Below are positions 1-64,000 of a DNA stretch of 64,000 nucleotides, one piece after another. Position 1 is the first letter of the stretch. Every line of letters begins with the position of its first letter. The position numbers and the translations under genes were made by a program. The DNA is from Bacteroidota bacterium (GTDB lineage Bacteria > Bacteroidota > Ignavibacteria > Kryptoniales > JAKASW01), in contig JAKAMG010000011.1 in assembly GCA_021812985.1 (NCBI GenBank), forward strand, positions 17,412-81,411, read 5' to 3'. Below the pieces are notes generated by a model, which was given only the letters and a program-made list of their open reading frames with translations, was not told where the DNA came from and did not search any database.

Positions 1-747
1 CACCGCTCTCCCGCCGTCGACAAGGAGTATCTCTCCCGTCACGTAATCTGCATGTGCAAGATATAGAAGCGCGGAGACTATATCACCAGCCTCGCCGTAT
101 TTCTGCAGCGGTATTTTCTTTTCCTCTATATGCCTGATCTCGTCAGACTCCTCACCCGGTATGATAATAGTCCCCGGCGCGATGGCGTTGACGGTTATCT
201 TCGGCGCGAGGGCCTTTGAAAGTGACTTGGTAAGCATAACGACGCCGGCCTTGGCGACATTGTATGCTACGAAATCTGGCCAGGCCTGAAAACCTCCGAG
301 CGATGCAAAGTTGACGATCTTGCCGCCGTGCTGTTCCATTATCCTTGCCGCTGCGCGGGCGCAGTAGAACTGCCCAGTGAGGTTTGTGCCGAGGACATAA
401 TCCCAAAGGCCATCGGATATGTCAGCGAACTTCTTCGGCGGCGGGAATATGGCCGCGTTGTTGACGAGCAGGTCAAGCCTCCCAAAATGGCCGAAGGCCT
501 GGTTGAACATGGCCTCGACTTCAGTCGAACTCGTGATGTCAGCTTTTACACTGATGACATCCGCGCCTAGGGATTTGATTTCCCTAACGGTCTCGTTTGC
601 CTCTTTGGCAGAGTGCGCGTAGTTTACCACCACATTCCATCCGTCACGGGCGAGGGCCAGCGCGGACTGCCGCCCCAATCTTCTCCCGCTCCCCGTTACG
701 AGGGCGACCTTCCTGTCTTTCTTATCTCCCTGCTTTATCGCCATCAT
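1..747 (-). CDS. Short-chain dehydrogenase/reductase (partial, 3' end cut by window edge)
   Basis: This is a classical SDR NAD(P)-dependent oxidoreductase that the ORF track misses because it runs off the left edge. The translation opens MMAIKQGDKKDRKVALVTG and shows the dinucleotide motif TGSGRRLG, the NNAA motif and the catalytic YxxxK as AYNVAK. It reaches the C-terminal GEILLVDGGR block, so only a few residues are missing. The Arg-Arg in the glycine motif resembles pteridine reductase-type SDRs, but the substrate cannot be assigned. Two adjacent ATGs (747 and 744) are possible starts; GAGAG lies just upstream of the first. It begins 3 bp after the stop of the fRMsr gene, so the two are very probably co-transcribed. 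Confidence 0.85.
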   Translation of the reverse strand, partial: MMAIKQGDKKDRKVALVTGSGRRLGRQSALALARDGWNVVVNYAHSAKEANETVREIKSLGADVISVKADITSSTEVEAMFNQAFGHFGRLDLLVNNAAIFPPPKKFADISDGLWDYVLGTNLTGQFYCARAAARIMEQHGGKIVNFASLGGFQAWPDFVAYNVAKAGVVMLTKSLSKALAPKITVNAIAPGTIIIPGEESDEIRHIEEKKIPLQKYGEAGDIVSALLYLAHADYVTGEILLVDGGRAV

Positions 748-750
748 CTC

Positions 751-1245
751 TCAAACTGCCGACGCGTGAAGACGTTCCACTATCCTCGCGACGCGTTGGA
801 GGTTGTCTGCATCGACCGAGTCGAACGAGTTGTATTCGGAGCTGTCCAGGTCGAGCACACCGAACGCCTCGTCGCCTTTCAGTAGGGGAACGACAATTTC
901 GCTCCTCGAGTCAGGATCGCAGTAAATGTGTCCCGGGAACTCAGCCACGTTTGGCACCACGATGGTCTTTCTGCGAGCCGCCGCCGTGCCGCATACTCCA
1001 CTTCCGACTCTTATCCTCGTGCAGGCGACCTTCCCCTGGAATGGTCCGACGACGAGTTCCCCATTCTTCATGAAATAAAATCCGACCCATGAAGCGTACG
1101 GAAGGGCCTGCTTGAGGGCCGCGGCCAGGTTCGCTGTGTTTGCTATGAAATCGGCCTCTCCCGAGACAAGAGACTCCAGCTGTGGAAGGAGCTCGGAGTA
1201 AACCCCCGATTTCCCTTCAGTCGCGGTTATCTTTAACTGTTCCAT
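751..1245 (-). CDS. msrC: Free methionine-(R)-sulfoxide reductase (GAF domain)
   Basis: A 164-aa single GAF-domain enzyme expected to reduce free methionine-(R)-sulfoxide in the cytosol. The three cysteines typical of fRMsr are present: C75 in GKVACTRIR, C85 in GSGVCGTAA and C109 in FPGHIYCDPDSRSE. The following SEIVVPL and GVLDLDS blocks also fit the family, as does the length. It sits 55 bp downstream of ygfZ and 3 bp upstream of an SDR, suggesting a three-gene unit. The pairing with YgfZ, a protein linked to oxidative Fe-S damage, fits an oxidative-repair theme, which is inference. Confidence 0.9.
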   Translation of the reverse strand: MEQLKITATEGKSGVYSELLPQLESLVSGEADFIANTANLAAALKQALPYASWVGFYFMKNGELVVGPFQGKVACTRIRVGSGVCGTAAARRKTIVVPNVAEFPGHIYCDPDSRSEIVVPLLKGDEAFGVLDLDSSEYNSFDSVDADNLQRVARIVERLHASAV

Positions 1246-1300
1246 AATCTATTAAATCCGATTCAACACTGGCACTCTCGTGTTCTCCATGACGGCCTGT

Positions 1301-2404
1301 TTAAACGTTGAAAGGGAGGGTGGACAGCGCCGCATCAAAACTCTTTCCCCCCACTTTTATGGAGTACTTCGCGCCGGGAACCATTTGCTGAATTGAGATA
1401 TATGCTAGCGCGATTTCCTTCCCGAGTCCGGGTGACTTAGCGGAGCTCGTCACCGCGCCTATTTCAGTCTCCGCTCCTGGCTTAGCATCGTAAACCTTTG
1501 CGCCATGTGGCATCTTCGAATCTGCCACGAGACCGATAAGGCGTCTCCTCACCTTCTCGTAGGTTTGCAGCCTTGCCACAACCTCCTGCCCGACGTAACA
1601 TCCTTTGTTGTCGCTTATCGCGTCGATCCCATTCGCCTCGAGCGGGTTCATGTCCTCGTTCAACTCGCGTGGGAAAAGAGGAGTGCCGTTTTCAATTCTG
1701 AGAATCTCGAAAGTTTCCAACCCGGCGGGGACCGCTCCGCGCGCCTTCCCGTTCTCCAGAAGAGAATTCCATATTTCCCCGGCATTGTCCGGATTAACGA
1801 GAAGTATATAACCGCCTCCCGTCGCAAGATTTGTCTTCGAAAGAAAAATCTCGCGGGAGCCGAGGAACGTCCGTACGAAATTGAAAGCCGGCATCTTGCT
1901 TACGTCGAGAAATGCCTTGTAGCTTGAATGTGCATACTCCTTGAGGAAATCGGTAGCCGCGGGGCCAGCCACGAACAACATCGGGAAACTCCCCGTCACA
2001 TCCTCAATCCTGACATCTTCGGAGATAACGAATCTCTCTATCCATTTTGCAACTTTGCCGGAGTTGCCGGGACTCGTCAAGACGAGGAGGCTCTCCTGCT
2101 GGGCATAAACGGTGCAGAGGTCAACGATCCTTCCCTTCTCTGTCGCGAAGAATGTCTGCTTCCCCATTCCGGGGCGCATCCCGTTCAAATCATTTGTGGT
2201 GATACGGTTAAGGAGATCGAGAGCATCCTTCCCGGTAAGCCGAAGCTTGCCGAAATGCGACAGGTCAAAGAATGCCGCGTACCGCCTCGCGGCCCCGTAT
2301 TCTTCCTCAACTGATGTATACTTCTCAGGAACGGCAACGCCGTCGACCTGTATCATCTGAGCTCCAAGACGCTTGTGCATCGAGGTCAGGGTGCTTTCCG
2401 ACAT
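1301..2404 (-). CDS. ygfZ: YgfZ/CAF17-type folate-binding Fe-S maintenance protein
   Basis: A 367-aa GcvT-fold protein related to aminomethyltransferase. It is called YgfZ rather than GcvT because it carries the family signature K-G-C-Y-x-G-Q-E (NKGCYVGQEV) about two thirds along. The N-terminal half has the folate-binding-like DLSHFGKLRLTG and RITTNDLN blocks. YgfZ proteins assist synthesis or repair of certain Fe-S enzymes in a tetrahydrofolate-dependent way. The ATG at 2404 is preceded by ATCGGAGGAG, a strong ribosome site. It starts the minus-strand unit ygfZ-msrC-SDR and is divergent from the H-like gene pair. Confidence 0.88.
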   Translation of the reverse strand: MSESTLTSMHKRLGAQMIQVDGVAVPEKYTSVEEEYGAARRYAAFFDLSHFGKLRLTGKDALDLLNRITTNDLNGMRPGMGKQTFFATEKGRIVDLCTVYAQQESLLVLTSPGNSGKVAKWIERFVISEDVRIEDVTGSFPMLFVAGPAATDFLKEYAHSSYKAFLDVSKMPAFNFVRTFLGSREIFLSKTNLATGGGYILLVNPDNAGEIWNSLLENGKARGAVPAGLETFEILRIENGTPLFPRELNEDMNPLEANGIDAISDNKGCYVGQEVVARLQTYEKVRRRLIGLVADSKMPHGAKVYDAKPGAETEIGAVTSSAKSPGLGKEIALAYISIQQMVPGAKYSIKVGGKSFDAALSTLPFNV

Positions 2405-2428
2405 CTATGACTCCTCCGATTTTAGACT

Positions 2429-2457
2429 AATATATTGCCGTCCAATTTTCCAATCAA
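2429..2457 (-). promoter_or_regulatory. Sigma-70-type promoter for ygfZ unit
   Basis: On the minus strand TTGATT and TATATT are separated by exactly 17 bp, about 25 bp upstream of the ygfZ start codon. This is a good housekeeping promoter match by eye, with no experimental support. Confidence 0.55.
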
Positions 2458-2483
2458 TGAAACGGCCATCTGTACGCGCCAGG

Positions 2484-2639
2484 AGACGTATTGCGTCTGA
2501 GATATACCGTTCAGTGAAAGAGACAAGTGGGATTCTCCAACTTCAGTGAGGGCTAATCAGACACAATTGTAATACCTGTCTCTAGCTTCACTTTACGAGT
2601 CGCGTTACTCCCCACTCCTACAGCGCTTACGAGGCGCTG
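2484..2639. promoter_or_regulatory. Candidate upstream activator sites (two inverted repeats)
   Basis: Two inverted repeats lie 30-170 bp upstream of the sigma-54 promoter: AGACG-N5-CGTCT at 2484-2498 and CAGCGC-N7-GCGCTG at 2621-2639. That is the usual distance for enhancer sites bound by NtrC-family activators. The two repeats do not share an obvious sequence, so at most one may be the site for the neighbouring regulator. The rest of the 350-bp intergenic stretch 2405-2754 shows only the two promoters. Confidence 0.3.
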
Positions 2640-2653
2640 AACATTCATAACGG

Positions 2654-2668
2654 TGGCACGGGGGTTGC
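2654..2668 (+). promoter_or_regulatory. Sigma-54 (-24/-12) promoter
   Basis: TGGCAC-GGGGG-TTGC matches the sigma-54 consensus TGGCAC-N5-TTGC, with the GG and GC dinucleotides in the correct 10-bp register. The predicted start near 2680 would give a roughly 75-nt leader for the 105-aa membrane protein gene. An NtrC-family sigma-54 activator is encoded 1.3 kb away on the other strand, which makes local control likely. Confidence 0.75.
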
Positions 2669-2754
2669 GCTTCTTTCGGTATTAAGGATTGGCCGCAGGG
2701 CCGCCAGTCAAGAATTTGACCGCAGTCCATGCCAAATGACAAAAGGAGGATGAC

Positions 2755-3072
2755 ATGTTCGCAAACGACGATTTATTCTGGCTGAATATGACGAACCTTT
2801 TTCTCGGCATAGCCACTGTGTATTGCATGGTGGCGGTCGGGTATTCAGCATTGAAGGAGGTTTTCAGCCGATGGAAATTGCGTGATAGAAGGGTACCGGA
2901 GCTGGACGACCACACCTTTGTCGCCGACGGACTCGGGATTACGTTGGCAGACGGAGGAGAGAGGATCGACGCGAGCGATGTTCTTGTGGTTACTGAAGAC
3001 TCTATTGGGACCGCCGGGAAGGCTGATGAGATTACATCCACCCAAGCGAAGAGGGAGGAGAACAGAAAATGA
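2755..3072 (+). CDS. Small single-pass membrane protein of sigma-54 operon
   Basis: A 105-aa protein I do not recognise. Residues about 11-34 (NLFLGIATVYCMVAVGYSAL) form one hydrophobic segment near the N terminus, followed by a basic stretch (SRWKLRDRR) and an acidic soluble tail of about 60 residues. This predicts a membrane anchor with the tail in the cytoplasm. AAAAGGAGG upstream of the ATG is a near-ideal ribosome site. The stop overlaps the start of the GcvH-like gene (ATGA), so the two are translationally coupled and probably act together. Expression is probably sigma-54 dependent. Confidence 0.75.
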   Translation: MFANDDLFWLNMTNLFLGIATVYCMVAVGYSALKEVFSRWKLRDRRVPELDDHTFVADGLGITLADGGERIDASDVLVVTEDSIGTAGKADEITSTQAKREENRK

Positions 3073-4031
3073 GATGCCCCTTCCTGAGGGAAGCGCAGGT
3101 CAAATTCTGCTGCGCCTCCGAGTATAAGAAACTCATAGCACGCTATTTGGACGACACAAGCGACGAGCTTTGCACTTCGCCCGCGTACGTCAATTGCCAA
3201 TCAGCAAGAGATCGGCATGAAGAGCTTCCGAGTCTCGATCACTGCCCCTTTCTTCAGGAGACTCTGTGCCAGTATTGCTCCGTAATGTCGGTCGTTAAAT
3301 ATGTGCCTTACCAGGAGCCGGGCCTGACTCGATGCGGCACATCAGCGCACCGGTATTGCGAGTTGATGATGACGATGCAGAATCCGCGACTCCTCACACC
3401 GCACGACGTCATCGCGCCCGAAATCGACCCGGATGACGAGAACGCGAGCGGCTATTGGATGGTAGATGGAATTCAGACCGTCGGATGGCTCTTCTACTCG
3501 CCCAACCACATGTGGGCCGATGTCGACGAAGACGGAACCTGCCACGTAGGCGCGGACGCATTCATGTCAAAGGTATTGGGGAAGGTGGACGACGTGACAT
3601 TCGCATCATCGGGGGCCGCGCGTAATCCCGCAGTCAGCCTTTCTGTCAATGGCCTCGACCTCCAGATGATTTTCCCTGAAGAGATGCGGATCTATTCCAC
3701 AAATCCGCACCTGAGGTCGAATCCTTCGAAAGTGACATCAGACCCTTACACCCTCGGCTGGCTATTCGAGGGAAAGCTTTCAGGAGTCCCGCGTGGGCTC
3801 ATCCGCGGCAAAGCCTCGAGGGAATGGATGAGGGACGAGATGAGGCGGCTCGTCGAATTCGCTCAGGACTTGTCGGCAAACAAGATGGTGGACGGGATCA
3901 GAATGATGGCAGACGGCGGGATGATCGATGCCGATTTCCTCGGCTCACTGACAAAAGAGGAGCTTCTTCTCCTGTACAACGACTTCTTCTCGCCGCGACA
4001 GTCTTTAAGCGCGGAATTCGGCTCAAGGTGA
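3069..4031 (+). CDS. Cys-rich protein with degenerate GcvH-like (lipoyl-type) domain
   Basis: A 320-aa protein in two parts. Residues 1-100 hold ten cysteines in what looks like a tandem duplication: CPFLRE, C14 C15, then C35-x7-C43; and CPFLQE, C67-x2-C70, then C89-x7-C97. This could bind metal or an Fe-S cluster. Residues about 135-245 match glycine cleavage H protein: LFYSPNHMWADVDEDGT resembles the H-protein opening YTxxHEWV..DGT, and DPYTLGWLFEG resembles DPYGEGWI. At the lipoyl site the expected ESVKA reads LSVNG, so the modified lysine is absent. It is therefore not a functional glycine-cleavage carrier; a ligand-binding or adaptor role is inference. It ends 15 bp from the convergent regulator gene. 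Confidence 0.75.
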   Translation: MRCPFLREAQVKFCCASEYKKLIARYLDDTSDELCTSPAYVNCQSARDRHEELPSLDHCPFLQETLCQYCSVMSVVKYVPYQEPGLTRCGTSAHRYCELMMTMQNPRLLTPHDVIAPEIDPDDENASGYWMVDGIQTVGWLFYSPNHMWADVDEDGTCHVGADAFMSKVLGKVDDVTFASSGAARNPAVSLSVNGLDLQMIFPEEMRIYSTNPHLRSNPSKVTSDPYTLGWLFEGKLSGVPRGLIRGKASREWMRDEMRRLVEFAQDLSANKMVDGIRMMADGGMIDADFLGSLTKEELLLLYNDFFSPRQSLSAEFGSR

Positions 4032-4046
4032 GAGAACAGGACGGAG

Positions 4047-5405
4047 CTACCTCTGTATCTCGTACCTCTTTATTTTTTCGTAGAGGGTGGAACGGTCGAT
4101 ACCAAGAACCAGCGCAGCTTCCTTGATGTTTCCACCGGTGCGCTTTATTGTGGCCTCTATGACCTGCTTCTCGACCGATTGAAGCGGGAGATTGTCCGGA
4201 ACATTCCACGCCGGTCTCCTTATCCCGTTATGTTCAAGAAACGAAAAGTCCTCATCGCTAAGGACGCTGGCTTTGCACGTCACAATCGCCCGCTCCACCG
4301 CATTCTCGAGCTCCCGCACGTTGCCGGGCCAGTTGTAATCGATAAGCATCTTCAGGCCTGATTCCGTGATGTCTTCTATCTCCTTCCCGAGCTCGTGAGA
4401 CAACCTCTCGATGAAGCTCCTGACGAGTAGCGGAACGTCCTCCCTTCTTTCGCGAAGCGGAGGTATCTGAATGTTTATCACGTTTAGTCGGTAGAACAAA
4501 TCGTCTCTGAAGGTCCCGGCCTGGACCGCCTCCGACAGGTCACGATGAGTCGCTGCAATCACCCTAACATCCACCGAAATCTCTTCTGACCCGCCGACGC
4601 GGTAGAAACTCCGCTCCTGCAGTACACGGAGGAGGTCTAGCTGAAGTTTCGGCGAGATGTCTCCAACTTCATCCAGAAATATTGTGCCGCCGTCGGCCAT
4701 CTCGAACTTGCCCTTCTTCTGTGAGACCGCGCCCGTAAACGCTCCCCTCTCATGCCCGAAGAGCTCCGACTCCAGGAGAGTCTCGGCGAGCGCCGCGCAT
4801 GACACACCAACGAACGGTTTTGGAGCCCTGTCACCCGAGAAGTGAATCGCCCGCGCGATGAGTTCTTTACCTGTACCACTCTCTCCCTGTATGAGAACGG
4901 TGCTCTTGAGTCCGGAAATCTCCCTCACTAACTCGAAGATCTCCTGCATCCTGCAGTTCTTGCTGATGATGTCATGGAAGCTGTATTGCTTTGCCAGCTT
5001 CTGTCTCAGTATCGTGTTTTCCCGCTGCAGGTTCTTCACCTTGATTATCCTCTCGACAAGCATGGAGATTTCTTTCGGGTTGCACGGCTTGACTATGTAT
5101 TCGTGCGCCCCCTCCTTCATCGCGGTGATCGCTGTGTCGACAGTCGCGTAGGCCGTTATTATTATGACGGAGGCGTCCGGATGGATTTTCCTTATCTCCA
5201 TCATCGTCTCTATGCCGTCCATCCCGCCCGGCATCTTGAGGTCAACGAAATAAATGGCGTAGTCCTTTTCACGCGCTTTTTCAAGCGCCACGCCGCCGGA
5301 TGCGGCTGAGTCCACTCCGTATCCATCCTCACGCAGCCACGCCGCCAGGGATTCCCGCATGACCTCCTCATCATCCACGACAAGTATTTCCCATTGCGTC
5401 TTCAT
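4047..5405 (-). CDS. Sigma-54-dependent response regulator, NtrC/AtoC family
   Basis: A 452-aa three-domain activator. The receiver domain has the acidic pair D11-D12, phospho-acceptor D55 (FVDLKMPG) and K106. The AAA+ domain has Walker A GESGTGKE (174-181), the sigma-54 contact loop GAFTGA (221-226) and Walker B DEVGD (245-249). The C terminus has a Fis-type helix-turn-helix ([24 protein letters not shown]). All key residues are present, so it should be an active enhancer-binding protein. Its start overlaps the archaemetzincin stop by ATGA and it is last in the operon kinase-archaemetzincin-regulator. The facing sigma-54 promoter at 2654 is its most obvious target. Confidence 0.93.
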
Positions 5406-5983
5406 CCGATCATCTCCGGTACTGTTGTCCTCTTTACCTGCCTCTTGGCCTTAGCAATTTCCTCGTCCAGCAGCTTCCAGCAGCTGGCGCAAAAGTCCTC
5501 GGACTTCAAATCAACCTGAACGATCTCCGTCGAAAGCGACATCAGACACGACCTGTCACCGCAGTGAACAAGACCGAACGTGTGCCCGAGTTCATGCGCA
5601 ATTTCTTTCCTTGCCCTCCGCATTTCGACTTCTTTGTTCGGCCTCAACCCGTAAAAAGCCTGGCCCAGTCTGGCGAGAGAGATTATCGCGGTCCTGCCAC
5701 AGAGCTGTGCCTGACCATACACGAATGTGATCATCGGAATGTAGAGGTCACATCCCGTAACTCCGACAAATCTGGTCGCATCGGGCGGCGTCACGCTGGA
5801 AAGATTCCGAAGTATGACAGTCGAGCTGTACTGTCCCCGCCGCGCGTCAAACGCGTAATCCGGCTCGGGAAATGACGTGGACACCTCAGAATCGAACCCG
5901 AACAGCTCGCCGACATGCCTCGCCAACATGCTTAGCGTCTCACCATTTACCGCGCCGATCGGGGATAAATAGATTCTGCTCAT
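5402..5983 (-). CDS. Archaemetzincin-family zinc metalloprotease
   Basis: A 193-aa protein with the metzincin zinc site HELGHTFGLVH (H130, E131, H134, H140). It is followed by the archaemetzincin extra cysteines C141, C146, C164 and C167 (HCGDRSCLM and FCASC), which in the family bind a second zinc. No signal peptide is seen, so it should be cytoplasmic. The substrate is unknown. It lies between a histidine kinase and its presumed response regulator, with an ATGA overlap into the latter. Placement inside a two-component operon suggests a signalling or proteolytic-control role, which is inference. The ribosome site before the ATG is weak. Confidence 0.88.
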   Translation of the reverse strand: MSRIYLSPIGAVNGETLSMLARHVGELFGFDSEVSTSFPEPDYAFDARRGQYSSTVILRNLSSVTPPDATRFVGVTGCDLYIPMITFVYGQAQLCGRTAIISLARLGQAFYGLRPNKEVEMRRARKEIAHELGHTFGLVHCGDRSCLMSLSTEIVQVDLKSEDFCASCWKLLDEEIAKAKRQVKRTTVPEMIG

Positions 5984-6077
5984 GACGCAGTCAGTCCCGA
6001 TATGAGGAAAATGGCCCTTCGGTATGAGCCACTATATCTCTGCCGATTCACGCGCTCATCCTTCATGTTGAATCTCT

Positions 6078-7700
6078 TTATGCTCCACCCTCGGCTCCTT
6101 CAGCTGAGGCGATCTTCTGCGGCAGCGTCTTTCTGATGGGCACAGTCACCTTGAACCTCGTCCCTTTACCCAATTCGCTCGTCACCTCTATGTCTCCACC
6201 ATGTGCATCAACGATCCCATACACTACCGACAGTCCCAACCCAACCCCCTTCGCGTCCCCCTTCGTGGTGAAGAAAGGATCGAAAATCCTGGGAAGTATT
6301 TCCGGCGGTATCCCATCGCCGGTATCGGCGATCTCGACAACCACCGATTCCCCTTCCTGCCTTGTCGAGATTGATATCGTTCCCTGGCCCTTTGCATGAC
6401 ACGCATCGGCTCCGTTCATTACGAGATTCACAATCACCTGTTGCATCTGGTAACCGTCGCATTCCGCAGGGGGTAGTGTCTCCGAGAGATGGAGCTCGAG
6501 AATTATATTCCCAAGCTCGAGCCGGTGCCTAAGTATAAGGAGACTGTTTCTGATTATGACATTCAGGTCTGCGGTCGAGCTCTGAGGCTTTGGCCGCCTC
6601 GAGAACGCGAGGAGGTCGGAGACAATCCGCCCGACCCTCGTCGTCTCGTCGATTATCTGGCCGACATATTTCCTCACTTCCTTTACCCGTTCTCCAGGAA
6701 TCCCATCGTCTTTCACAATTCTGTCGAGTAACATCGCGAGGTTGAGGACGCCGGAGATCGGATTATTTATCTCATGCGCTACAGTCGCTGAAAGCTGGCC
6801 GAGGGACGCGAGCCTGTCGCTCTGGAGAAGTTTCTGGTGCGCCACTTCAAGCTGCTTCGTCCTCTCTTTCACCTTCCGCTCAAGGTCCTGCGTTGCCTGG
6901 TTGAGCTCCACCATGGCCCTGTTCAGACGTTCGCTCATGACGTTGAACTCATGCGCGAGCTCGGCAAGTTCGGAGCTGGAACTTATCTCGACGACGTGAT
7001 CGAGCTGCATGCGGCTCACGGCCCTCGCCCCTGCTATAAGCTGATTTATGGGTTTGTCAACGAACCGGCGTGTGAAGAAGACTATGAAAAGGCCAATGAG
7101 CACTATCTGAATTCCGGTAACCGCGAAGACTTCAGCCCTCGCGTTTGAAAGTTCCGCGTCGAGAGGGCCAAGGTCAAAAGCGACATCGAGAACTCCAAGT
7201 ACGGTCGTCGTCTTGGGATGTGCATGGCAGGGAGCGTCACTGCATGAGGGCTCATTATAGATAGGGGTGATCATAGCAAGCTGCCTCCCTCCGGCCGATC
7301 TGAAGATCCTGGAGCGGGAGGACGCGTCGACGTTCACGAGCGGTTGCGAGGAGAAGTGACACATGGCGCACGACTCGGCCTTCTTGTCGACCTGCCTTTC
7401 GTCGGTGGCTTTCGTCGAGAACATCACCTTCCCCTCTTTATTGAAGATCCTTATCCTGCTTATCCCGGGATTTGCCGCGATCGTTTGCATCACGGAATAC
7501 GCGGCGGACCTGTCGTCCGCCAGCATGGCATGCCACGTCGCGCTTGTGATTCCCATTGAGAGCTGGTCAGCCCCAGTGATCATCGCCTGAAGAATCTGAC
7601 GCTCCTGATTCCGCAGGCTGATGTACCCCGAAATACCCGAGACGACCATGACGATGATCGTGAGGGAGATGATTATCTGAAGAGAAAGCCGCTTCGGCAC
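6078..7700 (-). CDS. Membrane sensor histidine kinase with c-type-haem-like periplasmic motifs
   Basis: A 540-aa sensor. TM1 spans about 7-27 and TM2 about 190-210, bounding a 160-residue periplasmic domain, then HAMP (211-263) and a coiled coil. The HisKA H-box is AHEINNP with H309. The HATPase domain contains ADTGDGIPPEI, DPFFTTK and GVGLGLSVV. The periplasmic domain holds CAMCH (111-115), a canonical CxxCH haem c site, and CSDAPCH (153-159), a CxxxxCH variant. This suggests covalent haem and sensing of redox state or a gas. The start is GTG at 7700; the in-frame context offers no better ATG, and AGGTG lies close upstream. It heads the operon with archaemetzincin and the sigma-54 regulator. 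Confidence 0.9.
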   Translation of the reverse strand: MPKRLSLQIIISLTIIVMVVSGISGYISLRNQERQILQAMITGADQLSMGITSATWHAMLADDRSAAYSVMQTIAANPGISRIRIFNKEGKVMFSTKATDERQVDKKAESCAMCHFSSQPLVNVDASSRSRIFRSAGGRQLAMITPIYNEPSCSDAPCHAHPKTTTVLGVLDVAFDLGPLDAELSNARAEVFAVTGIQIVLIGLFIVFFTRRFVDKPINQLIAGARAVSRMQLDHVVEISSSSELAELAHEFNVMSERLNRAMVELNQATQDLERKVKERTKQLEVAHQKLLQSDRLASLGQLSATVAHEINNPISGVLNLAMLLDRIVKDDGIPGERVKEVRKYVGQIIDETTRVGRIVSDLLAFSRRPKPQSSTADLNVIIRNSLLILRHRLELGNIILELHLSETLPPAECDGYQMQQVIVNLVMNGADACHAKGQGTISISTRQEGESVVVEIADTGDGIPPEILPRIFDPFFTTKGDAKGVGLGLSVVYGIVDAHGGDIEVTSELGKGTRFKVTVPIRKTLPQKIASAEGAEGGA

Positions 7701-7864
7701 GACACCTGACCTGCTTTCTGAATATCATTTTGCCCCGTTAAGGGGAAACAATTCACTGGCGAGGTGCTACGGCATACCGGCTGGCGCTTTATGCCAACCC
7801 ACTGACAACGGTAAAATATGGAGGGAAGATTAGAGATTCAATTCCGGAAGGGGGCGTAAGAGGA

Positions 7865-7890
7865 GTGGCCGCCGCGTTAACGGCGGCCAC
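7865..7890 (-). terminator. Hairpin after the sugar-acid operon
   Basis: GTGGCCGCCG-CGTTAA-CGGCGGCCAC is a perfect 10-bp stem with a 6-nt loop, starting 16 bp after the stop of the PfkB kinase gene on the minus strand. No clear T tract follows, so it may be a weak terminator or an mRNA 3' end stabiliser. Confidence 0.5.
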
Positions 7891-7906
7891 CAGAAGGAAG
7901 CTACAA

Positions 7907-8989
7907 TTATCTTTGGATTCTCGCCGACCCCCCCTTGGCGAATGAGCGGACCTGGTCGAGAGTGGCCATCGTGGTGTCACCGGGAAAAGTTGTCAGGAGC
8001 GCACCATGTGCCCAACCGAGCTTTACCGACTCTTCGGGACTCTCTCCGGAGAGGAGACCGTAGAAGAAGCCCGACGCGAAACCGTCGCCTCCTCCGACCC
8101 TGTCCAGTACGTTCAGGTCGGCCGTCGGCGAGGTGTAAGTCTTCCCGTTCACCCACGCTACTGCCCCCCAACCGTGGTGGTTCGTCGAATGAACTTCGCG
8201 AAGCGTCGTCGCAACAACCTTGACATGGGGGTGCAGAGCCACTACCTTATCGATCATTCCAAAGAAGGTGCTGGGGTCGAGCTTCGATTTGGCCGCAACT
8301 TCAGGTCCGGGGACACCGAGCCCCTTCTGAAGGTCCTCTTCGTTTCCGACAAGGACGTCTACGTTCTCGACAATTCGCGAGATGACCTCGGCTGCTTTCT
8401 TCTGTCCGCCCCAGATATTCCAGAGTTTCTCCCTGAAGTTCAGGTCGAAGCTCACTACGGCCCCCGCCTTCTTGGCAGCCTTCATCCCTTCTATTATTAG
8501 CTCGCCAGTTGTCTCGGAAAGTGCCGCGAAGATTCCTCCGCTGTGAAACCATCTGACCCCGCCGCCGAATATCGCGTCCCAATCAAAGTCGCCCGGCTTG
8601 AGCTGTGCCGCGGCCTCGTGCGACCTGTTGTAGAAAACGACCGGGGGTCTTATCCCGTGCCCCATGTCGCTGTAGACAGTGGCCATGTTGGGACCGTTGA
8701 CGCCGTTGTGTTTGAACCTCCTGTAAAAGGGCTTCACGCCCATAGCCCTCACCCGCTCAGCAATCATATCGCCGATCGGATAATCGACCAGGGCTGAGAC
8801 TATTCCGGTATCGAGCTGGAAACAGTCGGCAAGGTTCGCCGCAACGTTAAACTCGCCGCCGCTGACATGGATTTTGCACTCTGTGGCCTTGCGAAATGGG
8901 ATTATGCCCGGATCAAGCCTGTGAACAAGCGCTCCCAGTGACAGGAAATCAAGCGCCCCCTTCGCAGGAATATTCAATTCATTTTTCAT
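7907..8989 (-). CDS. PfkB-family sugar kinase, probably 2-keto-3-deoxygluconate kinase
   Basis: A 360-aa ribokinase-fold enzyme. The substrate-side motif is SGGEFNVAANLA, and the C-terminal catalytic/anion-hole motif is DRVGGGDGFASG, with the Asp of GGGD as general base. The length and the FYNRSHEAA block fit KdgK-type kinases, which phosphorylate 2-dehydro-3-deoxy-D-gluconate, but other sugar acids cannot be excluded. It is the last gene of a three-gene minus-strand run after a LarA-type epimerase and 6-phosphogluconate dehydrogenase. That context supports sugar-acid catabolism. Confidence 0.8.
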   Translation of the reverse strand: MKNELNIPAKGALDFLSLGALVHRLDPGIIPFRKATECKIHVSGGEFNVAANLADCFQLDTGIVSALVDYPIGDMIAERVRAMGVKPFYRRFKHNGVNGPNMATVYSDMGHGIRPPVVFYNRSHEAAAQLKPGDFDWDAIFGGGVRWFHSGGIFAALSETTGELIIEGMKAAKKAGAVVSFDLNFREKLWNIWGGQKKAAEVISRIVENVDVLVGNEEDLQKGLGVPGPEVAAKSKLDPSTFFGMIDKVVALHPHVKVVATTLREVHSTNHHGWGAVAWVNGKTYTSPTADLNVLDRVGGGDGFASGFFYGLLSGESPEESVKLGWAHGALLTTFPGDTTMATLDQVRSFAKGGSARIQR

Positions 8990-9042
8990 TTTAAGTGTTC
9001 CCTTGAGTTATCTCGACAGATTCATTCGGTTGATGCAATCAT

Positions 9043-9089
9043 GGAACGCCGATGGACGCGAATGCTGCGGGCGATATCACCGGCGTTCC
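9043..9089. repeat. Inverted repeat between gnd and the PfkB kinase gene
   Basis: GGAACGCCG at 9043-9051 is perfectly complementary to CGGCGTTCC at 9081-9089, with a 29-nt loop. It lies in the 115-bp gap inside the operon and could be an mRNA processing or stabilising hairpin, or an internal operator. Confidence 0.45.
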
Positions 9090-9104
9090 GCATTCAATGC
9101 TCTT

Positions 9105-10559
9105 TCACACGAGGTAAGTGGAGGAAGCCGTGTCGCCTCCGCGACCGGTCCAGTTTGTATGGAAGAATTCTCCGCGGGGTTTGTCGACGCGTTCGTACTG
9201 GTGCGCGCCGAAGTAGTCGCGTTGGGCCTGCAACAAGTTCGCAGGGAGCCGCGAGTTCCTGTAACCGTCGAAGTAGTTCAAGGCAGTCGAGAAAGCCGGC
9301 ACCCAGATTCCGTTCAGCACCGCCGTCGAAATGACTCTCCGCCACGCCTCCTGCGACTCTTCCATCTTCTCCCTGAAGAAAGGATCGAGGAGAAGGTTGC
9401 TGAGGTTCGGATTTTTGTCGAATGCCTCCTTGATCTTTCCAAGGAAGACGCTTCTGATTATGCAGCCGCCTCTCCAGAGAAGGGCTATGCCGCCGTAATT
9501 CAGATTCCACTTGTACTCCTCGGCCGCCGCCCTGAGCAGCGTGAAACCCTGGGCGTATGACACGATCTTCGATGCGTACAAAGCCTTCTCGAGGTCGTGC
9601 AGGAAGGCGTTCCTGTCCCCCTTGAAAGAAGGCTTCGGGCCGTGAAGAATTTTCGAGGCTTCGACGCGCTCCTCCTTGATCGCGGAAAGACACCTCCCGT
9701 ATACCGCCTCACTGATGAGAGTCAGCGGGATTCCGAGGTCGAGCGACGTCACGCTCGTCCACTTGCCTGTCCCCTTCTGACCAGCCGTGTCGAGTATCTT
9801 GTCCACTAGAGGACCGCCGTCAGCATCCTTATAAGCCAGAATATCACGCGTTATTTCGATGAGATAACTGTTCAGATCGCGCGTGTTCCACTCCTTGAAC
9901 ACATCGTGCATTTCGCCCGCAGTCATACCGAGAAGTTCCTTCATGATCTGGTACGCCTCAGTAATCAGCTGCATGTCCCCGTACTCGATTCCGTTGTGTA
10001 CCATCTTCACGAAATGGCCGGCGCCGTCGCTCCCGACCCAATCGCAGCAGGGCGTGCCATCTTCGACCTTCGCCGAGATCGCCTGGAATATCGGCTTCAC
10101 GTGCGGCCAGGCGCTGGGCGAACCGCCGGGCATTATTGAAGGGCCCTTCAACGCCCCTTCCTCACCACCAGAAACGCCGGTGCCAATGTACTGGAGCCCC
10201 TTGCTCTCAAGGTATTTCGTCCTCCTTATCGTGTCGGGGTAATGTGAGTTTCCTCCGTCGATCACGATATCTCCTTTGTCAAGATGAGGTATGAGAAGCT
10301 CGATGAATTCATCCACCGGCTTGCCGGCCTTCACCATGAGCATTATCCTCCGAGGCGTCTTGAGCGCGGAGACGAGTTCCTGGATCGAGGTCGCGCCTAT
10401 TATCTTCTTCCCCTTCCCGCGCCCCTCCACAAAATGAGTGACCTTCTCGACCGTGCGATTGAATACTGCGACCGTGAACCCCCTGCTCTCCATATTCAGC
10501 ACTAGATTCTCGCCCATGACCGCGAGCCCGATTAATCCGATATCTGCTTTCTGCGACAT
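9105..10559 (-). CDS. gnd: 6-phosphogluconate dehydrogenase, decarboxylating
   Basis: Converts 6-phosphogluconate to ribulose 5-phosphate with NADP(+) or NAD(+), in the oxidative pentose phosphate pathway. The track ORF is extended by 36 residues; I start at MSQKADIGLIG (10559), preceded by GGGAAG, giving 484 aa, close to the usual 470-480. Visible motifs are the Rossmann GLAVMGENL, the substrate-binding GVSGGEEGA, GTGKWTS and the C-terminal LLQAQRDYFGAHQYER with FHTNW. It lies 73 bp after the LarA-type gene. No zwf or edd is in the window, so the source of the substrate is not shown. Confidence 0.95.
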   Translation of the reverse strand: MSQKADIGLIGLAVMGENLVLNMESRGFTVAVFNRTVEKVTHFVEGRGKGKKIIGATSIQELVSALKTPRRIMLMVKAGKPVDEFIELLIPHLDKGDIVIDGGNSHYPDTIRRTKYLESKGLQYIGTGVSGGEEGALKGPSIMPGGSPSAWPHVKPIFQAISAKVEDGTPCCDWVGSDGAGHFVKMVHNGIEYGDMQLITEAYQIMKELLGMTAGEMHDVFKEWNTRDLNSYLIEITRDILAYKDADGGPLVDKILDTAGQKGTGKWTSVTSLDLGIPLTLISEAVYGRCLSAIKEERVEASKILHGPKPSFKGDRNAFLHDLEKALYASKIVSYAQGFTLLRAAAEEYKWNLNYGGIALLWRGGCIIRSVFLGKIKEAFDKNPNLSNLLLDPFFREKMEESQEAWRRVISTAVLNGIWVPAFSTALNYFDGYRNSRLPANLLQAQRDYFGAHQYERVDKPRGEFFHTNWTGRGGDTASSTYLV

Positions 10560-10632
10560 AATGATCTTCCCTTTTGAATTATAAAAAGAATGCTCGTTTT
10601 TGCTGAAAAGCCTGACAGAATTAGATTTGAAT

Positions 10633-11904
10633 CTATTTGAAACGCCCCTCGTGAGCCCAAAGGCCAAGCGCCGGATTGGAGATGTAGAATACCTCCTCGC
10701 CGTCCGGAAGGATATTGAAACCGTCTTTCATCTTCCCTGGATCGTAGCGTTTCAGCATCCCTGCGAGATCGGCGTAATTGAAACTAACACTTTCAATTTC
10801 CTCTTTGGACAAATGACCCGGGCAGTACGTGATGGAGAATCTGCCTTCAGAGGAACCGTGTATTAGATGAGCGGCCGCGCCGAGACCGTTCTTGAGATCG
10901 TCGTTTGTCTTCACCAGCTCAAGCACCTTCGGCGTGCCTGCATAGCCGTACTTCCGTATGATGGCGTCATTCCCCGCGTCCTCGCCAAATTCCCTGAGGC
11001 CGGGCGCGAGCACTATCAGCTCTCCTTCGTCAGCTATCGCCATCCTAGTCCTGTACACGGACTTGTTCCCAAGCCAGGTGGATTTGAATTCGGTTGGCTC
11101 GAGATACACCACGACCTTCTTCAGCGGCTTGTCCAGCATGAAGAAATTAACCTTGAGGGAGAGCTCCGCCGCTTTGTAAAAGCACTCGAGGTCATCCCCG
11201 ATATAGAGTCCCCTGACGACAATTCTACCGGACTTGCCCTTTTCAACTACAGTAAGGACGTAGACTATTGGGAGGTGGCTCGCGAAGTGCTCGGCCCCGT
11301 AGTTCAACACTTTTTTCACCGGTGTGTCGGCGCGTCCCATGATCCTCTCCATCCCATAAGCCGCACCGAGGAAGTGAGACTTGTTTATCCCTTCCTTCCC
11401 CCCCGTTCCGATAAATACATTCTTGTTGTGGTTTGCCATCCCAATCACTTCGTGAGGAACGACCTGTCCGATCGAGAGTATGAGGTCGTGGCGTCCGTTC
11501 GCTACAAGATTGTCCACCTGGATCGGAATGGGATAATCTACTGCCCCTTCCGAAATCTCCCTGACGAAATCTGACGGGACATCTCCCATGGTAATGAAGC
11601 CATCCCGCCAATCGTGAACCCTGAACAGACTCTTCGGAGTCTTGCCGAACATCATGCTGATCTCGTCTTCGGTCATCGGCACATGCGTTCCGATGGAGGG
11701 GAGTATATCCTTGAGCCTTTCGCCGAAAAATTCCCAAGTCATTTCTGTCAGGAGTCCCGATTGCGAGTGGAGCCTCGTTATGTCCGGCGGTATGGCGAGC
11801 ACCTTTTTGCAGTCGCCCAGTTTTCCCAACGCCTCGTAGAGACCGGCCTTTAGCTCTTCACGGGTTAATTCCGTGCTGGGCGAACCTTTCTGAAAATAAA
11901 TCAT
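10633..11904 (-). CDS. LarA-type nickel-pincer hydroxyacid racemase/epimerase
   Basis: A 423-aa DUF2088/LarA-family protein. It carries the PPDITR loop (D41, R44) and VVPHEVIG with H151, followed by K161 and H177. The H-K-H spacing of 10 and 16 residues equals what I recall for H174, K184 and H200 of lactate racemase, so the nickel-pincer cofactor site looks intact. The family includes lactate and malate racemases and sugar-acid 2-epimerases. Its position directly upstream of gnd and a KdgK-like kinase favours an aldonate epimerase, which is inference. No larB, larC or larE is in the window, so the cofactor must be made elsewhere. The ribosome site GGGAGAG is about 12 nt from the ATG. Confidence 0.85.
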   Translation of the reverse strand: MIYFQKGSPSTELTREELKAGLYEALGKLGDCKKVLAIPPDITRLHSQSGLLTEMTWEFFGERLKDILPSIGTHVPMTEDEISMMFGKTPKSLFRVHDWRDGFITMGDVPSDFVREISEGAVDYPIPIQVDNLVANGRHDLILSIGQVVPHEVIGMANHNKNVFIGTGGKEGINKSHFLGAAYGMERIMGRADTPVKKVLNYGAEHFASHLPIVYVLTVVEKGKSGRIVVRGLYIGDDLECFYKAAELSLKVNFFMLDKPLKKVVVYLEPTEFKSTWLGNKSVYRTRMAIADEGELIVLAPGLREFGEDAGNDAIIRKYGYAGTPKVLELVKTNDDLKNGLGAAAHLIHGSSEGRFSITYCPGHLSKEEIESVSFNYADLAGMLKRYDPGKMKDGFNILPDGEEVFYISNPALGLWAHEGRFK

Positions 11905-12070
11905 CCTAAATCTTTCTCTCCCTATGAATCGGGGTCAATTTTGAAGAATCGCGCGAACAAAACAACAGCCCAGGTTCCGACGAGAAAAGTACGCGATCCC
12001 GCCAAATCCGGCCCGATCGGTTCAATTTCTATATCAGGCTCTAGCATACCTTAAGCGTGACCCAAATCAG

Positions 12071-12092
12071 TTACCGATGACTTTATCGGTAA
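12071..12092. promoter_or_regulatory. Palindromic operator candidate TTACCGAT-N6-ATCGGTAA
   Basis: A perfect 8-bp inverted repeat with a 6-bp spacer lies in the 364-bp intergenic region 11905-12268, about 170 bp upstream of the LarA-type gene and 180 bp upstream of the small plus-strand gene. Its size and AT-rich setting suit a dimeric repressor. Nothing else convincing is seen in this stretch. Confidence 0.45.
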
Positions 12093-12268
12093 TTAAAATG
12101 GTTACTTTTTGAAGAAGAGTCAAGTGGTGTCGGCTCGCAATCTCGTTGCAGAGGTAAGTTCGAGCCGCAGAGGTGAGGGAGACGGCGAAAAATGGGCCGT
12201 GAATCGAACTCCGATGTTGAATAAGTACCCCGCACAATTCTATATTATGAAAAACAAATGGGCAAAAG

Positions 12269-12562
12269 ATGGCAAGAGAAATAAGAAGCAGACGTACAGA
12301 CAGGCAGCGTAAATCAAGAGTTCAAGCCGAGATGCCGCTTAGTCGCACGAACTACATGATCATCATTGGCGGCGCTCTTCTTATAATTGCCACCTACATA
12401 ATCCTCTCCACCAATAATACCGTCTACGGGTTCATACCTCTCGATCTGGTGCCGATACTCCTATTCATCGGCTACATCGTTGTCGTGCCCATAGGGATCA
12501 TGTACAAGGGGAGGAAGAAATCCAACGGCGAAGCCAAGGCCGCGCCGGAAGCGACGAAGTAA
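12269..12562 (+). CDS. Small two-TM membrane protein
   Basis: A 97-aa protein with a basic N terminus and two hydrophobic helices at about 27-47 (NYMIIIGGALLIIATYIIL) and 60-80 (LVPILLFIGYIVVVPIGIMY), ending in a charged Lys/Glu/Ala tail. It vaguely resembles the DUF3098-type small membrane proteins of Bacteroidota, without certainty. The start could also be Met22 at 12332; neither has a strong ribosome site. It stands alone, convergent with hemL. Confidence 0.6.
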   Translation: MAREIRSRRTDRQRKSRVQAEMPLSRTNYMIIIGGALLIIATYIILSTNNTVYGFIPLDLVPILLFIGYIVVVPIGIMYKGRKKSNGEAKAAPEATK

Positions 12563-12599
12563 CACCCCCTCATAAGAAAGCAGACTCAAGGCAAGCCGA

Positions 12600-13898
12600 T
12601 CAGGCTGTCGCCTTCAACGAATCGTAATTCGCGGCGATGGTCTTCTCGATGTCACGTTCAGTGTGGGCGGCCGAAATGAAGGCCGCTTCGAACTGAGACG
12701 GAGGGAGGTATATCCCGCGTTTCAGCATCTCGCCAAAGTATGCAGCGAACTTTCCTGTATCGCTCGCAAGGGCCGATTTGAAATCGACGACCCGCTCACC
12801 CGTAAAGAAGAGCGTGAACATCGAGCCAACGCGGTTCAGCCGATAGCTGAGCCCGAGTTTCCTGAAGTTGTTCACGAATCCCTCCTCAAGCTGAGCGCCA
12901 AGTTTTTCCAGCCGGCGATATATTGCCTTGTGCTTGTTGAGGATCTTCAACTGTGCCAGGCCAGCGGTCATGGCAAGCGGATTTCCTGACAGCGTCCCGG
13001 CCTGATATACGGGACCGTCTGGCGAAACCGTTTTCATAATGTCTCTTCTTCCGCCATAAGCGCCAACGGGGAGCCCGGCGCCGATGATCTTTCCAAACGT
13101 CGTCAGGTCCGGCCTTATCCCGAAAAGTTCCTGCGCTCCGCCGCGCGAGAGCCGGAATCCCGTCATCACTTCATCGAGTATGAGGAGCGCGCCGTTGCTG
13201 TGTGCCATGTTATAAAGTTCGAGTAAGAAGCCTCCCTTCGGAATCACCACCCCCATATTGCCGACGACAGGTTCGATAATGACTGCCGCGATCTGGCCAG
13301 GGTTATCCACGAACAGTCTCCGGACAGATTCGATGTCATTGAATTCGGCGACGAGCGTTTTTGCCGCCAGTTCCTTCGGTACTCCGGGAGAGTCCGGCGT
13401 GCCGAACGTCGTCGCGCCGGAACCGGCCCTGATCAGGAAGCTGTCGAAATGGCCGTGATAACATCCCGCGAACTTTATGATCTTGTCCCGCCCGGTGAAC
13501 GCGCGTGCGACCCTGACAGCGCTCATAGTCGCCTCGGTACCGCTGTTCACCATTCTGACGACTTCCACCGAAGGCATCATCTTTCCGACAAGCTTAGCCA
13601 TGTCCAGCTCGCACGCTGTCGGGGCACCGAAACTCGTCCCCCCAGCCGCAACTTTCTTTATCGCCGACACGACTTCGGGATGCGCGTGCCCCAGTATCAT
13701 CGGCCCCCATGATCCGACGTAGTCGATGAACCTGTTCCCGTCCACATCGTAAAGGTACTGTCCTTTTCCCCTTTCCATGAAAAGCGGGTCGCGCCCGACC
13801 GATTTGAATGCCCTGACCGGAGAGTTAACTCCGCCAGGCAAGTATTTCTTCGACTCGCTGAAAAGTTTGCTCGACTTTCTTGTGTTCAAGTTCTTCAT
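12600..13898 (-). CDS. hemL: Glutamate-1-semialdehyde 2,1-aminomutase
   Basis: Makes 5-aminolevulinate from glutamate-1-semialdehyde, the second C5-pathway step, using PLP. The 432-aa length is typical. The start region reads SKKYLPGGVNSPVRAFK, the family hallmark. The PLP-Lys is in TTFGKIIGAGLPVGAYGG, and the cofactor-binding LILDEVMTGFR precedes it. It is the last gene of the minus-strand haem cluster, 54 bp after an SDR gene. Confidence 0.97.
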   Translation of the reverse strand: MKNLNTRKSSKLFSESKKYLPGGVNSPVRAFKSVGRDPLFMERGKGQYLYDVDGNRFIDYVGSWGPMILGHAHPEVVSAIKKVAAGGTSFGAPTACELDMAKLVGKMMPSVEVVRMVNSGTEATMSAVRVARAFTGRDKIIKFAGCYHGHFDSFLIRAGSGATTFGTPDSPGVPKELAAKTLVAEFNDIESVRRLFVDNPGQIAAVIIEPVVGNMGVVIPKGGFLLELYNMAHSNGALLILDEVMTGFRLSRGGAQELFGIRPDLTTFGKIIGAGLPVGAYGGRRDIMKTVSPDGPVYQAGTLSGNPLAMTAGLAQLKILNKHKAIYRRLEKLGAQLEEGFVNNFRKLGLSYRLNRVGSMFTLFFTGERVVDFKSALASDTGKFAAYFGEMLKRGIYLPPSQFEAAFISAAHTERDIEKTIAANYDSLKATA

Positions 13899-13952
13899 CT
13901 CACCACCGTTTAGTTGATAGCCCTAATGCTCTCCAATTTCTATTGTGTGCGC

Positions 13953-14936
13953 CTAAATCAGACCATTTTCCAGATACCACGAATACGACGCCCTCACCGC
14001 CTCAATGAAGGGACGAGGTTTGAATCCCAGCTCACGCTCTGCTTTTTCGCCTGAAAAATAATGAGGGAGCGTCGCGCTTACAACATGGGCCTTCGTCAGG
14101 ACGGGCGCCTTCCCGGTGAAGTTTGACGCCAACTCGAGCAGCGCAGCCGCGCCGCGGGCCGCCCACGTCGGCACGCGAAACGATGGGGGCGGCGCACCGA
14201 CAACCCCGCATATATCTTCAAACATTTTCCTGAAAGTAATGTTTTCGCTCCCAAGTATGTACCGCTCTCCCCTTCTCCCTTGTTTTAGTGCGGAAACTTC
14301 GCCATCCACCAACTCATCAACACCGACGACGCACATGCCGCCTCCCACGTAAGGGACGAATCTCATCCCCTTCAGCACCTTCAGGAGAATCCCCGAATGG
14401 TAGTACACGTCCCTCCGCCCCATGACGGACCCCGGATTGACAATTACCGCGTCGAGTCCGCGCGATATTCCCCTTCCTATTTCCTCCTCCCCGTAATGCT
14501 TGCTGTCCCCGTAAGCGATCCGATATTTGAAGCGGTTATAGGCGGCACTCTCATCCGCGACATCGCCCACAGAAGGGATCCCGATCGCAGCGACGGAGCT
14601 CGTATGAACAAGCCGCTTCACTCCCGATCTCAGCGCCGCCTCGACGACGTTCCGGACGCCTTCAACGTTGACGCGCATCAGTTCCTCGCGCCGTCTGTTG
14701 TCGAAACTGACCAGCCCGGCAGTGTGAAAGACATAATCCGCCCCATTCATGGCGCCGAGGAGTGAACCTTCGTCGAGGATATCTCCCTGAATAAGTCCGC
14801 CCTTGAAGCCCTTCAGCCCGAGGAGGTTGGATTCGCCGCGAACCAAACCGACAACGTCATAGCCAAGCTCGCCCAGCTTGTGACACAAGTTTGATCCGAT
14901 CAACCCGCTCGCCCCTGTTACAAGAACCCTTTCCAT
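13953..14936 (-). CDS. NAD-dependent epimerase/dehydratase-like SDR in haem operon
   Basis: A 327-aa extended SDR. The NAD(P) motif GASGLIGSNL is at the N terminus, HTSSVAAIG holds the catalytic Ser, and YGDSK is the YxxxK motif. It resembles dihydroflavonol-4-reductase/3-beta-HSD type proteins. It is placed between hemB and hemL with gaps of 67 and 54 bp, so it is transcribed with them. No SDR is a standard haem-pathway enzyme, so its function is unknown; a tailoring step on a tetrapyrrole or simple hitch-hiking are both possible. Confidence 0.85.
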   Translation of the reverse strand: MERVLVTGASGLIGSNLCHKLGELGYDVVGLVRGESNLLGLKGFKGGLIQGDILDEGSLLGAMNGADYVFHTAGLVSFDNRRREELMRVNVEGVRNVVEAALRSGVKRLVHTSSVAAIGIPSVGDVADESAAYNRFKYRIAYGDSKHYGEEEIGRGISRGLDAVIVNPGSVMGRRDVYYHSGILLKVLKGMRFVPYVGGGMCVVGVDELVDGEVSALKQGRRGERYILGSENITFRKMFEDICGVVGAPPPSFRVPTWAARGAAALLELASNFTGKAPVLTKAHVVSATLPHYFSGEKAERELGFKPRPFIEAVRASYSWYLENGLI

Positions 14937-15003
14937 CCTTAACGCGCCCGCCCCCCGAGAGCTCCCGAACCACGACGGTCAGGGAGTGATCCCGAATTGG
15001 GTC

Positions 15004-16029
15004 TTACTGCTGCTTCTTCAGCACGTTCGCGGCGTCGACGGCGTAGTAGGTCAGTATCAGATCGGCTCCCGCTCTTTTAATCGCGGTCAGCGTCTCCATC
15101 ATGATTCTCTCTTCATCCAGCCAGCCGTTACGGGCGGCGGCCTTGATCATTGAGTATTCCCCGCTGACCTGATAGGCGGCGGTCGGCATTCTGAACTCGC
15201 TCTTCACCCGGTAAATCACGTCGAGGTAGGCCAGGGCCGGTTTCACCATGACGATGTCAGCCCCCTCGTCGATGTCGAGCGCGACTTCCCTCACAGCTTC
15301 GTTGCTGTTTGCGGGGTCCATTTGGTGACTCTTCCGGTCTCCGAACTGAGGGGTAGATTCCGCGGCCTCCCTGAAAGGTCCGTAAAAACCAGACGAGTAT
15401 TTCGCCGCGTAGCTCATGACAGGCGTCGACGTGAACCCGTTTTCATCGAGAAGATTTCTGATCGCGGCCACTCTTCCGTCCATCATGTCGCTGGGGGCAA
15501 CCATATCCGCGCCGGCCTGAACGTGTGTGAGCGCTTCCTTCGCGAGAAGATCCAGAGTCTCGTCGTTCACAATCTCGACCTGACCCGGCGCGATCTCGCG
15601 AAGAATGCCGCAATGTCCGTGTGAGGTGTACTCGCAAAGGCAGACGTCTGTGATCACGAACAGACCGGGGAGCTCCTTCTTCAGCTCGCGAATCGCCTGC
15701 TGGACAACTCCGTTTTCATCATAAGCCTCCGAACCGTACTCATCCTTGTGCGAAGGTATGCCGAAGAGAATTACCGATCTAACGCCGGCCTTGTAAACCT
15801 TTTCGCATTCGAGGACGAGCTCGTCAACTGAAAGCTGGAACACGTTCGGCATCGAGGAAATTTCCTTGCGGACTTTCTTGCCCGGGACAACGAACATCGG
15901 GTAGATAAAATCCGAAGGCCGGAGAACCGTCTCGCGGACCATTTCACGTATTGTCTCGGTCATCCTCAGCCGTCTCATGCGCACGGTCGGGAAGCCGATC
16001 CTCTTTTGGTATTCCGTCATGGTAATCAT
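15004..16029 (-). CDS. hemB: Porphobilinogen synthase (5-aminolevulinate dehydratase)
   Basis: Condenses two 5-aminolevulinate molecules to porphobilinogen. The 341-aa protein has the zinc-cysteine motif [14 protein letters not shown], indicating a Zn-dependent enzyme. The two active-site lysines are in [13 protein letters not shown] and [10 protein letters not shown]. The start at 16029 is backed by AGGAGTG; a second Met three residues in is possible. It is separated from hemY by a 149-bp gap holding a stable hairpin, so it may have its own promoter. Confidence 0.97.
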
Positions 16030-16149
16030 ATCTCATTCACTCCTGACCAGGCTAACACTTGCCGTTTAAGGCAGAATAGCCGAATCATCATCCTGCCTGG
16101 CCGTAAGCCGGAGATGAGCCGGTGCTCGAAGAATAATCAGATACTAAAC

Positions 16150-16171
16150 CGACCGGTCAACGTGCCGGTCG
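16150..16171 (-). terminator. Hairpin between hemY and hemB
   Basis: CGACCGG-N8-CCGGTCG gives a perfect 7-bp stem just after the hemY stop on the minus strand, followed by GTTTAGTATC, which is only weakly T-rich. It may attenuate read-through into hemB rather than end transcription fully. Confidence 0.4.
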
Positions 16172-16178
16172 AGAGACT

Positions 16179-17531
16179 TCAAGAAAGAATAGCGTCGGCA
16201 GTCTTTTTCCCGTTCGCTATGCAATCTGCGACGGATATGCCATCCTTGAAGTTAGAGCAAATATAAAATCCCTTGTGAAGGCTTTCAACGTGTCTCACGG
16301 CGTCGATGATGGATAGGTGACCGATATTGTACTGAGGGATCGCCCGCTCCCACTTGCTCACCGCCCTGAACGCCGGGGAGCCATCTATCTTCATGAGCAA
16401 ACTGTTCTCCTCGTGCGCGATCTTGGTTATATCGTCGCTTTCGAGTACGACGAGCCTCGGCTGTCTCGAGCCGCCGACGAAAGTGGTGAGCTCCACGAAG
16501 CCTCCAGGCGCGCGCTTCGGGAAAATGCTCGAGCTCCAGATCGTGCCGAGTATCTTTCTCTTTTCGACTTCAGGAACAAGGAAACCGAAGCCCTTGAGAT
16601 CGATCCCGACCTGTTCGCGCCTGTACCCGAGAACCACCACTGCCACTGGCGGGTATTTTATCTTAGCAAGCTCGGAGGCCAGCTCAGGAAGCCAACTTTT
16701 TACTATGCCGGCCGACACATAGGCGGGGGAAGAGAGGACGACCTTCTCGAACACTTCCGTCTCAGACCTTCCGTTGGAGCTGAAGCCTACAGCGAAACCG
16801 GCCCCGTCTCTCTTCACGCTCTCGACCGGGGTAGCGTATCTTATCGCGCCCCCGAGCTCAGCGGAGATTGTCGCCGGCAAAATCCCCATTCCGCTCCGGA
16901 AGCTGAAAAGTTTCGCCGACGCCTTAGACTGGGTTCCCCTCTTTTTCCTCTCGCGCATTCCCTTGAAGGTTCCCTTGAGGAGGCCGCCGTATTTGTCCTC
17001 AAGCGCGTAGAGCTTCGGGAAAGCCGCCCGGACACTGAGCTCCGACGGATTTCCTGCATAGACACCTGCGACGAAAGGATTGATGGCGTAGTCGAGGAAT
17101 TCAGACCCGAGCCTGCGCGTGACAAAATCAGCAATCGACTCCTCATGCTCAGCCCTTCCGGCGAAAGGCTCTCCCAACAGTCTCAGCTTGCCGCCGATCG
17201 TCCAGAGCTTCGTCGAAACGAATGACCCGAGGCCCGAGGGAAGGGCATGGAGCTTTCCGTTCCGCACGATGAACCGATACTTAGAGTCCTCGTCAGCGTA
17301 CACCTTCTCCTCACTGATGGACAGGTCCGCAAGGAGTTCATCTATCACAAAGTTTGTCTCGGAGGTACTGTTCGGTCCGCTCTCGACGAGATATCCGTCG
17401 GAGACTCTGCTTCCGATCGTTCCTCCGGGCACTCCATTCTTCTCGAACACGGTCACATCCGCACCTCCCTTTCTTAGGAAGTGCGCCGTGGAGAGTCCCG
17501 AAATGCCTCCGCCAATTATCGCAATTTTCAT
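16179..17531 (-). CDS. hemY: Oxygen-dependent protoporphyrinogen/coproporphyrinogen oxidase
   Basis: A 450-aa FAD-dependent oxidase of the PPOX family. The dinucleotide motif GGGISGLSTA starts at residue 7, and a conserved VESGPNS block follows. It oxidises either protoporphyrinogen IX or coproporphyrinogen III; the sequence alone does not tell me which. Gene order hemE-hemH-hemY equals that of Gram-positive bacteria, where the enzyme acts on coproporphyrinogen. It begins 23 bp after hemH. Confidence 0.92.
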   Translation of the reverse strand: MKIAIIGGGISGLSTAHFLRKGGADVTVFEKNGVPGGTIGSRVSDGYLVESGPNSTSETNFVIDELLADLSISEEKVYADEDSKYRFIVRNGKLHALPSGLGSFVSTKLWTIGGKLRLLGEPFAGRAEHEESIADFVTRRLGSEFLDYAINPFVAGVYAGNPSELSVRAAFPKLYALEDKYGGLLKGTFKGMRERKKRGTQSKASAKLFSFRSGMGILPATISAELGGAIRYATPVESVKRDGAGFAVGFSSNGRSETEVFEKVVLSSPAYVSAGIVKSWLPELASELAKIKYPPVAVVVLGYRREQVGIDLKGFGFLVPEVEKRKILGTIWSSSIFPKRAPGGFVELTTFVGGSRQPRLVVLESDDITKIAHEENSLLMKIDGSPAFRAVSKWERAIPQYNIGHLSIIDAVRHVESLHKGFYICSNFKDGISVADCIANGKKTADAILS

Positions 17532-17554
17532 TTCAGATCACACGCTCCAGCGGC

Positions 17555-18523
17555 TCAGAACTCTTTCACCCTGTCGAGGACAAGCCCGGCAAGCGCCTCG
17601 ATAAACTTCGGCGAGTCATTAAGAGCCGGCATCATTTCAAACTGTTCTATTCCGACCGTCTTAGCTTCGTTGCGGAAGAGGTCGTTGACTTCATACAGAG
17701 TCTCCGAATGTTCGCTCACAAAACTTATGGGAACCACAAGCATATGTTTCGTTCCTTCGGTGGCAAGCCTCTTTATTTCGCTGAGCGTCGGCGGGCCAAG
17801 CCACTTCACCGGCCCGACCCTGCTCTGGTACGCGAGCGAGTGAGGATTCTTGAACCGGCCCGATACCAGATTCACCGTTTCGATTATCTGCTTCTGATAG
17901 GGATCGCCCCTATCGATGATGCGCACCGGTACCCCGTGTGCGCTGAAGAGTATGTACACGTCATCCCTGATCGATTCGTCGAAGCGCGCGAGTGTCTCTC
18001 TAATTCTGCCTTCAATGGCTTCAAGATAAAGCGGGTTGTCGTGGTAGCTCTCTACCTGAAGCACTTTCATCCTCCTGCTCGGATTCCTGGTAACCCGGTT
18101 CCACTCCTCAAAGCTTGAGAGCGTCGTGGTTCTTGAGTAGTGAGGATAAAGGGGGAGGAGGACGACATTCTCGATCCCGTCGTTCAACAGCGCATTGTAG
18201 GCCTCTTCGATGTACGGCTTAAAGTACCTCATTCCGACGTAGACTTTGACATCGAGAGTGCGCCGCAGGACATCTTCCAGCGTCTCTGCCTGAAGCGTCG
18301 TCAGCTCAAACTGCGGTGACTTCCCCCCCATGACGTCGTAGTAGTACTCGGTCTTTCTTGCCCGTCGCTTCGCGATAAATCTCGCAAGCAATTTCCGGGG
18401 GGCTCCTTTGATTGGTATCTCGATTATGTAAGGATCCATGAAGAGGTTGTACAGAAATTCCTCTATGTCGTCCTTTGACAGAGGACCGCCAAGGTTAAGG
18501 AGGACAACTCCGATCTTCGTCAT
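17555..18523 (-). CDS. hemH: Ferrochelatase
   Basis: A 322-aa ferrochelatase that inserts Fe(II) into protoporphyrin or coproporphyrin. Visible motifs are LLNLGGPLS at the N terminus, VGMRYFKPYIEEA, PLYPHYSRTT, FSAHGVPVRIIDRGDPY with the catalytic His, and SFVSEHSETLYEV with the conserved Glu. No C-terminal [2Fe-2S] cysteine cluster or membrane anchor is present, so it is a soluble bacterial form. It is 37 bp after hemE and 23 bp before hemY. Confidence 0.96.
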   Translation of the reverse strand: MTKIGVVLLNLGGPLSKDDIEEFLYNLFMDPYIIEIPIKGAPRKLLARFIAKRRARKTEYYYDVMGGKSPQFELTTLQAETLEDVLRRTLDVKVYVGMRYFKPYIEEAYNALLNDGIENVVLLPLYPHYSRTTTLSSFEEWNRVTRNPSRRMKVLQVESYHDNPLYLEAIEGRIRETLARFDESIRDDVYILFSAHGVPVRIIDRGDPYQKQIIETVNLVSGRFKNPHSLAYQSRVGPVKWLGPPTLSEIKRLATEGTKHMLVVPISFVSEHSETLYEVNDLFRNEAKTVGIEQFEMMPALNDSPKFIEALAGLVLDRVKEF

Positions 18524-18560
18524 TGAAGCCTTTCATGGCTGAAGAGGCCAGCCGCCCTTT

Positions 18561-19589
18561 TCATCTTGCCTTCCAGTTCTGTACCGTCTCGACCAATTTT
18601 CGGACATTGCTGACCGGCGTCCCGGGCATAATTCCGTGACCGAGGTTGAATATGTGTCTTCCCTCCGGCGCGGCCCCTAGGACTTTCTTCGCCTCGGCCT
18701 CGATCACCTCCGGACGCGCGAAGAGCACCGCCGGGTCGAGGTTCCCCTGGACAACAGCTCCCACTCTTGCTGCAGCTTCTTTGATACCCACCGTCCAATC
18801 GACGCCCACAGCAGAAGCGCCAGTTGAAGCAATCTTCTCCAGCGAGTGGTTTGCTCCCTTGGAGAAGACAATCACAGGCACGTCCGTGCGCAGCGCGTCC
18901 GCAATTTGTCTGATGTACCTAAGTGAAAATTCTTCGTATAATGCCGGCGAGAGAACGCCCGCCCATGTGTCGAACACCTGAACCAGGTCCGCTCCGGCCT
19001 CGTGCTGTGCGCGAAGATATGATGCCGCGTTACGTGCCAGCATATCGAGGAGCTGGTGAGCGAGCGACGGCTCCTCATAAAGCATCGCCCGAGCGTGGAC
19101 AAATTCTCCCCCCTTCCCTTCGACCATGTAAGCTAACATCGTCCAGGGCGATCCGCAGAATCCTATTAGAGGGACTCTTCCTTTCAGCCGTTCCACTGTG
19201 AGCCTGATAGCGTCTGTAACATACCGGAGATCGCTTGCGGGGTCAGCGTCGTGCAGGACAGATACGGCTGCCTTATCCTTTATAGGATTCGTGAACCGTG
19301 GCCCCCCCTTTCCTTCCTCGACGACAAGGTTCATCCCCATCGCCTCGGGGAGCACGAGTATGTCCGAGAAAATGATAGCGGCATCCACGCCGACGATGTC
19401 GACAGGCTGTATGGTCACCTCTGACGCGAGCTCGGGGGTCTTGCACATCGTCAGAAAATCGTGGTGCGCTCTCACGGCCATATATTCCGGGAGGTAACGC
19501 CCGGCTTGCCGCATAATCCAGACGGGAGTCCGCTGCACCTTCTCCCCCGCCAGGACTCTCAATATCAAATCGTTGTTAAGCTTTTTCAT
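18561..19589 (-). CDS. hemE: Uroporphyrinogen decarboxylase
   Basis: Decarboxylates uroporphyrinogen III to coproporphyrinogen III. The N-terminal signature TPVWIMRQAGRYLPEY and the second block LIGFCGSPWTMLAYMVEG are both intact. The track starts at a TTG (19595); I prefer the ATG at 19589 (MKKLNNDLI), giving 342 aa. The start lies inside the 3' end of hemD, overlapping by 14 bp, so translation is coupled. Confidence 0.96.
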   Translation of the reverse strand: MKKLNNDLILRVLAGEKVQRTPVWIMRQAGRYLPEYMAVRAHHDFLTMCKTPELASEVTIQPVDIVGVDAAIIFSDILVLPEAMGMNLVVEEGKGGPRFTNPIKDKAAVSVLHDADPASDLRYVTDAIRLTVERLKGRVPLIGFCGSPWTMLAYMVEGKGGEFVHARAMLYEEPSLAHQLLDMLARNAASYLRAQHEAGADLVQVFDTWAGVLSPALYEEFSLRYIRQIADALRTDVPVIVFSKGANHSLEKIASTGASAVGVDWTVGIKEAAARVGAVVQGNLDPAVLFARPEVIEAEAKKVLGAAPEGRHIFNLGHGIMPGTPVSNVRKLVETVQNWKAR

Positions 19590-20337
19590 GACCAACCATG
19601 CTTGCTACGAGGCTCTCTGTTGTTGAATTTTCCGGGACGACATCGACAGAGAGTCCGAATTTCTCCGCGGCTTTTCTCGTGACGGGACCTATGACAGCGA
19701 TCTCCTTGCCATCCAGGACAGCTTTCCCGAAGATGTTCAGGAAATTCTTCAATTGAGATGGGCTGTAGAAGACGACAGCGTCAAATTCCCCCGAGAAGAT
19801 TTTCTCTTTTATATTTCGCTCTATAGCGTTGTTAGGAAGAGTCTGGTATACAACGACCTCCTCGACAACTCCGCCGAGAGACCTTACCGATTCCGCCAGA
19901 TCGCTTCCGGAGAGACTCCCCTTGGGAACGAGGACAATCTTACCCTTCCAGTCAAATGAGCCAAGCGACGATATGAGATCAGCCGATGTGAACTTCTCCG
20001 GCACGAAATCGGCCTGCAGACCGGACTCGGTTAGAGCGTCCGCGGTCTTTGTACCTACCGCCATGACGAAAGGTCTTCCGTCAGTCTTCCGCATTCCCGA
20101 GAAAGCTCCGGCGTGTCGGACGGCGTTCACTGATGTGAAAATAACAACGTCATATCTGTGGAATTCGGAAAGCCTTCTGGTATCTTCGGAAGAGAGAGCG
20201 GCTGGTTCAATCCTGATGGTAGGCACGCTGATGACGTCCGCCCCGAATCTTTGGAGCTCGGCTACAAGGAGATCGGATTGATCTTCACTCCTCGTCACCA
20301 CCACTCTTTTGTGGGAAAGGGGGAGGTCGCTGTTCAC
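19576..20337 (-). CDS. hemD: Uroporphyrinogen-III synthase
   Basis: A 253-aa cyclase that closes hydroxymethylbilane to uroporphyrinogen III. The family is weakly conserved, but the opening KRVVVTRSEDQSDLL, the FTSVNAVRH block and the late KEIAVIGPVTRKAAEKFG block fit well. Position between hemC (7-bp gap) and hemE (14-bp overlap) supports the call strongly. Confidence 0.92.
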   Translation of the reverse strand: MNSDLPLSHKRVVVTRSEDQSDLLVAELQRFGADVISVPTIRIEPAALSSEDTRRLSEFHRYDVVIFTSVNAVRHAGAFSGMRKTDGRPFVMAVGTKTADALTESGLQADFVPEKFTSADLISSLGSFDWKGKIVLVPKGSLSGSDLAESVRSLGGVVEEVVVYQTLPNNAIERNIKEKIFSGEFDAVVFYSPSQLKNFLNIFGKAVLDGKEIAVIGPVTRKAAEKFGLSVDVVPENSTTESLVASMVGHEKA

Positions 20338-20344
20338 AGAGCCC

Positions 20345-21283
20345 TCATGGTCTCTGCGCTCCAGGGGCGTCCCGTCTTATCTCCGCGAGTATGCCGTCTG
20401 CGCCGAGCGAAAGGAGGCGCAGCGCCAGTTCGCGTCCGGCCCTCTCCGGATCCGTCGAATCAAGTGTAACTGAATCCCTGACGAGGGTTTCGCCGTCGAG
20501 CGATCCGACCATTCCTTCTATCTTTGCGCCGGCAACGGAGGTGAAGACACCTATAGGTACCTGGCATCCCCCTTCGAGTTCTCTGAGGAAAGCTCTCTCA
20601 GCGAGGGCGGCCGTCTCAGATGCGACGATATTGTACCCGCTCAAGAGATCTTTCATCACCGTGTTGTTTTCACGTGCTTCGACCGCGATGATTCCCTGTC
20701 CGACGGCCGGGAGCATCTTCTCCGGTGCAAGTATCTCAGTAACCTTGTCCGCCATTCCGAGACGTTTTATGCCCGCATAGGCGAGGAGCATTCCGGCGTA
20801 CCCTTCCTCCTCGAGCTTCCTCAGCCGCGTGTTCAGGTTTCCGCGAATGTCGACGAGATTGAGATCGCTCCGGAGATGCATGAGCTGTGAGCGCCGCCGC
20901 AGACTTCCTGTAGCCACAGTTGAACCCTTGGGTAATTCGAGGAGCCTCATGCCATCCTGTGCGATGAGCGCGTCGCGGACATCTTCCCTCTCACTGAACG
21001 CGATAATACGGAGCCCTTCCGGCAGCTCTGTCGGAAGGTCCTTCAAGCTGTGTACGGCGCAGTCAATCTCGTTGTCGAGGAGGGCCCTCTCAATTTCCCT
21101 CGTGAACAGCCCTTTGTCACCTATCTTTGAGAGAGGCGAGTCGAGGACCTTGTCGCCAGTCGTTTTTATTTTCACTATCTCGGTCTCGAGATCCGGGAAA
21201 GCGCTCCTGAGATACCCCGCTACCGCATTCGCCTGATAAAGCGCGAGCTGGCTGCCGCGCGTCCCTATTTTAACCTTCTTCAT
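20345..21283 (-). CDS. hemC: Porphobilinogen deaminase (hydroxymethylbilane synthase)
   Basis: A 312-aa enzyme that polymerises four porphobilinogens. It shows IGTRGSQLALYQAN, the catalytic HSLKDLPTELP, GSLRRRSQL, and the dipyrromethane-cofactor cysteine in LEGGCQVPIG. Its start codon lies within hemA (14-bp overlap), which implies translational coupling. Confidence 0.97.
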   Translation of the reverse strand: MKKVKIGTRGSQLALYQANAVAGYLRSAFPDLETEIVKIKTTGDKVLDSPLSKIGDKGLFTREIERALLDNEIDCAVHSLKDLPTELPEGLRIIAFSEREDVRDALIAQDGMRLLELPKGSTVATGSLRRRSQLMHLRSDLNLVDIRGNLNTRLRKLEEEGYAGMLLAYAGIKRLGMADKVTEILAPEKMLPAVGQGIIAVEARENNTVMKDLLSGYNIVASETAALAERAFLRELEGGCQVPIGVFTSVAGAKIEGMVGSLDGETLVRDSVTLDSTDPERAGRELALRLLSLGADGILAEIRRDAPGAQRP

Positions 21284-22556
21284 CTTCGTCTCCGGTGGTC
21301 TCGCCTGGAAGCCCGAAAAGCATCTTTAGTATCTTCACCCTATCTACCATGGATATGCCGTTCTCGGCATTCTTGATGTTCGTCATCGGCTCGTGAAGAA
21401 TCTTATTCACGAGGGAACGCGTGATCTCGTCGACCATTTCCAAGTCGGCCCCGTTCGCCTTCCCCTTGTACCTCCTCAGCTCTTCCTCTCTGATCTTTTC
21501 AATCTTCTCACGGAGCATCTTTATAGTCGGGCCGACCTCCAGAGAATTGTACCACTTTATAAAATCGTTGAGCTCATCGTCAAGGACCCTTTGCACCTGG
21601 ACTATTTCAGCCCGTCTCATTTGCATATTCTTGTCAACAATGAGCTGCAGGGAGTCCATATCGTTCAGAAAGACGTTGGAGATTTTTCTCACCGCGGGGT
21701 CGACGTTTCTCGGCACACCAATATCTATGACGAGGAGCGGGCTATCCTCGCGCCCCTTCATTGCCGCCGCCACCATCTCGCGGGTGAGGACAAATCCAGA
21801 CCCTCCGACGCTCGATATTACCATATCGCACTGCTGAAGTTTCTCGCGAATGGCGTCCAGAGGTATTGCCTCACCCATTCCGATGTCCACGGCGAGGTTC
21901 TGCGCCCTCTCGAGGGTCCTGTTAGCTATGAAGAGCTGGCCGATCTCCTTCGGCTTAAGGTCCTTCGCGGCAAGTTCGGCGGTCTCGCCAGCGCCGACCA
22001 GCATGGCGGTGCGCCCCTTGAGATTTCCGAAGATCTTCTCAGCCAATTCCACGGCGGCGTAACTCACGGATACCGCGCCTTCGGAAATTTTCGTCTCGGC
22101 CTTGGCACGCTTCCCCGCCTTGAGTGCCTGTTGGCAGGCGTGGTGCATGAACGTACCTACCGTGCCGAGCTCCACGCCGGTGTTGTAAGATTCCTTAACC
22201 TGGCCCAGCACCTGTATGTCGCCAAGCATGAGGGAGTCGATGCCTGACGCGACCGCGAAAAGATGGCGGACCGCATCGAAGCCCTCGTAAGTCTCGTACT
22301 TCACCTCCAATTCGCCGTCTGCCAGCCGCTTCCCTTCGCGTATGAGTTCGTACATTTCATCGTGCGTGCTGGGATTGGAGGAAGGAACGAGGTACAGCTC
22401 TGTTCTGTTGCACGTCGAGACGATGAGCGACTCGCGGGCTACCGACTTGAGCTTGTCCGAGAGCTCCCGGATCTCTTCAGGTGTGTAATAAATTTTTTCG
22501 CGTGCTTCGACATTTGCGGTCCTGTGATTTATCGAAACCGCGGTAAGTCTTAACAT
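21270..22556 (-). CDS. hemA: Glutamyl-tRNA reductase
   Basis: First committed C5-pathway enzyme; reduces glutamyl-tRNA(Glu) to glutamate-1-semialdehyde with NADPH. The 428-aa protein has the catalytic cysteine in STCNRTELYL, the HLFAVASGIDSLMLGD signature, the NADPH-binding VGAGETAELAAKDL and the C-terminal dimerisation helices. It lies 73 bp downstream of the HemX-like gene, matching the hemX-hemA pairing seen in other bacteria. Confidence 0.97.
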   Translation of the reverse strand: MLRLTAVSINHRTANVEAREKIYYTPEEIRELSDKLKSVARESLIVSTCNRTELYLVPSSNPSTHDEMYELIREGKRLADGELEVKYETYEGFDAVRHLFAVASGIDSLMLGDIQVLGQVKESYNTGVELGTVGTFMHHACQQALKAGKRAKAETKISEGAVSVSYAAVELAEKIFGNLKGRTAMLVGAGETAELAAKDLKPKEIGQLFIANRTLERAQNLAVDIGMGEAIPLDAIREKLQQCDMVISSVGGSGFVLTREMVAAAMKGREDSPLLVIDIGVPRNVDPAVRKISNVFLNDMDSLQLIVDKNMQMRRAEIVQVQRVLDDELNDFIKWYNSLEVGPTIKMLREKIEKIREEELRRYKGKANGADLEMVDEITRSLVNKILHEPMTNIKNAENGISMVDRVKILKMLFGLPGETTGDEDEEG

Positions 22557-22629
22557 TCGAGTTCAGTCTATCGATAACAGCCGAATGGCAGGCGTCGAGT
22601 CGTTCTTACTTCTGTCATTCATCTATTGT

Positions 22630-23457
22630 CTATTTAAAATTATGAAAACTTGGCAAAAACACATTCACCACCACCATCGACGCGATGGTCAGGAAAAAAC
22701 CTATCATGGAAACGATGACAACCGTTCGTCCGGTCCATCTCATCAACCTCCTCGACAGGAGCGCGACGAAGTAAATGCCCCAGACTATGTCCGTTATAAT
22801 CAGCTTCGGATCCGAGTAAGAAAAATCGTCCACGGTCTTCGGAAGCCAGACATAGCCGACGAGTATCACGATTGACAGGAATATGAACCCGAGAATGATC
22901 GAGACATAGCTCAAATTCTCGAGAGTTTTCAGATCGGGCAGCTTCCTATATATGATACCGAACTTGTTCGACCTTATCTCATGATACATCATCAAGTAGA
23001 GCCCACCGTAGACGGCGGCTATCGCAAGCGCGCTGTATCCAAGCATCGCGCTCCCGACGTGAAGTCCGAGAAGACTCGACTTCAGGAAGGGGCTAATCTT
23101 CACCTCGGCCTTAACGAAGGCGGAGGAGACAACCTGGAACAGCAGGGCCAGCGTAAGAATGAACATGCCGGTCTCTTTGACCTTCGTCATCATCTCTATG
23201 TAAACGTAGGCGACACCGATGGTAAAGGCCACGACGCTCATGATTTCAAATACTGACGTCGTCGGAGGGTGCCCAGTCAGAAGTGACCGGGAAAGGAGAT
23301 AAACGAGATGAACCGCGAGCGTTACGATCAAGAAGCGTGTTCTGTTCCTGATCCCGAACTGCTCATCCAGGAAAAAGGCCAGCCCGTAGAGAAAAATCGC
23401 GAACAAATAGAGTATTGGGAGCGAAATCTTCAGTAAATCGACGAAATATTCAAGCAT
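22630..23457 (-). CDS. HemX/CcsA-family membrane protein
   Basis: A 275-aa protein with about eight hydrophobic helices from residue 9 to 270. It carries the family histidine blocks HLVYLLSRSL and LHVGSAMLGYSALAIAAVYG. The tryptophan-rich WGxxWxWD motif of true CcsA cytochrome c synthases is not apparent; only DIVWGIYF appears near the end. I therefore favour a HemX-like protein controlling or accompanying HemA over a full cytochrome c maturation subunit. It heads the haem operon and is divergent from the FN3-like gene with 118 bp between them. Confidence 0.8.
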   Translation of the reverse strand: MLEYFVDLLKISLPILYLFAIFLYGLAFFLDEQFGIRNRTRFLIVTLAVHLVYLLSRSLLTGHPPTTSVFEIMSVVAFTIGVAYVYIEMMTKVKETGMFILTLALLFQVVSSAFVKAEVKISPFLKSSLLGLHVGSAMLGYSALAIAAVYGGLYLMMYHEIRSNKFGIIYRKLPDLKTLENLSYVSIILGFIFLSIVILVGYVWLPKTVDDFSYSDPKLIITDIVWGIYFVALLSRRLMRWTGRTVVIVSMIGFFLTIASMVVVNVFLPSFHNFK

Positions 23458-23537
23458 GGTTGTCTAAGTTAGCCAAGCGGGCCCCAAACTTCAACCCCAG
23501 ACAGGGGCGCCCTGCGTCACATCCAAGTCACAAACCC

Positions 23538-23566
23538 TTGACTTCATCGCGGCATCGGCCTAAATT
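23538..23566 (+). promoter_or_regulatory. Promoter candidate with palindromic -10 region
   Basis: TTGACT and TAAATT are 17 bp apart and the -10 lies inside the palindrome CCTAAATTTAGG (23559-23570). The predicted start would fall almost on the ATG at 23576, so the mRNA would be leaderless or nearly so. TAAATTTA also resembles the TAnnTTTG element of Bacteroidota promoters. Confidence 0.4.
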
Positions 23567-23575
23567 TAGGCACCA

Positions 23576-23998
23576 ATGAAGCACGCGCTTATAGCATTCG
23601 CATTTTTCCTGATGGCGTTCTCGCCAATGACCACAACATCCACCGTGACGTTCTCCGACGTACGTGGGACCAGCGACTCAAACGGCATTCTGCTCCAATG
23701 GTCCACCTCTCAGGAAAACGGCATAAAGGATTTCGCCATAGAGAAGGCTTCCCAGATCGACAACAAATTTTTCCAGATAGGTACGGTTAACGCCACCGGC
23801 GCCGGGAGCATATACCAGTACACGGACAATTCCATCTACAAGTCCACCTCCGCCTCCATATTTATTTACCGAATCAGGGCGGACGGCAACGACAACACGG
23901 TTTCCTATTCCGCACCGGTCACGGTGACATACGAATTCTCGGGCCTCTCCGGTGTCGCCAGAAGAACCTGGGGCAGCATCAAAGCAATGTTTAGATGA
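23576..23998 (+). CDS. Secreted fibronectin-III-like domain protein
   Basis: A 140-aa protein with a signal peptide (residues about 1-20, HALIAFAFFLMAFSP) and one beta-sandwich domain. The pattern LLQWSTSQENGIKDFAIEKAS then FQIGTVNATG, YQYTDN and YRIRADGNDNTVSYS is typical of FN3-like domains that accompany surface and secreted proteins in Bacteroidota. The stop overlaps the start of the SpoIID/LytB gene (ATGA). I see no sorting domain. No ribosome site is obvious, in line with a leaderless start. Confidence 0.7.
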   Translation: MKHALIAFAFFLMAFSPMTTTSTVTFSDVRGTSDSNGILLQWSTSQENGIKDFAIEKASQIDNKFFQIGTVNATGAGSIYQYTDNSIYKSTSASIFIYRIRADGNDNTVSYSAPVTVTYEFSGLSGVARRTWGSIKAMFR

Positions 23999-25344
23999 CG
24001 TTTCCGTCAGATGATCCCACGGGCCAGGGGACAAAGCTCATACGGCCCGCCGGACTTCTGCTTCTCGTTTACTTATTTACCTTCACCCTCCCAGAAGTTT
24101 CCTTCCCGAAATCGATTACAGTCTACAAGAGTGAACCCATTATCAAGGTTTGCCTTTCCGAGAACCGGAGGAGCGTCACTCTCAGGCTCGAGGGAAAATA
24201 CAGACTTCTGTACCAGGACGTGGAAATTTCCACCCTCGCAAATTCCTCCATCACATTTTCCTACTCCACGGAGGGGACCCCGCTCGCGCTCCTTCCGGGC
24301 CAGCGAATGGAGTTCTATTCGCCAATTGAAATAGCGCCGGATGATTCGACGGAACCGTCTCTCTCGGCGGGAGACCCTGACGGCATATCTTTCGGTTCGC
24401 AGACTTATCCCGGCGGGGTAGAAGTGGTACCGGAGAGCAGCGCCTCGTTCAGGGTCATCAACGCTGTCCCGCTCGAAACCTACCTGAGGGGGGTTGTCCC
24501 GTACGAGCTGGTTAACAATCTCACTCCGGATGAGCTCCAGGCATGCATGGCCCAGGCAATCGCCGCGAGAAACTACGCTTTCTTCAGGATGAGCAATGTG
24601 GATTCCTTCGCGAACGGACCGAGGGCGAGAGGCTTCGACGTTTATGCCGACACGCGCGACCAGGTTTATTCAGGCATATCTGGATACAAGCCGCTCGCGG
24701 ACACCGCAATCGCCCTAACGAAAGGAATGATTGTCGAATACAACGACGAGCCCGCCCGCTGTTTCTTCTATTCGACGTGCGGCGGGCGGACAGAAGCGGT
24801 GCAAAACGTCTGGCAGGGACAGCCGCCGCTCCCATACTTGAGAAGCGTTTCAGACATTGACTCCCTGACGGGCGAGCCCTTCTGCATTTTTAATCCGAAC
24901 TTCTACTGGTCCGCAGATTTTTCGGGCTCCCAGGTAAACCGCATGGTAAGGCAGAACCTTGCTCTCGCGAACCCTACATATGCGGGAAAGAATATCCACG
25001 GCGACGTAGTCGGTGTCGACGTACTTAACCGCTTTCCATCAGGCCGCGTCGATTCGCTTAGGATAAGCATGGACGACGGCAACAAGTATTACGTCAGGGG
25101 GGACCGGATAAGATATCTGTTCAAGACATCAAACGGCGCCCTGCTCAAGAGCGACCTCTTCAAGCTGTCGGTTCTGACAGGCTACGGCGGGACAATCCGC
25201 AGGCTCATACTCAAGGGCCAGGGAAATGGTCACGGCGTCGGCATGTGCCAGTGGGGCGCACTCGGAATGTCGAAGCTCGGATACTCTTATTCACAGATTC
25301 TTTCTCACTACTATCCCGGAACCGTGATAAAGAAGGTCTACTGA
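23995..25344 (+). CDS. SpoIID/LytB-domain protein (peptidoglycan-active, exported)
   Basis: A 449-aa protein with an N-terminal hydrophobic segment at about 17-33 (AGLLLLVYLFTFTLP), probably a signal peptide. The SpoIID/LytB core follows: INAVPLETYLRGVVPYEL with the catalytic Glu, QAIAARNYAFFR, FYSTCGGRTE and the C-terminal GNGHGVGMCQWGALGMS. In SpoIID this fold is a lytic transglycosylase cleaving glycan strands without stem peptides; here there is no sporulation context, so a general cell-wall role is inferred. It overlaps the preceding FN3-like gene by ATGA. Confidence 0.9.
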   Translation: MTFPSDDPTGQGTKLIRPAGLLLLVYLFTFTLPEVSFPKSITVYKSEPIIKVCLSENRRSVTLRLEGKYRLLYQDVEISTLANSSITFSYSTEGTPLALLPGQRMEFYSPIEIAPDDSTEPSLSAGDPDGISFGSQTYPGGVEVVPESSASFRVINAVPLETYLRGVVPYELVNNLTPDELQACMAQAIAARNYAFFRMSNVDSFANGPRARGFDVYADTRDQVYSGISGYKPLADTAIALTKGMIVEYNDEPARCFFYSTCGGRTEAVQNVWQGQPPLPYLRSVSDIDSLTGEPFCIFNPNFYWSADFSGSQVNRMVRQNLALANPTYAGKNIHGDVVGVDVLNRFPSGRVDSLRISMDDGNKYYVRGDRIRYLFKTSNGALLKSDLFKLSVLTGYGGTIRRLILKGQGNGHGVGMCQWGALGMSKLGYSYSQILSHYYPGTVIKKVY

Positions 25345-25419
25345 AAACGCACTGTCCAGTTTTTCATCTTCAGCGACGAACATTTTGAAACCGGCACTAA
25401 CAAACAGACATATTAAAGA

Positions 25420-25995
25420 ATGAACCTCCCTCACATCTATCTCGCGTCCAGATCCCCGCGCCGCAGGCAAATGCTGCAGATGGTTGGAATAAATTTCACT
25501 CCGCTGGATATTGAAGTGGATGAGGACAACCACTTTGCCGACAACCCTGAGGAATACGTGATGAGCCTTTCTGAGAAGAAGGCGCGCCACGCATCCGCGC
25601 TCATCAAGGAAGGGATAATCGCCACGGCGGACACGATAGTGTACATCGACGGGCAAATTCTCAATAAGCCTACCGATCCCGAGGACGCCCGCAGGATGCT
25701 AAGGCTCCTGAGCGGACGCACTCACAAGGTCTTTACTGGGTTCACGCTACTTGAGGTACCCGGTGGGAAGTGCGTGAGAGACTACGGTGCCACAGATGTC
25801 ACCTTCAGGAAGCTCGACGAAGACGAAATTATCGAATACATAAAATCCGGCGCCCCCTTCGACAAGGCAGGCGCATACGGCATACAGGATGACCTGAGCG
25901 CACTCTTCGTAGAAAGGATAGACGGGGATTTTTACAACGTCGTTGGATTGCCGCTCCCCAGGTTTTATCTTGCACTTAGACACTTTCACGATTGA
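25420..25995 (+). CDS. maf: Maf-family nucleoside triphosphate pyrophosphatase
   Basis: A 191-aa Maf/Ham1-fold house-cleaning enzyme hydrolysing non-canonical nucleoside triphosphates. It shows the N-terminal phosphate loop LASRSPRRRQML, the SLSEKKA segment, TADTIVYIDGQILNKP and the late FDKAGAYGIQD motif. All match the family, and the length is standard. Members prefer dTTP/UTP or modified pyrimidine nucleotides; which one applies here is not decided. Confidence 0.94.
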   Translation: MNLPHIYLASRSPRRRQMLQMVGINFTPLDIEVDEDNHFADNPEEYVMSLSEKKARHASALIKEGIIATADTIVYIDGQILNKPTDPEDARRMLRLLSGRTHKVFTGFTLLEVPGGKCVRDYGATDVTFRKLDEDEIIEYIKSGAPFDKAGAYGIQDDLSALFVERIDGDFYNVVGLPLPRFYLALRHFHD

Positions 25996-26050
25996 GGGCA
26001 TATAAACGTGGCGGCCTGGTCAGACGGCCGAGCGAAATAACCGCTGACAA

Positions 26051-27034
26051 ATGCTGAAAAAATTCCGCAAGAGACTTCTCATATCCATTGCCATCGCCGC
26101 GGTAATAGGCATCGCGTTTTCAATATACGCGAACACCGAAGAACTCAAGCAAACGATCGAAACATTTTCCTACGAGCTCCTCGCCCCCGTGCTCATCCTG
26201 ACGATGATCAACTATGGACTGCGCTTCGTGAGATGGCACTACTATCTCAAGACTCTGAAGATAAACGTCCCGCGCGGCGAAAGCTTCGGAATCTTCCTGT
26301 CTTCGCTATCCATGTCAGTGACTCCCGGCAAGATGGGGGAGGTGCTGAAATCGTATTTCCTCAAGACGCTTCACGCCGTTCCATTCAGCAGGTCCACGCC
26401 GATAATCATCGCGGAAAGGATAACCGATTTCCTCGCGCTGCTCATAATATCGGTCGTTGGCGCTTATAGCATTGGTCACGACAAGAGGTTCATCATCGGT
26501 TTCGCACTGGCGATACTCGGCGGAATTGCGGTAATAGCGAGCAAACCCCTTTCTGAAAGACTACTTAAGTTCGCGGGGAGGTTCGCCCCTCTTGCGAAGA
26601 GACTTGAGCTCATACAGACCGCGTTCGAGAGCTCGCGGACAATATTGACGGGGCGTGCCCTCGTGGTGTCGACATCACTCGCGCTCGTCGCATGGTTCGC
26701 CGAATGCGTCGGATTCCTCCTTGTTCTGGCAGGGGTCGACGTGCATCTTAAGCTCCTCTCGGCATCCTTCATCTACGCATTTTCCACCGTTGTCGGCGCC
26801 GTGTCTTTCCTGCCGGGAGGGCTTGGCGCAACGGAGACTTCATTGGCCGGACTCCTCGTCCTCGCCAAGATACCGAAGGGTGCCTCAGTCGCAGCGACAT
26901 TCATCATACGCGGTGCGACGCTCTGGTTCGCTGTAATAATTGGAGCGGTAGTATTATCTTACATGCAAAAGCGGTTTTCCGTGGCTCTGAATGGCAAACT
27001 GGAAAACGACCAAGCCCCTCCCGCCAAGGAATGA
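26051..27034 (+). CDS. Flippase-like/UPF0104 membrane protein (lysylphosphatidylglycerol synthase TM-region fold)
   Basis: A 327-aa integral membrane protein with about eight helices. It has the family features NYGLRFVRWHYYLK, SMSVTPGKMGEVLKSYFLK and FLPGGLGATETSLAGLL. These belong to the AglD2/MprF TM-region family, often tied to lipid-linked sugar or phospholipid movement. It lacks the cytosolic aminoacyl-transferase domain of MprF, so it cannot make lysyl-PG. The substrate is unknown. It follows maf by 55 bp. Confidence 0.85.
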   Translation: MLKKFRKRLLISIAIAAVIGIAFSIYANTEELKQTIETFSYELLAPVLILTMINYGLRFVRWHYYLKTLKINVPRGESFGIFLSSLSMSVTPGKMGEVLKSYFLKTLHAVPFSRSTPIIIAERITDFLALLIISVVGAYSIGHDKRFIIGFALAILGGIAVIASKPLSERLLKFAGRFAPLAKRLELIQTAFESSRTILTGRALVVSTSLALVAWFAECVGFLLVLAGVDVHLKLLSASFIYAFSTVVGAVSFLPGGLGATETSLAGLLVLAKIPKGASVAATFIIRGATLWFAVIIGAVVLSYMQKRFSVALNGKLENDQAPPAKE

Positions 27035-27117
27035 TCTCCTTCGGAGGAAGATCCACGCCAAAACCTATTGCCAGCAGCCGATGACCCGGTTAGCCTGGAG
27101 AGGACGAAAGGAACGTA

Positions 27118-27564
27118 ATGGAAATTCGCAGTGATTCCGGAAACGCTCAGAAGAAAATAAGGGTTCTAATCGCCAAGGCCGGACTCGATGGCCATGACCG
27201 CGGGGCGAAAGTGGTTGCGGCGGCACTCAGGGACAGTGGGATGGAAGTGATATACACAGGGCTCCGCCAGACGCCGGAGATGATCGTCGAAGCCGCCCTT
27301 CAAGAAGATGTGGACGTAATAGGCATCAGCCTCCTGAGTGGAGCTCACATGACCATATTTCCAAAGGTTCTCAAGCTGATGCGCGAAAAGGGCTTGACTG
27401 ATGTTCTCCTCTTCGGCGGTGGAATAATTCCGGACAAGGACATCAAAGCACTCAGGGAGCTCGGCGTAGGGGAGCTTTTCACGCCGGGAACGCTTACTTC
27501 AGACATAGTCGAATATATCCGCAACTGGAGGAATAGCACGCCGGCATCTCGAACTGAAAGCTGA
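27118..27564 (+). CDS. Stand-alone B12-binding protein, methylmalonyl-CoA mutase C-terminal-like
   Basis: A 148-aa protein consisting of just a cobalamin-binding Rossmann domain. It carries DxHxxG as D24-G-H26-D-R-G29, then GISLLSGAH and [12 protein letters not shown], all characteristic of methylmalonyl-CoA mutase small or C-terminal units. The catalytic TIM-barrel partner is not in the window. It may be the small subunit of a split acyl-CoA mutase encoded elsewhere. An alternative is a B12-dependent regulator. It precedes the methyltransferase-like gene by 83 bp. Confidence 0.88.
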
Positions 27565-27647
27565 CCCCGCGGAGGATACGCGGTCCCCGCATGTGATCGC
27601 CAATTGCCGGTGAGTCCCCTCCGAACACAAGAAAGGAGCGGCAATAA

Positions 27648-28700
27648 ATGAAGAACGACGCGCTGCAGAAACTCGCCGAGAAACTCAACTCCCTCTCAGT
27701 CGACAGCTTCTGGGATGTCGGCAAGTTTATCGTCGAGAAGATCCTTCCTTACGCGAAATCGACCAAACTCTCCGAAGAGGAGCTTTACAAGCTTCTCTCA
27801 TCCTATCCAGGTTTCAAGTTCCAGGCGAGCCTCCTCAAGCAGTGTCAGGCTTATTTCACCTATTATCCCGACATGAAGAAGCGAAAGCTCCCTGAAAATT
27901 TTTACTTCGAGCTCGCCACAAAAGTAAGCGACGACCGGAAACGAGGCGAATACGAGAAGGCGGCCATACAGAACAAATGGACTATCGCGGAACTCCGGAA
28001 GCGAATAAGAGAGGACACGCTGACTGAACGCGAGGCTGAGAGGACGAGGTTCGGGTTCGATCTGAAAAATACGAACGTCTGGAACTTTGAGGTTGCCGAC
28101 CCGCGCTTCGGCAAGCCGGGACACAAAGGCCGCATCGCCGGTCAGATCGTGGCGAACGCGATTTACCACTTTTCTGACCCGGGCGCTGTCATCGTTGACC
28201 CGTTCGCTGAGAGCGGCACGCTGGGAGACGTCGTGGACAAGCTCACGATCTTCGGAGACCGGCGCTATAAGCTTTACGATTCAAATCCGTCGGATGACAG
28301 GATAAAGCAGAACAATATCTTCCTCACAGGAATACCGGCCGAGACAAACTCCGCAGACTATGTTTTTCTTGACCTGCCTGACGAATTCTACAGCGGCACC
28401 GAGGACATAGCCGTCGCAGAATCAAATTTCAGAATGAAGTTTAAAACAGTCTTCCGTGAATCCAGCAGGATACTCAGAAGTCGCGGAAGAGTATCGGTAC
28501 TCGTATCGGCACAGATCGGTGAAGGAGGCGTGGCCGACTATCCGTTCGAAGTTCAGCGGATATTCGTTGAAGGAAACTATCGGACTGTCGGAAGGGTATA
28601 TCTCCCAGAGCGATCGAACAAGCGGTTCAACTACTACGAGCGGAAGCCGCTCGTGCCGGAGATGGCCGAGCTCCTCACCTTCGAGAAAAAATCCGAGTAG
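27648..28700 (+). CDS. DNA-methyltransferase-like protein with degenerate catalytic motifs
   Basis: A 350-aa protein in two parts. Residues about 20-125 resemble the N-terminal helical region of DUF1016/YhcG proteins (FWDVGKFIVEK, SLLKQCQAYFTYYP, WTIAELRKRI). Residues 145-330 resemble the amino-methyltransferases of the N4/N6 class: WNFEVADPRFG, GRIAGQIVANAIYHF, motif I as VIVDPFAESGT (181-191), motif IV as FLDLPDEFYS (240-249), then SSRILRSRGRVSVLV. Canonical enzymes have DPFxGSGT and (D/N/S)PP(Y/F/W); here the glycine is Glu and DPPY is DLPD. Catalysis is therefore doubtful, and a DNA- or SAM-binding regulator is as likely. No restriction gene is adjacent. Confidence 0.6.
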   Translation: MKNDALQKLAEKLNSLSVDSFWDVGKFIVEKILPYAKSTKLSEEELYKLLSSYPGFKFQASLLKQCQAYFTYYPDMKKRKLPENFYFELATKVSDDRKRGEYEKAAIQNKWTIAELRKRIREDTLTEREAERTRFGFDLKNTNVWNFEVADPRFGKPGHKGRIAGQIVANAIYHFSDPGAVIVDPFAESGTLGDVVDKLTIFGDRRYKLYDSNPSDDRIKQNNIFLTGIPAETNSADYVFLDLPDEFYSGTEDIAVAESNFRMKFKTVFRESSRILRSRGRVSVLVSAQIGEGGVADYPFEVQRIFVEGNYRTVGRVYLPERSNKRFNYYERKPLVPEMAELLTFEKKSE

Positions 28701-28740
28701 TTGCGGCTTGGTTAGGGCGTTTCATACGCGGGAGGGAGCC

Positions 28741-29361
28741 TTATGAAATGGCTTCAAGTATCTGGGCGAATTTTATCGCCCCTTCCCTGAGTAGCTCCGC
28801 CTTTCCTGAAGTCACATCCACGACAGTCGACGGCGTCTGCGAAACGAGTCTACCTGCGTCAACCACCAGATCGACCGAATCCAGCACCCTGCCGTTAATC
28901 ATATCTATCGAATCAGGATTAGGCTCGCCGGAGAGGTTCGCGCTCGTCGATGTAATCGGGATTTTGCAGATCGTCAGGAGCTCCCGGCAGAACGGATCGC
29001 TCGACAGCCGTACCCCTATCTTTCCAGAACCCGCCGTCAGCACCGGAGAAACAATCGGTGAAGCTTTAAACACTATCGTGAGCGGACCGGGCCAGAACTT
29101 CTCCATCAGCACCTCAGCGACCTCAGGAATCCCTATTACAAGCTCGTCCAGGCTCGCCCGGTCGGGTATCAGGACTAGGATCGGATTCGATTTGGGGCGC
29201 TCTTTTATCTTGTAGACTCTATCTACAATCTTTGGCTCCAGCGCATTCGCTCCGATTCCGTAAATCGTCTCGGTAGGATAGACGATAACGCCTCCCTCGA
29301 GAATTGTCTGGGCCGCCTGCGTTATGCTTCGGGGCTTCTTCACCCCGATGTATTTAGTCAT
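28741..29361 (-). CDS. tsaC: Threonylcarbamoyl-AMP synthase (Sua5/YrdC/YwlC)
   Basis: Makes threonylcarbamoyl-AMP from threonine, bicarbonate and ATP for the t6A modification of ANN-decoding tRNAs. It shows the YrdC signature GGVIVYPTETIYGIGANA, KERPKSNPILVLI, and SSDPFCRELL with TSTSANLSGEPNP. I start at MTKYIGVKK (29361), eight codons inside the track ORF, because GGAGAG lies six bases upstream. The result is 206 aa, and the start overlaps the GT9 gene by 8 bp. The C-terminal Sua5 extension is absent. Confidence 0.93.
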   Translation of the reverse strand: MTKYIGVKKPRSITQAAQTILEGGVIVYPTETIYGIGANALEPKIVDRVYKIKERPKSNPILVLIPDRASLDELVIGIPEVAEVLMEKFWPGPLTIVFKASPIVSPVLTAGSGKIGVRLSSDPFCRELLTICKIPITSTSANLSGEPNPDSIDMINGRVLDSVDLVVDAGRLVSQTPSTVVDVTSGKAELLREGAIKFAQILEAIS

Positions 29362-30376
29362 CTGTACTCTCCAAAATTCTATCACACTCCGTCAGAACTC
29401 TTTCCGGAGCAATACTTCTCATACAATCAAATGTTCCGATGGGACACTCTCTGCTTCCGTGAATCGAGCAGGGCCTGCAGCTCATGGCGTCCACCTCGAC
29501 CACCGCTGAACGGCGGTGATATGGAAAGAATCCGAATTCCTCCACGGTCGGTCCGAAGATCGCAACCGTCGGCACGTTGAAAGCCGAAGCAATATGAATT
29601 GGGGCGGAGTCGTTAGCGACCAGAAGTGACGCCCGTCTGATAAGCTCGGCTGAAGACATGAAGGAGAACGCACCAACCGCCGACACGACAGCATCGCCAA
29701 ACGAAGCGAACATTCCGGCAATCACGGCGTCATTTCTTCCGCCGGCCAGGACCACTCTCGGAAATCTTTTCAGCAACCCACGCGCTACCTCCATCATCAG
29801 GTCGGGAGGATACCTCTTGGTTTCCCAGACTGTCCCTGGTGCAATGACAGGGTAAGGCCCCTCAATGCCGTGACCGGAAAGAAATCGCTCGACCTCTCCC
29901 CTGTTTTCGTCGGTCGGGAAAAGCCTTGGTGATTCAGGCTGCGGAGTTATTTCGAGCGGCGTGAGGAGAGAAAGGTTTCGTTCCACCTCGTGCATCCCGA
30001 ACTTCCAGGGTATAACGTTCGTGAAACTTCCTGCGTGGGCAGATCTGTCGAATCCGACCCTGACAGCAGCGTGAGTCCCTCCCGCGAGCATGGCACTACG
30101 GAACGAGCGGTGCGGACAAACAACCGTGTCGTATCCCCTCCTCCGGAGACCGGCTCGCAAATCAAGAAAGGTTGAGAGCGAGCTATGCTTACCGTGCTTG
30201 TCATAAATGATTACCTGCGAAATGTCGGGGTGAGTCGAAAGAATTTCCGAGGTCTCCGGAATAGCAAGGAAGTCCAGCCTCGAGTCGGGGAATGCCTTCC
30301 TGAGAGTCTGGACTATAGGGAGCGCCAGTATGACATCCCCCAGAAAGGCGGTCTGTATTACCAAGCCGCGATTCAT
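29354..30376 (-). CDS. Glycosyltransferase family 9 (ADP-heptose:LPS heptosyltransferase type)
   Basis: A 340-aa GT-B-fold enzyme likely to add heptose to LPS core in the cytosol. It shows the opening VIQTAFLGDVILALPIVQTL, PVIAPGTVWETKRYP, VVLAGG and LVANDSAPIHIASAFNVPTVAIFGPT with the sugar-nucleotide binding site. Cysteines near the C terminus (SCRPCSIHGSRECP) match the WaaF pattern. The start overlaps the acyltransferase stop (ATGA), pairing LPS core and lipid A-type enzymes in one unit. Confidence 0.9.
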   Translation of the reverse strand: MNRGLVIQTAFLGDVILALPIVQTLRKAFPDSRLDFLAIPETSEILSTHPDISQVIIYDKHGKHSSLSTFLDLRAGLRRRGYDTVVCPHRSFRSAMLAGGTHAAVRVGFDRSAHAGSFTNVIPWKFGMHEVERNLSLLTPLEITPQPESPRLFPTDENRGEVERFLSGHGIEGPYPVIAPGTVWETKRYPPDLMMEVARGLLKRFPRVVLAGGRNDAVIAGMFASFGDAVVSAVGAFSFMSSAELIRRASLLVANDSAPIHIASAFNVPTVAIFGPTVEEFGFFPYHRRSAVVEVDAMSCRPCSIHGSRECPIGTFDCMRSIAPERVLTECDRILESTDD

Positions 30377-31293
30377 TTCCCTACTTCCTGCATAATCTTC
30401 TGGAATTCAGGCACGTGCTTGAATCTTCTGTGGAACCAGAGCCAATACGGCGGATACCTCCTAATGTAATCCTCGAGAACTCTTACGTGGCGTTGTGTCA
30501 GCTCCTGAACATTTTCAGGGGAATCGTCTTTCAGATCGGAGGTTTCGATGCGGCTCAGTTCTATCCTGTACCTGCCATCTTCTTTTCTTATGATGAAACC
30601 CGCGAGGACTGACGCCCCCGTTCTGAGAGCAAAGGAAGCGGGCCCCTGGAAGGTGGGTACGTTTATATTGAAGAACCTTGCCGGCGGACTCTCCTTCGCC
30701 GCGCTCTGGTCAGCGAGTAGGGCGACTATTCCGTTCGATTTGAGATGAGTGAGTGAAGCTCTTATCGAATTTGCCATCGGCACGGTCGTGTTACCGAGGT
30801 GATGTCTGTACCGTTCCACGACATCGTCGGCGGCTTTATTATGGAGAGGGTGGACTATAATCTGCATCTTGCCCGGAAACTTAGCGCCTATCGCGAGGGC
30901 TATCAGCTCCCAATTTGAGAAGTGACCGCTCATCATTATAAGTCCATTCCCCCTGCCCAGCGCGTCTGCCATGAGACGGCGGGACTCTTCGGAGAAATCG
31001 ACAAATTCGTTCAGCTTGGCAGCTGTCAGCTTTGGGAAGTAGAGAAACTCAAATAGGACAATCGCCACGTTGACGTACGCCCCTTCGAGTATCCCCTCCA
31101 GTTCTTTGGGACCCTTCTCAGGGAAGCACATCCTCATATTGGCGAGCGCGACACGCCTCCTCAGGCGAAGCCGTTTATATGCGAACTTCCCGACGGAGGC
31201 CGCCATCCTTTGGACCGAACGCAGAGGAAAACGGCGGAGCGTCACGCCGACTATTCGGAGAAGGCCGGCTTGGACGTGATCACTTAAGCTCAA
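30373..31293 (-). CDS. LpxL/HtrB-family lysophospholipid/lipid A acyltransferase
   Basis: An acyltransferase expected to add a secondary acyl chain to lipid A precursor. It carries the catalytic HxxxxE as GHFSNWELIA, an FPEKG block, ALLADQSAAKESPPARFF and a terminal YPPYWLWFHRRFK. The track ORF opens at a TTG (31341) with no ribosome site. I choose the inner TTG at 31293 (SLSDHVQAG), because GGAGG lies five bases upstream, giving 306 aa. It is first of the acyltransferase-GT9-tsaC operon. Confidence 0.88.
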   Translation of the reverse strand: MSLSDHVQAGLLRIVGVTLRRFPLRSVQRMAASVGKFAYKRLRLRRRVALANMRMCFPEKGPKELEGILEGAYVNVAIVLFEFLYFPKLTAAKLNEFVDFSEESRRLMADALGRGNGLIMMSGHFSNWELIALAIGAKFPGKMQIIVHPLHNKAADDVVERYRHHLGNTTVPMANSIRASLTHLKSNGIVALLADQSAAKESPPARFFNINVPTFQGPASFALRTGASVLAGFIIRKEDGRYRIELSRIETSDLKDDSPENVQELTQRHVRVLEDYIRRYPPYWLWFHRRFKHVPEFQKIMQEVGK

Positions 31294-31616
31294 CCGTGCC
31301 TCCGGCCAGCTTGTCGGTCCGGCATCTCTCCTGCGCTGCAATGATTCGACTTGCGTCTCATTTAATAATTATACGACTACTTTCCTATAAAACCGAACAC
31401 AATGTGAGCGCCACGATGCTTTTCAGAACCCCTCCCGTCAGATTGTCTCCACGGCTTTTCGGCCCGATGAACAGACTCCGAATTCATCACCGCCATTTTT
31501 CATTTCATGGCAATGATGATAGTTGTATCGGGTAGGATGTCGGACCGCGCGGAATCGCTCCGAACGCCTCAGGCGCCGGATCAATCCGAGGCTGGCAGGT
31601 ATTGGCAGACCCCGGG
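31294..31616 (-). promoter_or_regulatory. Intergenic region with TATAAT promoter for acyltransferase operon
   Basis: This 323-bp gap between the symporter stop and the acyltransferase start holds a perfect minus-strand TATAAT at 31368-31373, with only a poor -35 (TTCGGT, 18 bp away). The predicted start lies about 70 bp upstream of the TTG codon. A small GGAT-TG-ATCC hairpin near 31576 lacks a T tract. I see no gene here. Confidence 0.45.
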
Positions 31617-33104
31617 TTAAACCTTCAGCTTCGATGGTGCGCCGATTACGCTCGATGCAAGGCCAACCACGATTGTGGCGAGCGATCCGATCAGAGTGTA
31701 CCAGGTCCATGCGATGTTCGTGAAGAAGAAGACCACTATCAGAACGAGGAGCCCGGCAGTAAACCCGGCAATAGCATCCTTCTGACGGGGTCTTTTGAAG
31801 AGTACACCCAAGAGAAAAGTGCCGAGCAGACCGCCGTAAGTCACCGACGCGATGGACAAGGCGATCTCAATCACCGATTCGTTGGAGTGGATGAAGATGA
31901 AGGCGGTGGCAACGAGTATCACGGTCCACACAACGCTGAAAAGCTTTGAGAGCCGGAGGTCCTTTTCGTCGCTGTTGTTCTTTCCGAAGTAAGGCCTATA
32001 GAGGTCGACGAGTGTCGAAGAGGCGAGCGAATTGATGGAACCGCTTAACGAGCCCATCGCGCTCGCGAAGAGGCCTGCGACGATTATACCGCTAACCCCG
32101 CTAGGAAGCTGTTCCACGATGAACTTCGGAAAAATCTGGTCGCCGTCAGTGAAGGGTGCCGCCTTGTAAAAAGCGTAAAGCACGACGCCGATCACAAGAA
32201 AGAAGAGGAATTGCAGTGCGACGAAGAACCCGCTTGCTATAACGGCCTTCTGACTGCTCTTGAGCGAATCCGTCGCGAGAAGCCTCTGAACGATAAGCTG
32301 GTCGGTCCCATGCGAGGCCATTGAGAGAAACGCCCCGCCGAGGACGCTGGCGACGAACGTGTACTTGTCCGTGAAGAAGTGCGCAATCCCCCCGCTGAAT
32401 CCCCAGTGAATAAACTGAAACTTCGACTGCGCGGAAGCCATCGCCAGAACGGTGTTCCAACCATCAGGGAGACGAGACAGCATGATGTAAAGTGCTATCG
32501 CTGCCCCACCTATATAAACGAACATCTGCACGACATCAGTCCAGATTACAGCCTTAATGCCGCCCGTGTATGTATACACGAACGTAAAAATCGTTATGAC
32601 AACAATCGCTAAAGCGTAGACCTCAGTGCTTGAGTAGCCGCTGAAGATCTGATATCCCTTAAAGATAATGGCGAGCGGTATGGCGGTGGTGAAGAGCCTG
32701 ACGCCAGTCGCCAGGGTGCGGGTGACCAAAAATACAATCGAGGCATAATTGCGAGTCTCGTCCCCGAAGCGCGTCTTCAGTAACTCGTAAGCCGTGACCA
32801 ATTCGCCGCGATAGTAGGACGGGAGGAAGAGAAATGCGATGGCAAACCTTCCGATTATGTACCCGATTGCAATCTGGAGAAAATTCAGGTTTGTCAGGTA
32901 GGCGAGGCCAGGTATCGAGATGAAAGTGATCGCGCTCGTCTCGGTCGCCACAACCGCAAACGAGACCGCGAGCCACGGGATCTTTCTTCCGCCCACGAAG
33001 TAGTCTGCCGCACTCTTCTGCTTTCCGCCGATGAGCACGCCGAAGGCAGCGACCCCGATGAGATAGGCGAGGACGATGACGTAGTCTATGGTCGTGAATC
33101 CCAA
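31617..33104 (-). CDS. Sodium:solute symporter (SSS family)
   Basis: A 495-aa transporter with about 13 transmembrane helices, starting FTTIDYVIVLAYLIGVAAFG. It carries SSS hallmarks GGRKIPWLAVSFAVVATETSAITFISIPG, YTYTGGIKAVIWTDVVQ and GLFASAMGSLSGSINSLAS, which include sodium-site residues. Substrates of this family include sugars, amino acids, nucleosides and sialic acid; none can be assigned. It follows the STAS gene by 30 bp and is the last gene of the run from the RodZ-like gene. Confidence 0.92.
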   Translation of the reverse strand: MGFTTIDYVIVLAYLIGVAAFGVLIGGKQKSAADYFVGGRKIPWLAVSFAVVATETSAITFISIPGLAYLTNLNFLQIAIGYIIGRFAIAFLFLPSYYRGELVTAYELLKTRFGDETRNYASIVFLVTRTLATGVRLFTTAIPLAIIFKGYQIFSGYSSTEVYALAIVVITIFTFVYTYTGGIKAVIWTDVVQMFVYIGGAAIALYIMLSRLPDGWNTVLAMASAQSKFQFIHWGFSGGIAHFFTDKYTFVASVLGGAFLSMASHGTDQLIVQRLLATDSLKSSQKAVIASGFFVALQFLFFLVIGVVLYAFYKAAPFTDGDQIFPKFIVEQLPSGVSGIIVAGLFASAMGSLSGSINSLASSTLVDLYRPYFGKNNSDEKDLRLSKLFSVVWTVILVATAFIFIHSNESVIEIALSIASVTYGGLLGTFLLGVLFKRPRQKDAIAGFTAGLLVLIVVFFFTNIAWTWYTLIGSLATIVVGLASSVIGAPSKLKV

Positions 33105-33134
33105 GTCAGCTCCGCATGGTGCTTAGTTCGAATG

Positions 33135-33466
33135 TCAGGGTACTTCCTCCAGAGAGACATGCATCGAAAACACCTTGTCCAGTTGAGTTATTCTGAAGAG
33201 GTTGCGTACATCCTGGTTCGGAACCACTAGGTGCACCTCACCCTTAAGCTCGCGCATCATTCTCTCGGCGACCAGGAGTGCGCTTAGTCCCGACGAATCA
33301 CAAGACTTTACGGCGCTCATGTCCACCACCAGCTTCTTTACCGGCGCCCGGCAAATGACGAGGAACTCCGCCTTGAGCTGTGGCGATACCTGCGTGTCAA
33401 GCTTTTCGATGTTCACTTTGAGAAGAGTGAACCCCCTGTGATTCTCCGTCTCAAATGATTTCTTTT

Positions 33467-33470
<4 letters not shown>
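33135..33470 (-). CDS. STAS-domain protein (anti-sigma factor antagonist type)
   Basis: A 111-aa single STAS domain. The phospho-acceptor region is SAVKSCDSSGLSALL, with the conserved DSSG, as in SpoIIAA/RsbV proteins that sequester an anti-sigma kinase when unphosphorylated. No anti-sigma kinase or PP2C phosphatase is in the window, so the partner is elsewhere. The start overlaps the upstream GT9-like gene by 4 bp. Confidence 0.88.
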
Positions 33471-36779
<3,309 letters not shown>

Positions 36780-36808
36780 TCGCTCACATGGTTAGTTGAC
36801 TCTTTTTG

Positions 36809-36837
36809 AATCTAATTAACTCTATTAACTATAACAA
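36809..36837 (-). promoter_or_regulatory. Promoter for rodZ-like/ligA operon
   Basis: Minus-strand TTGTTA and TAGATT are 17 bp apart. The predicted start lies about 23 bp upstream of the RodZ-like ATG at 36779. Confidence 0.5.
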
Positions 36838-36976
36838 CCTCAAAACGGTGGATTTATGAGGTATTTCGAGCTCACTTAAAAACCGCCGAACCGCATCCCA
36901 GTTTGTCCATTCATCTATTTCTCAACCTCTACGAATTGTCCACATTCCGTTCCAGACCGGCAATTGAATTCCATGC

Positions 36977-37005
36977 TTGACAATCAGACCTGTTCTTTTG
37001 ATATT
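36977..37005 (+). promoter_or_regulatory. lexA promoter
   Basis: TTGACA and GATATT are 17 bp apart on the plus strand. The LexA palindrome begins 2 bp after the -10, so repressor binding would cover the transcription start. Confidence 0.65.
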
Positions 37006-37006
37006 A

Positions 37007-37024
37007 AGTAGACCTATGTCTACT
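37007..37024. promoter_or_regulatory. LexA operator (SOS box) AGTAGAC-N4-GTCTACT
   Basis: A perfect 7-bp inverted repeat with a 4-bp spacer sits between the -10 element and the lexA ATG at 37042. It differs from the Gram-negative CTGT-N8-ACAG and the Gram-positive GAAC-N4-GTTC boxes. Position and symmetry make autoregulation by LexA the natural reading. Confidence 0.72.
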
Positions 37025-37041
37025 AATTAACGAGGCAGCCA

Positions 37042-37674
37042 ATGAACGGACTGACAGACAGGCAAATGAAGGTTTTCAAGTTCATCGAGGACCACAGCAG
37101 GAAGAAAGGCTATCCGCCGACGATAAGAGAGATAGCGGATCATCTTGGCGCAAAGTGGAGTCACGGCATAGAGCGTCACCTGGCGGCTCTCGAGAAGAAA
37201 GGCTATATAAAGAGGGCGGCTATAAAGAGCCGGGGGATAAGGGTGGCTAACGCGCCGATCGGTATGAATGTACCCGTCATCGGGAGCATAACCGCCGGCA
37301 AACCGATACTCGCTGTCGAGAACATAGGCGACTCGCTCGTCCTCGATAAGTCTTTCATCAGGGCCGGTGATACGAGTTTCATACTGATGGTTGAGGGAAA
37401 CAGCATGAAGAATGCGGGGATACTGGACGGAGACCTCGTCCTCGTGAGACAGCAGTCGACCGCTGAAAACGGAGAGATTGTCGCAGCCCTCCTTGACGGT
37501 GAATCGGCAACGGTGAAGAGATTGAGAGTGGAAGGAGAACAGGTCGTTCTTCAACCTGAGAATCCCGAGTTTGACCCAATAGTCTCAGATGCATCTGCCG
37601 TCACCATAATAGGCAAGGTAACTGCAGTGGTCAGACTTCTCGATAACCAGCTTACCGTGAAGAAGCTGCGTTAA
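37042..37674 (+). CDS. lexA: LexA repressor
   Basis: A 210-aa SOS repressor. The winged-helix DNA-binding domain is at the N terminus (LTDRQMKVFKFIEDHS, PPTIREIADHLG). The autocleavage site is A85-G86 in SITAGKPI, with catalytic S121 (EGNSMKNAG, usually GDSM) and K159 (ATVKRL). The recognition helix region (AKWSHGIERHLAALEKKGYI) differs from E. coli, consistent with an unusual operator. It is followed 28 bp later by dinB. Confidence 0.96.
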   Translation: MNGLTDRQMKVFKFIEDHSRKKGYPPTIREIADHLGAKWSHGIERHLAALEKKGYIKRAAIKSRGIRVANAPIGMNVPVIGSITAGKPILAVENIGDSLVLDKSFIRAGDTSFILMVEGNSMKNAGILDGDLVLVRQQSTAENGEIVAALLDGESATVKRLRVEGEQVVLQPENPEFDPIVSDASAVTIIGKVTAVVRLLDNQLTVKKLR

Positions 37675-37675
37675 C

Positions 37676-37685
37676 GGGGGGGGGG
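37676..37685 (+). repeat. Homopolymer G10 in lexA-dinB gap
   Basis: Ten consecutive G residues begin one base after the lexA stop and end 17 bp before the dinB ATG. Such tracts slip during replication. This one could alter dinB translation by changing leader length or the only purine-rich stretch near the start. It is also a typical place for a sequencing error. Confidence 0.7.
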
Positions 37686-37702
37686 CACACAACCGAAGTC
37701 AC

Positions 37703-39046
37703 ATGGACAGAGACAGCTACCCAACGATTCTTCACATTGATATCGACGCCTTCTTCGCGTCGGTGGCGGAAGCGATATGCCCGGCGCTTAAGGGGAAGCC
37801 TGTTATAGTAGGTGGCCTCGCGACCGACAGAGGAGTCGTAGCATGTCCCAACTACGAAGCCCGACGGCTTGGCGTCAGAACGGCGATGCCTTTGGCGAGG
37901 GCGCGTCTCCTCGCGCCGGGGGCCGTCTATGTGAGAGGCGACCATGGCACATACGAGAAATACTCACACCGTTTCATCGAAATCCTCCGCAGTTTTTCAC
38001 CGGTCGTCCAGCCTGTCAGCCTTGACGAGGCATATCTCGACGCAAACGGATGCCTCCATCTCTGGGACTGCGATCCGGGAAAGATGGCTGCCGCAATCAA
38101 GCGAGCCGTCTTCGAGGAGCTGAGAATAACCGTATCAGTCGGCATTTCTTCAAACAGAGTCTGCTCGAAAGTTGCCTCAGACTACTCGAAGAAACTCGCG
38201 AAGACGGGAACAGCGATTCGTGGAGAGACAGGGCCGCCGGACGGACTACTCATCGTTCCGCTGGGCGAAGAGAGGAATTTCCTCGCTCCCCTCCCAGTCT
38301 CGGCTCTGCCCGGCATCGGGAGGAAGACGGCGGAGGCACTCGAATCGCTCGGCATATCGACGATCGGGAATCTCGCCGATTCTGACGCTGGAGTCCTCAC
38401 TAAGATCTTCGGCGTCATCGGGTTATATCTGCACGAGGCGGCGAACGGCAGAGGTAGCAGCGAATTGGACGATGGAGAACGGGCCGCAAAGTCGATATCG
38501 AAGAGCACCACTTTCTCTGAAGACTCAAACGACGCCAACTTCATTTCGGCTGTCCTCTTCCATTTCGCTGAGAAGATCGCGCGGTCGCTCCGCCGCAGCG
38601 GGGAGGTTGCGTCGACCATAACTCTGAAGATGCGCTACTCACAGGGCGCACCCGCTCCTGGTTTTAGATACAGCGATCCTGGGGAATGGCACGGCTTCGT
38701 CACATACCAGAAGAGCTACACGCTGGGTAACCCGACCAATTCAGAATTCGAGATAGCCTCGACAGCGATGGAACTCTTCAAGAAGCTCTGGCTCAAGGGA
38801 ACAAAGGTAAGACTTGTCGGGATTGGCGTGACGAACATACGCAGGGATGAGAGGCAGACGGAATTGTTTCTTTCCGGAAGGGACAGGCGGGGAGAACTCC
38901 TGAAAAGGGTCGACATCATTCGCGAGAAGTTCGGATACCATTCCATATACTTCGGCATAGTGGAACGCCTCCAGGATAAATCAGATGGCCGCGGGCTAGA
39001 CGTGCGTCATGCCGCTCCGGCGGGGCAGACAAATTATGAAGGCTGA
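37703..39046 (+). CDS. dinB: DNA polymerase IV (Y-family)
   Basis: A 447-aa translesion polymerase. The catalytic acidic residues are in HIDIDAFFASVE-like HIDIDAFFASVAEA and in VSLDEAYLDA. The HhH region LPGIGRKTAEALESLGI and a little-finger domain follow. QTELF near residue 395 is a probable beta-clamp-binding motif. It lies 28 bp after lexA and is probably co-transcribed, so SOS-induced. The ribosome site is poor; the G10 tract is the only purine run nearby. The C terminus is somewhat longer than E. coli Pol IV. Confidence 0.95.
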   Translation: MDRDSYPTILHIDIDAFFASVAEAICPALKGKPVIVGGLATDRGVVACPNYEARRLGVRTAMPLARARLLAPGAVYVRGDHGTYEKYSHRFIEILRSFSPVVQPVSLDEAYLDANGCLHLWDCDPGKMAAAIKRAVFEELRITVSVGISSNRVCSKVASDYSKKLAKTGTAIRGETGPPDGLLIVPLGEERNFLAPLPVSALPGIGRKTAEALESLGISTIGNLADSDAGVLTKIFGVIGLYLHEAANGRGSSELDDGERAAKSISKSTTFSEDSNDANFISAVLFHFAEKIARSLRRSGEVASTITLKMRYSQGAPAPGFRYSDPGEWHGFVTYQKSYTLGNPTNSEFEIASTAMELFKKLWLKGTKVRLVGIGVTNIRRDERQTELFLSGRDRRGELLKRVDIIREKFGYHSIYFGIVERLQDKSDGRGLDVRHAAPAGQTNYEG

Positions 39047-39084
39047 TACTTGATTGATTCAGTCCCGAAGGAAATATTTGATAC

Positions 39085-39972
39085 ATGAAGCTCAATACGC
39101 TCGTCAGATATTCGATCACCGCGTTATCAATCATTGCTGCCCCGTTCCTTACCTCGTTCCAGGGCCTCCCTTCGCTCGTCCGGGACTTTTCGTTCGGCCG
39201 GTTCAATAACCCGATGGGCATAAGCATTGATCCTTCAGGCTCCATTTATGTGGCAGACACTGGGGATGATATGCTGTACCGGTTCAGCTCAACCGGCGAC
39301 TCGACAGGCGAGGTTGGTGGATACGGTTGGGGAGAGACTCAGTTTGATATGCCCTACGACGTCTGCGCCACCAACGGCGTCGAGATATATGTCGCCGACT
39401 ACAACAACAACAGGATCGAGAGGTTCGACAGGACGCTGGCAAACGTTGCGACCCTCTCTACCGACCAGTCGAATGACGATTCCAAGAGGTTCGGCTATCC
39501 ATCCGGCGTCGCAGTATCGAGGCTCGGCGATCTTTTCATATGCGACGACGAGAACGTACGTGTTATGAAGGTGAACACATTCTCGACAGTGGAAAGGACA
39601 TTCGGCGGGTACGGTGAAGGACCCGGGACTCTAACTATGCCACGCCAGGTCGACGTCGGCCCGGGCGACGAAGTATTCGTCTCGGACAGGGGAAGAGTTG
39701 CCCTTTACGACAACTTTGGGAATTACATCGGAGAGATAGGGGAAGGGATTCTTCACAACCCATCGGGGATAGGGATCGGCGACGGGAAGCTCGGTGTCTG
39801 CGATTCCGATACGCTGTATTTCTTTAAACTTGACGGGACTTTGATTGCGAAGTTCTCGGGCTCGGATATCTTCGGGGCGCAGATAAAGCAATTCGACGAC
39901 ATCTCTATCTCCGCCGGTAGAGTCTATATTCTCACCGGCAAAGACGTCGTGGTCGCTAAGTCAAATTTCTGA
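39085..39972 (+). CDS. Secreted NHL-repeat (beta-propeller) protein
   Basis: A 295-aa protein with a signal peptide (residues about 7-25, VRYSITALSIIAAPFLTS) and five to six NHL-type repeats of about 45 residues, recognisable by FNNPMGISIDPSGSIYVADT, FDMPYDVCATNGVEIYVADYNNNRIERF and FGYPSGVAVSRLGDLFICDD. NHL propellers bind proteins or ligands; no enzymatic motif is seen. It probably lies in the periplasm or outside the cell. Its 3' end overlaps the convergent dehydrogenase gene by 12 bp. Confidence 0.85.
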   Translation: MKLNTLVRYSITALSIIAAPFLTSFQGLPSLVRDFSFGRFNNPMGISIDPSGSIYVADTGDDMLYRFSSTGDSTGEVGGYGWGETQFDMPYDVCATNGVEIYVADYNNNRIERFDRTLANVATLSTDQSNDDSKRFGYPSGVAVSRLGDLFICDDENVRVMKVNTFSTVERTFGGYGEGPGTLTMPRQVDVGPGDEVFVSDRGRVALYDNFGNYIGEIGEGILHNPSGIGIGDGKLGVCDSDTLYFFKLDGTLIAKFSGSDIFGAQIKQFDDISISAGRVYILTGKDVVVAKSNF

Positions 39973-40947
39973 AAGCTCCATCACCTCCTGGTTCACGACC
40001 GACGGCGGTCTTCTTCCTTTCAGTACGGCGATAGCGTTGAGCGCAGCCAGCTCCGCCATTCTCGCGCGGGTCTCGAGCGTTGAACTCCCAAGATGAGGCG
40101 CCAGAACCACGTTCTCCAGAGAGAAAAATCCAGGATTTATGTTCGGCTCGTCGACATAGACATCAAGCCCCGCACCCCCTATCTTCCCTCCTTTCAGGGC
40201 CGATATGAGCGCACTCTCATCTACCACCTCGCCGCGGGCGGTGTTGACGAGTATGGCCATTGGCTTCATCATCTTCAGCTCGCGCTTTCCGATAAGGTTG
40301 CGCGTCTCGTCAGACAAAGGAACGTTGAGGCTCACGAAGTCAGATTCACGGAGAAGTTTCCGCAACGGAACAAACTCTCCGCCAAGCGAATCGACTTCAG
40401 CGTTTCTGCGGCGCGAGTAGTAGAGGACCTTCATTCCGAATCCCCTGGCTCTGGACGCGACTGCGCCACCGATCCGGCCGGCGCCTATAATTCCGATCGT
40501 CTTCCCTGAGACTTCGTGTCCCGGCATAAATAGAGGGGCCCATCCCCTGAACTTCCCCTTCCTAACCATCCGGTCACCTTCCACTATTCTCCTCGCCACT
40601 GCCAGCAGAAGTCCAATAGCCATGTCAGCCGTGGCTTCCGTAAGAACGCCAGGCGTGTTTGTGACCACTATTCCCTTTTCGGTCGCTGCCTTGATGTCTA
40701 TGTTGTTGTAGCCGACGGCGAAGTTCGAAATGACTCGAACGGTCGTGAGCTTACCAATCAGCTCCCGGTCGAACGCGTCGCTAAGCACGGTGACCGCACC
40801 AAACGCTCCCTCCAGCCTTCTCAGGAGCTCTCGCCGTGAGAGATTCTTTTCAGTTTTGTTCACGTCTATGACAAAGTGCTTCCTGAGAAGCTCAATTCCA
40901 TTATCTGGAATGCGGCGTGTGATGACGATTCTGGGACGTGTATTCAT
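39961..40947 (-). CDS. D-2-hydroxyacid dehydrogenase (glyoxylate/hydroxypyruvate reductase type)
   Basis: A 328-aa NAD(P)-dependent D-isomer-specific dehydrogenase. It shows ISNFAVGYNNIDIKAATEKGI, the Rossmann GIIGAGRIGGAVASRARGFGMKVLYYSRR, the arginine block NTARGEVVDE, and the catalytic Glu/His pair in VYVDEPN and LAPHLGSST. The pattern fits GyaR/GhrB-like glyoxylate reductases best, with phosphoglycerate dehydrogenase less likely given the short length. It follows metG by 81 bp. Confidence 0.88.
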   Translation of the reverse strand: MNTRPRIVITRRIPDNGIELLRKHFVIDVNKTEKNLSRRELLRRLEGAFGAVTVLSDAFDRELIGKLTTVRVISNFAVGYNNIDIKAATEKGIVVTNTPGVLTEATADMAIGLLLAVARRIVEGDRMVRKGKFRGWAPLFMPGHEVSGKTIGIIGAGRIGGAVASRARGFGMKVLYYSRRRNAEVDSLGGEFVPLRKLLRESDFVSLNVPLSDETRNLIGKRELKMMKPMAILVNTARGEVVDESALISALKGGKIGGAGLDVYVDEPNINPGFFSLENVVLAPHLGSSTLETRARMAELAALNAIAVLKGRRPPSVVNQEVMELSEI

Positions 40948-41028
40948 TATTCATTACCGGGCAGGAAGATAGATGGGGACTCATCCATTGGCCATCGCCC
41001 CGAGTTTCTCTGACTTTCTATTCAGCAC

Positions 41029-43113
41029 TTACCTGACGATGCTTCCGCTATCGATGTCGGCAACTGTGGTCAGTACGGAAAGTTTGCCGTCTTCTGACGA
41101 AGCAGCGAGGAGCATGCCGTTCGACTCGAGGCCCATGAGCTTGGCGGGCGCGAGGTTCGCGACGACAATCACGTTCTTACCGACAAGGTCCTCCGGCTTA
41201 TAGTGTTTCGATATTCCCGCGACGATCTGCCGCTTCTGGTCGCCTATCTGGACTTCAATTCTCAGAAGCTTCTCTGACTTGGGGACTTTCTCGCAGTTCA
41301 CCACCCTTGCGACGCGGAGGTCGACCTTTCTGAAATCGTCTATGGTAATCTCGCTCTTAATAGGGGCTGTTGCCGGAGCGGAAGGTTGTTGAGCAGGCGC
41401 CTCGCCGCTCGCTGTCTTCTTTATCTGCTCTTCGATTGTCGAATCCTCAATTTTGGTGAAAAGGATGTCTAGATGTCCTATCGCGGACGCGGCCTCAACT
41501 TTCATCTCCCCCGCGCTCTCCCATCTCGTCGCCGCTGCAGTGCCATCGAGCCTGAGCATCTTCCATATGGTTTCGGCTGCGTAGGGGATGACAGGCGAAA
41601 GGAGCACAGCGAGAGACCTGGTCAGCTGCGCACAGATATTTATCGTGGTCGCGCACTGGACCGGATTGTCTTTCCTGGTTTTCCACGGCTCGGAGTCGTT
41701 GAAGTATTTGTTCGCTGCGCGGGCTAGCGACATCGCCTCAACCACGCCATCTCTGAACTTGAACGCCTCGAAGAGTTCACCGACCTTCTTCGGAGCATTC
41801 TCCATCTCGCCTATAACCCACCTATCGAGTTGGCTGAGCGTTCCGCGTTCTGGCACCTTGCCATCATAGTACCGCTGAGTGAACTGCAGTGTGCGGTTGA
41901 TGAAGTTGCCCAGCGTGTCGGCGAGCTCATTATTCACTCTCGCCTGAAAATCCTTCCAGTAGAAATCCGAATCTCTTGATTCCGGGAGGTTGAGCGCGAG
42001 CGCGTAACGGAGCGTATCGGACGGAAAAACTTCGATAAAGTCTTTCAGATCGATGCCCCAGCCGCGACTCTTGGAGAATTTCTTTCCCTCGAAATTCAAA
42101 AACTCATTGGCCGGGACTGCGTCCGGGAGTATGTAGCGTGACTTCCCTCCCTGGTTCCAGGCCATCAGCATTGCGGGAAAAATGAGCGTGTGAAAAACAA
42201 TATTGTCTTTCCCGATGAAGGCGATATAGCGGGTCTCTCCATCGCTCGCCCCATCTGACTGCCAATACCTCTTCCACAGGTTTGGGTCTCCCCTTTTTTG
42301 TGAGAGCTCCTTTGTAGAGGAGATGTAACCCAGCACGGCTTCGAACCAGACGTAGAGGACTTTATTCTCGTACCCCTGGAGCGGGACGGGAATTCCCCAA
42401 TGGAGATCTCTCGTCACCGCACGATCAGCGAGCCCTTCTTTCAGCCAACTGTCGACGTAACTCCTTACATTGTCCTTCCATTTCTTCGAGTCGACGAATT
42501 TTTCGAGCTCGGCCTGAAATCGGCCGAGCGGAAAGTACCAGTGCTTGGTCTCTTTGACAACCGGCGTGCTGCCGCAGATCTTGCATTTCGGATCGATGAG
42601 CTGAGTCTGCTCGAGCCAGGTTCCGCACTTCTCGCACTGATCTCCGCGCGCGTCGAGGTTCCCGCAAACGGGGCACGTCCCCTCGACGTACCTGTCAGCC
42701 AGGAACATCCTGTCCTTCTCGCAGAAAAGCTGCTTCTCGCTCTTTTCAAGGAGAAGCTTCTGCCTGTAAAACTCGAGAAAGAATTCTTGCCCCGTCTGAT
42801 GATGAACCGGGAGGCTCGTCCGGGAATAGTTGTCGAAACTCATCCCGAATTTCTCGAAGCTCTCCTTGTTCATCTTATGATAACGGTCGACGATCTGCTG
42901 AGGTGTGACCCCCTCCTTATCGGCAGTAATTGTAATGGGGACGCCGTGTTCGTCGGAGCCGCATATGAAGATGACGTCCTCTCCCTTTAACCGGAGATAT
43001 CGGACATAAATATCAGCTGGAAGGTAGGCACCGGCCAGGTGGCCGAGGTGGATCGGTCCGTTAGCATATGGTAGCGCCGCCGTGACAAGCGTGCGAGAGA
43101 ATTTAGACTGCAA
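41029..43113 (-). CDS. metG: Methionyl-tRNA synthetase
   Basis: A 694-aa class I synthetase. HIGH appears as PIHLGHL, KMSKS as KFSKSRG. The zinc knuckles CPVCG, CEKCG and CKICG are all present, so it is the two-knuckle E. coli-like type. The C-terminal tRNA-binding OB domain (FRKVDLRVARVVNCEKVPKSEKLL) is fused, after a Pro/Ala-rich linker. It follows the RicT-like gene by 13 bp. Confidence 0.97.
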   Translation of the reverse strand: MQSKFSRTLVTAALPYANGPIHLGHLAGAYLPADIYVRYLRLKGEDVIFICGSDEHGVPITITADKEGVTPQQIVDRYHKMNKESFEKFGMSFDNYSRTSLPVHHQTGQEFFLEFYRQKLLLEKSEKQLFCEKDRMFLADRYVEGTCPVCGNLDARGDQCEKCGTWLEQTQLIDPKCKICGSTPVVKETKHWYFPLGRFQAELEKFVDSKKWKDNVRSYVDSWLKEGLADRAVTRDLHWGIPVPLQGYENKVLYVWFEAVLGYISSTKELSQKRGDPNLWKRYWQSDGASDGETRYIAFIGKDNIVFHTLIFPAMLMAWNQGGKSRYILPDAVPANEFLNFEGKKFSKSRGWGIDLKDFIEVFPSDTLRYALALNLPESRDSDFYWKDFQARVNNELADTLGNFINRTLQFTQRYYDGKVPERGTLSQLDRWVIGEMENAPKKVGELFEAFKFRDGVVEAMSLARAANKYFNDSEPWKTRKDNPVQCATTINICAQLTRSLAVLLSPVIPYAAETIWKMLRLDGTAAATRWESAGEMKVEAASAIGHLDILFTKIEDSTIEEQIKKTASGEAPAQQPSAPATAPIKSEITIDDFRKVDLRVARVVNCEKVPKSEKLLRIEVQIGDQKRQIVAGISKHYKPEDLVGKNVIVVANLAPAKLMGLESNGMLLAASSEDGKLSVLTTVADIDSGSIVR

Positions 43114-43126
43114 TATTTCACCGTTG

Positions 43127-44152
43127 TTAATTGTGTAACCGCTCCTTCGCGGGAGGGTTCTGATATTTCTTTATTTCATCCAGGCTCACCGCCTCGGCGA
43201 CACTGGCGTTAGGATACTTCAGATACACGCGCTCATTGAATACGTCCAGCTTCTCGATTGAAGCTTCCCCTCTCTCCGTGACAACTTTTGAGTTAAGCGC
43301 CGGATAGTCTTTCATGGAATCCAGGTAACGCCCCATCTCAAAAAGGAGACAGCATTTAAGCCGGCCGCAGGCGCCTGCGAGCCTTGAAGGATTCAGTGAC
43401 AAACTCTGGAACCGCGCGTGGTCGAGGTTGACGTGCTTTATCTGCGACATCCATGATGTGCAACAGACCTCTCTTCCGCAAACGCCTACCGCGCCGACCT
43501 TTTTAGCTTCGTCGCGTGCCCCGATTTGTCTCAGCTCGATCCTCGTACGGTAAACGCTGGCGAGGTCGCGCACGAGCGCACGGAAGTCCACCCTGGTTTC
43601 CGCGGTGAAGAAAAATGTCAGGCGCGCATGATCGAACTGGTACTCGACTGCCGCGAGCTTCATCGAGAGGTTGTGCTTCGCGCATTTTTCGATGAACACA
43701 TGCGCTGCGCTGTCTTCCGTCCTTCGGTTTTCCTCGGATTGTTCGATCTCTTTCTCGTTCGCTATCCGCAGGATCTTCCTCATCGGCTGTCCGACCAAAC
43801 CGCGGCATCTTCTCTTCTCGCGAACCCTCTCACCAACGGCGAGGACGCGTCCGATGTCGATCCCTCGCTCCGCCTCCACGATCACCCTGGAGCCGACGCG
43901 CAGCGGTGTCTCCGACTCGTTCTTATAATAGGCGGTTCTATGAGCTTTAAACTCAACTTCCGCTATGTCGAGATTTGCCTCTTTATTTTCAAGGACGGCG
44001 CCGACCGGCTGAGAACCCGTCGCACAGTTTGCGCAACTCCCGCACGGCCCGGAATATTCCGAGAGTTCCGTGGTCTCAACTTCCTCGACCGACAGTTCGA
44101 AATCTCTATCTACAAGCCCTTCAAGTCCCTCAAAATCACCAAAATCAGACAC
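43127..44152 (-). CDS. PSP1-domain protein, RicT/YaaT-like
   Basis: A 341-aa protein with a central PSP1 domain. It shows the cysteine motifs GVCGREVCCTSW and AGACGRLKCCLLFEMG that in B. subtilis RicT contribute to Fe-S binding in the Y-complex acting on RNA processing. An additional N-terminal CGSCANC motif is noteworthy. Its place between holB and metG matches the gene order seen in many bacteria (holB-yaaT). It overlaps holB by 8 bp. Confidence 0.9.
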   Translation of the reverse strand: MSDFGDFEGLEGLVDRDFELSVEEVETTELSEYSGPCGSCANCATGSQPVGAVLENKEANLDIAEVEFKAHRTAYYKNESETPLRVGSRVIVEAERGIDIGRVLAVGERVREKRRCRGLVGQPMRKILRIANEKEIEQSEENRRTEDSAAHVFIEKCAKHNLSMKLAAVEYQFDHARLTFFFTAETRVDFRALVRDLASVYRTRIELRQIGARDEAKKVGAVGVCGREVCCTSWMSQIKHVNLDHARFQSLSLNPSRLAGACGRLKCCLLFEMGRYLDSMKDYPALNSKVVTERGEASIEKLDVFNERVYLKYPNASVAEAVSLDEIKKYQNPPAKERLHN

Positions 44153-45284
44153 TTTGAGCCTCGTTTTTCTTTTCCAGCAATCCGCTCAGATTCAGTAGTA
44201 AATTTACGAAAAGGAGACCTAAATTCACATTTCCATTGAGCTCCCTTATCGAACTATCGATGGCGTTCACCGCCTCAATGAGATTCGACGTGTTGAAACT
44301 CCGAACCATCTTCTCCAATGTGGAAGTCTGGTCCTGGTTTATAACATCAGATGACGAACCGAACCGCAGGACGGCAACGTCGCGAAGCCAGATCTGGAGC
44401 ATCTTAAGGAGCGCCTCAACCCTGATGATGTCTTTCGACTCCTGCAGCCTCCTCGCCCTCGCGGAAAACTGGGAGAGGTTACGGACCGCGACATCACGAA
44501 GTACATCTAGCGCCTCCGCCCGGATCTCCATCGTGTCGGTCTCGAGAAGCTCGACCGCCTTGCTGAAAGAACCGGCGGCAAGCCTTGCCTTCAGTCGAGC
44601 GTCAGCCTGAGAAAGGGAGTGTCTCTTAACGAGAGCATCTACTATCTCATCTTCCGAGAGGAGATCGAACCTCAGCGACTGACACCTGGAGACAATCGTC
44701 GGGAGGAGAGAGCTCCGCCTGCTCGTAGTGAGTATAAAAACCGTACCGGGATTGGGTTCCTCTAGAACCTTGAGCAGAGCATTCGCAGACTCCGTACCGA
44801 CTTCTTCTGCCTGCATGACGATAACCGCTCTTCTCCCCTGCTGGTAAAGTGAAAGCGAGTCCTCGTGTATTACCTCTCTTATGCTGCTGATCTTAATCAC
44901 CTGCGCCCTCGGGATGGAGATGCGGTGGTACGGATCCTGCGACTTAACGGCGATCTCTTCCCTAATCCTCTTCATAGTCTTCTCATCGAGCCTGTCGAGA
45001 GGGCCGTCGTCTTTTGTCTCGCTTTCACCGCGCGGAAGCGGAAAGACGAGTCTGATATTAGGATGCTGAAGGGAATCCGCCTGCTTGCACGACGGGCAGT
45101 TGTCACAAGGCTCGATCCCGCCTCGCTCGCAGTTCAAGGTCTTGGCAAGCTCTATCGCCATCGCGTCCTTTCCGACCCCCTCGGGGCCTTCGAATAGGAA
45201 GGCGCTCGGAACGCGGCCGGAGGAAAGAATCTGTCGCAGAAGGTTCTTGACTCTGTGTTGCCCTATTACTCTTTCCCAACTCAT
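44145..45284 (-). CDS. holB: DNA polymerase III delta' subunit
   Basis: A 379-aa clamp-loader AAA+ subunit. It carries the P-loop EGPEGVGKDAMA, in which Asp replaces the usual Ser/Thr after Lys, a zinc module CERGGIEPCDNCPSC, and the SRC motif in TIVSRCQSLRF. The P-loop substitution suggests weak or no ATP hydrolysis, as in E. coli delta'. The start overlaps the Omp85 stop by one base (TAATG). Confidence 0.92.
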   Translation of the reverse strand: MSWERVIGQHRVKNLLRQILSSGRVPSAFLFEGPEGVGKDAMAIELAKTLNCERGGIEPCDNCPSCKQADSLQHPNIRLVFPLPRGESETKDDGPLDRLDEKTMKRIREEIAVKSQDPYHRISIPRAQVIKISSIREVIHEDSLSLYQQGRRAVIVMQAEEVGTESANALLKVLEEPNPGTVFILTTSRRSSLLPTIVSRCQSLRFDLLSEDEIVDALVKRHSLSQADARLKARLAAGSFSKAVELLETDTMEIRAEALDVLRDVAVRNLSQFSARARRLQESKDIIRVEALLKMLQIWLRDVAVLRFGSSSDVINQDQTSTLEKMVRSFNTSNLIEAVNAIDSSIRELNGNVNLGLLFVNLLLNLSGLLEKKNEAQSV

Positions 45285-47287
45285 TAAAAAGCCTGCAATA
45301 TGCCGAAGTGAACAATCATCTCGCTGAGGAGCTCACGTCCCGTTTTCTGGAAGATGAACTGATGCCCAGCCTGAGCGTAGGGATCGAAGAGCCTGAACCC
45401 GAAATCGACGCGGAGAGGGCCGAAGAACGTGTTATATCTGAGACCGAAACCGGTTGCGGCCGCGATCGTGTTGAGAGTTATATCCTTGTAACTGTTCCAC
45501 AGGTTGCCGGCATCGACAAACAAGACGCCCCCGAAGTCGCCGGCAAGGAGAAACCTGTCTTCGAAATTAGTCTCGACCAATGTGTTGCCTCCAAATTCCG
45601 GGGAGGCCACGTTGCCGAGTTCTCTCGTACGCCATCCCCTGATACTCCCCGACCCTCCGGCGAAGAATCGATAGTTGAGAGGAATCGGTCCGTTCAGGTT
45701 CTGCTCATAAGTCCCATACTGCTGGGCGTAGCCAAACTTCGCCTTCATGGCGAACACGTTCGTACCATTGTCGTTCATCGAGAAGAACCACTTTCCGAGG
45801 AGTGTCATCTTCCAATATCTCGCATAAGGAAAGTTTGAATGCTTGAAGAGGGAGCTGATGACATTTGGTATGACGCCCCCCTCTTCAAGTGTCATGAGAT
45901 TAAAAAAACCGCTTGTCGGCGAAAAGGGGTCGTTGGTCTTGTCCCTTTGAAGGGTTAGCGAGATAATGGAGTTGAACTGCGGCTTCTCAAGCCCCTGCGG
46001 GAGAGGAATTGCCTGGAGCGAGTCGACTTTGGCCCGCTCTACGTCCCAATCTAGATATGCGGTCGTGAACTGCGCGAGGCGGTCGCTTACACGCACTTTA
46101 TTCCTTAGAACAAGCTGGACGTAAGGCATTTGCTTGTCAACGAGGAATGAGACTCCCCAGGTCAGACTGGTGGCGTTCGAGAAGAAGTAGGGCTGCGTCA
46201 GCTGGGCTGTCGCGTCTATCCTCCCAACCGTGACGGTGTCGCTCAGCACTTTGGAGCTGAAGGTCACAAGCTGAAATGACTGGAGAAGAAGGCTCGTGTT
46301 GATGCTCAGGAGGCGCGCATCGCCGAGGAAATCCCTGTGAACATACCCGAGACCGCCACCAAAGTTGAATGCGTTGTTCTCGTCGTCCATGAGGAGCTCA
46401 GGTGTTATCTCGTGCTTCGGCCTGGGTCTGAGCGAAATCACTCCTGCCAGCGTGTCGATTTCAGGGGGCTTCTCAGGCGTGATAATCCTAGCTGCCTCAA
46501 ACATATTAAGGGCATAGAGCCTCTGCTCACTCTCCGTCTTCTTCGCTATGCTGTAAATGTCGCCGGGTTTGAACATCATCTCGCGGAGCACGATGCGCTT
46601 TTCAAAAGGGATATTGCCGCTGTCAATCGGAAGGACGGAAAGCTGTCCCCAGCGGTACTGGAGTCCGGAATAGAAATAGAGGTCGACTGCCGTCGCAACC
46701 GTATCGTGGCGCGGCAGCGAAAAACTCACGACGGAACTGTCCTTTCTGGCGTAGGCGAAACCGTTATTTTGCAGGAGCCCGAGGACACGCTGAACCTCCG
46801 CATCTACCTGCTTGTACGAGTACCTTTTCCCGATGGCGATGGCCGGCTTATCAGCCATCAGCTCACGAAAGCTCTTCGTGGTATCCGCGATACCGTGATA
46901 TCTGAGTCTTGTCACGAATGCGGGCGGCCCCTCCTTGATTTTGACAGTGATATCGACAGTACGCCCCTCTCCGTCGAATCGCATGGAGCTGTCGACGTTT
47001 GCGTAGATATAGCCATTGTCGAGGTAAAACTGTTTCACCCTTTGAAGGTCCGCCTTGAAGACCATTGGATCGAGGTACTGCGCAGAATCACCGACGATGT
47101 GGCCCAATGAGTAGGTGAACCTCCAGATTGCGGCGGGGGACTGCTTTGTCAGCATTATACCGCGCAGGACATCTGACTTGAAAGCCTTATTGCCGGCAAA
47201 GGTGATTGAGTTTACGATGATGTTGTCCTGAGCATTTGCTGCGGGGACAAGGAGGAGGAACAACAAGAGCGCAAGGGTTAGTTTCAT
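45284..47287 (-). CDS. Omp85-family outer membrane protein (BamA/TamA-like)
   Basis: A 667-aa protein with a signal peptide (MKLTLALLLFLLLVPAANAQ), three or so POTRA repeats to about residue 290, and a C-terminal 16-strand-type barrel ending in Phe (FGILQAF). Barrel signatures include FFAGGSGSIRGWRTRELG and LRYNTFFGPLRVDFGFRL. It inserts outer membrane proteins or exports passengers; being shorter than canonical five-POTRA BamA, a TamA-like or accessory role is likely. Confidence 0.88.
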   Translation of the reverse strand: MKLTLALLLFLLLVPAANAQDNIIVNSITFAGNKAFKSDVLRGIMLTKQSPAAIWRFTYSLGHIVGDSAQYLDPMVFKADLQRVKQFYLDNGYIYANVDSSMRFDGEGRTVDITVKIKEGPPAFVTRLRYHGIADTTKSFRELMADKPAIAIGKRYSYKQVDAEVQRVLGLLQNNGFAYARKDSSVVSFSLPRHDTVATAVDLYFYSGLQYRWGQLSVLPIDSGNIPFEKRIVLREMMFKPGDIYSIAKKTESEQRLYALNMFEAARIITPEKPPEIDTLAGVISLRPRPKHEITPELLMDDENNAFNFGGGLGYVHRDFLGDARLLSINTSLLLQSFQLVTFSSKVLSDTVTVGRIDATAQLTQPYFFSNATSLTWGVSFLVDKQMPYVQLVLRNKVRVSDRLAQFTTAYLDWDVERAKVDSLQAIPLPQGLEKPQFNSIISLTLQRDKTNDPFSPTSGFFNLMTLEEGGVIPNVISSLFKHSNFPYARYWKMTLLGKWFFSMNDNGTNVFAMKAKFGYAQQYGTYEQNLNGPIPLNYRFFAGGSGSIRGWRTRELGNVASPEFGGNTLVETNFEDRFLLAGDFGGVLFVDAGNLWNSYKDITLNTIAAATGFGLRYNTFFGPLRVDFGFRLFDPYAQAGHQFIFQKTGRELLSEMIVHFGILQAF

Positions 47288-47305
47288 CAGATATAATCAA
47301 AGATA

Positions 47306-47343
47306 CAAAAAAGCCCAGCTGAATTCGAGAATCCAACCGGGCT
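47306..47343 (-). terminator. Intrinsic terminator after DUF2795 gene
   Basis: On the minus strand AGCCC pairs with GGGCT around a structured loop that includes a near-complementary GGATT/GAATTC pair, and TTTTTT follows directly. It is about 20 bp past the stop of the DUF2795 gene. Confidence 0.65.
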
Positions 47344-47363
47344 CGCGAGAAAAATGTCTGGTA

Positions 47364-47588
47364 TTAGTACTCGCTTTCGTCTTCGTAAAAGAAATCTTCG
47401 TCGCTTGGATAGTCTGGCCAAATTTCCTCTATGCTTTCGTAAGGCTCGTCAGTGTCCTCGAGCTCACGAAGATTCTCAATAACCTCTATGGGTGCTCCTG
47501 TTCTAACCGCATAATCTATCAGTTCATCCTTCGTCGCAGGCCATGGAGCGTCCTCAAGGTAAGTAGCGAGTTCAGGTGTCCATATCAT
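47364..47588 (-). CDS. DUF2795 protein
   Basis: A 74-aa acidic protein. The first 40 residues (TPELATYLEDAPWPATKDELIDYAVRTGAP) form the DUF2795 helical domain; the tail is strongly acidic (EEIWPDYPSDEDFFYEDESEY). The full-length pattern is one I know from Chlorobi and Ignavibacteria genomes, which supports the placement. The function is unknown. It is monocistronic, with a terminator behind it. Confidence 0.85.
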   Translation of the reverse strand: MIWTPELATYLEDAPWPATKDELIDYAVRTGAPIEVIENLRELEDTDEPYESIEEIWPDYPSDEDFFYEDESEY

Positions 47589-47650
47589 GTCAATGCCTTC
47601 CTTTCTTGCCGCGGCGCATAACGCCTTGCATCTTCATCTTCAAATCAAAT

Positions 47651-48589
47651 TCACTTGCTAGCAAGTCCGCTGTAAAAATCGGATCCGTTGTAATCGCGCC
47701 CGTTAAAGAAATAAGCAGCAGGGTTAACATGAATTCCATTCTTTATGACTTCATAATGCAAATGGGGGCCGGTCGATAATCCGGTGTCCCCGGAAAGAGC
47801 TATGACCTGACCACGTTTCACCTTTTGTCCTTCCCTAACAAGCGCCTTCTCAAGATGGCCGTATAGTGTTGAATAGCCAAATCCGTGGTCTATCTCGACC
47901 ACGTTCCCATACCCACCTCTCGGACCGACGTAGGTGACCACGCCATCACCAGTGGCGTGAACGTTCGTTCCGACATCGGCCACAAGATCGATCCCGTCAT
48001 GCATAAGGCGCATATGCAGTATTGGATGGAACCTCATTCCAAATCCATCCGTGATGATACCTCCACGTATGGGATCTATGGCCGGGATATGGGCAAACAA
48101 CTGCTGATTCTGGTTGTACTTTCGAAGTATGTCCGTGTAACTGTCCTGCTGCAGTGTCGCTTCTCTGCTCAGGACTTCAAGTGACTTGGCAGCTTTGGAG
48201 ATCAACCTGTTGGCATCCCCGGAGACGCCATAGTCGGCGTTCTCAGCGACCCCACCTACTGACACCATTCGCACGTCAGGTGGAATGGTCGGTAGATTCA
48301 CGGAAGTCCGAAGCTGATCGTCACTCTTCGCGAGATTCTTCATAACGAGCTGGAACGAGTCCATCCTCCGGTTCAGGGAGGCAAGTTGTGCCTTCAGAAC
48401 GGAATTCTCCCTCGCAATGCTCTCAGCACGCATGCTCCTCAGACCGAAGACATCGAGTCCGAGGTACCCCGAAAACATAGTCAGGAGAGAAGAGAGGACC
48501 ATCAGGGCGACCATCGCGAGAGACAGCACTCCCCGTCCAATCTCCTTGTATTTCAGGTCCCGCTTAGAGTAATAGTAAATTTTCCGCAT
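47651..48589 (-). CDS. M23-family metallopeptidase, membrane-anchored
   Basis: A 312-aa cell-wall endopeptidase. A TM anchor lies at about 20-42, a coiled-coil follows (ENSVLKAQLASLNRRMDSFQLVMKNL), and then an M23 domain. The zinc ligands are in RLMHDGIDL (HxxxD) and GPHLHYEV (HxH), so it appears active. The topology is like MepM or the DipM group, with the catalytic domain periplasmic. Confidence 0.92.
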   Translation of the reverse strand: MRKIYYYSKRDLKYKEIGRGVLSLAMVALMVLSSLLTMFSGYLGLDVFGLRSMRAESIARENSVLKAQLASLNRRMDSFQLVMKNLAKSDDQLRTSVNLPTIPPDVRMVSVGGVAENADYGVSGDANRLISKAAKSLEVLSREATLQQDSYTDILRKYNQNQQLFAHIPAIDPIRGGIITDGFGMRFHPILHMRLMHDGIDLVADVGTNVHATGDGVVTYVGPRGGYGNVVEIDHGFGYSTLYGHLEKALVREGQKVKRGQVIALSGDTGLSTGPHLHYEVIKNGIHVNPAAYFFNGRDYNGSDFYSGLASK

Positions 48590-48785
48590 CAGATTTCGTT
48601 GGTCATGGAACAGTTTTGCCGGTCACCGCAGGAAAATCGGTGGAGGCAAAATGCCTTCAATTCGAAAGTATTCCCTACTCGAACGACCTGTGGAAGTTAA
48701 AAAGGGAAGGAGTATTTGTCAAGAGGAATTTCCAGAGAGGGGAAAAAATTAAAGAAGGTTCTTAAGCATCACGTAATGTGCTTCG

Positions 48786-49121
48786 CTAAAAAAGGGACGG
48801 GAAAAGTGCGACTGCAACACCTACTAACAACCCATCCAAAACACCTACCGCCGCTGAAACCAAGACGGCATTTAACCAATTACGGTCAACTATCTCACTG
48901 ATGATGAAGAGGCCCAAGACACCGCCGAATCCGCCTGAAACCCCTCCGATTAGCATCCTGCCAGGGAGCTCCGGATCCGGGAGAATGAAATGAGCCACGG
49001 AGGTGACAATAATCGCTATCACCGTTGCGCCTATAAGGCTCGCGAACAACAGGTCCGACTGCTCTCTCGTCTTGAACAACTTATGTGAGTTTTCAACCGC
49101 CGTTACTTGCAAGGAAACCAT
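48786..49121 (-). CDS. Small membrane protein, hypothetical
   Basis: A 111-aa protein with three hydrophobic helices (about 27-47, 57-77 and 84-107; LFASLIGATVIAIIVTSVAHF, GGVSGGFGGVLGLFIISEIV, VLVSAAVGVLDGLLVGVAVAL). The glycine-rich helices recall small channel or glycine-zipper proteins. I do not recognise the family. No good ribosome site precedes the ATG, and the 196 bp downstream to the M23 gene is empty. Confidence 0.6.
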   Translation of the reverse strand: MVSLQVTAVENSHKLFKTREQSDLLFASLIGATVIAIIVTSVAHFILPDPELPGRMLIGGVSGGFGGVLGLFIISEIVDRNWLNAVLVSAAVGVLDGLLVGVAVALFPSLF

Positions 49122-49159
49122 ATTAGGTTTATCTGGAAGAGTGCTCCAAGCACCCTTTT

Positions 49160-49194
49160 AAAAAAAAACGAGGCACTCCCGGGCAGGAGTGCCT
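49160..49194 (-). terminator. Strong intrinsic terminator of ncRNA candidate
   Basis: Minus-strand hairpin AGGCACTCC-TGCCCG-GGAGTGCCT (9-bp perfect stem, 6-nt loop) is followed by CG and nine T. Orientation is clear from the T tract. No protein gene lies on this strand for 1.7 kb upstream, so a non-coding transcript must end here. Confidence 0.85.
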
Positions 49195-49350
49195 GTTTTC
49201 CGCAGCGGGAAGAAGAATCTTCACTTGGGGTTTGACCGCTAAATTAGGAGGCTGCATTAGGGCATGCGAGTCGTGCTTCGCGATTTGTGGCAGCGTGGGA
49301 TAACTAAGCGGCAAGACCTTCTTCCCATGTCAGGGGGCTGTTTGCGGGTA
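49195..49350 (-). ncRNA. Candidate structured ncRNA, 6S-like long irregular hairpin
   Basis: Nested complementary arms define one long hairpin of about 150 nt. From outside in (plus coordinates): 49200-49203/49344-49347, 49204-49206/49337-49339, 49207-49215/49318-49326 (nine perfect pairs), 49232-49234/49312-49314, 49236-49240/49307-49311, 49251-49255/49290-49294 and 49266-49269/49278-49281. Internal bulges and a large central loop give the closing stem, central bubble and apical stem layout of 6S RNA. It is immediately followed by the intrinsic terminator. Sequence identity to known 6S RNAs was not recognised, so the family call is tentative. The remaining gap 49122-49718 shows nothing else. 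Confidence 0.5.
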
Positions 49351-49718
49351 TGCAACTCATAAACTTTTTTTGTGCCCGGTCGCATCCGGCCTCCTGTTAC
49401 CTTCAAACTTATTTGATGAACAAACTTTCTTCTTATATTGTATCCAACACCGTGCCAGAAATTTCCCTCGAATCCTTACTATTTTAACGGTGCTTCCCCG
49501 ATTTAGCATCGCAGAACGCATCTGGTCTTCGCAAAGTGCGAATGCGTCATAATAGCTTCAAAAACAGGGCAGTTGGGGTGCTATTCTCAGTCGATAATCG
49601 CTCACAGCACCGGATCCCTGTTGTTTCGCTTAGCACTCGTATGAGCTTTAGCTTTGCGTCTCTCTCGTCGAAAAATGCTCCGCTTTGAACGGGGCGAACG
49701 TACGAATTATATTTTGCT

Positions 49719-50207
49719 GTGAAGCGGTTGATTGACGGATACAACGTGATATTATCGGACCAGAAGCTCTCAAAGCTTTTAAGGAATGATAATGAGATCG
49801 GAAGGCGCGAATTTCTGGGTGAGATTCTCCGCTCAAATCGACATTCCAGGGAAGAAATAACGGTTGTGTTTGACGGCAGATTTGCCGCTTCAGCCGCCAA
49901 CGAGTCAACCCGCCTCCTTGTGAGGTTCACATCGCGGGGAGAGACTGCAGATGACTTCATAAAGCGGGAAATCGGAGCCTCCCCCAACAGGAGGTCTCTG
50001 ATCGTGGTTTCCAATGACCTTTCTATCGTCAGTTATGCAAGAGAATGCGGAGCAGGGACACAAACCAGCGGCGAATTCCTTGCAGCAATACGTGAAAAGC
50101 GGATCACTGCGCCGGACACCGGAAGAGATTCAGGAGAGAAGCCGGAGCCGACGGGAAGACCAGATCCGGAATTATTAAGGCTGTTTTCAGGAGAAAGAAA
50201 GAAATGA
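49719..50207 (+). CDS. NYN (PIN-like) domain protein, YacP-like
   Basis: A 162-aa predicted RNase. The opening MKRLIDGYNVIL with the catalytic Asp, VVFDGR, ETADDFIKREIG and VVSNDLSIVSYARECG match the NYN/YacP group, whose acidic residues coordinate metal for RNA cleavage. The start is a GTG at 49719 with no ribosome site, so it might be leaderless; TATATT lies a few bases upstream. A charged C-terminal tail (ERKK) overlaps the DUF1573 start (ATGA). Confidence 0.85.
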   Translation: MKRLIDGYNVILSDQKLSKLLRNDNEIGRREFLGEILRSNRHSREEITVVFDGRFAASAANESTRLLVRFTSRGETADDFIKREIGASPNRRSLIVVSNDLSIVSYARECGAGTQTSGEFLAAIREKRITAPDTGRDSGEKPEPTGRPDPELLRLFSGERKK

Positions 50208-50896
50208 GGGATATATTCCTTGCAATTTGCACCGGCGTTCTCATGGCGACGCTCGCCGCCGGCAACGCCAACGCCCAACTGCGCGTGCTCGAGGGGGACA
50301 AGATAAGCTTCGGCACGGTGTATCAAACCGGGGCGCTGGTACACCAGGTAATAACACTGCAGAACTCCGGCAAAGACAGCATAACAATCAAGAAAGTCTC
50401 GACGAGTTGCGGCTGTACGGCGGCGCTTGCCTCAAAAGATATTCTTGCGCCGGGCGAGAAGACCGAAGTGAAAATCCAGTTTAACCCCACCGGCTACATC
50501 GGCGATGTCACGAAGTACATTTATATCTCAAACTCATATCCGAAGGACCAGCTGATGACTGTCAAGATGACGGGCTACGTCGCTTATGCTCTCCAGCCTA
50601 CTCCGGGGTATGTCCTTTTCAACAATGCCCGCGTAGGAAAGCTTGACAGCGCGGAAGTGACGCTCTCCAACACGACAGACGCGCCGATGACCATAACCGG
50701 GGTTGACGTCCCATCGAAGGAGATAACCTTCAGGCTCAGCAAGAAGACTCTTAAGCCGGGCGAATTTGCAAACCTGGATTTCTACATCAAGCCGACGAAC
50801 TCTCGCGACGTGGACGGCTACATCACCGTGCACACTACCAGTGACAAGCAGCCGCAGCTGCAGATAAGGGTTTTCGCCGGACTGGTGGGGAACTGA
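50204..50896 (+). CDS. DUF1573 exported protein
   Basis: A 230-aa protein with a signal peptide (residues 1-24, LAICTGVLMATLAAGNANA) and two immunoglobulin-like repeats. The first carries the DUF1573 mark STSCGCTAA and APGEKTEVKIQFNPTG. The second is GYVLFNNARVGKLDSAEVTLSNTTDAPMTITG. Periplasmic or cell-surface location is expected; function is unknown. It is translationally coupled to the NYN gene. Its stop is one base from the stop of the convergent clpX. Confidence 0.88.
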   Translation: MRDIFLAICTGVLMATLAAGNANAQLRVLEGDKISFGTVYQTGALVHQVITLQNSGKDSITIKKVSTSCGCTAALASKDILAPGEKTEVKIQFNPTGYIGDVTKYIYISNSYPKDQLMTVKMTGYVAYALQPTPGYVLFNNARVGKLDSAEVTLSNTTDAPMTITGVDVPSKEITFRLSKKTLKPGEFANLDFYIKPTNSRDVDGYITVHTTSDKQPQLQIRVFAGLVGN

Positions 50897-50897
50897 G

Positions 50898-52163
50898 TTA
50901 GGCTGTCGCCTGCTTCCTCTTCGTGAGGAAGATCGGGTCCGCGCCCGATACGACGACATCCTTTGTTATGATGCACTTGGCGACGTCAGGCATGGATGGA
51001 AGGTTATACATAATATCGACCATCTTCTCTTCCAATATGGAACGGAGACCGCGTGCGCCGGTGCCCCTCTCGACGGCCTTTTGAACGATCGCCATCAGAG
51101 CCTCGTCTTCGAATTCAAGATCCACTTCCTCAAGCTTGAACAGTTTCTTGTACTGCTTGACGAGTGAATTCTTCGGCTTCATCAGGATATCCTTCATAGC
51201 TTCGTCACTCAGCGTATGGAGTGTCGCCACTACAGGGAGCCTCCCGATGAATTCGGGAATGAGTCCGAACTTCAACAGATCGTCAGGCTGAACGAGCGGA
51301 AGAAGCTCGTTCACTTCATGATCCTTTACCGAATGTATTTCCGCGCCGAAACCTATCGGATTCTTGCTGACACGGCGGGCAACGATCTTCTCGAGCCCTT
51401 CGAAGGCACCACCGCAAATGAAGAGAATGTTTCTCGTGTTGACGTTGATGAGAGGCTGCTCCGGATGCTTCCTTCCGCCTCGCGGAGGGACACCAGCCGT
51501 CGTCCCCTCGAGTATCTTGAGGAGCGCCTGCTGCACCCCCTCGCCCGACACGTCGCGGGTAATTGACGGAGTATCGCTCTTCCTCGCGATCTTGTCGATC
51601 TCATCGACGTAAACTATCCCTCTTTCCGCCCGCGCAACATCGTAGTCGGTGTTCTGGAGAAGATGCACCAGAATTGTCTCGACGTCGTCCCCGACGTAGC
51701 CGGCTTCAGTCAGCGTGGTCGCGTCAGCGATGGCAAACGGCACGTTGAGTATTTTTGCCAGGGTCTGAGCCAGAAGAGTCTTGCCGGTTCCCGTCGGTCC
51801 GATCAAGAGGATATTGCTCTTCTCAATTTCAGTGTCATCCTCAGAGTTTAAACCATGAGGAAGCGATATTCTCTTATAGTGGTTGTAAACGGCAACCGAG
51901 AGGATCTTCTTGGCGTGCTCCTGGCCGATCACGTACTGGTCGAGAGCCGCCTTTATTTCTATTGGCGTGAGCGGGGCCTTGTCTGTGTACTCCTCAGGCT
52001 GCTGCCTGTAGGCAGGGATGTTGCTCCGCAGTATTTCCACGGAATGCTCCACGCAGATGTCGCAGATATAGACATCTCCGGGTCCCGCGACGAGGCTCTT
52101 GACTTCCTTAGCCTCCCGGCCGCAGAACGAACAGCGCATTTCCTCCTGGTGTTGTTTGGCCAT
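50898..52163 (-). CDS. clpX: ATP-dependent Clp protease ATP-binding subunit ClpX
   Basis: A 421-aa AAA+ unfoldase. The N-terminal zinc-binding domain has CSFCG and CDICVEH. Walker A is GPTGTGKT, Walker [11 protein letters not shown], the pore loop GYVGDD and the IGF loop for ClpP docking ISKNPIGFG-like [11 protein letters not shown]. It is complete. It lies downstream of clpP and a 39-aa micro-ORF, in the usual tig-clpP-clpX order. Confidence 0.97.
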
Positions 52164-52186
52164 TAGCTGTTAAAACATCCCTTCAA

Positions 52187-52306
52187 TCAATATTCTTCTT
52201 CGGCATCCTTCTGTCGCTGACCCTTCAGGTCCGAAATCACGGTTGGCACCGCTATCGCAAATAAAACGACAAAAACCAGCATTACAAGCAGAAGCAAACT
52301 GCCCAT
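52187..52306 (-). CDS. 39-aa single-TM micro-protein between clpP and clpX
   Basis: Too short for the ORF track. The frame ATG at 52306 to TGA at 52187 encodes a protein with one strongly hydrophobic helix at residues 3-24 (SLLLLVMLVFVVLFAIAVPTVI) and a polar tail ending EEEY. It fills nearly all the 170-bp gap between clpP and clpX and is co-directional with them. No clear ribosome site is seen, so coupling to clpP translation would be needed. The amphipathic order of a clean TM helix then charged tail argues against chance. Confidence 0.55.
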   Translation of the reverse strand: MGSLLLLVMLVFVVLFAIAVPTVISDLKGQRQKDAEEEY

Positions 52307-52333
52307 ATGGTTTTTTATAACTCCGAGTTGGTT

Positions 52334-52945
52334 TCACTTCTTCTTATTTTCTCTTTTGACGAGAACGTTGTCAATCAAGCCATAATTGACAGCCTCATCG
52401 GCGGACATAAAATAATCTCTATCTGTATCTTTTTCAATTTGCTCCACCGGCTTGCCGGAATGCTTGGCCAGGATATCGTTCAGGTGTCGTTTTGTCTTGA
52501 TGACTTCCTCCGCCTGTATGCTGATATCCGCCGCAGTACCCTGAAAGCCTCCCCAGGGCTGGTGGATCATTATCCTGGCGTTCGGGAGGGATGTCCTTTT
52601 GCCGGCGGCGCCCCCCGCAAGGAGAACGGCCCCCATGCTCGCGGCCAGACCGACGCAGGTCGTCGCGACGTCCGGCCTCACATACTGCATAGTGTCGTAG
52701 ATCGCCAGACCCGCCGAGACGCTTCCTCCCGGGCTGTTTATGTACAGGTTGATATCCTTGTTTGGCTCCTCGCTCTCGAGGAACAGGAGCTGAGCGATAA
52801 CCAGGCTCGCCACGGTGTCGTCTATGGCGGTTCCGATGAATATGATCCTCTCCTTGAGAAGTCTGGAAAAAATATCATACGCTCTTTCGCCGCGTCCCGT
52901 CTGCTCGATAACGTACGGGATCGTGAGCTGATTGTAAATCTCCAT
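52334..52945 (-). CDS. clpP: ATP-dependent Clp protease proteolytic subunit ClpP
   Basis: A serine protease with the triad Ser in [10 protein letters not shown], His in [11 protein letters not shown] and Asp in [12 protein letters not shown] start at [12 protein letters not shown] (52945), as AGGA lies upstream and the track start at 52987 would extend beyond the family by 14 residues. The result is 203 aa. It begins 4 bp after the tig stop. Confidence 0.97.
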
Positions 52946-52949
52946 TTTG

Positions 52950-54236
52950 TCAGTCCTCGTGTTGGTGAGTCGCCGTTTTGTCAACAATTTTTATTTCAGA
53001 TTTATCGACGATGTAATTGAACATCTCGTTGAAGAGGAGCTTGTTCTTGACGTCGTCCGAACTCTTGTAGAAATCGAGGAGCTTCGACCTGTCGAGTCTG
53101 TATTTCGAAGCTTCGTCCTCCGCGGTCCGTTCGAGCACCGCATCATCCACCTTGAGATTTTCCTTCTGGATTATGGAAGCGGCGAGGAGGTTCCATTTAA
53201 CCGCCCGAACGGCAGCTTCCCTGTACCTCTCCTTCACGAAGTTGTCGTCGACCTCCTGGTTCTCCGATCTCTTCTTCAGCTCCTCTATCATATCGTTGAG
53301 GTACTCGTCCACCATGCTCTCCGGGACCTCGAACTCATTCTGCTTGAGAAGCTCTTCGGCAATTTTGTCTCTGAGCTCTTCCTCCGCCCGGTCCTCGTAG
53401 TAATGCTCGAGTTCCCTCTCGATGTCATTCTTAAGCGCGTCGAGAGTCTCCATCTTCCCTCCGGAGACCTTCTTTGCAAACTCATCATTAAGCTCCGGCA
53501 TTACAAACTTCTCGAGCTTTTTCACAGTTACCTTGAAAGGTTTCTTTCCTGCGGGCTGGCTCGACTTGTCGAACGTCTCGAGCTCGAGGTTAAACTCGTC
53601 TCCCGCCTTGGACTTCGTGAGCCGGGCTTGTATTTCCGACAGCTCGGGGGCCTTGCTTCGGAGATCGACCTTATAATTCTCACGCCTCTGTCCGATGAGC
53701 GGGACGCCCTTGTCATCGGTCACCTGCAAATCAACAGTCACCACCGCCTTATCGTCCTCGAGTGTCTCAACCTCCTGCAACTCCGCGTTTGCCTCGCGTA
53801 TGTGCATCAGCTCGTGGTCAATCGTCTCTGGACCGATCTTATACATCGCGCGTTCGAGCGTCATTCCCATGTAACCCTTCGGCTCTATGGCAGGAACAAC
53901 CTCGAAGGTCAGGAAGAAATGGAGAGGATCGCCGGTCCTGCGCGCGTCAAAATTGTAATCTATTACCCCGGCAATCTTTGTGCTCTCCTTGTCAAAGATG
54001 TCCTTCACGATATCGTTGACGATATCCGGTATCGACTCGGTTTCGATCTGCTCGCCGTATCTCTTCTTGACTATTTCGATTGGGGTCTTCCCCTTCCTGA
54101 ATCCGGGGACCGCCGCGTTCTTTTGGAAATCGGTATATGCCGATTCAAACTTATCTTTAACAAGGTTATCTTCAACAGTTGCCGTTACCTCGAGCTGCTT
54201 CTTCAATCCCCCGAGGTCAAGAATTTTGTACTCCAC
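52950..54236 (-). CDS. tig: Trigger factor (ribosome-associated chaperone)
   Basis: A 428-aa chaperone. The ribosome-binding domain has the tail [18 protein letters not shown], close to the GFRxGKxP signature. The following domain ([20 protein letters not shown] onwards) corresponds to the FKBP-like region, strongly diverged, and a long helical C-terminal domain ends near [17 protein letters not shown]. It lies upstream of clpP, the standard arrangement. Confidence 0.95.
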
Positions 54237-54417
54237 TTTCTTTCCTTTCCCGAAACATGATTTCGGATGTTGTTTTGTTTCGCCCGTTCGAGTCTTCCCG
54301 GATTCTTCATTTCTCCCCGAGTTTCACGCGACAGAGATGGCTTTTGGCGACTGAGCCGCGCCGGTCCCGGACAATAGCGTCTTGCCGGACTGACTTCGCG
54401 ATATCATTCTCAATAAG

Positions 54418-54500
54418 TGGGTAGAGGGGGACTCGAACCCCCATCCCGTTGAGGGACTAGCTCCTAAGGCTAGCGCGTCTGCCAATTTCGCCATCTACCC
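54418..54500 (-). tRNA. tRNA-Leu (anticodon UAG)
   Basis: The minus-strand sequence folds as acceptor GGGTAGA/TCTACCC, D-arm GCG...CGC, anticodon stem CTAGC/GCTAG with loop CTTAGGA (anticodon TAG), a long variable arm CCC-TCAAC-GGG and T-stem GGGGG-TTCGAGT-CCCCC. The long variable arm and the discriminator A confirm leucine. CCA is not encoded. It reads CUA and CUG. It lies about 180 bp upstream of tig. Confidence 0.97.
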
Positions 54501-54556
54501 GCTCAATCAACAGGCGTGCAAAGTCAGATGAGACACACCTCTCTAGCAGGCTTGTA

Positions 54557-54585
54557 AATATAACTCCTGAGCACTCAATCTTCAA
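54557..54585 (-). promoter_or_regulatory. Promoter for tRNA-Leu (and maybe tig-clpP-clpX)
   Basis: Minus-strand TTGAAG and TATATT are 17 bp apart; the start would be about 50 bp before the tRNA. Elsewhere in the gap 54501-54846 I see no gene or riboswitch; the rest is the thiL leader. Confidence 0.6.
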
Positions 54586-54846
54586 AAGAGGTCAAAATCA
54601 CCCAAAACGAGCTCTTTGCAGCGCCGGCGCCCCTCAAGAGTTCCGGATCGATTTGTTTGCTTCCTTCACTTTCACCGGATACCACCATAAAGCAGATTCA
54701 GTCAGGCCTTGAGTCCCCCAAAGATTTGATTTCAGTCGCGCTTTCGCTAATTTCCTCTTCAAGGGTCCCGCCAGGTCGCGCGGCGATCTTTCCCAGCCGG
54801 CCTTCTTAGTGACTTACAGGCCGTACCCCTTATCAAAGGAGGAAGT

Positions 54847-55911
54847 TTGGACATAAAGTACACCCCCATTTCGACAGTGGGCGAGTTCGGACTCGTCGAG
54901 AAGTTCGCGTCCCTTGCGGCGCGTTATCAGAACCCAAACGTGATCAGCTCAATAGGGGACGATGCCGCGGTGCTGAGGCCGACACCCGGCAAGCTGACTG
55001 TTGTGACTACTGATGTCATGGTTCAAAACGTACACTACGACGCTTCTTACACTTCGATGAAGCACCTCGGGCAGAAGGCGGCCGCCGTAAATTTGAGCGA
55101 CATCGCCGCCATGTCCGCGCTCCCGACCGCCGCATTCGTTTCGCTGGGAATACACTCGAACATCAGTCTCGAAATGATAGAGGAATTCTACGATGCGCTG
55201 ACAGCTGAATTCGGCAAGCACGGCTGCAGCGTCGCGGGAGGGGATACTAGCGCTTCCCCAGTCGGCTTCTTCGCCAGCGTCACGGTCTCCGGCGAAGTAG
55301 AGCCTGAGCGGCTCGCCGTCAGGAGCGGCGCAAAGGTTGGGGACGTCGTGTGCGTGTCTGGCGACCTCGGGAGGGCACACGCGGGATTGAAGATCCTTCA
55401 GAGGGAGAAAAGCAGATACGTCGAAGCTGGACAACCTGCAGACTTCGCACCGGATTTCGAAGGATTCGATACCGCCCTTCAGAAACACCTGATCCCTGAC
55501 GTTAGGATAACCCTCTCCAGGGAGATCAGCGAAAAGATCCGCCTCCACTCTTTGATAGACGTCAGCGACGGACTCATTTCGGACATGATGCACATCTGCG
55601 TGTCGAGCGGCGTCGCCGCCGAACTAAGCGAGGAATTCATCCCTCTGGATCCTATCACCAGGCGTGTCGCGGAGGAGTTCAAGGAAGACCCGTTATCGTA
55701 CGCCCTTTTCGGCGGAGAAGATTACGAACTCCTTTTCACGATCGCGGAAGAAGATTTTCCGAAGCTGTACTCTCTCCAGGGAAACGTCAGAGCGATCGGT
55801 AGAATCATGGAGGGCGAGGCGCGGGTCAAAATTAAAAGGGTGAACGGCGAAAACGAAGAATATTCCGGCTATCCCTCGTACCAGCATTTCGCGAAGAGGA
55901 ACTCCCTTTAG
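54847..55911 (+). CDS. thiL: Thiamine-monophosphate kinase
   Basis: A 354-aa kinase making thiamine diphosphate from thiamine monophosphate. It shows SIGDDAAVLRP, VVTTDVMVQNVHYD, LSDIAAMSALPTAAFVSLG, GGDTSAS, LIDVSDGLISDMMH and LFGGEDYELLFTI, all typical metal and ATP ligands of the PurM-fold ThiL family. The start is a TTG at 54847, decided by AAAGGAGG four bases upstream. No TPP riboswitch is visible, and no other thiamine gene is near. The 3' end overlaps the convergent GDPD gene by 4 bp. Confidence 0.95.
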   Translation: MDIKYTPISTVGEFGLVEKFASLAARYQNPNVISSIGDDAAVLRPTPGKLTVVTTDVMVQNVHYDASYTSMKHLGQKAAAVNLSDIAAMSALPTAAFVSLGIHSNISLEMIEEFYDALTAEFGKHGCSVAGGDTSASPVGFFASVTVSGEVEPERLAVRSGAKVGDVVCVSGDLGRAHAGLKILQREKSRYVEAGQPADFAPDFEGFDTALQKHLIPDVRITLSREISEKIRLHSLIDVSDGLISDMMHICVSSGVAAELSEEFIPLDPITRRVAEEFKEDPLSYALFGGEDYELLFTIAEEDFPKLYSLQGNVRAIGRIMEGEARVKIKRVNGENEEYSGYPSYQHFAKRNSL

Positions 55912-56672
55912 GAGAGTCTCCCCTTAGATATTGAGGCAACGAGGGCGGGGTTGTCTGAAATGACTCCGTCTACGTTCATCGATATCATCTTCTCTATCCT
56001 TCTCCTCCCGTTGACCGTGTAGACGAACACCTTTATACCAAGATCATGGAACTGGTGTACCACCGTCCTGTTCAGGAAGAGGTGGTTCAGCACCACCGCC
56101 TGCGCCCCGTACTGAAGGGGGAAGGACCGCGGCGTAGGGTTGAGGTTGTGCCTGTACAGCGGGGCGAAGCGAAGATGCGGCCTGAGGTAATTGAGGATTC
56201 GGAGCGCTTCGAGATTGAAGGAGGAGAATATGACTTCGTCGGTCATTCGGTGCCGCTCCACAATCTTAACACACTTCTCTACGAGCTCGGCGGCGCCATT
56301 GTGCCGCCGGTGCTTCATCTCTATGTTGAGGCGCACCTTCCCCCTGGCAAGCTCGAGGACTTCATCAAGGAAGGGTACTTTTTCGTCGGAGTATGAGCCA
56401 TTGAACCAGAGCCCCGCGTCGAGAGATCTTATATTGTCCGCGCTTATCCTGTTTACGAGCCCGGTTCCATTTGTGGTTCTGCCCAGGCGGTAGTCATGAA
56501 AGACAATGACGTTGCCGTCGCCTGTAAGCATAACGTCCATCTCGAGCATGTTGGCCCCCGCCCTGATACCCTTCTCAAAAGCGGCAATCGTGTTCTCCGG
56601 GGCTTCTGCCGAGAACCCGCGGTGAGCCACGTTGTAGAAACGTACCCCGTCTCCAAAAAGTGATTGAACCAT
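55908..56672 (-). CDS. Glycerophosphodiester phosphodiesterase
   Basis: A 254-aa GDPD-family enzyme. The metal and catalytic residues are in NVAHRGFSAEAPENTIAAF, LEMDVMLTGDGN and VFHDYRLGRTTNGTG, exactly the family order. It has no signal peptide, so it resembles the cytosolic UgpQ rather than the exported GlpQ. It likely releases glycerol 3-phosphate from phospholipid breakdown products. A REP-like repeat lies just upstream of its start. Confidence 0.92.
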   Translation of the reverse strand: MVQSLFGDGVRFYNVAHRGFSAEAPENTIAAFEKGIRAGANMLEMDVMLTGDGNVIVFHDYRLGRTTNGTGLVNRISADNIRSLDAGLWFNGSYSDEKVPFLDEVLELARGKVRLNIEMKHRRHNGAAELVEKCVKIVERHRMTDEVIFSSFNLEALRILNYLRPHLRFAPLYRHNLNPTPRSFPLQYGAQAVVLNHLFLNRTVVHQFHDLGIKVFVYTVNGRRRIEKMISMNVDGVISDNPALVASISKGRLS

Positions 56673-56681
56673 ATCAGCGTT

Positions 56682-56736
56682 CAGCAGTCAGCCGTCCGAT
56701 CCCAGGGTTCGCCTGATCGCGGACCGCCGACCGCTG
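56682..56736. repeat. REP-like imperfect palindrome
   Basis: CAGCAGTCAGCCGTCCGATC (56682-56701) and GATCGCGGACCGCCGACCGCTG (56715-56736) are imperfect inverted copies with a 13-nt loop, rich in the CAGCNGTC unit. It fills the 80-bp gap between the lipoprotein and GDPD genes. This style is typical of dispersed extragenic palindromes. Only one copy is in this window, so dispersal is not demonstrated. Confidence 0.5.
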
Positions 56737-56752
56737 ATTGCGCACTAATGAA

Positions 56753-57778
56753 TCACTTCAGCTTTATGCTGTTTACCGCCTTCTCAAAAGCCTGCTCAAA
56801 GTTGGCCGAATACTTCTTCTGGCTTTCTTCGTTCCAGGTCAGGATAAGGCGGATCCAGTTGTTGTTCTTGACGACGAAATAAACGCGACGCTGTATCCCC
56901 TTTACTGGCGAGTAGGATATCATGTATGCTTCCAGGCCGTCGAGTTGTATCTTTTGGCTCTTTGAATTGGGGTAATTACCCTTGTTCTGATCGAACACCT
57001 TGTCGACGTTGAGTTTCTTCGCGTCAAGCACATCGCCCTGAATCGTGCAATCCTGGAAATAGCCTTTGATGTTAACGGAGGTCTTGACGTCACCGGATGC
57101 TCCGCCAGCGGTTGCCGTGAAGTTATCGGGATACTGGATCGTGAAGTAATCGTTCTGGAACGCCTTCGTCGTGGTCGACGGAACCAGGTCCTCAGGGAGC
57201 TGCTCCTTCGCGACAGCCTTTGGAATAATATGATAAGTAGTCGCGACGGTGTCGAAGACCGGGGCGTAGCGTTTGAACTCCTTGTTGAATCCCTGACACT
57301 CGTAGCCATACTCCACGCTGTCCGCGACGGTGAGTATCGCATAGCCATAGATAGTATTCTTACTGTCGAGCCTAAGCGCGTAGGGGACCTTCACAGCCTG
57401 GTTGCCTGCAAGCGTCGCCTGCACGTCAGGGTCGATCTGGGCCTGCTGCTGTCTCAGGTTATCCTTGAACTGCTCGACCACGTCCTGAAGCTTCTGTCCT
57501 CCCACATTCTGCGCATAAATATAAATTCTAACCCCCGGCTTGGAGCTCGATGTGGGATCCGCGAACTTGTTCCAGGCATCCTGTGTGTTGTAAACGTTCA
57601 GTTTTCCCGGCTCGCTTGATTGCTGCCAGCCTGACGGGAGGTCGATGCTAAACATGTTCAATCCGTCTCTGTAATTCTGCAACGGAGGAACCGTGACAGG
57701 CGTCTCTTTCTGGCAAGCTGCGAACATCACCGCCAGAGCGGTAACGATCAGGAATTCTTTAACGATTCTAGAATGCAT
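56753..57778 (-). CDS. Lipoprotein with two PsbP/DUF1795-like domains
   Basis: I start at MHSRIVKEF (57778), 17 codons inside the track ORF, because GAGGAG precedes it; the product is 341 aa. A signal peptide ends in VMFAAC, a lipobox with an unusual Phe at -3, making C22 the lipid anchor. Two copies of a fold opening NMFSIDLPSGWQQ and NDYFTIQYPDNFTA follow, the pattern of PsbP-like or DUF1795 domains. The function is unknown. It lies in the envelope and precedes the GDPD gene. Confidence 0.75.
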   Translation of the reverse strand: MHSRIVKEFLIVTALAVMFAACQKETPVTVPPLQNYRDGLNMFSIDLPSGWQQSSEPGKLNVYNTQDAWNKFADPTSSSKPGVRIYIYAQNVGGQKLQDVVEQFKDNLRQQQAQIDPDVQATLAGNQAVKVPYALRLDSKNTIYGYAILTVADSVEYGYECQGFNKEFKRYAPVFDTVATTYHIIPKAVAKEQLPEDLVPSTTTKAFQNDYFTIQYPDNFTATAGGASGDVKTSVNIKGYFQDCTIQGDVLDAKKLNVDKVFDQNKGNYPNSKSQKIQLDGLEAYMISYSPVKGIQRRVYFVVKNNNWIRLILTWNEESQKKYSANFEQAFEKAVNSIKLK

Positions 57779-58004
57779 CTTTTTGCGCTCCTCTATTTGG
57801 TATGCCTGACTCTTTATCCGGAGGTGCACTGGGGTCTGTCGCTCAAACCTCCGGCTGCGGGAAATATATCAACCAGGCGAAGAAATAACAACATTTATTG
57901 TATTCCCGGGGCTCCTGCCGCGGCTGCATTTACCCGCACGCTGGAGGAATTTATTACGCGATTCATTTAAATTGTCAGTCGACAAAAAAGCCAAAGGGGC
58001 AAAA

Positions 58005-60185
58005 ATGAAAACTCTTGCAACCAGATTAGCTTCGCTGGCGATATGTACGGCACTCCTCTCAATTGCCGGGTGCTCGTCGTATCAGACCGCGAAATCAAAC
58101 GACCAGGTCTACTTCAACCCTGATACCGTGAAGGCGGGAAGGTTCGACAACGGAAAGATGTGGACTTTCGACTACCCCCCGATGAACTACTTCAAGGAGG
58201 AGTATAACTTCTCCCCCGATTCTGCGTGGTTCGCGAAGTCTAGACTTTCGGCCCTTCGCCTCCCCGGCTGCTCGGCGTCATTCATCTCAGCGGACGGATT
58301 GGTCCTCACCAACCACCACTGCGCAAGATACGCGCTTGATAAGGTGAATAAGCCGGGCGAGGATCTTCCGGACAGCGGCTTCTACGCGCCGACACTTTCC
58401 GACGAGAGGAAAGTGGAAGGGATGTACGCCGACCAGCTCGTCCTCATCAAGGACGTGACCGCCGAAGTTCAGAAGGCATTCCAAACCGGCGCAACCGATG
58501 AGCAGAAAGTTGCCAACGGAAACGCCGAGATGCGGAAGATCCAGAAGGAATACTGGCAAAAGTACAAAGAGTCAGATCCCGCAGACTCCATGATTTTTCA
58601 GGTGGTAACCTTCTATAATGGAGGAAAGTATTCTCTGTACGGCTACCATCGCTACACCGATGTAAGGCTCGTATTTGCGCCTCAGATGATCGTCGCGTAT
58701 TTCGGAGGTGATTACGATAACTTCACTTACCCCAGATACGACCTCGATTTCTCGCTCTTCAGGGTGTACGGTAACGACGGGAAACCGCTTCACACTGAAG
58801 ACTACTTCAAGTGGAGTACGAACGGCGCGACAAGCGGCGAGCCCGTCTTCGTAATTGGCAACCCTGGTAGAACCGGACGCCAGATATCGGTGGCGCAACT
58901 TGAATTCAACCGAGACTACGCATATCCATTCATCGTGAAGCTCCTCGGAGATCTCCAGTCGGTCTACTCGCGCTACATCGAACAGCATCCGGACAAGAAG
59001 CTCGACTATCAGACGAGGCTTTTCGGGATATCTAATTCGCTCAAGGCTTACACCGGCATGCTGGGCGGACTCCGCGATCCCTACCTCATGGCAAGGAAAG
59101 AGGCATTCGAACGCGGCTTCAGGGCGGAGGTCGCCAAGAATCCAGCGCTCGAGGAGAAGTACGGCTCCGTATGGAACGAGCTCAAGAAGGTAGAGGGACA
59201 AAAGTCCGAGTTGTTCGCGAAGAGCGTAGCCTACAACGTGGCGGGATTCGGGGGGTCGTCATATTTCACACTAGCCTCGAAGCTGGTCCGATTCGCAAAG
59301 ACGATGCAGCTACCGGAGGCGGAGCGTCCCGCCGAAATGAAAGGCGAAGATCTGAAGAAATTCAAGGACAAGTTCTTCCCTGAGAAGTTTGATCCCGAAC
59401 TCGAGAAGGCTCTCCTCGCACTCCAGCTGAACGAGATGCAGTCGTCGCTCGGAACGCAGGATGAAGCCGTGAACACGCTGTTAGGCGGACGCACCGCAGA
59501 GAATGCCGCCAGCTACCTCGCCGGTGAGAGTTCGCTCGGCGACAGCGCAAAGGTGGCAGCCATGCTCGACGGCAGCCCGGAATCGATACTGAACTCCAGC
59601 GATCCGTTCATACAATACATCGTTAAGAACGGAGCCAAAGCGATGGAAGTGGAGCGTGAGTACAACAAGCTCGTGGCGGAAGAAACTTCTGACAACCTTC
59701 TTCTCGGCCGTGCCCTATTCGATGTCTACGGAACTTCCATCCCACCCGATGCGACGTTCACATTGAGGTTGGCTGATGGAGTCGTCGAGGGATATCCGTA
59801 TAACGGAACCCTGGCCCCGACAATGACGACATTCTACGGGCTGTACAACAGGTATTACAGCTTTGGGAAGGAGTATCCGTGGAGTCTCCCCTCGGTTTGG
59901 CAGAATCCCCCGGCTGATTTTAATCTCAGCACGCCGCTCGACTTCGTGATGACGAGCGACATTATCGGAGGAAATTCAGGAAGCCCCGTCATAAACGAGA
60001 AGCGCGAACTCGTCGGATTAATCTTTGACGGTAACATCGAGAGTCTCCCCGGTAACTTCATCTACGTGCCTTCAGTCAACAGGGCGGTCGCGGTCCACTC
60101 TGACGCGATACCTCAGGCACTGAAGTATATCTACCACGCAGACCGGCTCGTGAATGAAATCAAGGACGGAAAGATAGCAGAGTAA
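58005..60185 (+). CDS. S46-family dipeptidyl-peptidase (DPP7-like), lipoprotein
   Basis: A 726-aa exopeptidase from Met58005 (the track begins at an upstream TTG). A signal peptide ends SIAGC, placing lipid on C23. The triad is H104/H105 in LTNHHC, Asp in TYPRYDLDF and Ser in GGNSGSPV. The residue 18 after the catalytic Ser is Gly (FDGN), which I recall as the DPP7 state, while DPP11 carries Arg and prefers Asp/Glu. The enzyme would release N-terminal dipeptides from peptides in the periplasm or at the surface. A strong terminator follows. Confidence 0.9.
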   Translation: MKTLATRLASLAICTALLSIAGCSSYQTAKSNDQVYFNPDTVKAGRFDNGKMWTFDYPPMNYFKEEYNFSPDSAWFAKSRLSALRLPGCSASFISADGLVLTNHHCARYALDKVNKPGEDLPDSGFYAPTLSDERKVEGMYADQLVLIKDVTAEVQKAFQTGATDEQKVANGNAEMRKIQKEYWQKYKESDPADSMIFQVVTFYNGGKYSLYGYHRYTDVRLVFAPQMIVAYFGGDYDNFTYPRYDLDFSLFRVYGNDGKPLHTEDYFKWSTNGATSGEPVFVIGNPGRTGRQISVAQLEFNRDYAYPFIVKLLGDLQSVYSRYIEQHPDKKLDYQTRLFGISNSLKAYTGMLGGLRDPYLMARKEAFERGFRAEVAKNPALEEKYGSVWNELKKVEGQKSELFAKSVAYNVAGFGGSSYFTLASKLVRFAKTMQLPEAERPAEMKGEDLKKFKDKFFPEKFDPELEKALLALQLNEMQSSLGTQDEAVNTLLGGRTAENAASYLAGESSLGDSAKVAAMLDGSPESILNSSDPFIQYIVKNGAKAMEVEREYNKLVAEETSDNLLLGRALFDVYGTSIPPDATFTLRLADGVVEGYPYNGTLAPTMTTFYGLYNRYYSFGKEYPWSLPSVWQNPPADFNLSTPLDFVMTSDIIGGNSGSPVINEKRELVGLIFDGNIESLPGNFIYVPSVNRAVAVHSDAIPQALKYIYHADRLVNEIKDGKIAE

Positions 60186-60221
60186 TCAGGGACAAGAAGT
60201 AAAACGAAGAAAGATGCAAAG

Positions 60222-60262
60222 AGTGGCTGTCGGTCAGGAACCGGCAGCCACTTTTTTATTTT
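60222..60262 (+). terminator. Intrinsic terminator after S46 peptidase gene
   Basis: AGTGGCTGTCGGT and ACCGGCAGCCACT form a 13-bp stem (one G-T pair) with a 5-nt loop, followed by TTTTTATTTT. The convergent M20 gene ends inside the T tract. Confidence 0.9.
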
Positions 60263-61629
60263 CCGCCAATCTTATCGTAAAGAACCGCGACGGTTTTTAT
60301 CCCGTCGAAGAAATGTCGCAGATAAAGATGTTCGTTTGGTGCGTGGCTGTTTTCATCAGGAAGGCCGAACCCAAGGAGGACGACCGGAGCGCCAAGCGAT
60401 TCCTGGAAGGTCAACACCTCGGGTATAGATCCTCCCTCTCGTATGAAATACGGCTTGGCGCCAAACACCTGCTCGAGCGCAGCTGATGCGGCTCTGACCG
60501 CAGGGTGGTCGATGGGAGTGATGGCCGGCTCACCGCTGTGCAGTTTCTTCAGTTCCACTATGGCCGTCGGAGGGGCGATTTCTCTGACGAAGCTTTCGAA
60601 CAAATCGAGTACTCTTGTCGATTTCTGATCAGGTACCAGACGCATGCTGATTTTCGCGGTAGCCTTGGAGGGTATTATTGTTTTCGCACCTTCGCCCGTA
60701 AACCCGCCAAAGATTCCGTTCACATCGAGCGTCGGCCTGATCCAAAGTCTCTCATTCGTGGAGTATCCATATTCGCCGAAAGGCGCGACAGCACCCGACT
60801 GCCTTAGGAATTCAGCATCCGAGTAGGGCAGCCTGGCAATTTCCTCCCTCTCGACATCTGACACTTGGGCGACGTCATCATAGAAATGTGGCACCGTCAC
60901 CCGACCGTACCTGTCATGCAACCTCGAGATAATATCCGCAAGAACGTGCACGGGATTTTCGACCGCTCCGCCGAACGAACCTGAATGGAGATCGACCTGC
61001 GCGTTTCTGACAGTCAACTCGGTATACGCCATTCCTCTCAGGCCGTAGCAAATCGTCGGCATATCACGCCCGTACATCGCCGTATCTGAAATCACGACGA
61101 CGTCCGCCTTGAGCAGGTCCGCATGAGAGCGAATGAACGGTTCGAGGTGGACGCTCCCTATTTCCTCTTCCCCTTCGAATATGTACTTCAAGTTCACAGG
61201 GAAATCCCCCTCGATAGTCTTCATCGCCTGGAATGCCTTCAGGTGAATGAAGAGCTGTCCCTTGTCATCCGAGGAACCGCGCGCATACAGGTCAGAGCCT
61301 CTCACTGTCGGCTCGAAAGGAGGAGTCTCCCACTCCGAGACAGGATCGACCGGCTGAACATCGTAGTGTCCGTAAACGAGCACGGTCGGCCTCCCGGGTG
61401 AATGTTGATAGTCACCGTATACCAGCGGATTCCCCTCCGTCTCATGCAACTTCACGTTCTCGATTCCGACGGAGCGCATCGCGGCACTGACCGCCTCTGC
61501 GCAACGAAGCATCTCGCCTTTCTTAGTCGGGTCGGCGGATACGCTCTGTATCCGGAGGATCGAACCCAACTCCGCAAGGAATTCCTCCTTGCGTGATTCC
61601 ACAAATTCGAAAAGCCTAGGATAGTCCAA
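60256..61629 (-). CDS. M20-family dipeptidase
   Basis: A 457-aa metallopeptidase of the M20 dipeptidase group. The metal-site segments are VLVYGHYDVQP, ARGSSDDKGQ (bridging Asp) and IFEGEEEIGS (catalytic Glu), followed by the lid domain (LRGMAYTELTVRN, DLHSGSFGG) and a late GFGLPDENSHAPNE with His. It is expected to split dipeptides in the cytoplasm. It is convergent with the S46 gene that would supply dipeptides. Confidence 0.9.
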   Translation of the reverse strand: MDYPRLFEFVESRKEEFLAELGSILRIQSVSADPTKKGEMLRCAEAVSAAMRSVGIENVKLHETEGNPLVYGDYQHSPGRPTVLVYGHYDVQPVDPVSEWETPPFEPTVRGSDLYARGSSDDKGQLFIHLKAFQAMKTIEGDFPVNLKYIFEGEEEIGSVHLEPFIRSHADLLKADVVVISDTAMYGRDMPTICYGLRGMAYTELTVRNAQVDLHSGSFGGAVENPVHVLADIISRLHDRYGRVTVPHFYDDVAQVSDVEREEIARLPYSDAEFLRQSGAVAPFGEYGYSTNERLWIRPTLDVNGIFGGFTGEGAKTIIPSKATAKISMRLVPDQKSTRVLDLFESFVREIAPPTAIVELKKLHSGEPAITPIDHPAVRAASAALEQVFGAKPYFIREGGSIPEVLTFQESLGAPVVLLGFGLPDENSHAPNEHLYLRHFFDGIKTVAVLYDKIGGK

Positions 61630-61753
61630 CTCAACCTCCGTTCATTTTCAACATGTCAATATACTAAAACGAGGTAACATGAGGACGCAGGCCCAGGAGG
61701 CACATCGTAGGGGGGCGATCAATGATAAACATCCGGTCGACCACTTCACTGTA

Positions 61754-62182
61754 TCAAACCCTCCCGCCGTCGTCGGGCATTGAGACAACGAGCGTGTACT
61801 GTAAAAGGGGGAGGTCGGGAAGTTAAGCACGCAGGTGATAATCACACACACAGTTACACAAGCCTGCCGCCGTATCCGTGACCCCCAGAAGGATTGTATC
61901 GCCTTTCAACAAACTTGTCACGCTGAACCTGCCGGAATGCTGACAACTGTTTCCAATCAGACAAAACTCGAAAGCGAGTGTGTCGGTAAAACTATAGAAG
62001 AAACAAGAATTCCCCGCTGCCGAAGAGGCCCGATGGAGACTGCTGACGCAGCCTTTTAACTGATAGATTCTTGCCTGGAGTGCCGACTCCCCGGGCGAAG
62101 TGGACTTGTCCGAGCAACTCACACACAGACACGATGCCGCGAATGGGAGAAAAGAACGATGCGACTCTTTTAATCTTGACAC
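61754..62182 (-). pseudogene. Small lipoprotein gene interrupted by an in-frame stop
   Basis: The ORF from 62182 codes for a 119-aa protein with a poor signal region ending LCVSC and a beta-rich body (FEFCLIGNSCQHSGRFSVTS, CNCVCDYHLRA), ending at TAA 61823-61825. Translation past that stop in the same frame gives LPDLPLLQYTLVVSMPD to TGA at 61754. This looks like the natural continuation of such domains (glycine/proline turn then a YTLVV strand). I read it as one 142-codon gene broken by a single stop. A short functional form cannot be excluded. Confidence 0.5.
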
Positions 62183-62243
62183 CTCCGTTGTTTGATGGCA
62201 AAGGTGCTTGGAATTATCGTCGTATCAGAACTACGATCGAAGT

Positions 62244-64000
62244 CTATTTGCCGGAGCGGGAATACTCCGTCATTTGCTTCGTAAGGTCGAGAGGGTATTC
62301 AATCTTCACGTCGGCCACATTTCCTCGCTTGTCGATGACCGGACTGAGATCAGGCATGACAAACCCGGTGTAGGCAGAAAGCTTCAATTTCCTGACACGT
62401 CTGACGACCTCGTCGCGCCACGCGGTATTGATCTTAAGGCCATAGGTGTCGACGAGATGCCTCCCCGCCTCAAGATCACCTTCAGCCTTTATCCGCATTA
62501 CTTCAGCGAGGAGCTTTCCGACAGCTTGGCGCATCTTCATGTAATCCCTGATATGGAAGTACGTTTTGCCCTTCCTTCTGACGACCTCGATGGAGTCGGA
62601 GTTCTCCATGATATACTGAACTACCATCTGCCGGTTCTTCATGTGATCTTCCTCGAGCTGAATTCCACACGGAATCCTGCGGAGCTGAAGGAACACGTTC
62701 CTGACGTATGCGTCGTACATCTCCTTACTGACATCGTCTGACTCAACCATCTTCAGTTTCTTCAACCTTGGGTCGAACACGTTCCAAAGGGCTACCAGAT
62801 CAGCCCTTGCCTCCTCAAGCGTGGAGTAGTAACCGGGGAGATGATCGGCGGGGTCGCCCTTCAACCGATTGCTGACCCTGCCGGACGCGTGGCCGAGTAC
62901 CTCATGCATCCCGGTATGGAGATCGTCAGCAATCTGCCCGTATTTCTTGGCGCGCCTGACTTCCTCCTTGTCGAAGCAGAATTCTTCCAGAAGGCCTTTC
63001 GGCTCCGATGCCTTGTAGGCCGCCACGACGTTATGAAGGAGGACGCTCTTGGATCCGTGCGTCTGCCTTATCGCCTGTTCGTTGGGGAGGTTTATCCCTA
63101 TCGCGCTGATGGGGCCCGCGTCGCCGGTCTCCACAATCACATTTACTACGTTCGCGATGGGCGCCTTCACTTTCTTCTTCCTGTACTCATCCTTCCATGG
63201 AGCTCTGTCCTCGAAATACTGCGCGTTGGCGGCGAGTTTTCTCATGAGGTTAGTCTGTTCTTTGTTCGTGAAGTAGATAACGGATTCGAATTTCCCTTTT
63301 TGTCCGCGCGGATCCATATACACTTCGATGAAGCCGAGTATGAAATCGACGTTAGGCGAATCCTTTACCCAATTGATATTGAACTTCTCCCAGTCGGCCA
63401 GATCTCCTGTGCGGAAGAACCGGATAAGCAGATTTACGCTTTTGGCCTGGCGTTCATCCGCCGCGTACGCCCTGGCCTTTTCAAGATTCGTTATGATCTC
63501 AGAAAGCTCCTGAGAGTACATGCCGGGGGGAACGCGCCCATTGCCCGCCCTCCATACTATTTCCTCGATCCTTCCGTCTCGCGATACAACCTTGGAATTC
63601 AGCGGATTCTTTTCTTTGTCCTTCTTTGCCCACCTATCGACTTCTCCCGTGGTCAGCCCCTCATAAAAATTATTGGCACTTTGAGATATGAAGTCGTGTC
63701 CCGGAGTCTTGTCCGTAACCACATTTAAATATTCAGGATCGAACATAGCCCGCCTGACTTGCCTGAAAACTTTCATTCGGTCTTCCGAGATCCGGGAAGG
63801 AGTCCCGCGATTCTGCGCAGCCCTGGTCAGCGCAGCTTCGAACTCGCCGGGCGTGCAGGCTGGTATAAACTTTCGCGCTGTTGCGTAGTCATACATCCCG
63901 TTGTTTATCCAGAAGAGCTTCAGGTAATCGCGAATCGACTTCAGTGTCTTCGCGGAGATCCCCTTTGGGCTGAGGAGGATTTCCTGGCACAGCTTCATTA
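62244..64000 (-). CDS. Dipeptidyl-peptidase III, M49 family (5' end cut by window edge)
   Basis: At least 584 aa of a zinc exopeptidase. The zinc motif is HEVLGH (HExxxH, preceded by LHTGM) and the second is EEARAD (EExRAD), both diagnostic of M49. The first in-frame Met (63998) is almost certainly internal, because M49 proteins of Bacteroidota are about 650-700 aa and an N-terminal lobe is missing here. No obvious break is seen. It removes dipeptides from oligopeptides, usually in the cytoplasm. Confidence 0.92.
   Translation of the reverse strand, partial: MKLCQEILLSPKGISAKTLKSIRDYLKLFWINNGMYDYATARKFIPACTPGEFEAALTRAAQNRGTPSRISEDRMKVFRQVRRAMFDPEYLNVVTDKTPGHDFISQSANNFYEGLTTGEVDRWAKKDKEKNPLNSKVVSRDGRIEEIVWRAGNGRVPPGMYSQELSEIITNLEKARAYAADERQAKSVNLLIRFFRTGDLADWEKFNINWVKDSPNVDFILGFIEVYMDPRGQKGKFESVIYFTNKEQTNLMRKLAANAQYFEDRAPWKDEYRKKKVKAPIANVVNVIVETGDAGPISAIGINLPNEQAIRQTHGSKSVLLHNVVAAYKASEPKGLLEEFCFDKEEVRRAKKYGQIADDLHTGMHEVLGHASGRVSNRLKGDPADHLPGYYSTLEEARADLVALWNVFDPRLKKLKMVESDDVSKEMYDAYVRNVFLQLRRIPCGIQLEEDHMKNRQMVVQYIMENSDSIEVVRRKGKTYFHIRDYMKMRQAVGKLLAEVMRIKAEGDLEAGRHLVDTYGLKINTAWRDEVVRRVRKLKLSAYTGFVMPDLSPVIDKRGNVADVKIEYPLDLTKQMTEYSRSGK

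Follow-up and report, generated by a model that had tools for sequence, protein, structure and literature searches.

The locus examined here raises the question of what a protein with the fold of the glycine-cleavage H protein (GcvH) may do when the lysine that carries lipoate is missing. In the window, which is the entire 64,000-nucleotide stretch of DNA analysed, the protein termed GcvH1 is encoded at positions 3069..4031 of the + strand. It is 320 aa long with an ATG start, and comprises a Cys-rich domain, a Lys-less GcvH-fold domain and a C-terminal extension. A sequence-only reading had proposed that the H-protein landmarks and fold are retained, that the lipoyl Lys is replaced by Asn, and that the protein has acquired a role other than glycine cleavage.

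The GcvH-like domain and its lipoyl site

The GcvH-like domain spans residues 141-239 (3489..3785, + strand) and is defined by Pfam, PDB sequence and structure matches. Its residues 142-238 match Pfam GCV_H with 27.2 bits (cut-off 22.2, E 3.9e-6), and the E. coli H-protein, for which a structure has been solved, is found by PDB sequence search with an E of 2e-6. A profile of 16 GcvH1 orthologs matches 30 canonical GcvH sequences at E 8e-10. Template-free AF2 modelling of GcvH1 gave low overall confidence (pLDDT 42), since only five sequences were usable; full-length and domain-only models were both of low confidence and were applied only to turn placement and fold matching. The top 16 PDB matches of the GcvH1 model are H-proteins or GcvH-like proteins throughout, with E from 9.5e-5 and target-normalised TM of up to 0.61. 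The landmarks PNHMWADVDEDGT and DPYTLGWLFEG are present, together with the strip LSVNG at the lipoyl position, and the claim of a retained H-protein fold is thus borne out by all three kinds of match.

The codons of N194-G195 (3648..3653, + strand) correspond, by alignment and AF2 secondary structure, to the hairpin turn where canonical GcvH bears the lipoyl Lys, and in the GcvH1 model this predicted turn lies between strands 188-193 and 196-201. The hairpin could not be placed by hhalign alone, which leaves gaps in that stretch. In an alignment of the 30 canonical GcvH and 44 GcvH-like domains, the lipoyl Lys column falls opposite G195, with N194 one residue earlier. The proposal that Asn takes the place of Lys on the hairpin therefore holds as regards the predicted turn, and is offset by at most one residue as regards the Lys column itself. 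GcvH1 has no Lys between K172 and K221 (residues 173-220), so that no neighbouring Lys could stand in, and at residue 194 the 16 orthologs carry N (7), G (4), R (2), H (2) or Q (1), and Lys in none. The inability of GcvH1 to carry lipoate, as far as sequence can establish it, is confirmed, and the lipoyl Lys appears from these orthologs to be lost across the whole GcvH1 family and not in a one-off event. The suggested conservation of the Asn was not upheld; with residue 194 varying in this way, a special role of Asn is unsupported, and Asn as a functional substitute for Lys is ruled out.

Conserved residues and the Cys-rich domain

The Cys-rich domain occupies residues 1-99 (3069..3365, + strand). 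Eight Cys (3, 14, 35, 43, 59, 70, 89 and 97) and His94 are invariant in the 16 orthologs, and the Cys-rich N terminus of the sequence-only reading is supported. Other invariant residues are N146, H147 and W149 (as N146-H147-x-W149), G161, D163, N212, R216, P226, G230 and W231, as well as a C-terminal DGG...FF signature. What is conserved in the GcvH1 sequences is thus the scaffold and the Cys domain, and not the Asn. Searches of Pfam and PDB with the Cys domain returned no credible relative, and among 297 genomes of the phylum the domain is confined to the 11 that bear GcvH1.

Neighbouring genes in the window

The start of GcvH1 overlaps the stop of an upstream ORF of 105 aa (2755..3072, + strand). 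Its product is a small membrane protein that ends in a conserved GLGxTxADGG tail and has, by eye, one predicted helix; it has no Pfam match, and its gene lies upstream of GcvH1 in most relatives. A candidate sigma-54 promoter core, TGGCACGGGGGTTGC, is found at 2654..2668 (+ strand), 101 bp upstream of the small membrane protein start, and is the sole exact match to TGGCACNNNNNTTGC in the window, where 0.10 would be expected. Weaker versions of this core are present upstream of the same gene at two related loci (L037 and L038); none was found at L039/L040 or in most other relatives, and the core is unconserved at high stringency.

Downstream, on the - strand, lie three genes. An NtrC-type sigma-54 response regulator (4047..5405) has Pfam Response_reg, Sigma54_activat and HTH_8 matches. 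It is followed by an archaemetzincin-family metalloprotease gene (5402..5983; Pfam Peptidase_M54, and NCBIfam archmetzin above cut-off) and by a membrane histidine kinase (6078..7700; Pfam HATPase_c, HisKA and HAMP) with the heme-type motifs CAMCH (111-115) and CSDAPCH (153-159) in its sensor region. Archaemetzincin-family genes consistently accompany the kinase and regulator genes, as at L042:16327-16872. Histidine kinases sharing the CxxCH and CxxxxCH sensor region occur in all three kinds of locus described below (the window; L042:13300-14928; L081:11303-13153), and are likely, from these motifs, to be c-type heme sensors.

A GCV_T-domain gene at 1301-2404 was considered as a sign of a glycine-cleavage cluster, and this was ruled out. 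It bears, by eye, the YgfZ signature KGCYVGQE and is retained as a neighbour throughout the genus, and its product is probably YgfZ and no glycine cleavage T protein. GcvH1 is unlinked to glycine cleavage genes, its neighbours being qrc genes or regulators, and the suggestion of a role other than glycine cleavage is supported. In the neighbourhood viewed no shdr cluster genes were seen. Membrane topology at the locus was read by eye; the lack of an export signal, and positively charged residues following the anchors, suggest that GcvH1 is cytoplasmic.

The Qrc operon in relatives

In relatives, GcvH1 opens an operon in which it is followed by qrcABCD, encoding a menaquinone reductase, and then by a second Lys-less GcvH-like gene, gcvH2, the product of which carries an N-terminal hydrophobic helix. 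This operon faces that of the sigma-54 regulator, archaemetzincin and heme-motif histidine kinase. At one such locus, L043, QrcA is matched above cut-off (183.9 bits; cut-off 180), QrcB and QrcC below it (259 against 440 and 352.6 against 400 bits), and QrcD at full length just below it (566.8 against 570 bits). In 10 genomes of the phylum QrcD matches NF041784 at full length with 553-589 bits, in six of them above the cut-off of 570. Qrc-type menaquinone reductase operons of this Bacteroidota class were noted at L043, L048, L050, L051 and L053.

The survey covered 297 Bacteroidota genomes, mostly draft assemblies from this one phylum. GcvH1 is present in all 10 genomes with QrcD, and the window genome is the only one with GcvH1 and without QrcD (Fisher value for co-occurrence 9e-18, with shared ancestry ignored). 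Within the genus, an ortholog of the kinase is found in all eight genomes with GcvH1, both Qrc-less ones included, and is missing from the other five, which lack GcvH1.

Loss of Qrc in the window genome and in G303

Where relatives have qrcABCD and gcvH2 (about 6 kb), the window has a junction of 15 bp (4032..4046), as seen by comparison with L038-L040, L043, L076 and others. No QrcB or QrcD ortholog was found elsewhere in the window genome, which is 98.95% complete; its best QrcD match is an Hmc-like gene, 28% identical. A misjoin at 4031/4047 is unlikely. In a second genome, G303 (L075, G303:C23), qrcD and gcvH2 are present at about 7655-9189 as fragments with stops and deletions, and these remnants adjoin an intact GcvH1 of 339 aa; judged from these fragments, the Qrc operon of G303 is in the course of decaying. 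Qrc seems to have been lost independently in the two genomes, because the nearest relatives of each retain it.

Lineage-specific codon changes in GcvH1 number 12 nonsynonymous to 19 synonymous in G303, and 12 to 31 or 17 to 33 in the window, depending on the comparison used. These counts mix periods before and after the qrc deletion, and the excess of synonymous changes therefore suggests purifying selection on GcvH1 during at least much of that time. The GcvH1 branch of the window is 0.44, as against 0.12 and 0.19 in sisters, and branch ratios of the window to the genome G306 are 3.5 for GcvH1, 3.8 for the regulator and 3.3 for the metzincin, as against 1.8 for flanking genes. In both Qrc-less lineages these three genes have evolved faster, relative to sisters, than flanking genes, which is expected if their job has been partly lost. 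The Qrc-less locus is retained, perhaps under looser constraint.

The wider family of GcvH-like proteins

Two further GcvH-like genes in the window genome flank HmcB/HmcC-like FeS and NrfD genes, again with a kinase, regulator and metzincin. Other families of the class have GcvH-like domains in fusions, preceded by a membrane helix and a receiver domain, with NrfD and FeS genes adjoining. Such receiver fusions, of about 385 aa, were observed at L081, L082, L083, L084, L086 and L087, where genes for FeS proteins, NrfD, a 13-heme cytochrome and a kinase adjoin; an additional receiver protein (about 265 aa), with a weak GcvH match, is often found beside these fusions. In a tree of the 30 canonical GcvH and 44 GcvH-like domains, one branch (support 100/99) splits all 44 from the canonical sequences, and 43 of the 44 have D for T in the GITDF motif. 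Hmc-associated GcvH-like proteins form no single clade, several being on long branches. Lys is present at the lipoyl column in 4/44 domains, all outside the GcvH1 group and lacking the ExVK context, so that modification of these paralogs is formally conceivable.

The three arrangements have in common an NrfD-type membrane subunit with its ferredoxin subunit, as well as a regulator and a heme-motif kinase. A speculative reading, which we hold only tentatively, is that the GcvH fold without lipoate serves NrfD-type quinone complexes as a dedicated adaptor domain, occurring as a Cys-domain fusion with Qrc, as a membrane-anchored pair with Hmc-like modules, and as a receiver-domain fusion with multiheme modules.

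Possible functions of GcvH1

The suggestion that GcvH1 works as an H protein in glycine cleavage, or did so until recent damage, draws on its fold and can be rejected with near certainty. Against it are the absence of Lys in all 16 orthologs and a score of 28 bits against TIGR00527, far from the cut-off of 115.85. A damaged gcvH is likewise ruled out, because Lys is absent family-wide and a canonical GcvH with EAVK is encoded separately in the same genome (contig C56); canonical GcvH was found in 61/61 phylum genomes searched. It is also quite improbable that the Cys-rich domain serves as an electron carrier, with thiol or Fe-S chemistry replacing that of lipoate on the GcvH fold. The invariance of eight Cys and one His would fit such a carrier, but the domain has no relative with a known cofactor, and GcvH-like paralogs of the same lineage manage without it.

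The reading towards which we lean, although at somewhat less than even confidence, is that GcvH1 is a cytoplasmic, lipoate-free accessory or signalling adaptor with a GcvH fold, belonging to the locus of a Qrc-type (NrfD-type quinone) complex. It is consistent with the presence of GcvH1 in every QrcD genome and at the head of the qrc operon, with the facing kinase and regulator pair, the former found in exactly those 8/13 genus genomes that have GcvH1, and with the Hmc-like FeS/NrfD genes, kinase and regulator that adjoin GcvH-like genes in the same lineage. It also fits the intact state of GcvH1, and its excess of synonymous over nonsynonymous changes, in both Qrc-less genomes. The link to signalling is, however, read from neighbourhood and fusions, and co-retention of kinase and GcvH1, which are neighbours, may reflect shared inheritance. 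A possible but less probable alternative gives GcvH1 and GcvH2 no part in signalling and makes them subunits of Qrc itself, with a structural or assembly function on the cytoplasmic side of QrcD; GcvH1 of the window would then be a leftover. Co-occurrence with QrcD and operon position favour a subunit or assembly role, as do the membrane-anchored GcvH-like gene that closes the operon and the faster evolution after Qrc loss, which also counts against an adaptor. The characterised Desulfovibrio-type Qrc, however, is described with four subunits, A-D (PMC13059093), and GcvH1 is intact in two Qrc-less genomes, one of them with qrcD and gcvH2 already disrupted. Receiver-domain fusions of relatives, and the survival of GcvH1 together with kinase and regulator where Qrc has been lost, incline us to the adaptor. 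That GcvH1 of the window genome was orphaned recently, is being lost and has no present function is unlikely; the loss of the rest of its operon and its long branch would be accounted for, but the ORF is full-length with all eight Cys retained, synonymous changes predominate, and kinase and regulator persist.

If GcvH1 is an adaptor, its GcvH fold would act as a docking domain, and the small membrane protein, whose translation immediately precedes that of GcvH1, might tether it to the inner side of the membrane, while the Cys domain may bind a metal or Fe-S cluster. GcvH1 would then connect the NrfD-type quinone subunit to the kinase and regulator pair, and expression or activity of the complex could thereby be matched to electron supply. 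In the window genome, from which Qrc has gone, the adaptor and regulators would be left, perhaps serving the surviving Hmc-like complex and perhaps slowly loosening.

Significance and comparison with known systems

The locus provides an example of the reuse of a metabolic carrier fold, stripped of its cofactor, beside respiratory membrane complexes. It also places Qrc-type menaquinone reductases in a Bacteroidota class, whereas a 2021 survey had QrcD confined to Deltaproteobacteria (PMC8076601). An adaptor role, if true, would offer the bacterium a way to sense how a quinone-reducing complex is working, and an adaptor domain in three arrangements would imply a direct readout from such membrane complexes to two-component systems; the Qrc-less genomes represent a natural experiment in which regulator and enzyme are parted. 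No earlier description of GcvH-like proteins with NrfD, Qrc or response regulators was found in the literature searched, which is weak evidence of novelty.

Canonical GcvH (PF01597 / TIGR00527) shares with GcvH1 its fold and the landmark residues HxW, G, P and GW. GcvH1 differs in having no lipoyl Lys or ExVK context, in D for T in GITDF, in its extra Cys domain and C-terminal extension, and in falling on the other side of the tree. The GcvH-related protein NF045810 of Desulfobacterota is a named GcvH relative that, like GcvH1, stands apart from glycine cleavage, but matches weakly (GcvH1 14.4 bits, a 235-aa paralog 36.6; cut-off 150). The operon of relatives resembles the QrcABCD menaquinone reductase of Desulfobacterota in having all four subunits (PMC13059093, PMC8076601), and differs in its two additional GcvH-like genes, its small membrane protein gene and its host, whereas all four qrc genes are missing from the window genome. 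LbpA of the sHdr sulfur-oxidation pathway is, like GcvH1, a GcvH-like protein outside glycine cleavage with redox-complex genes adjoining, but its lipoyl Lys, absent from GcvH1, is kept in 95/95 aligned sequences (PMC6067878).
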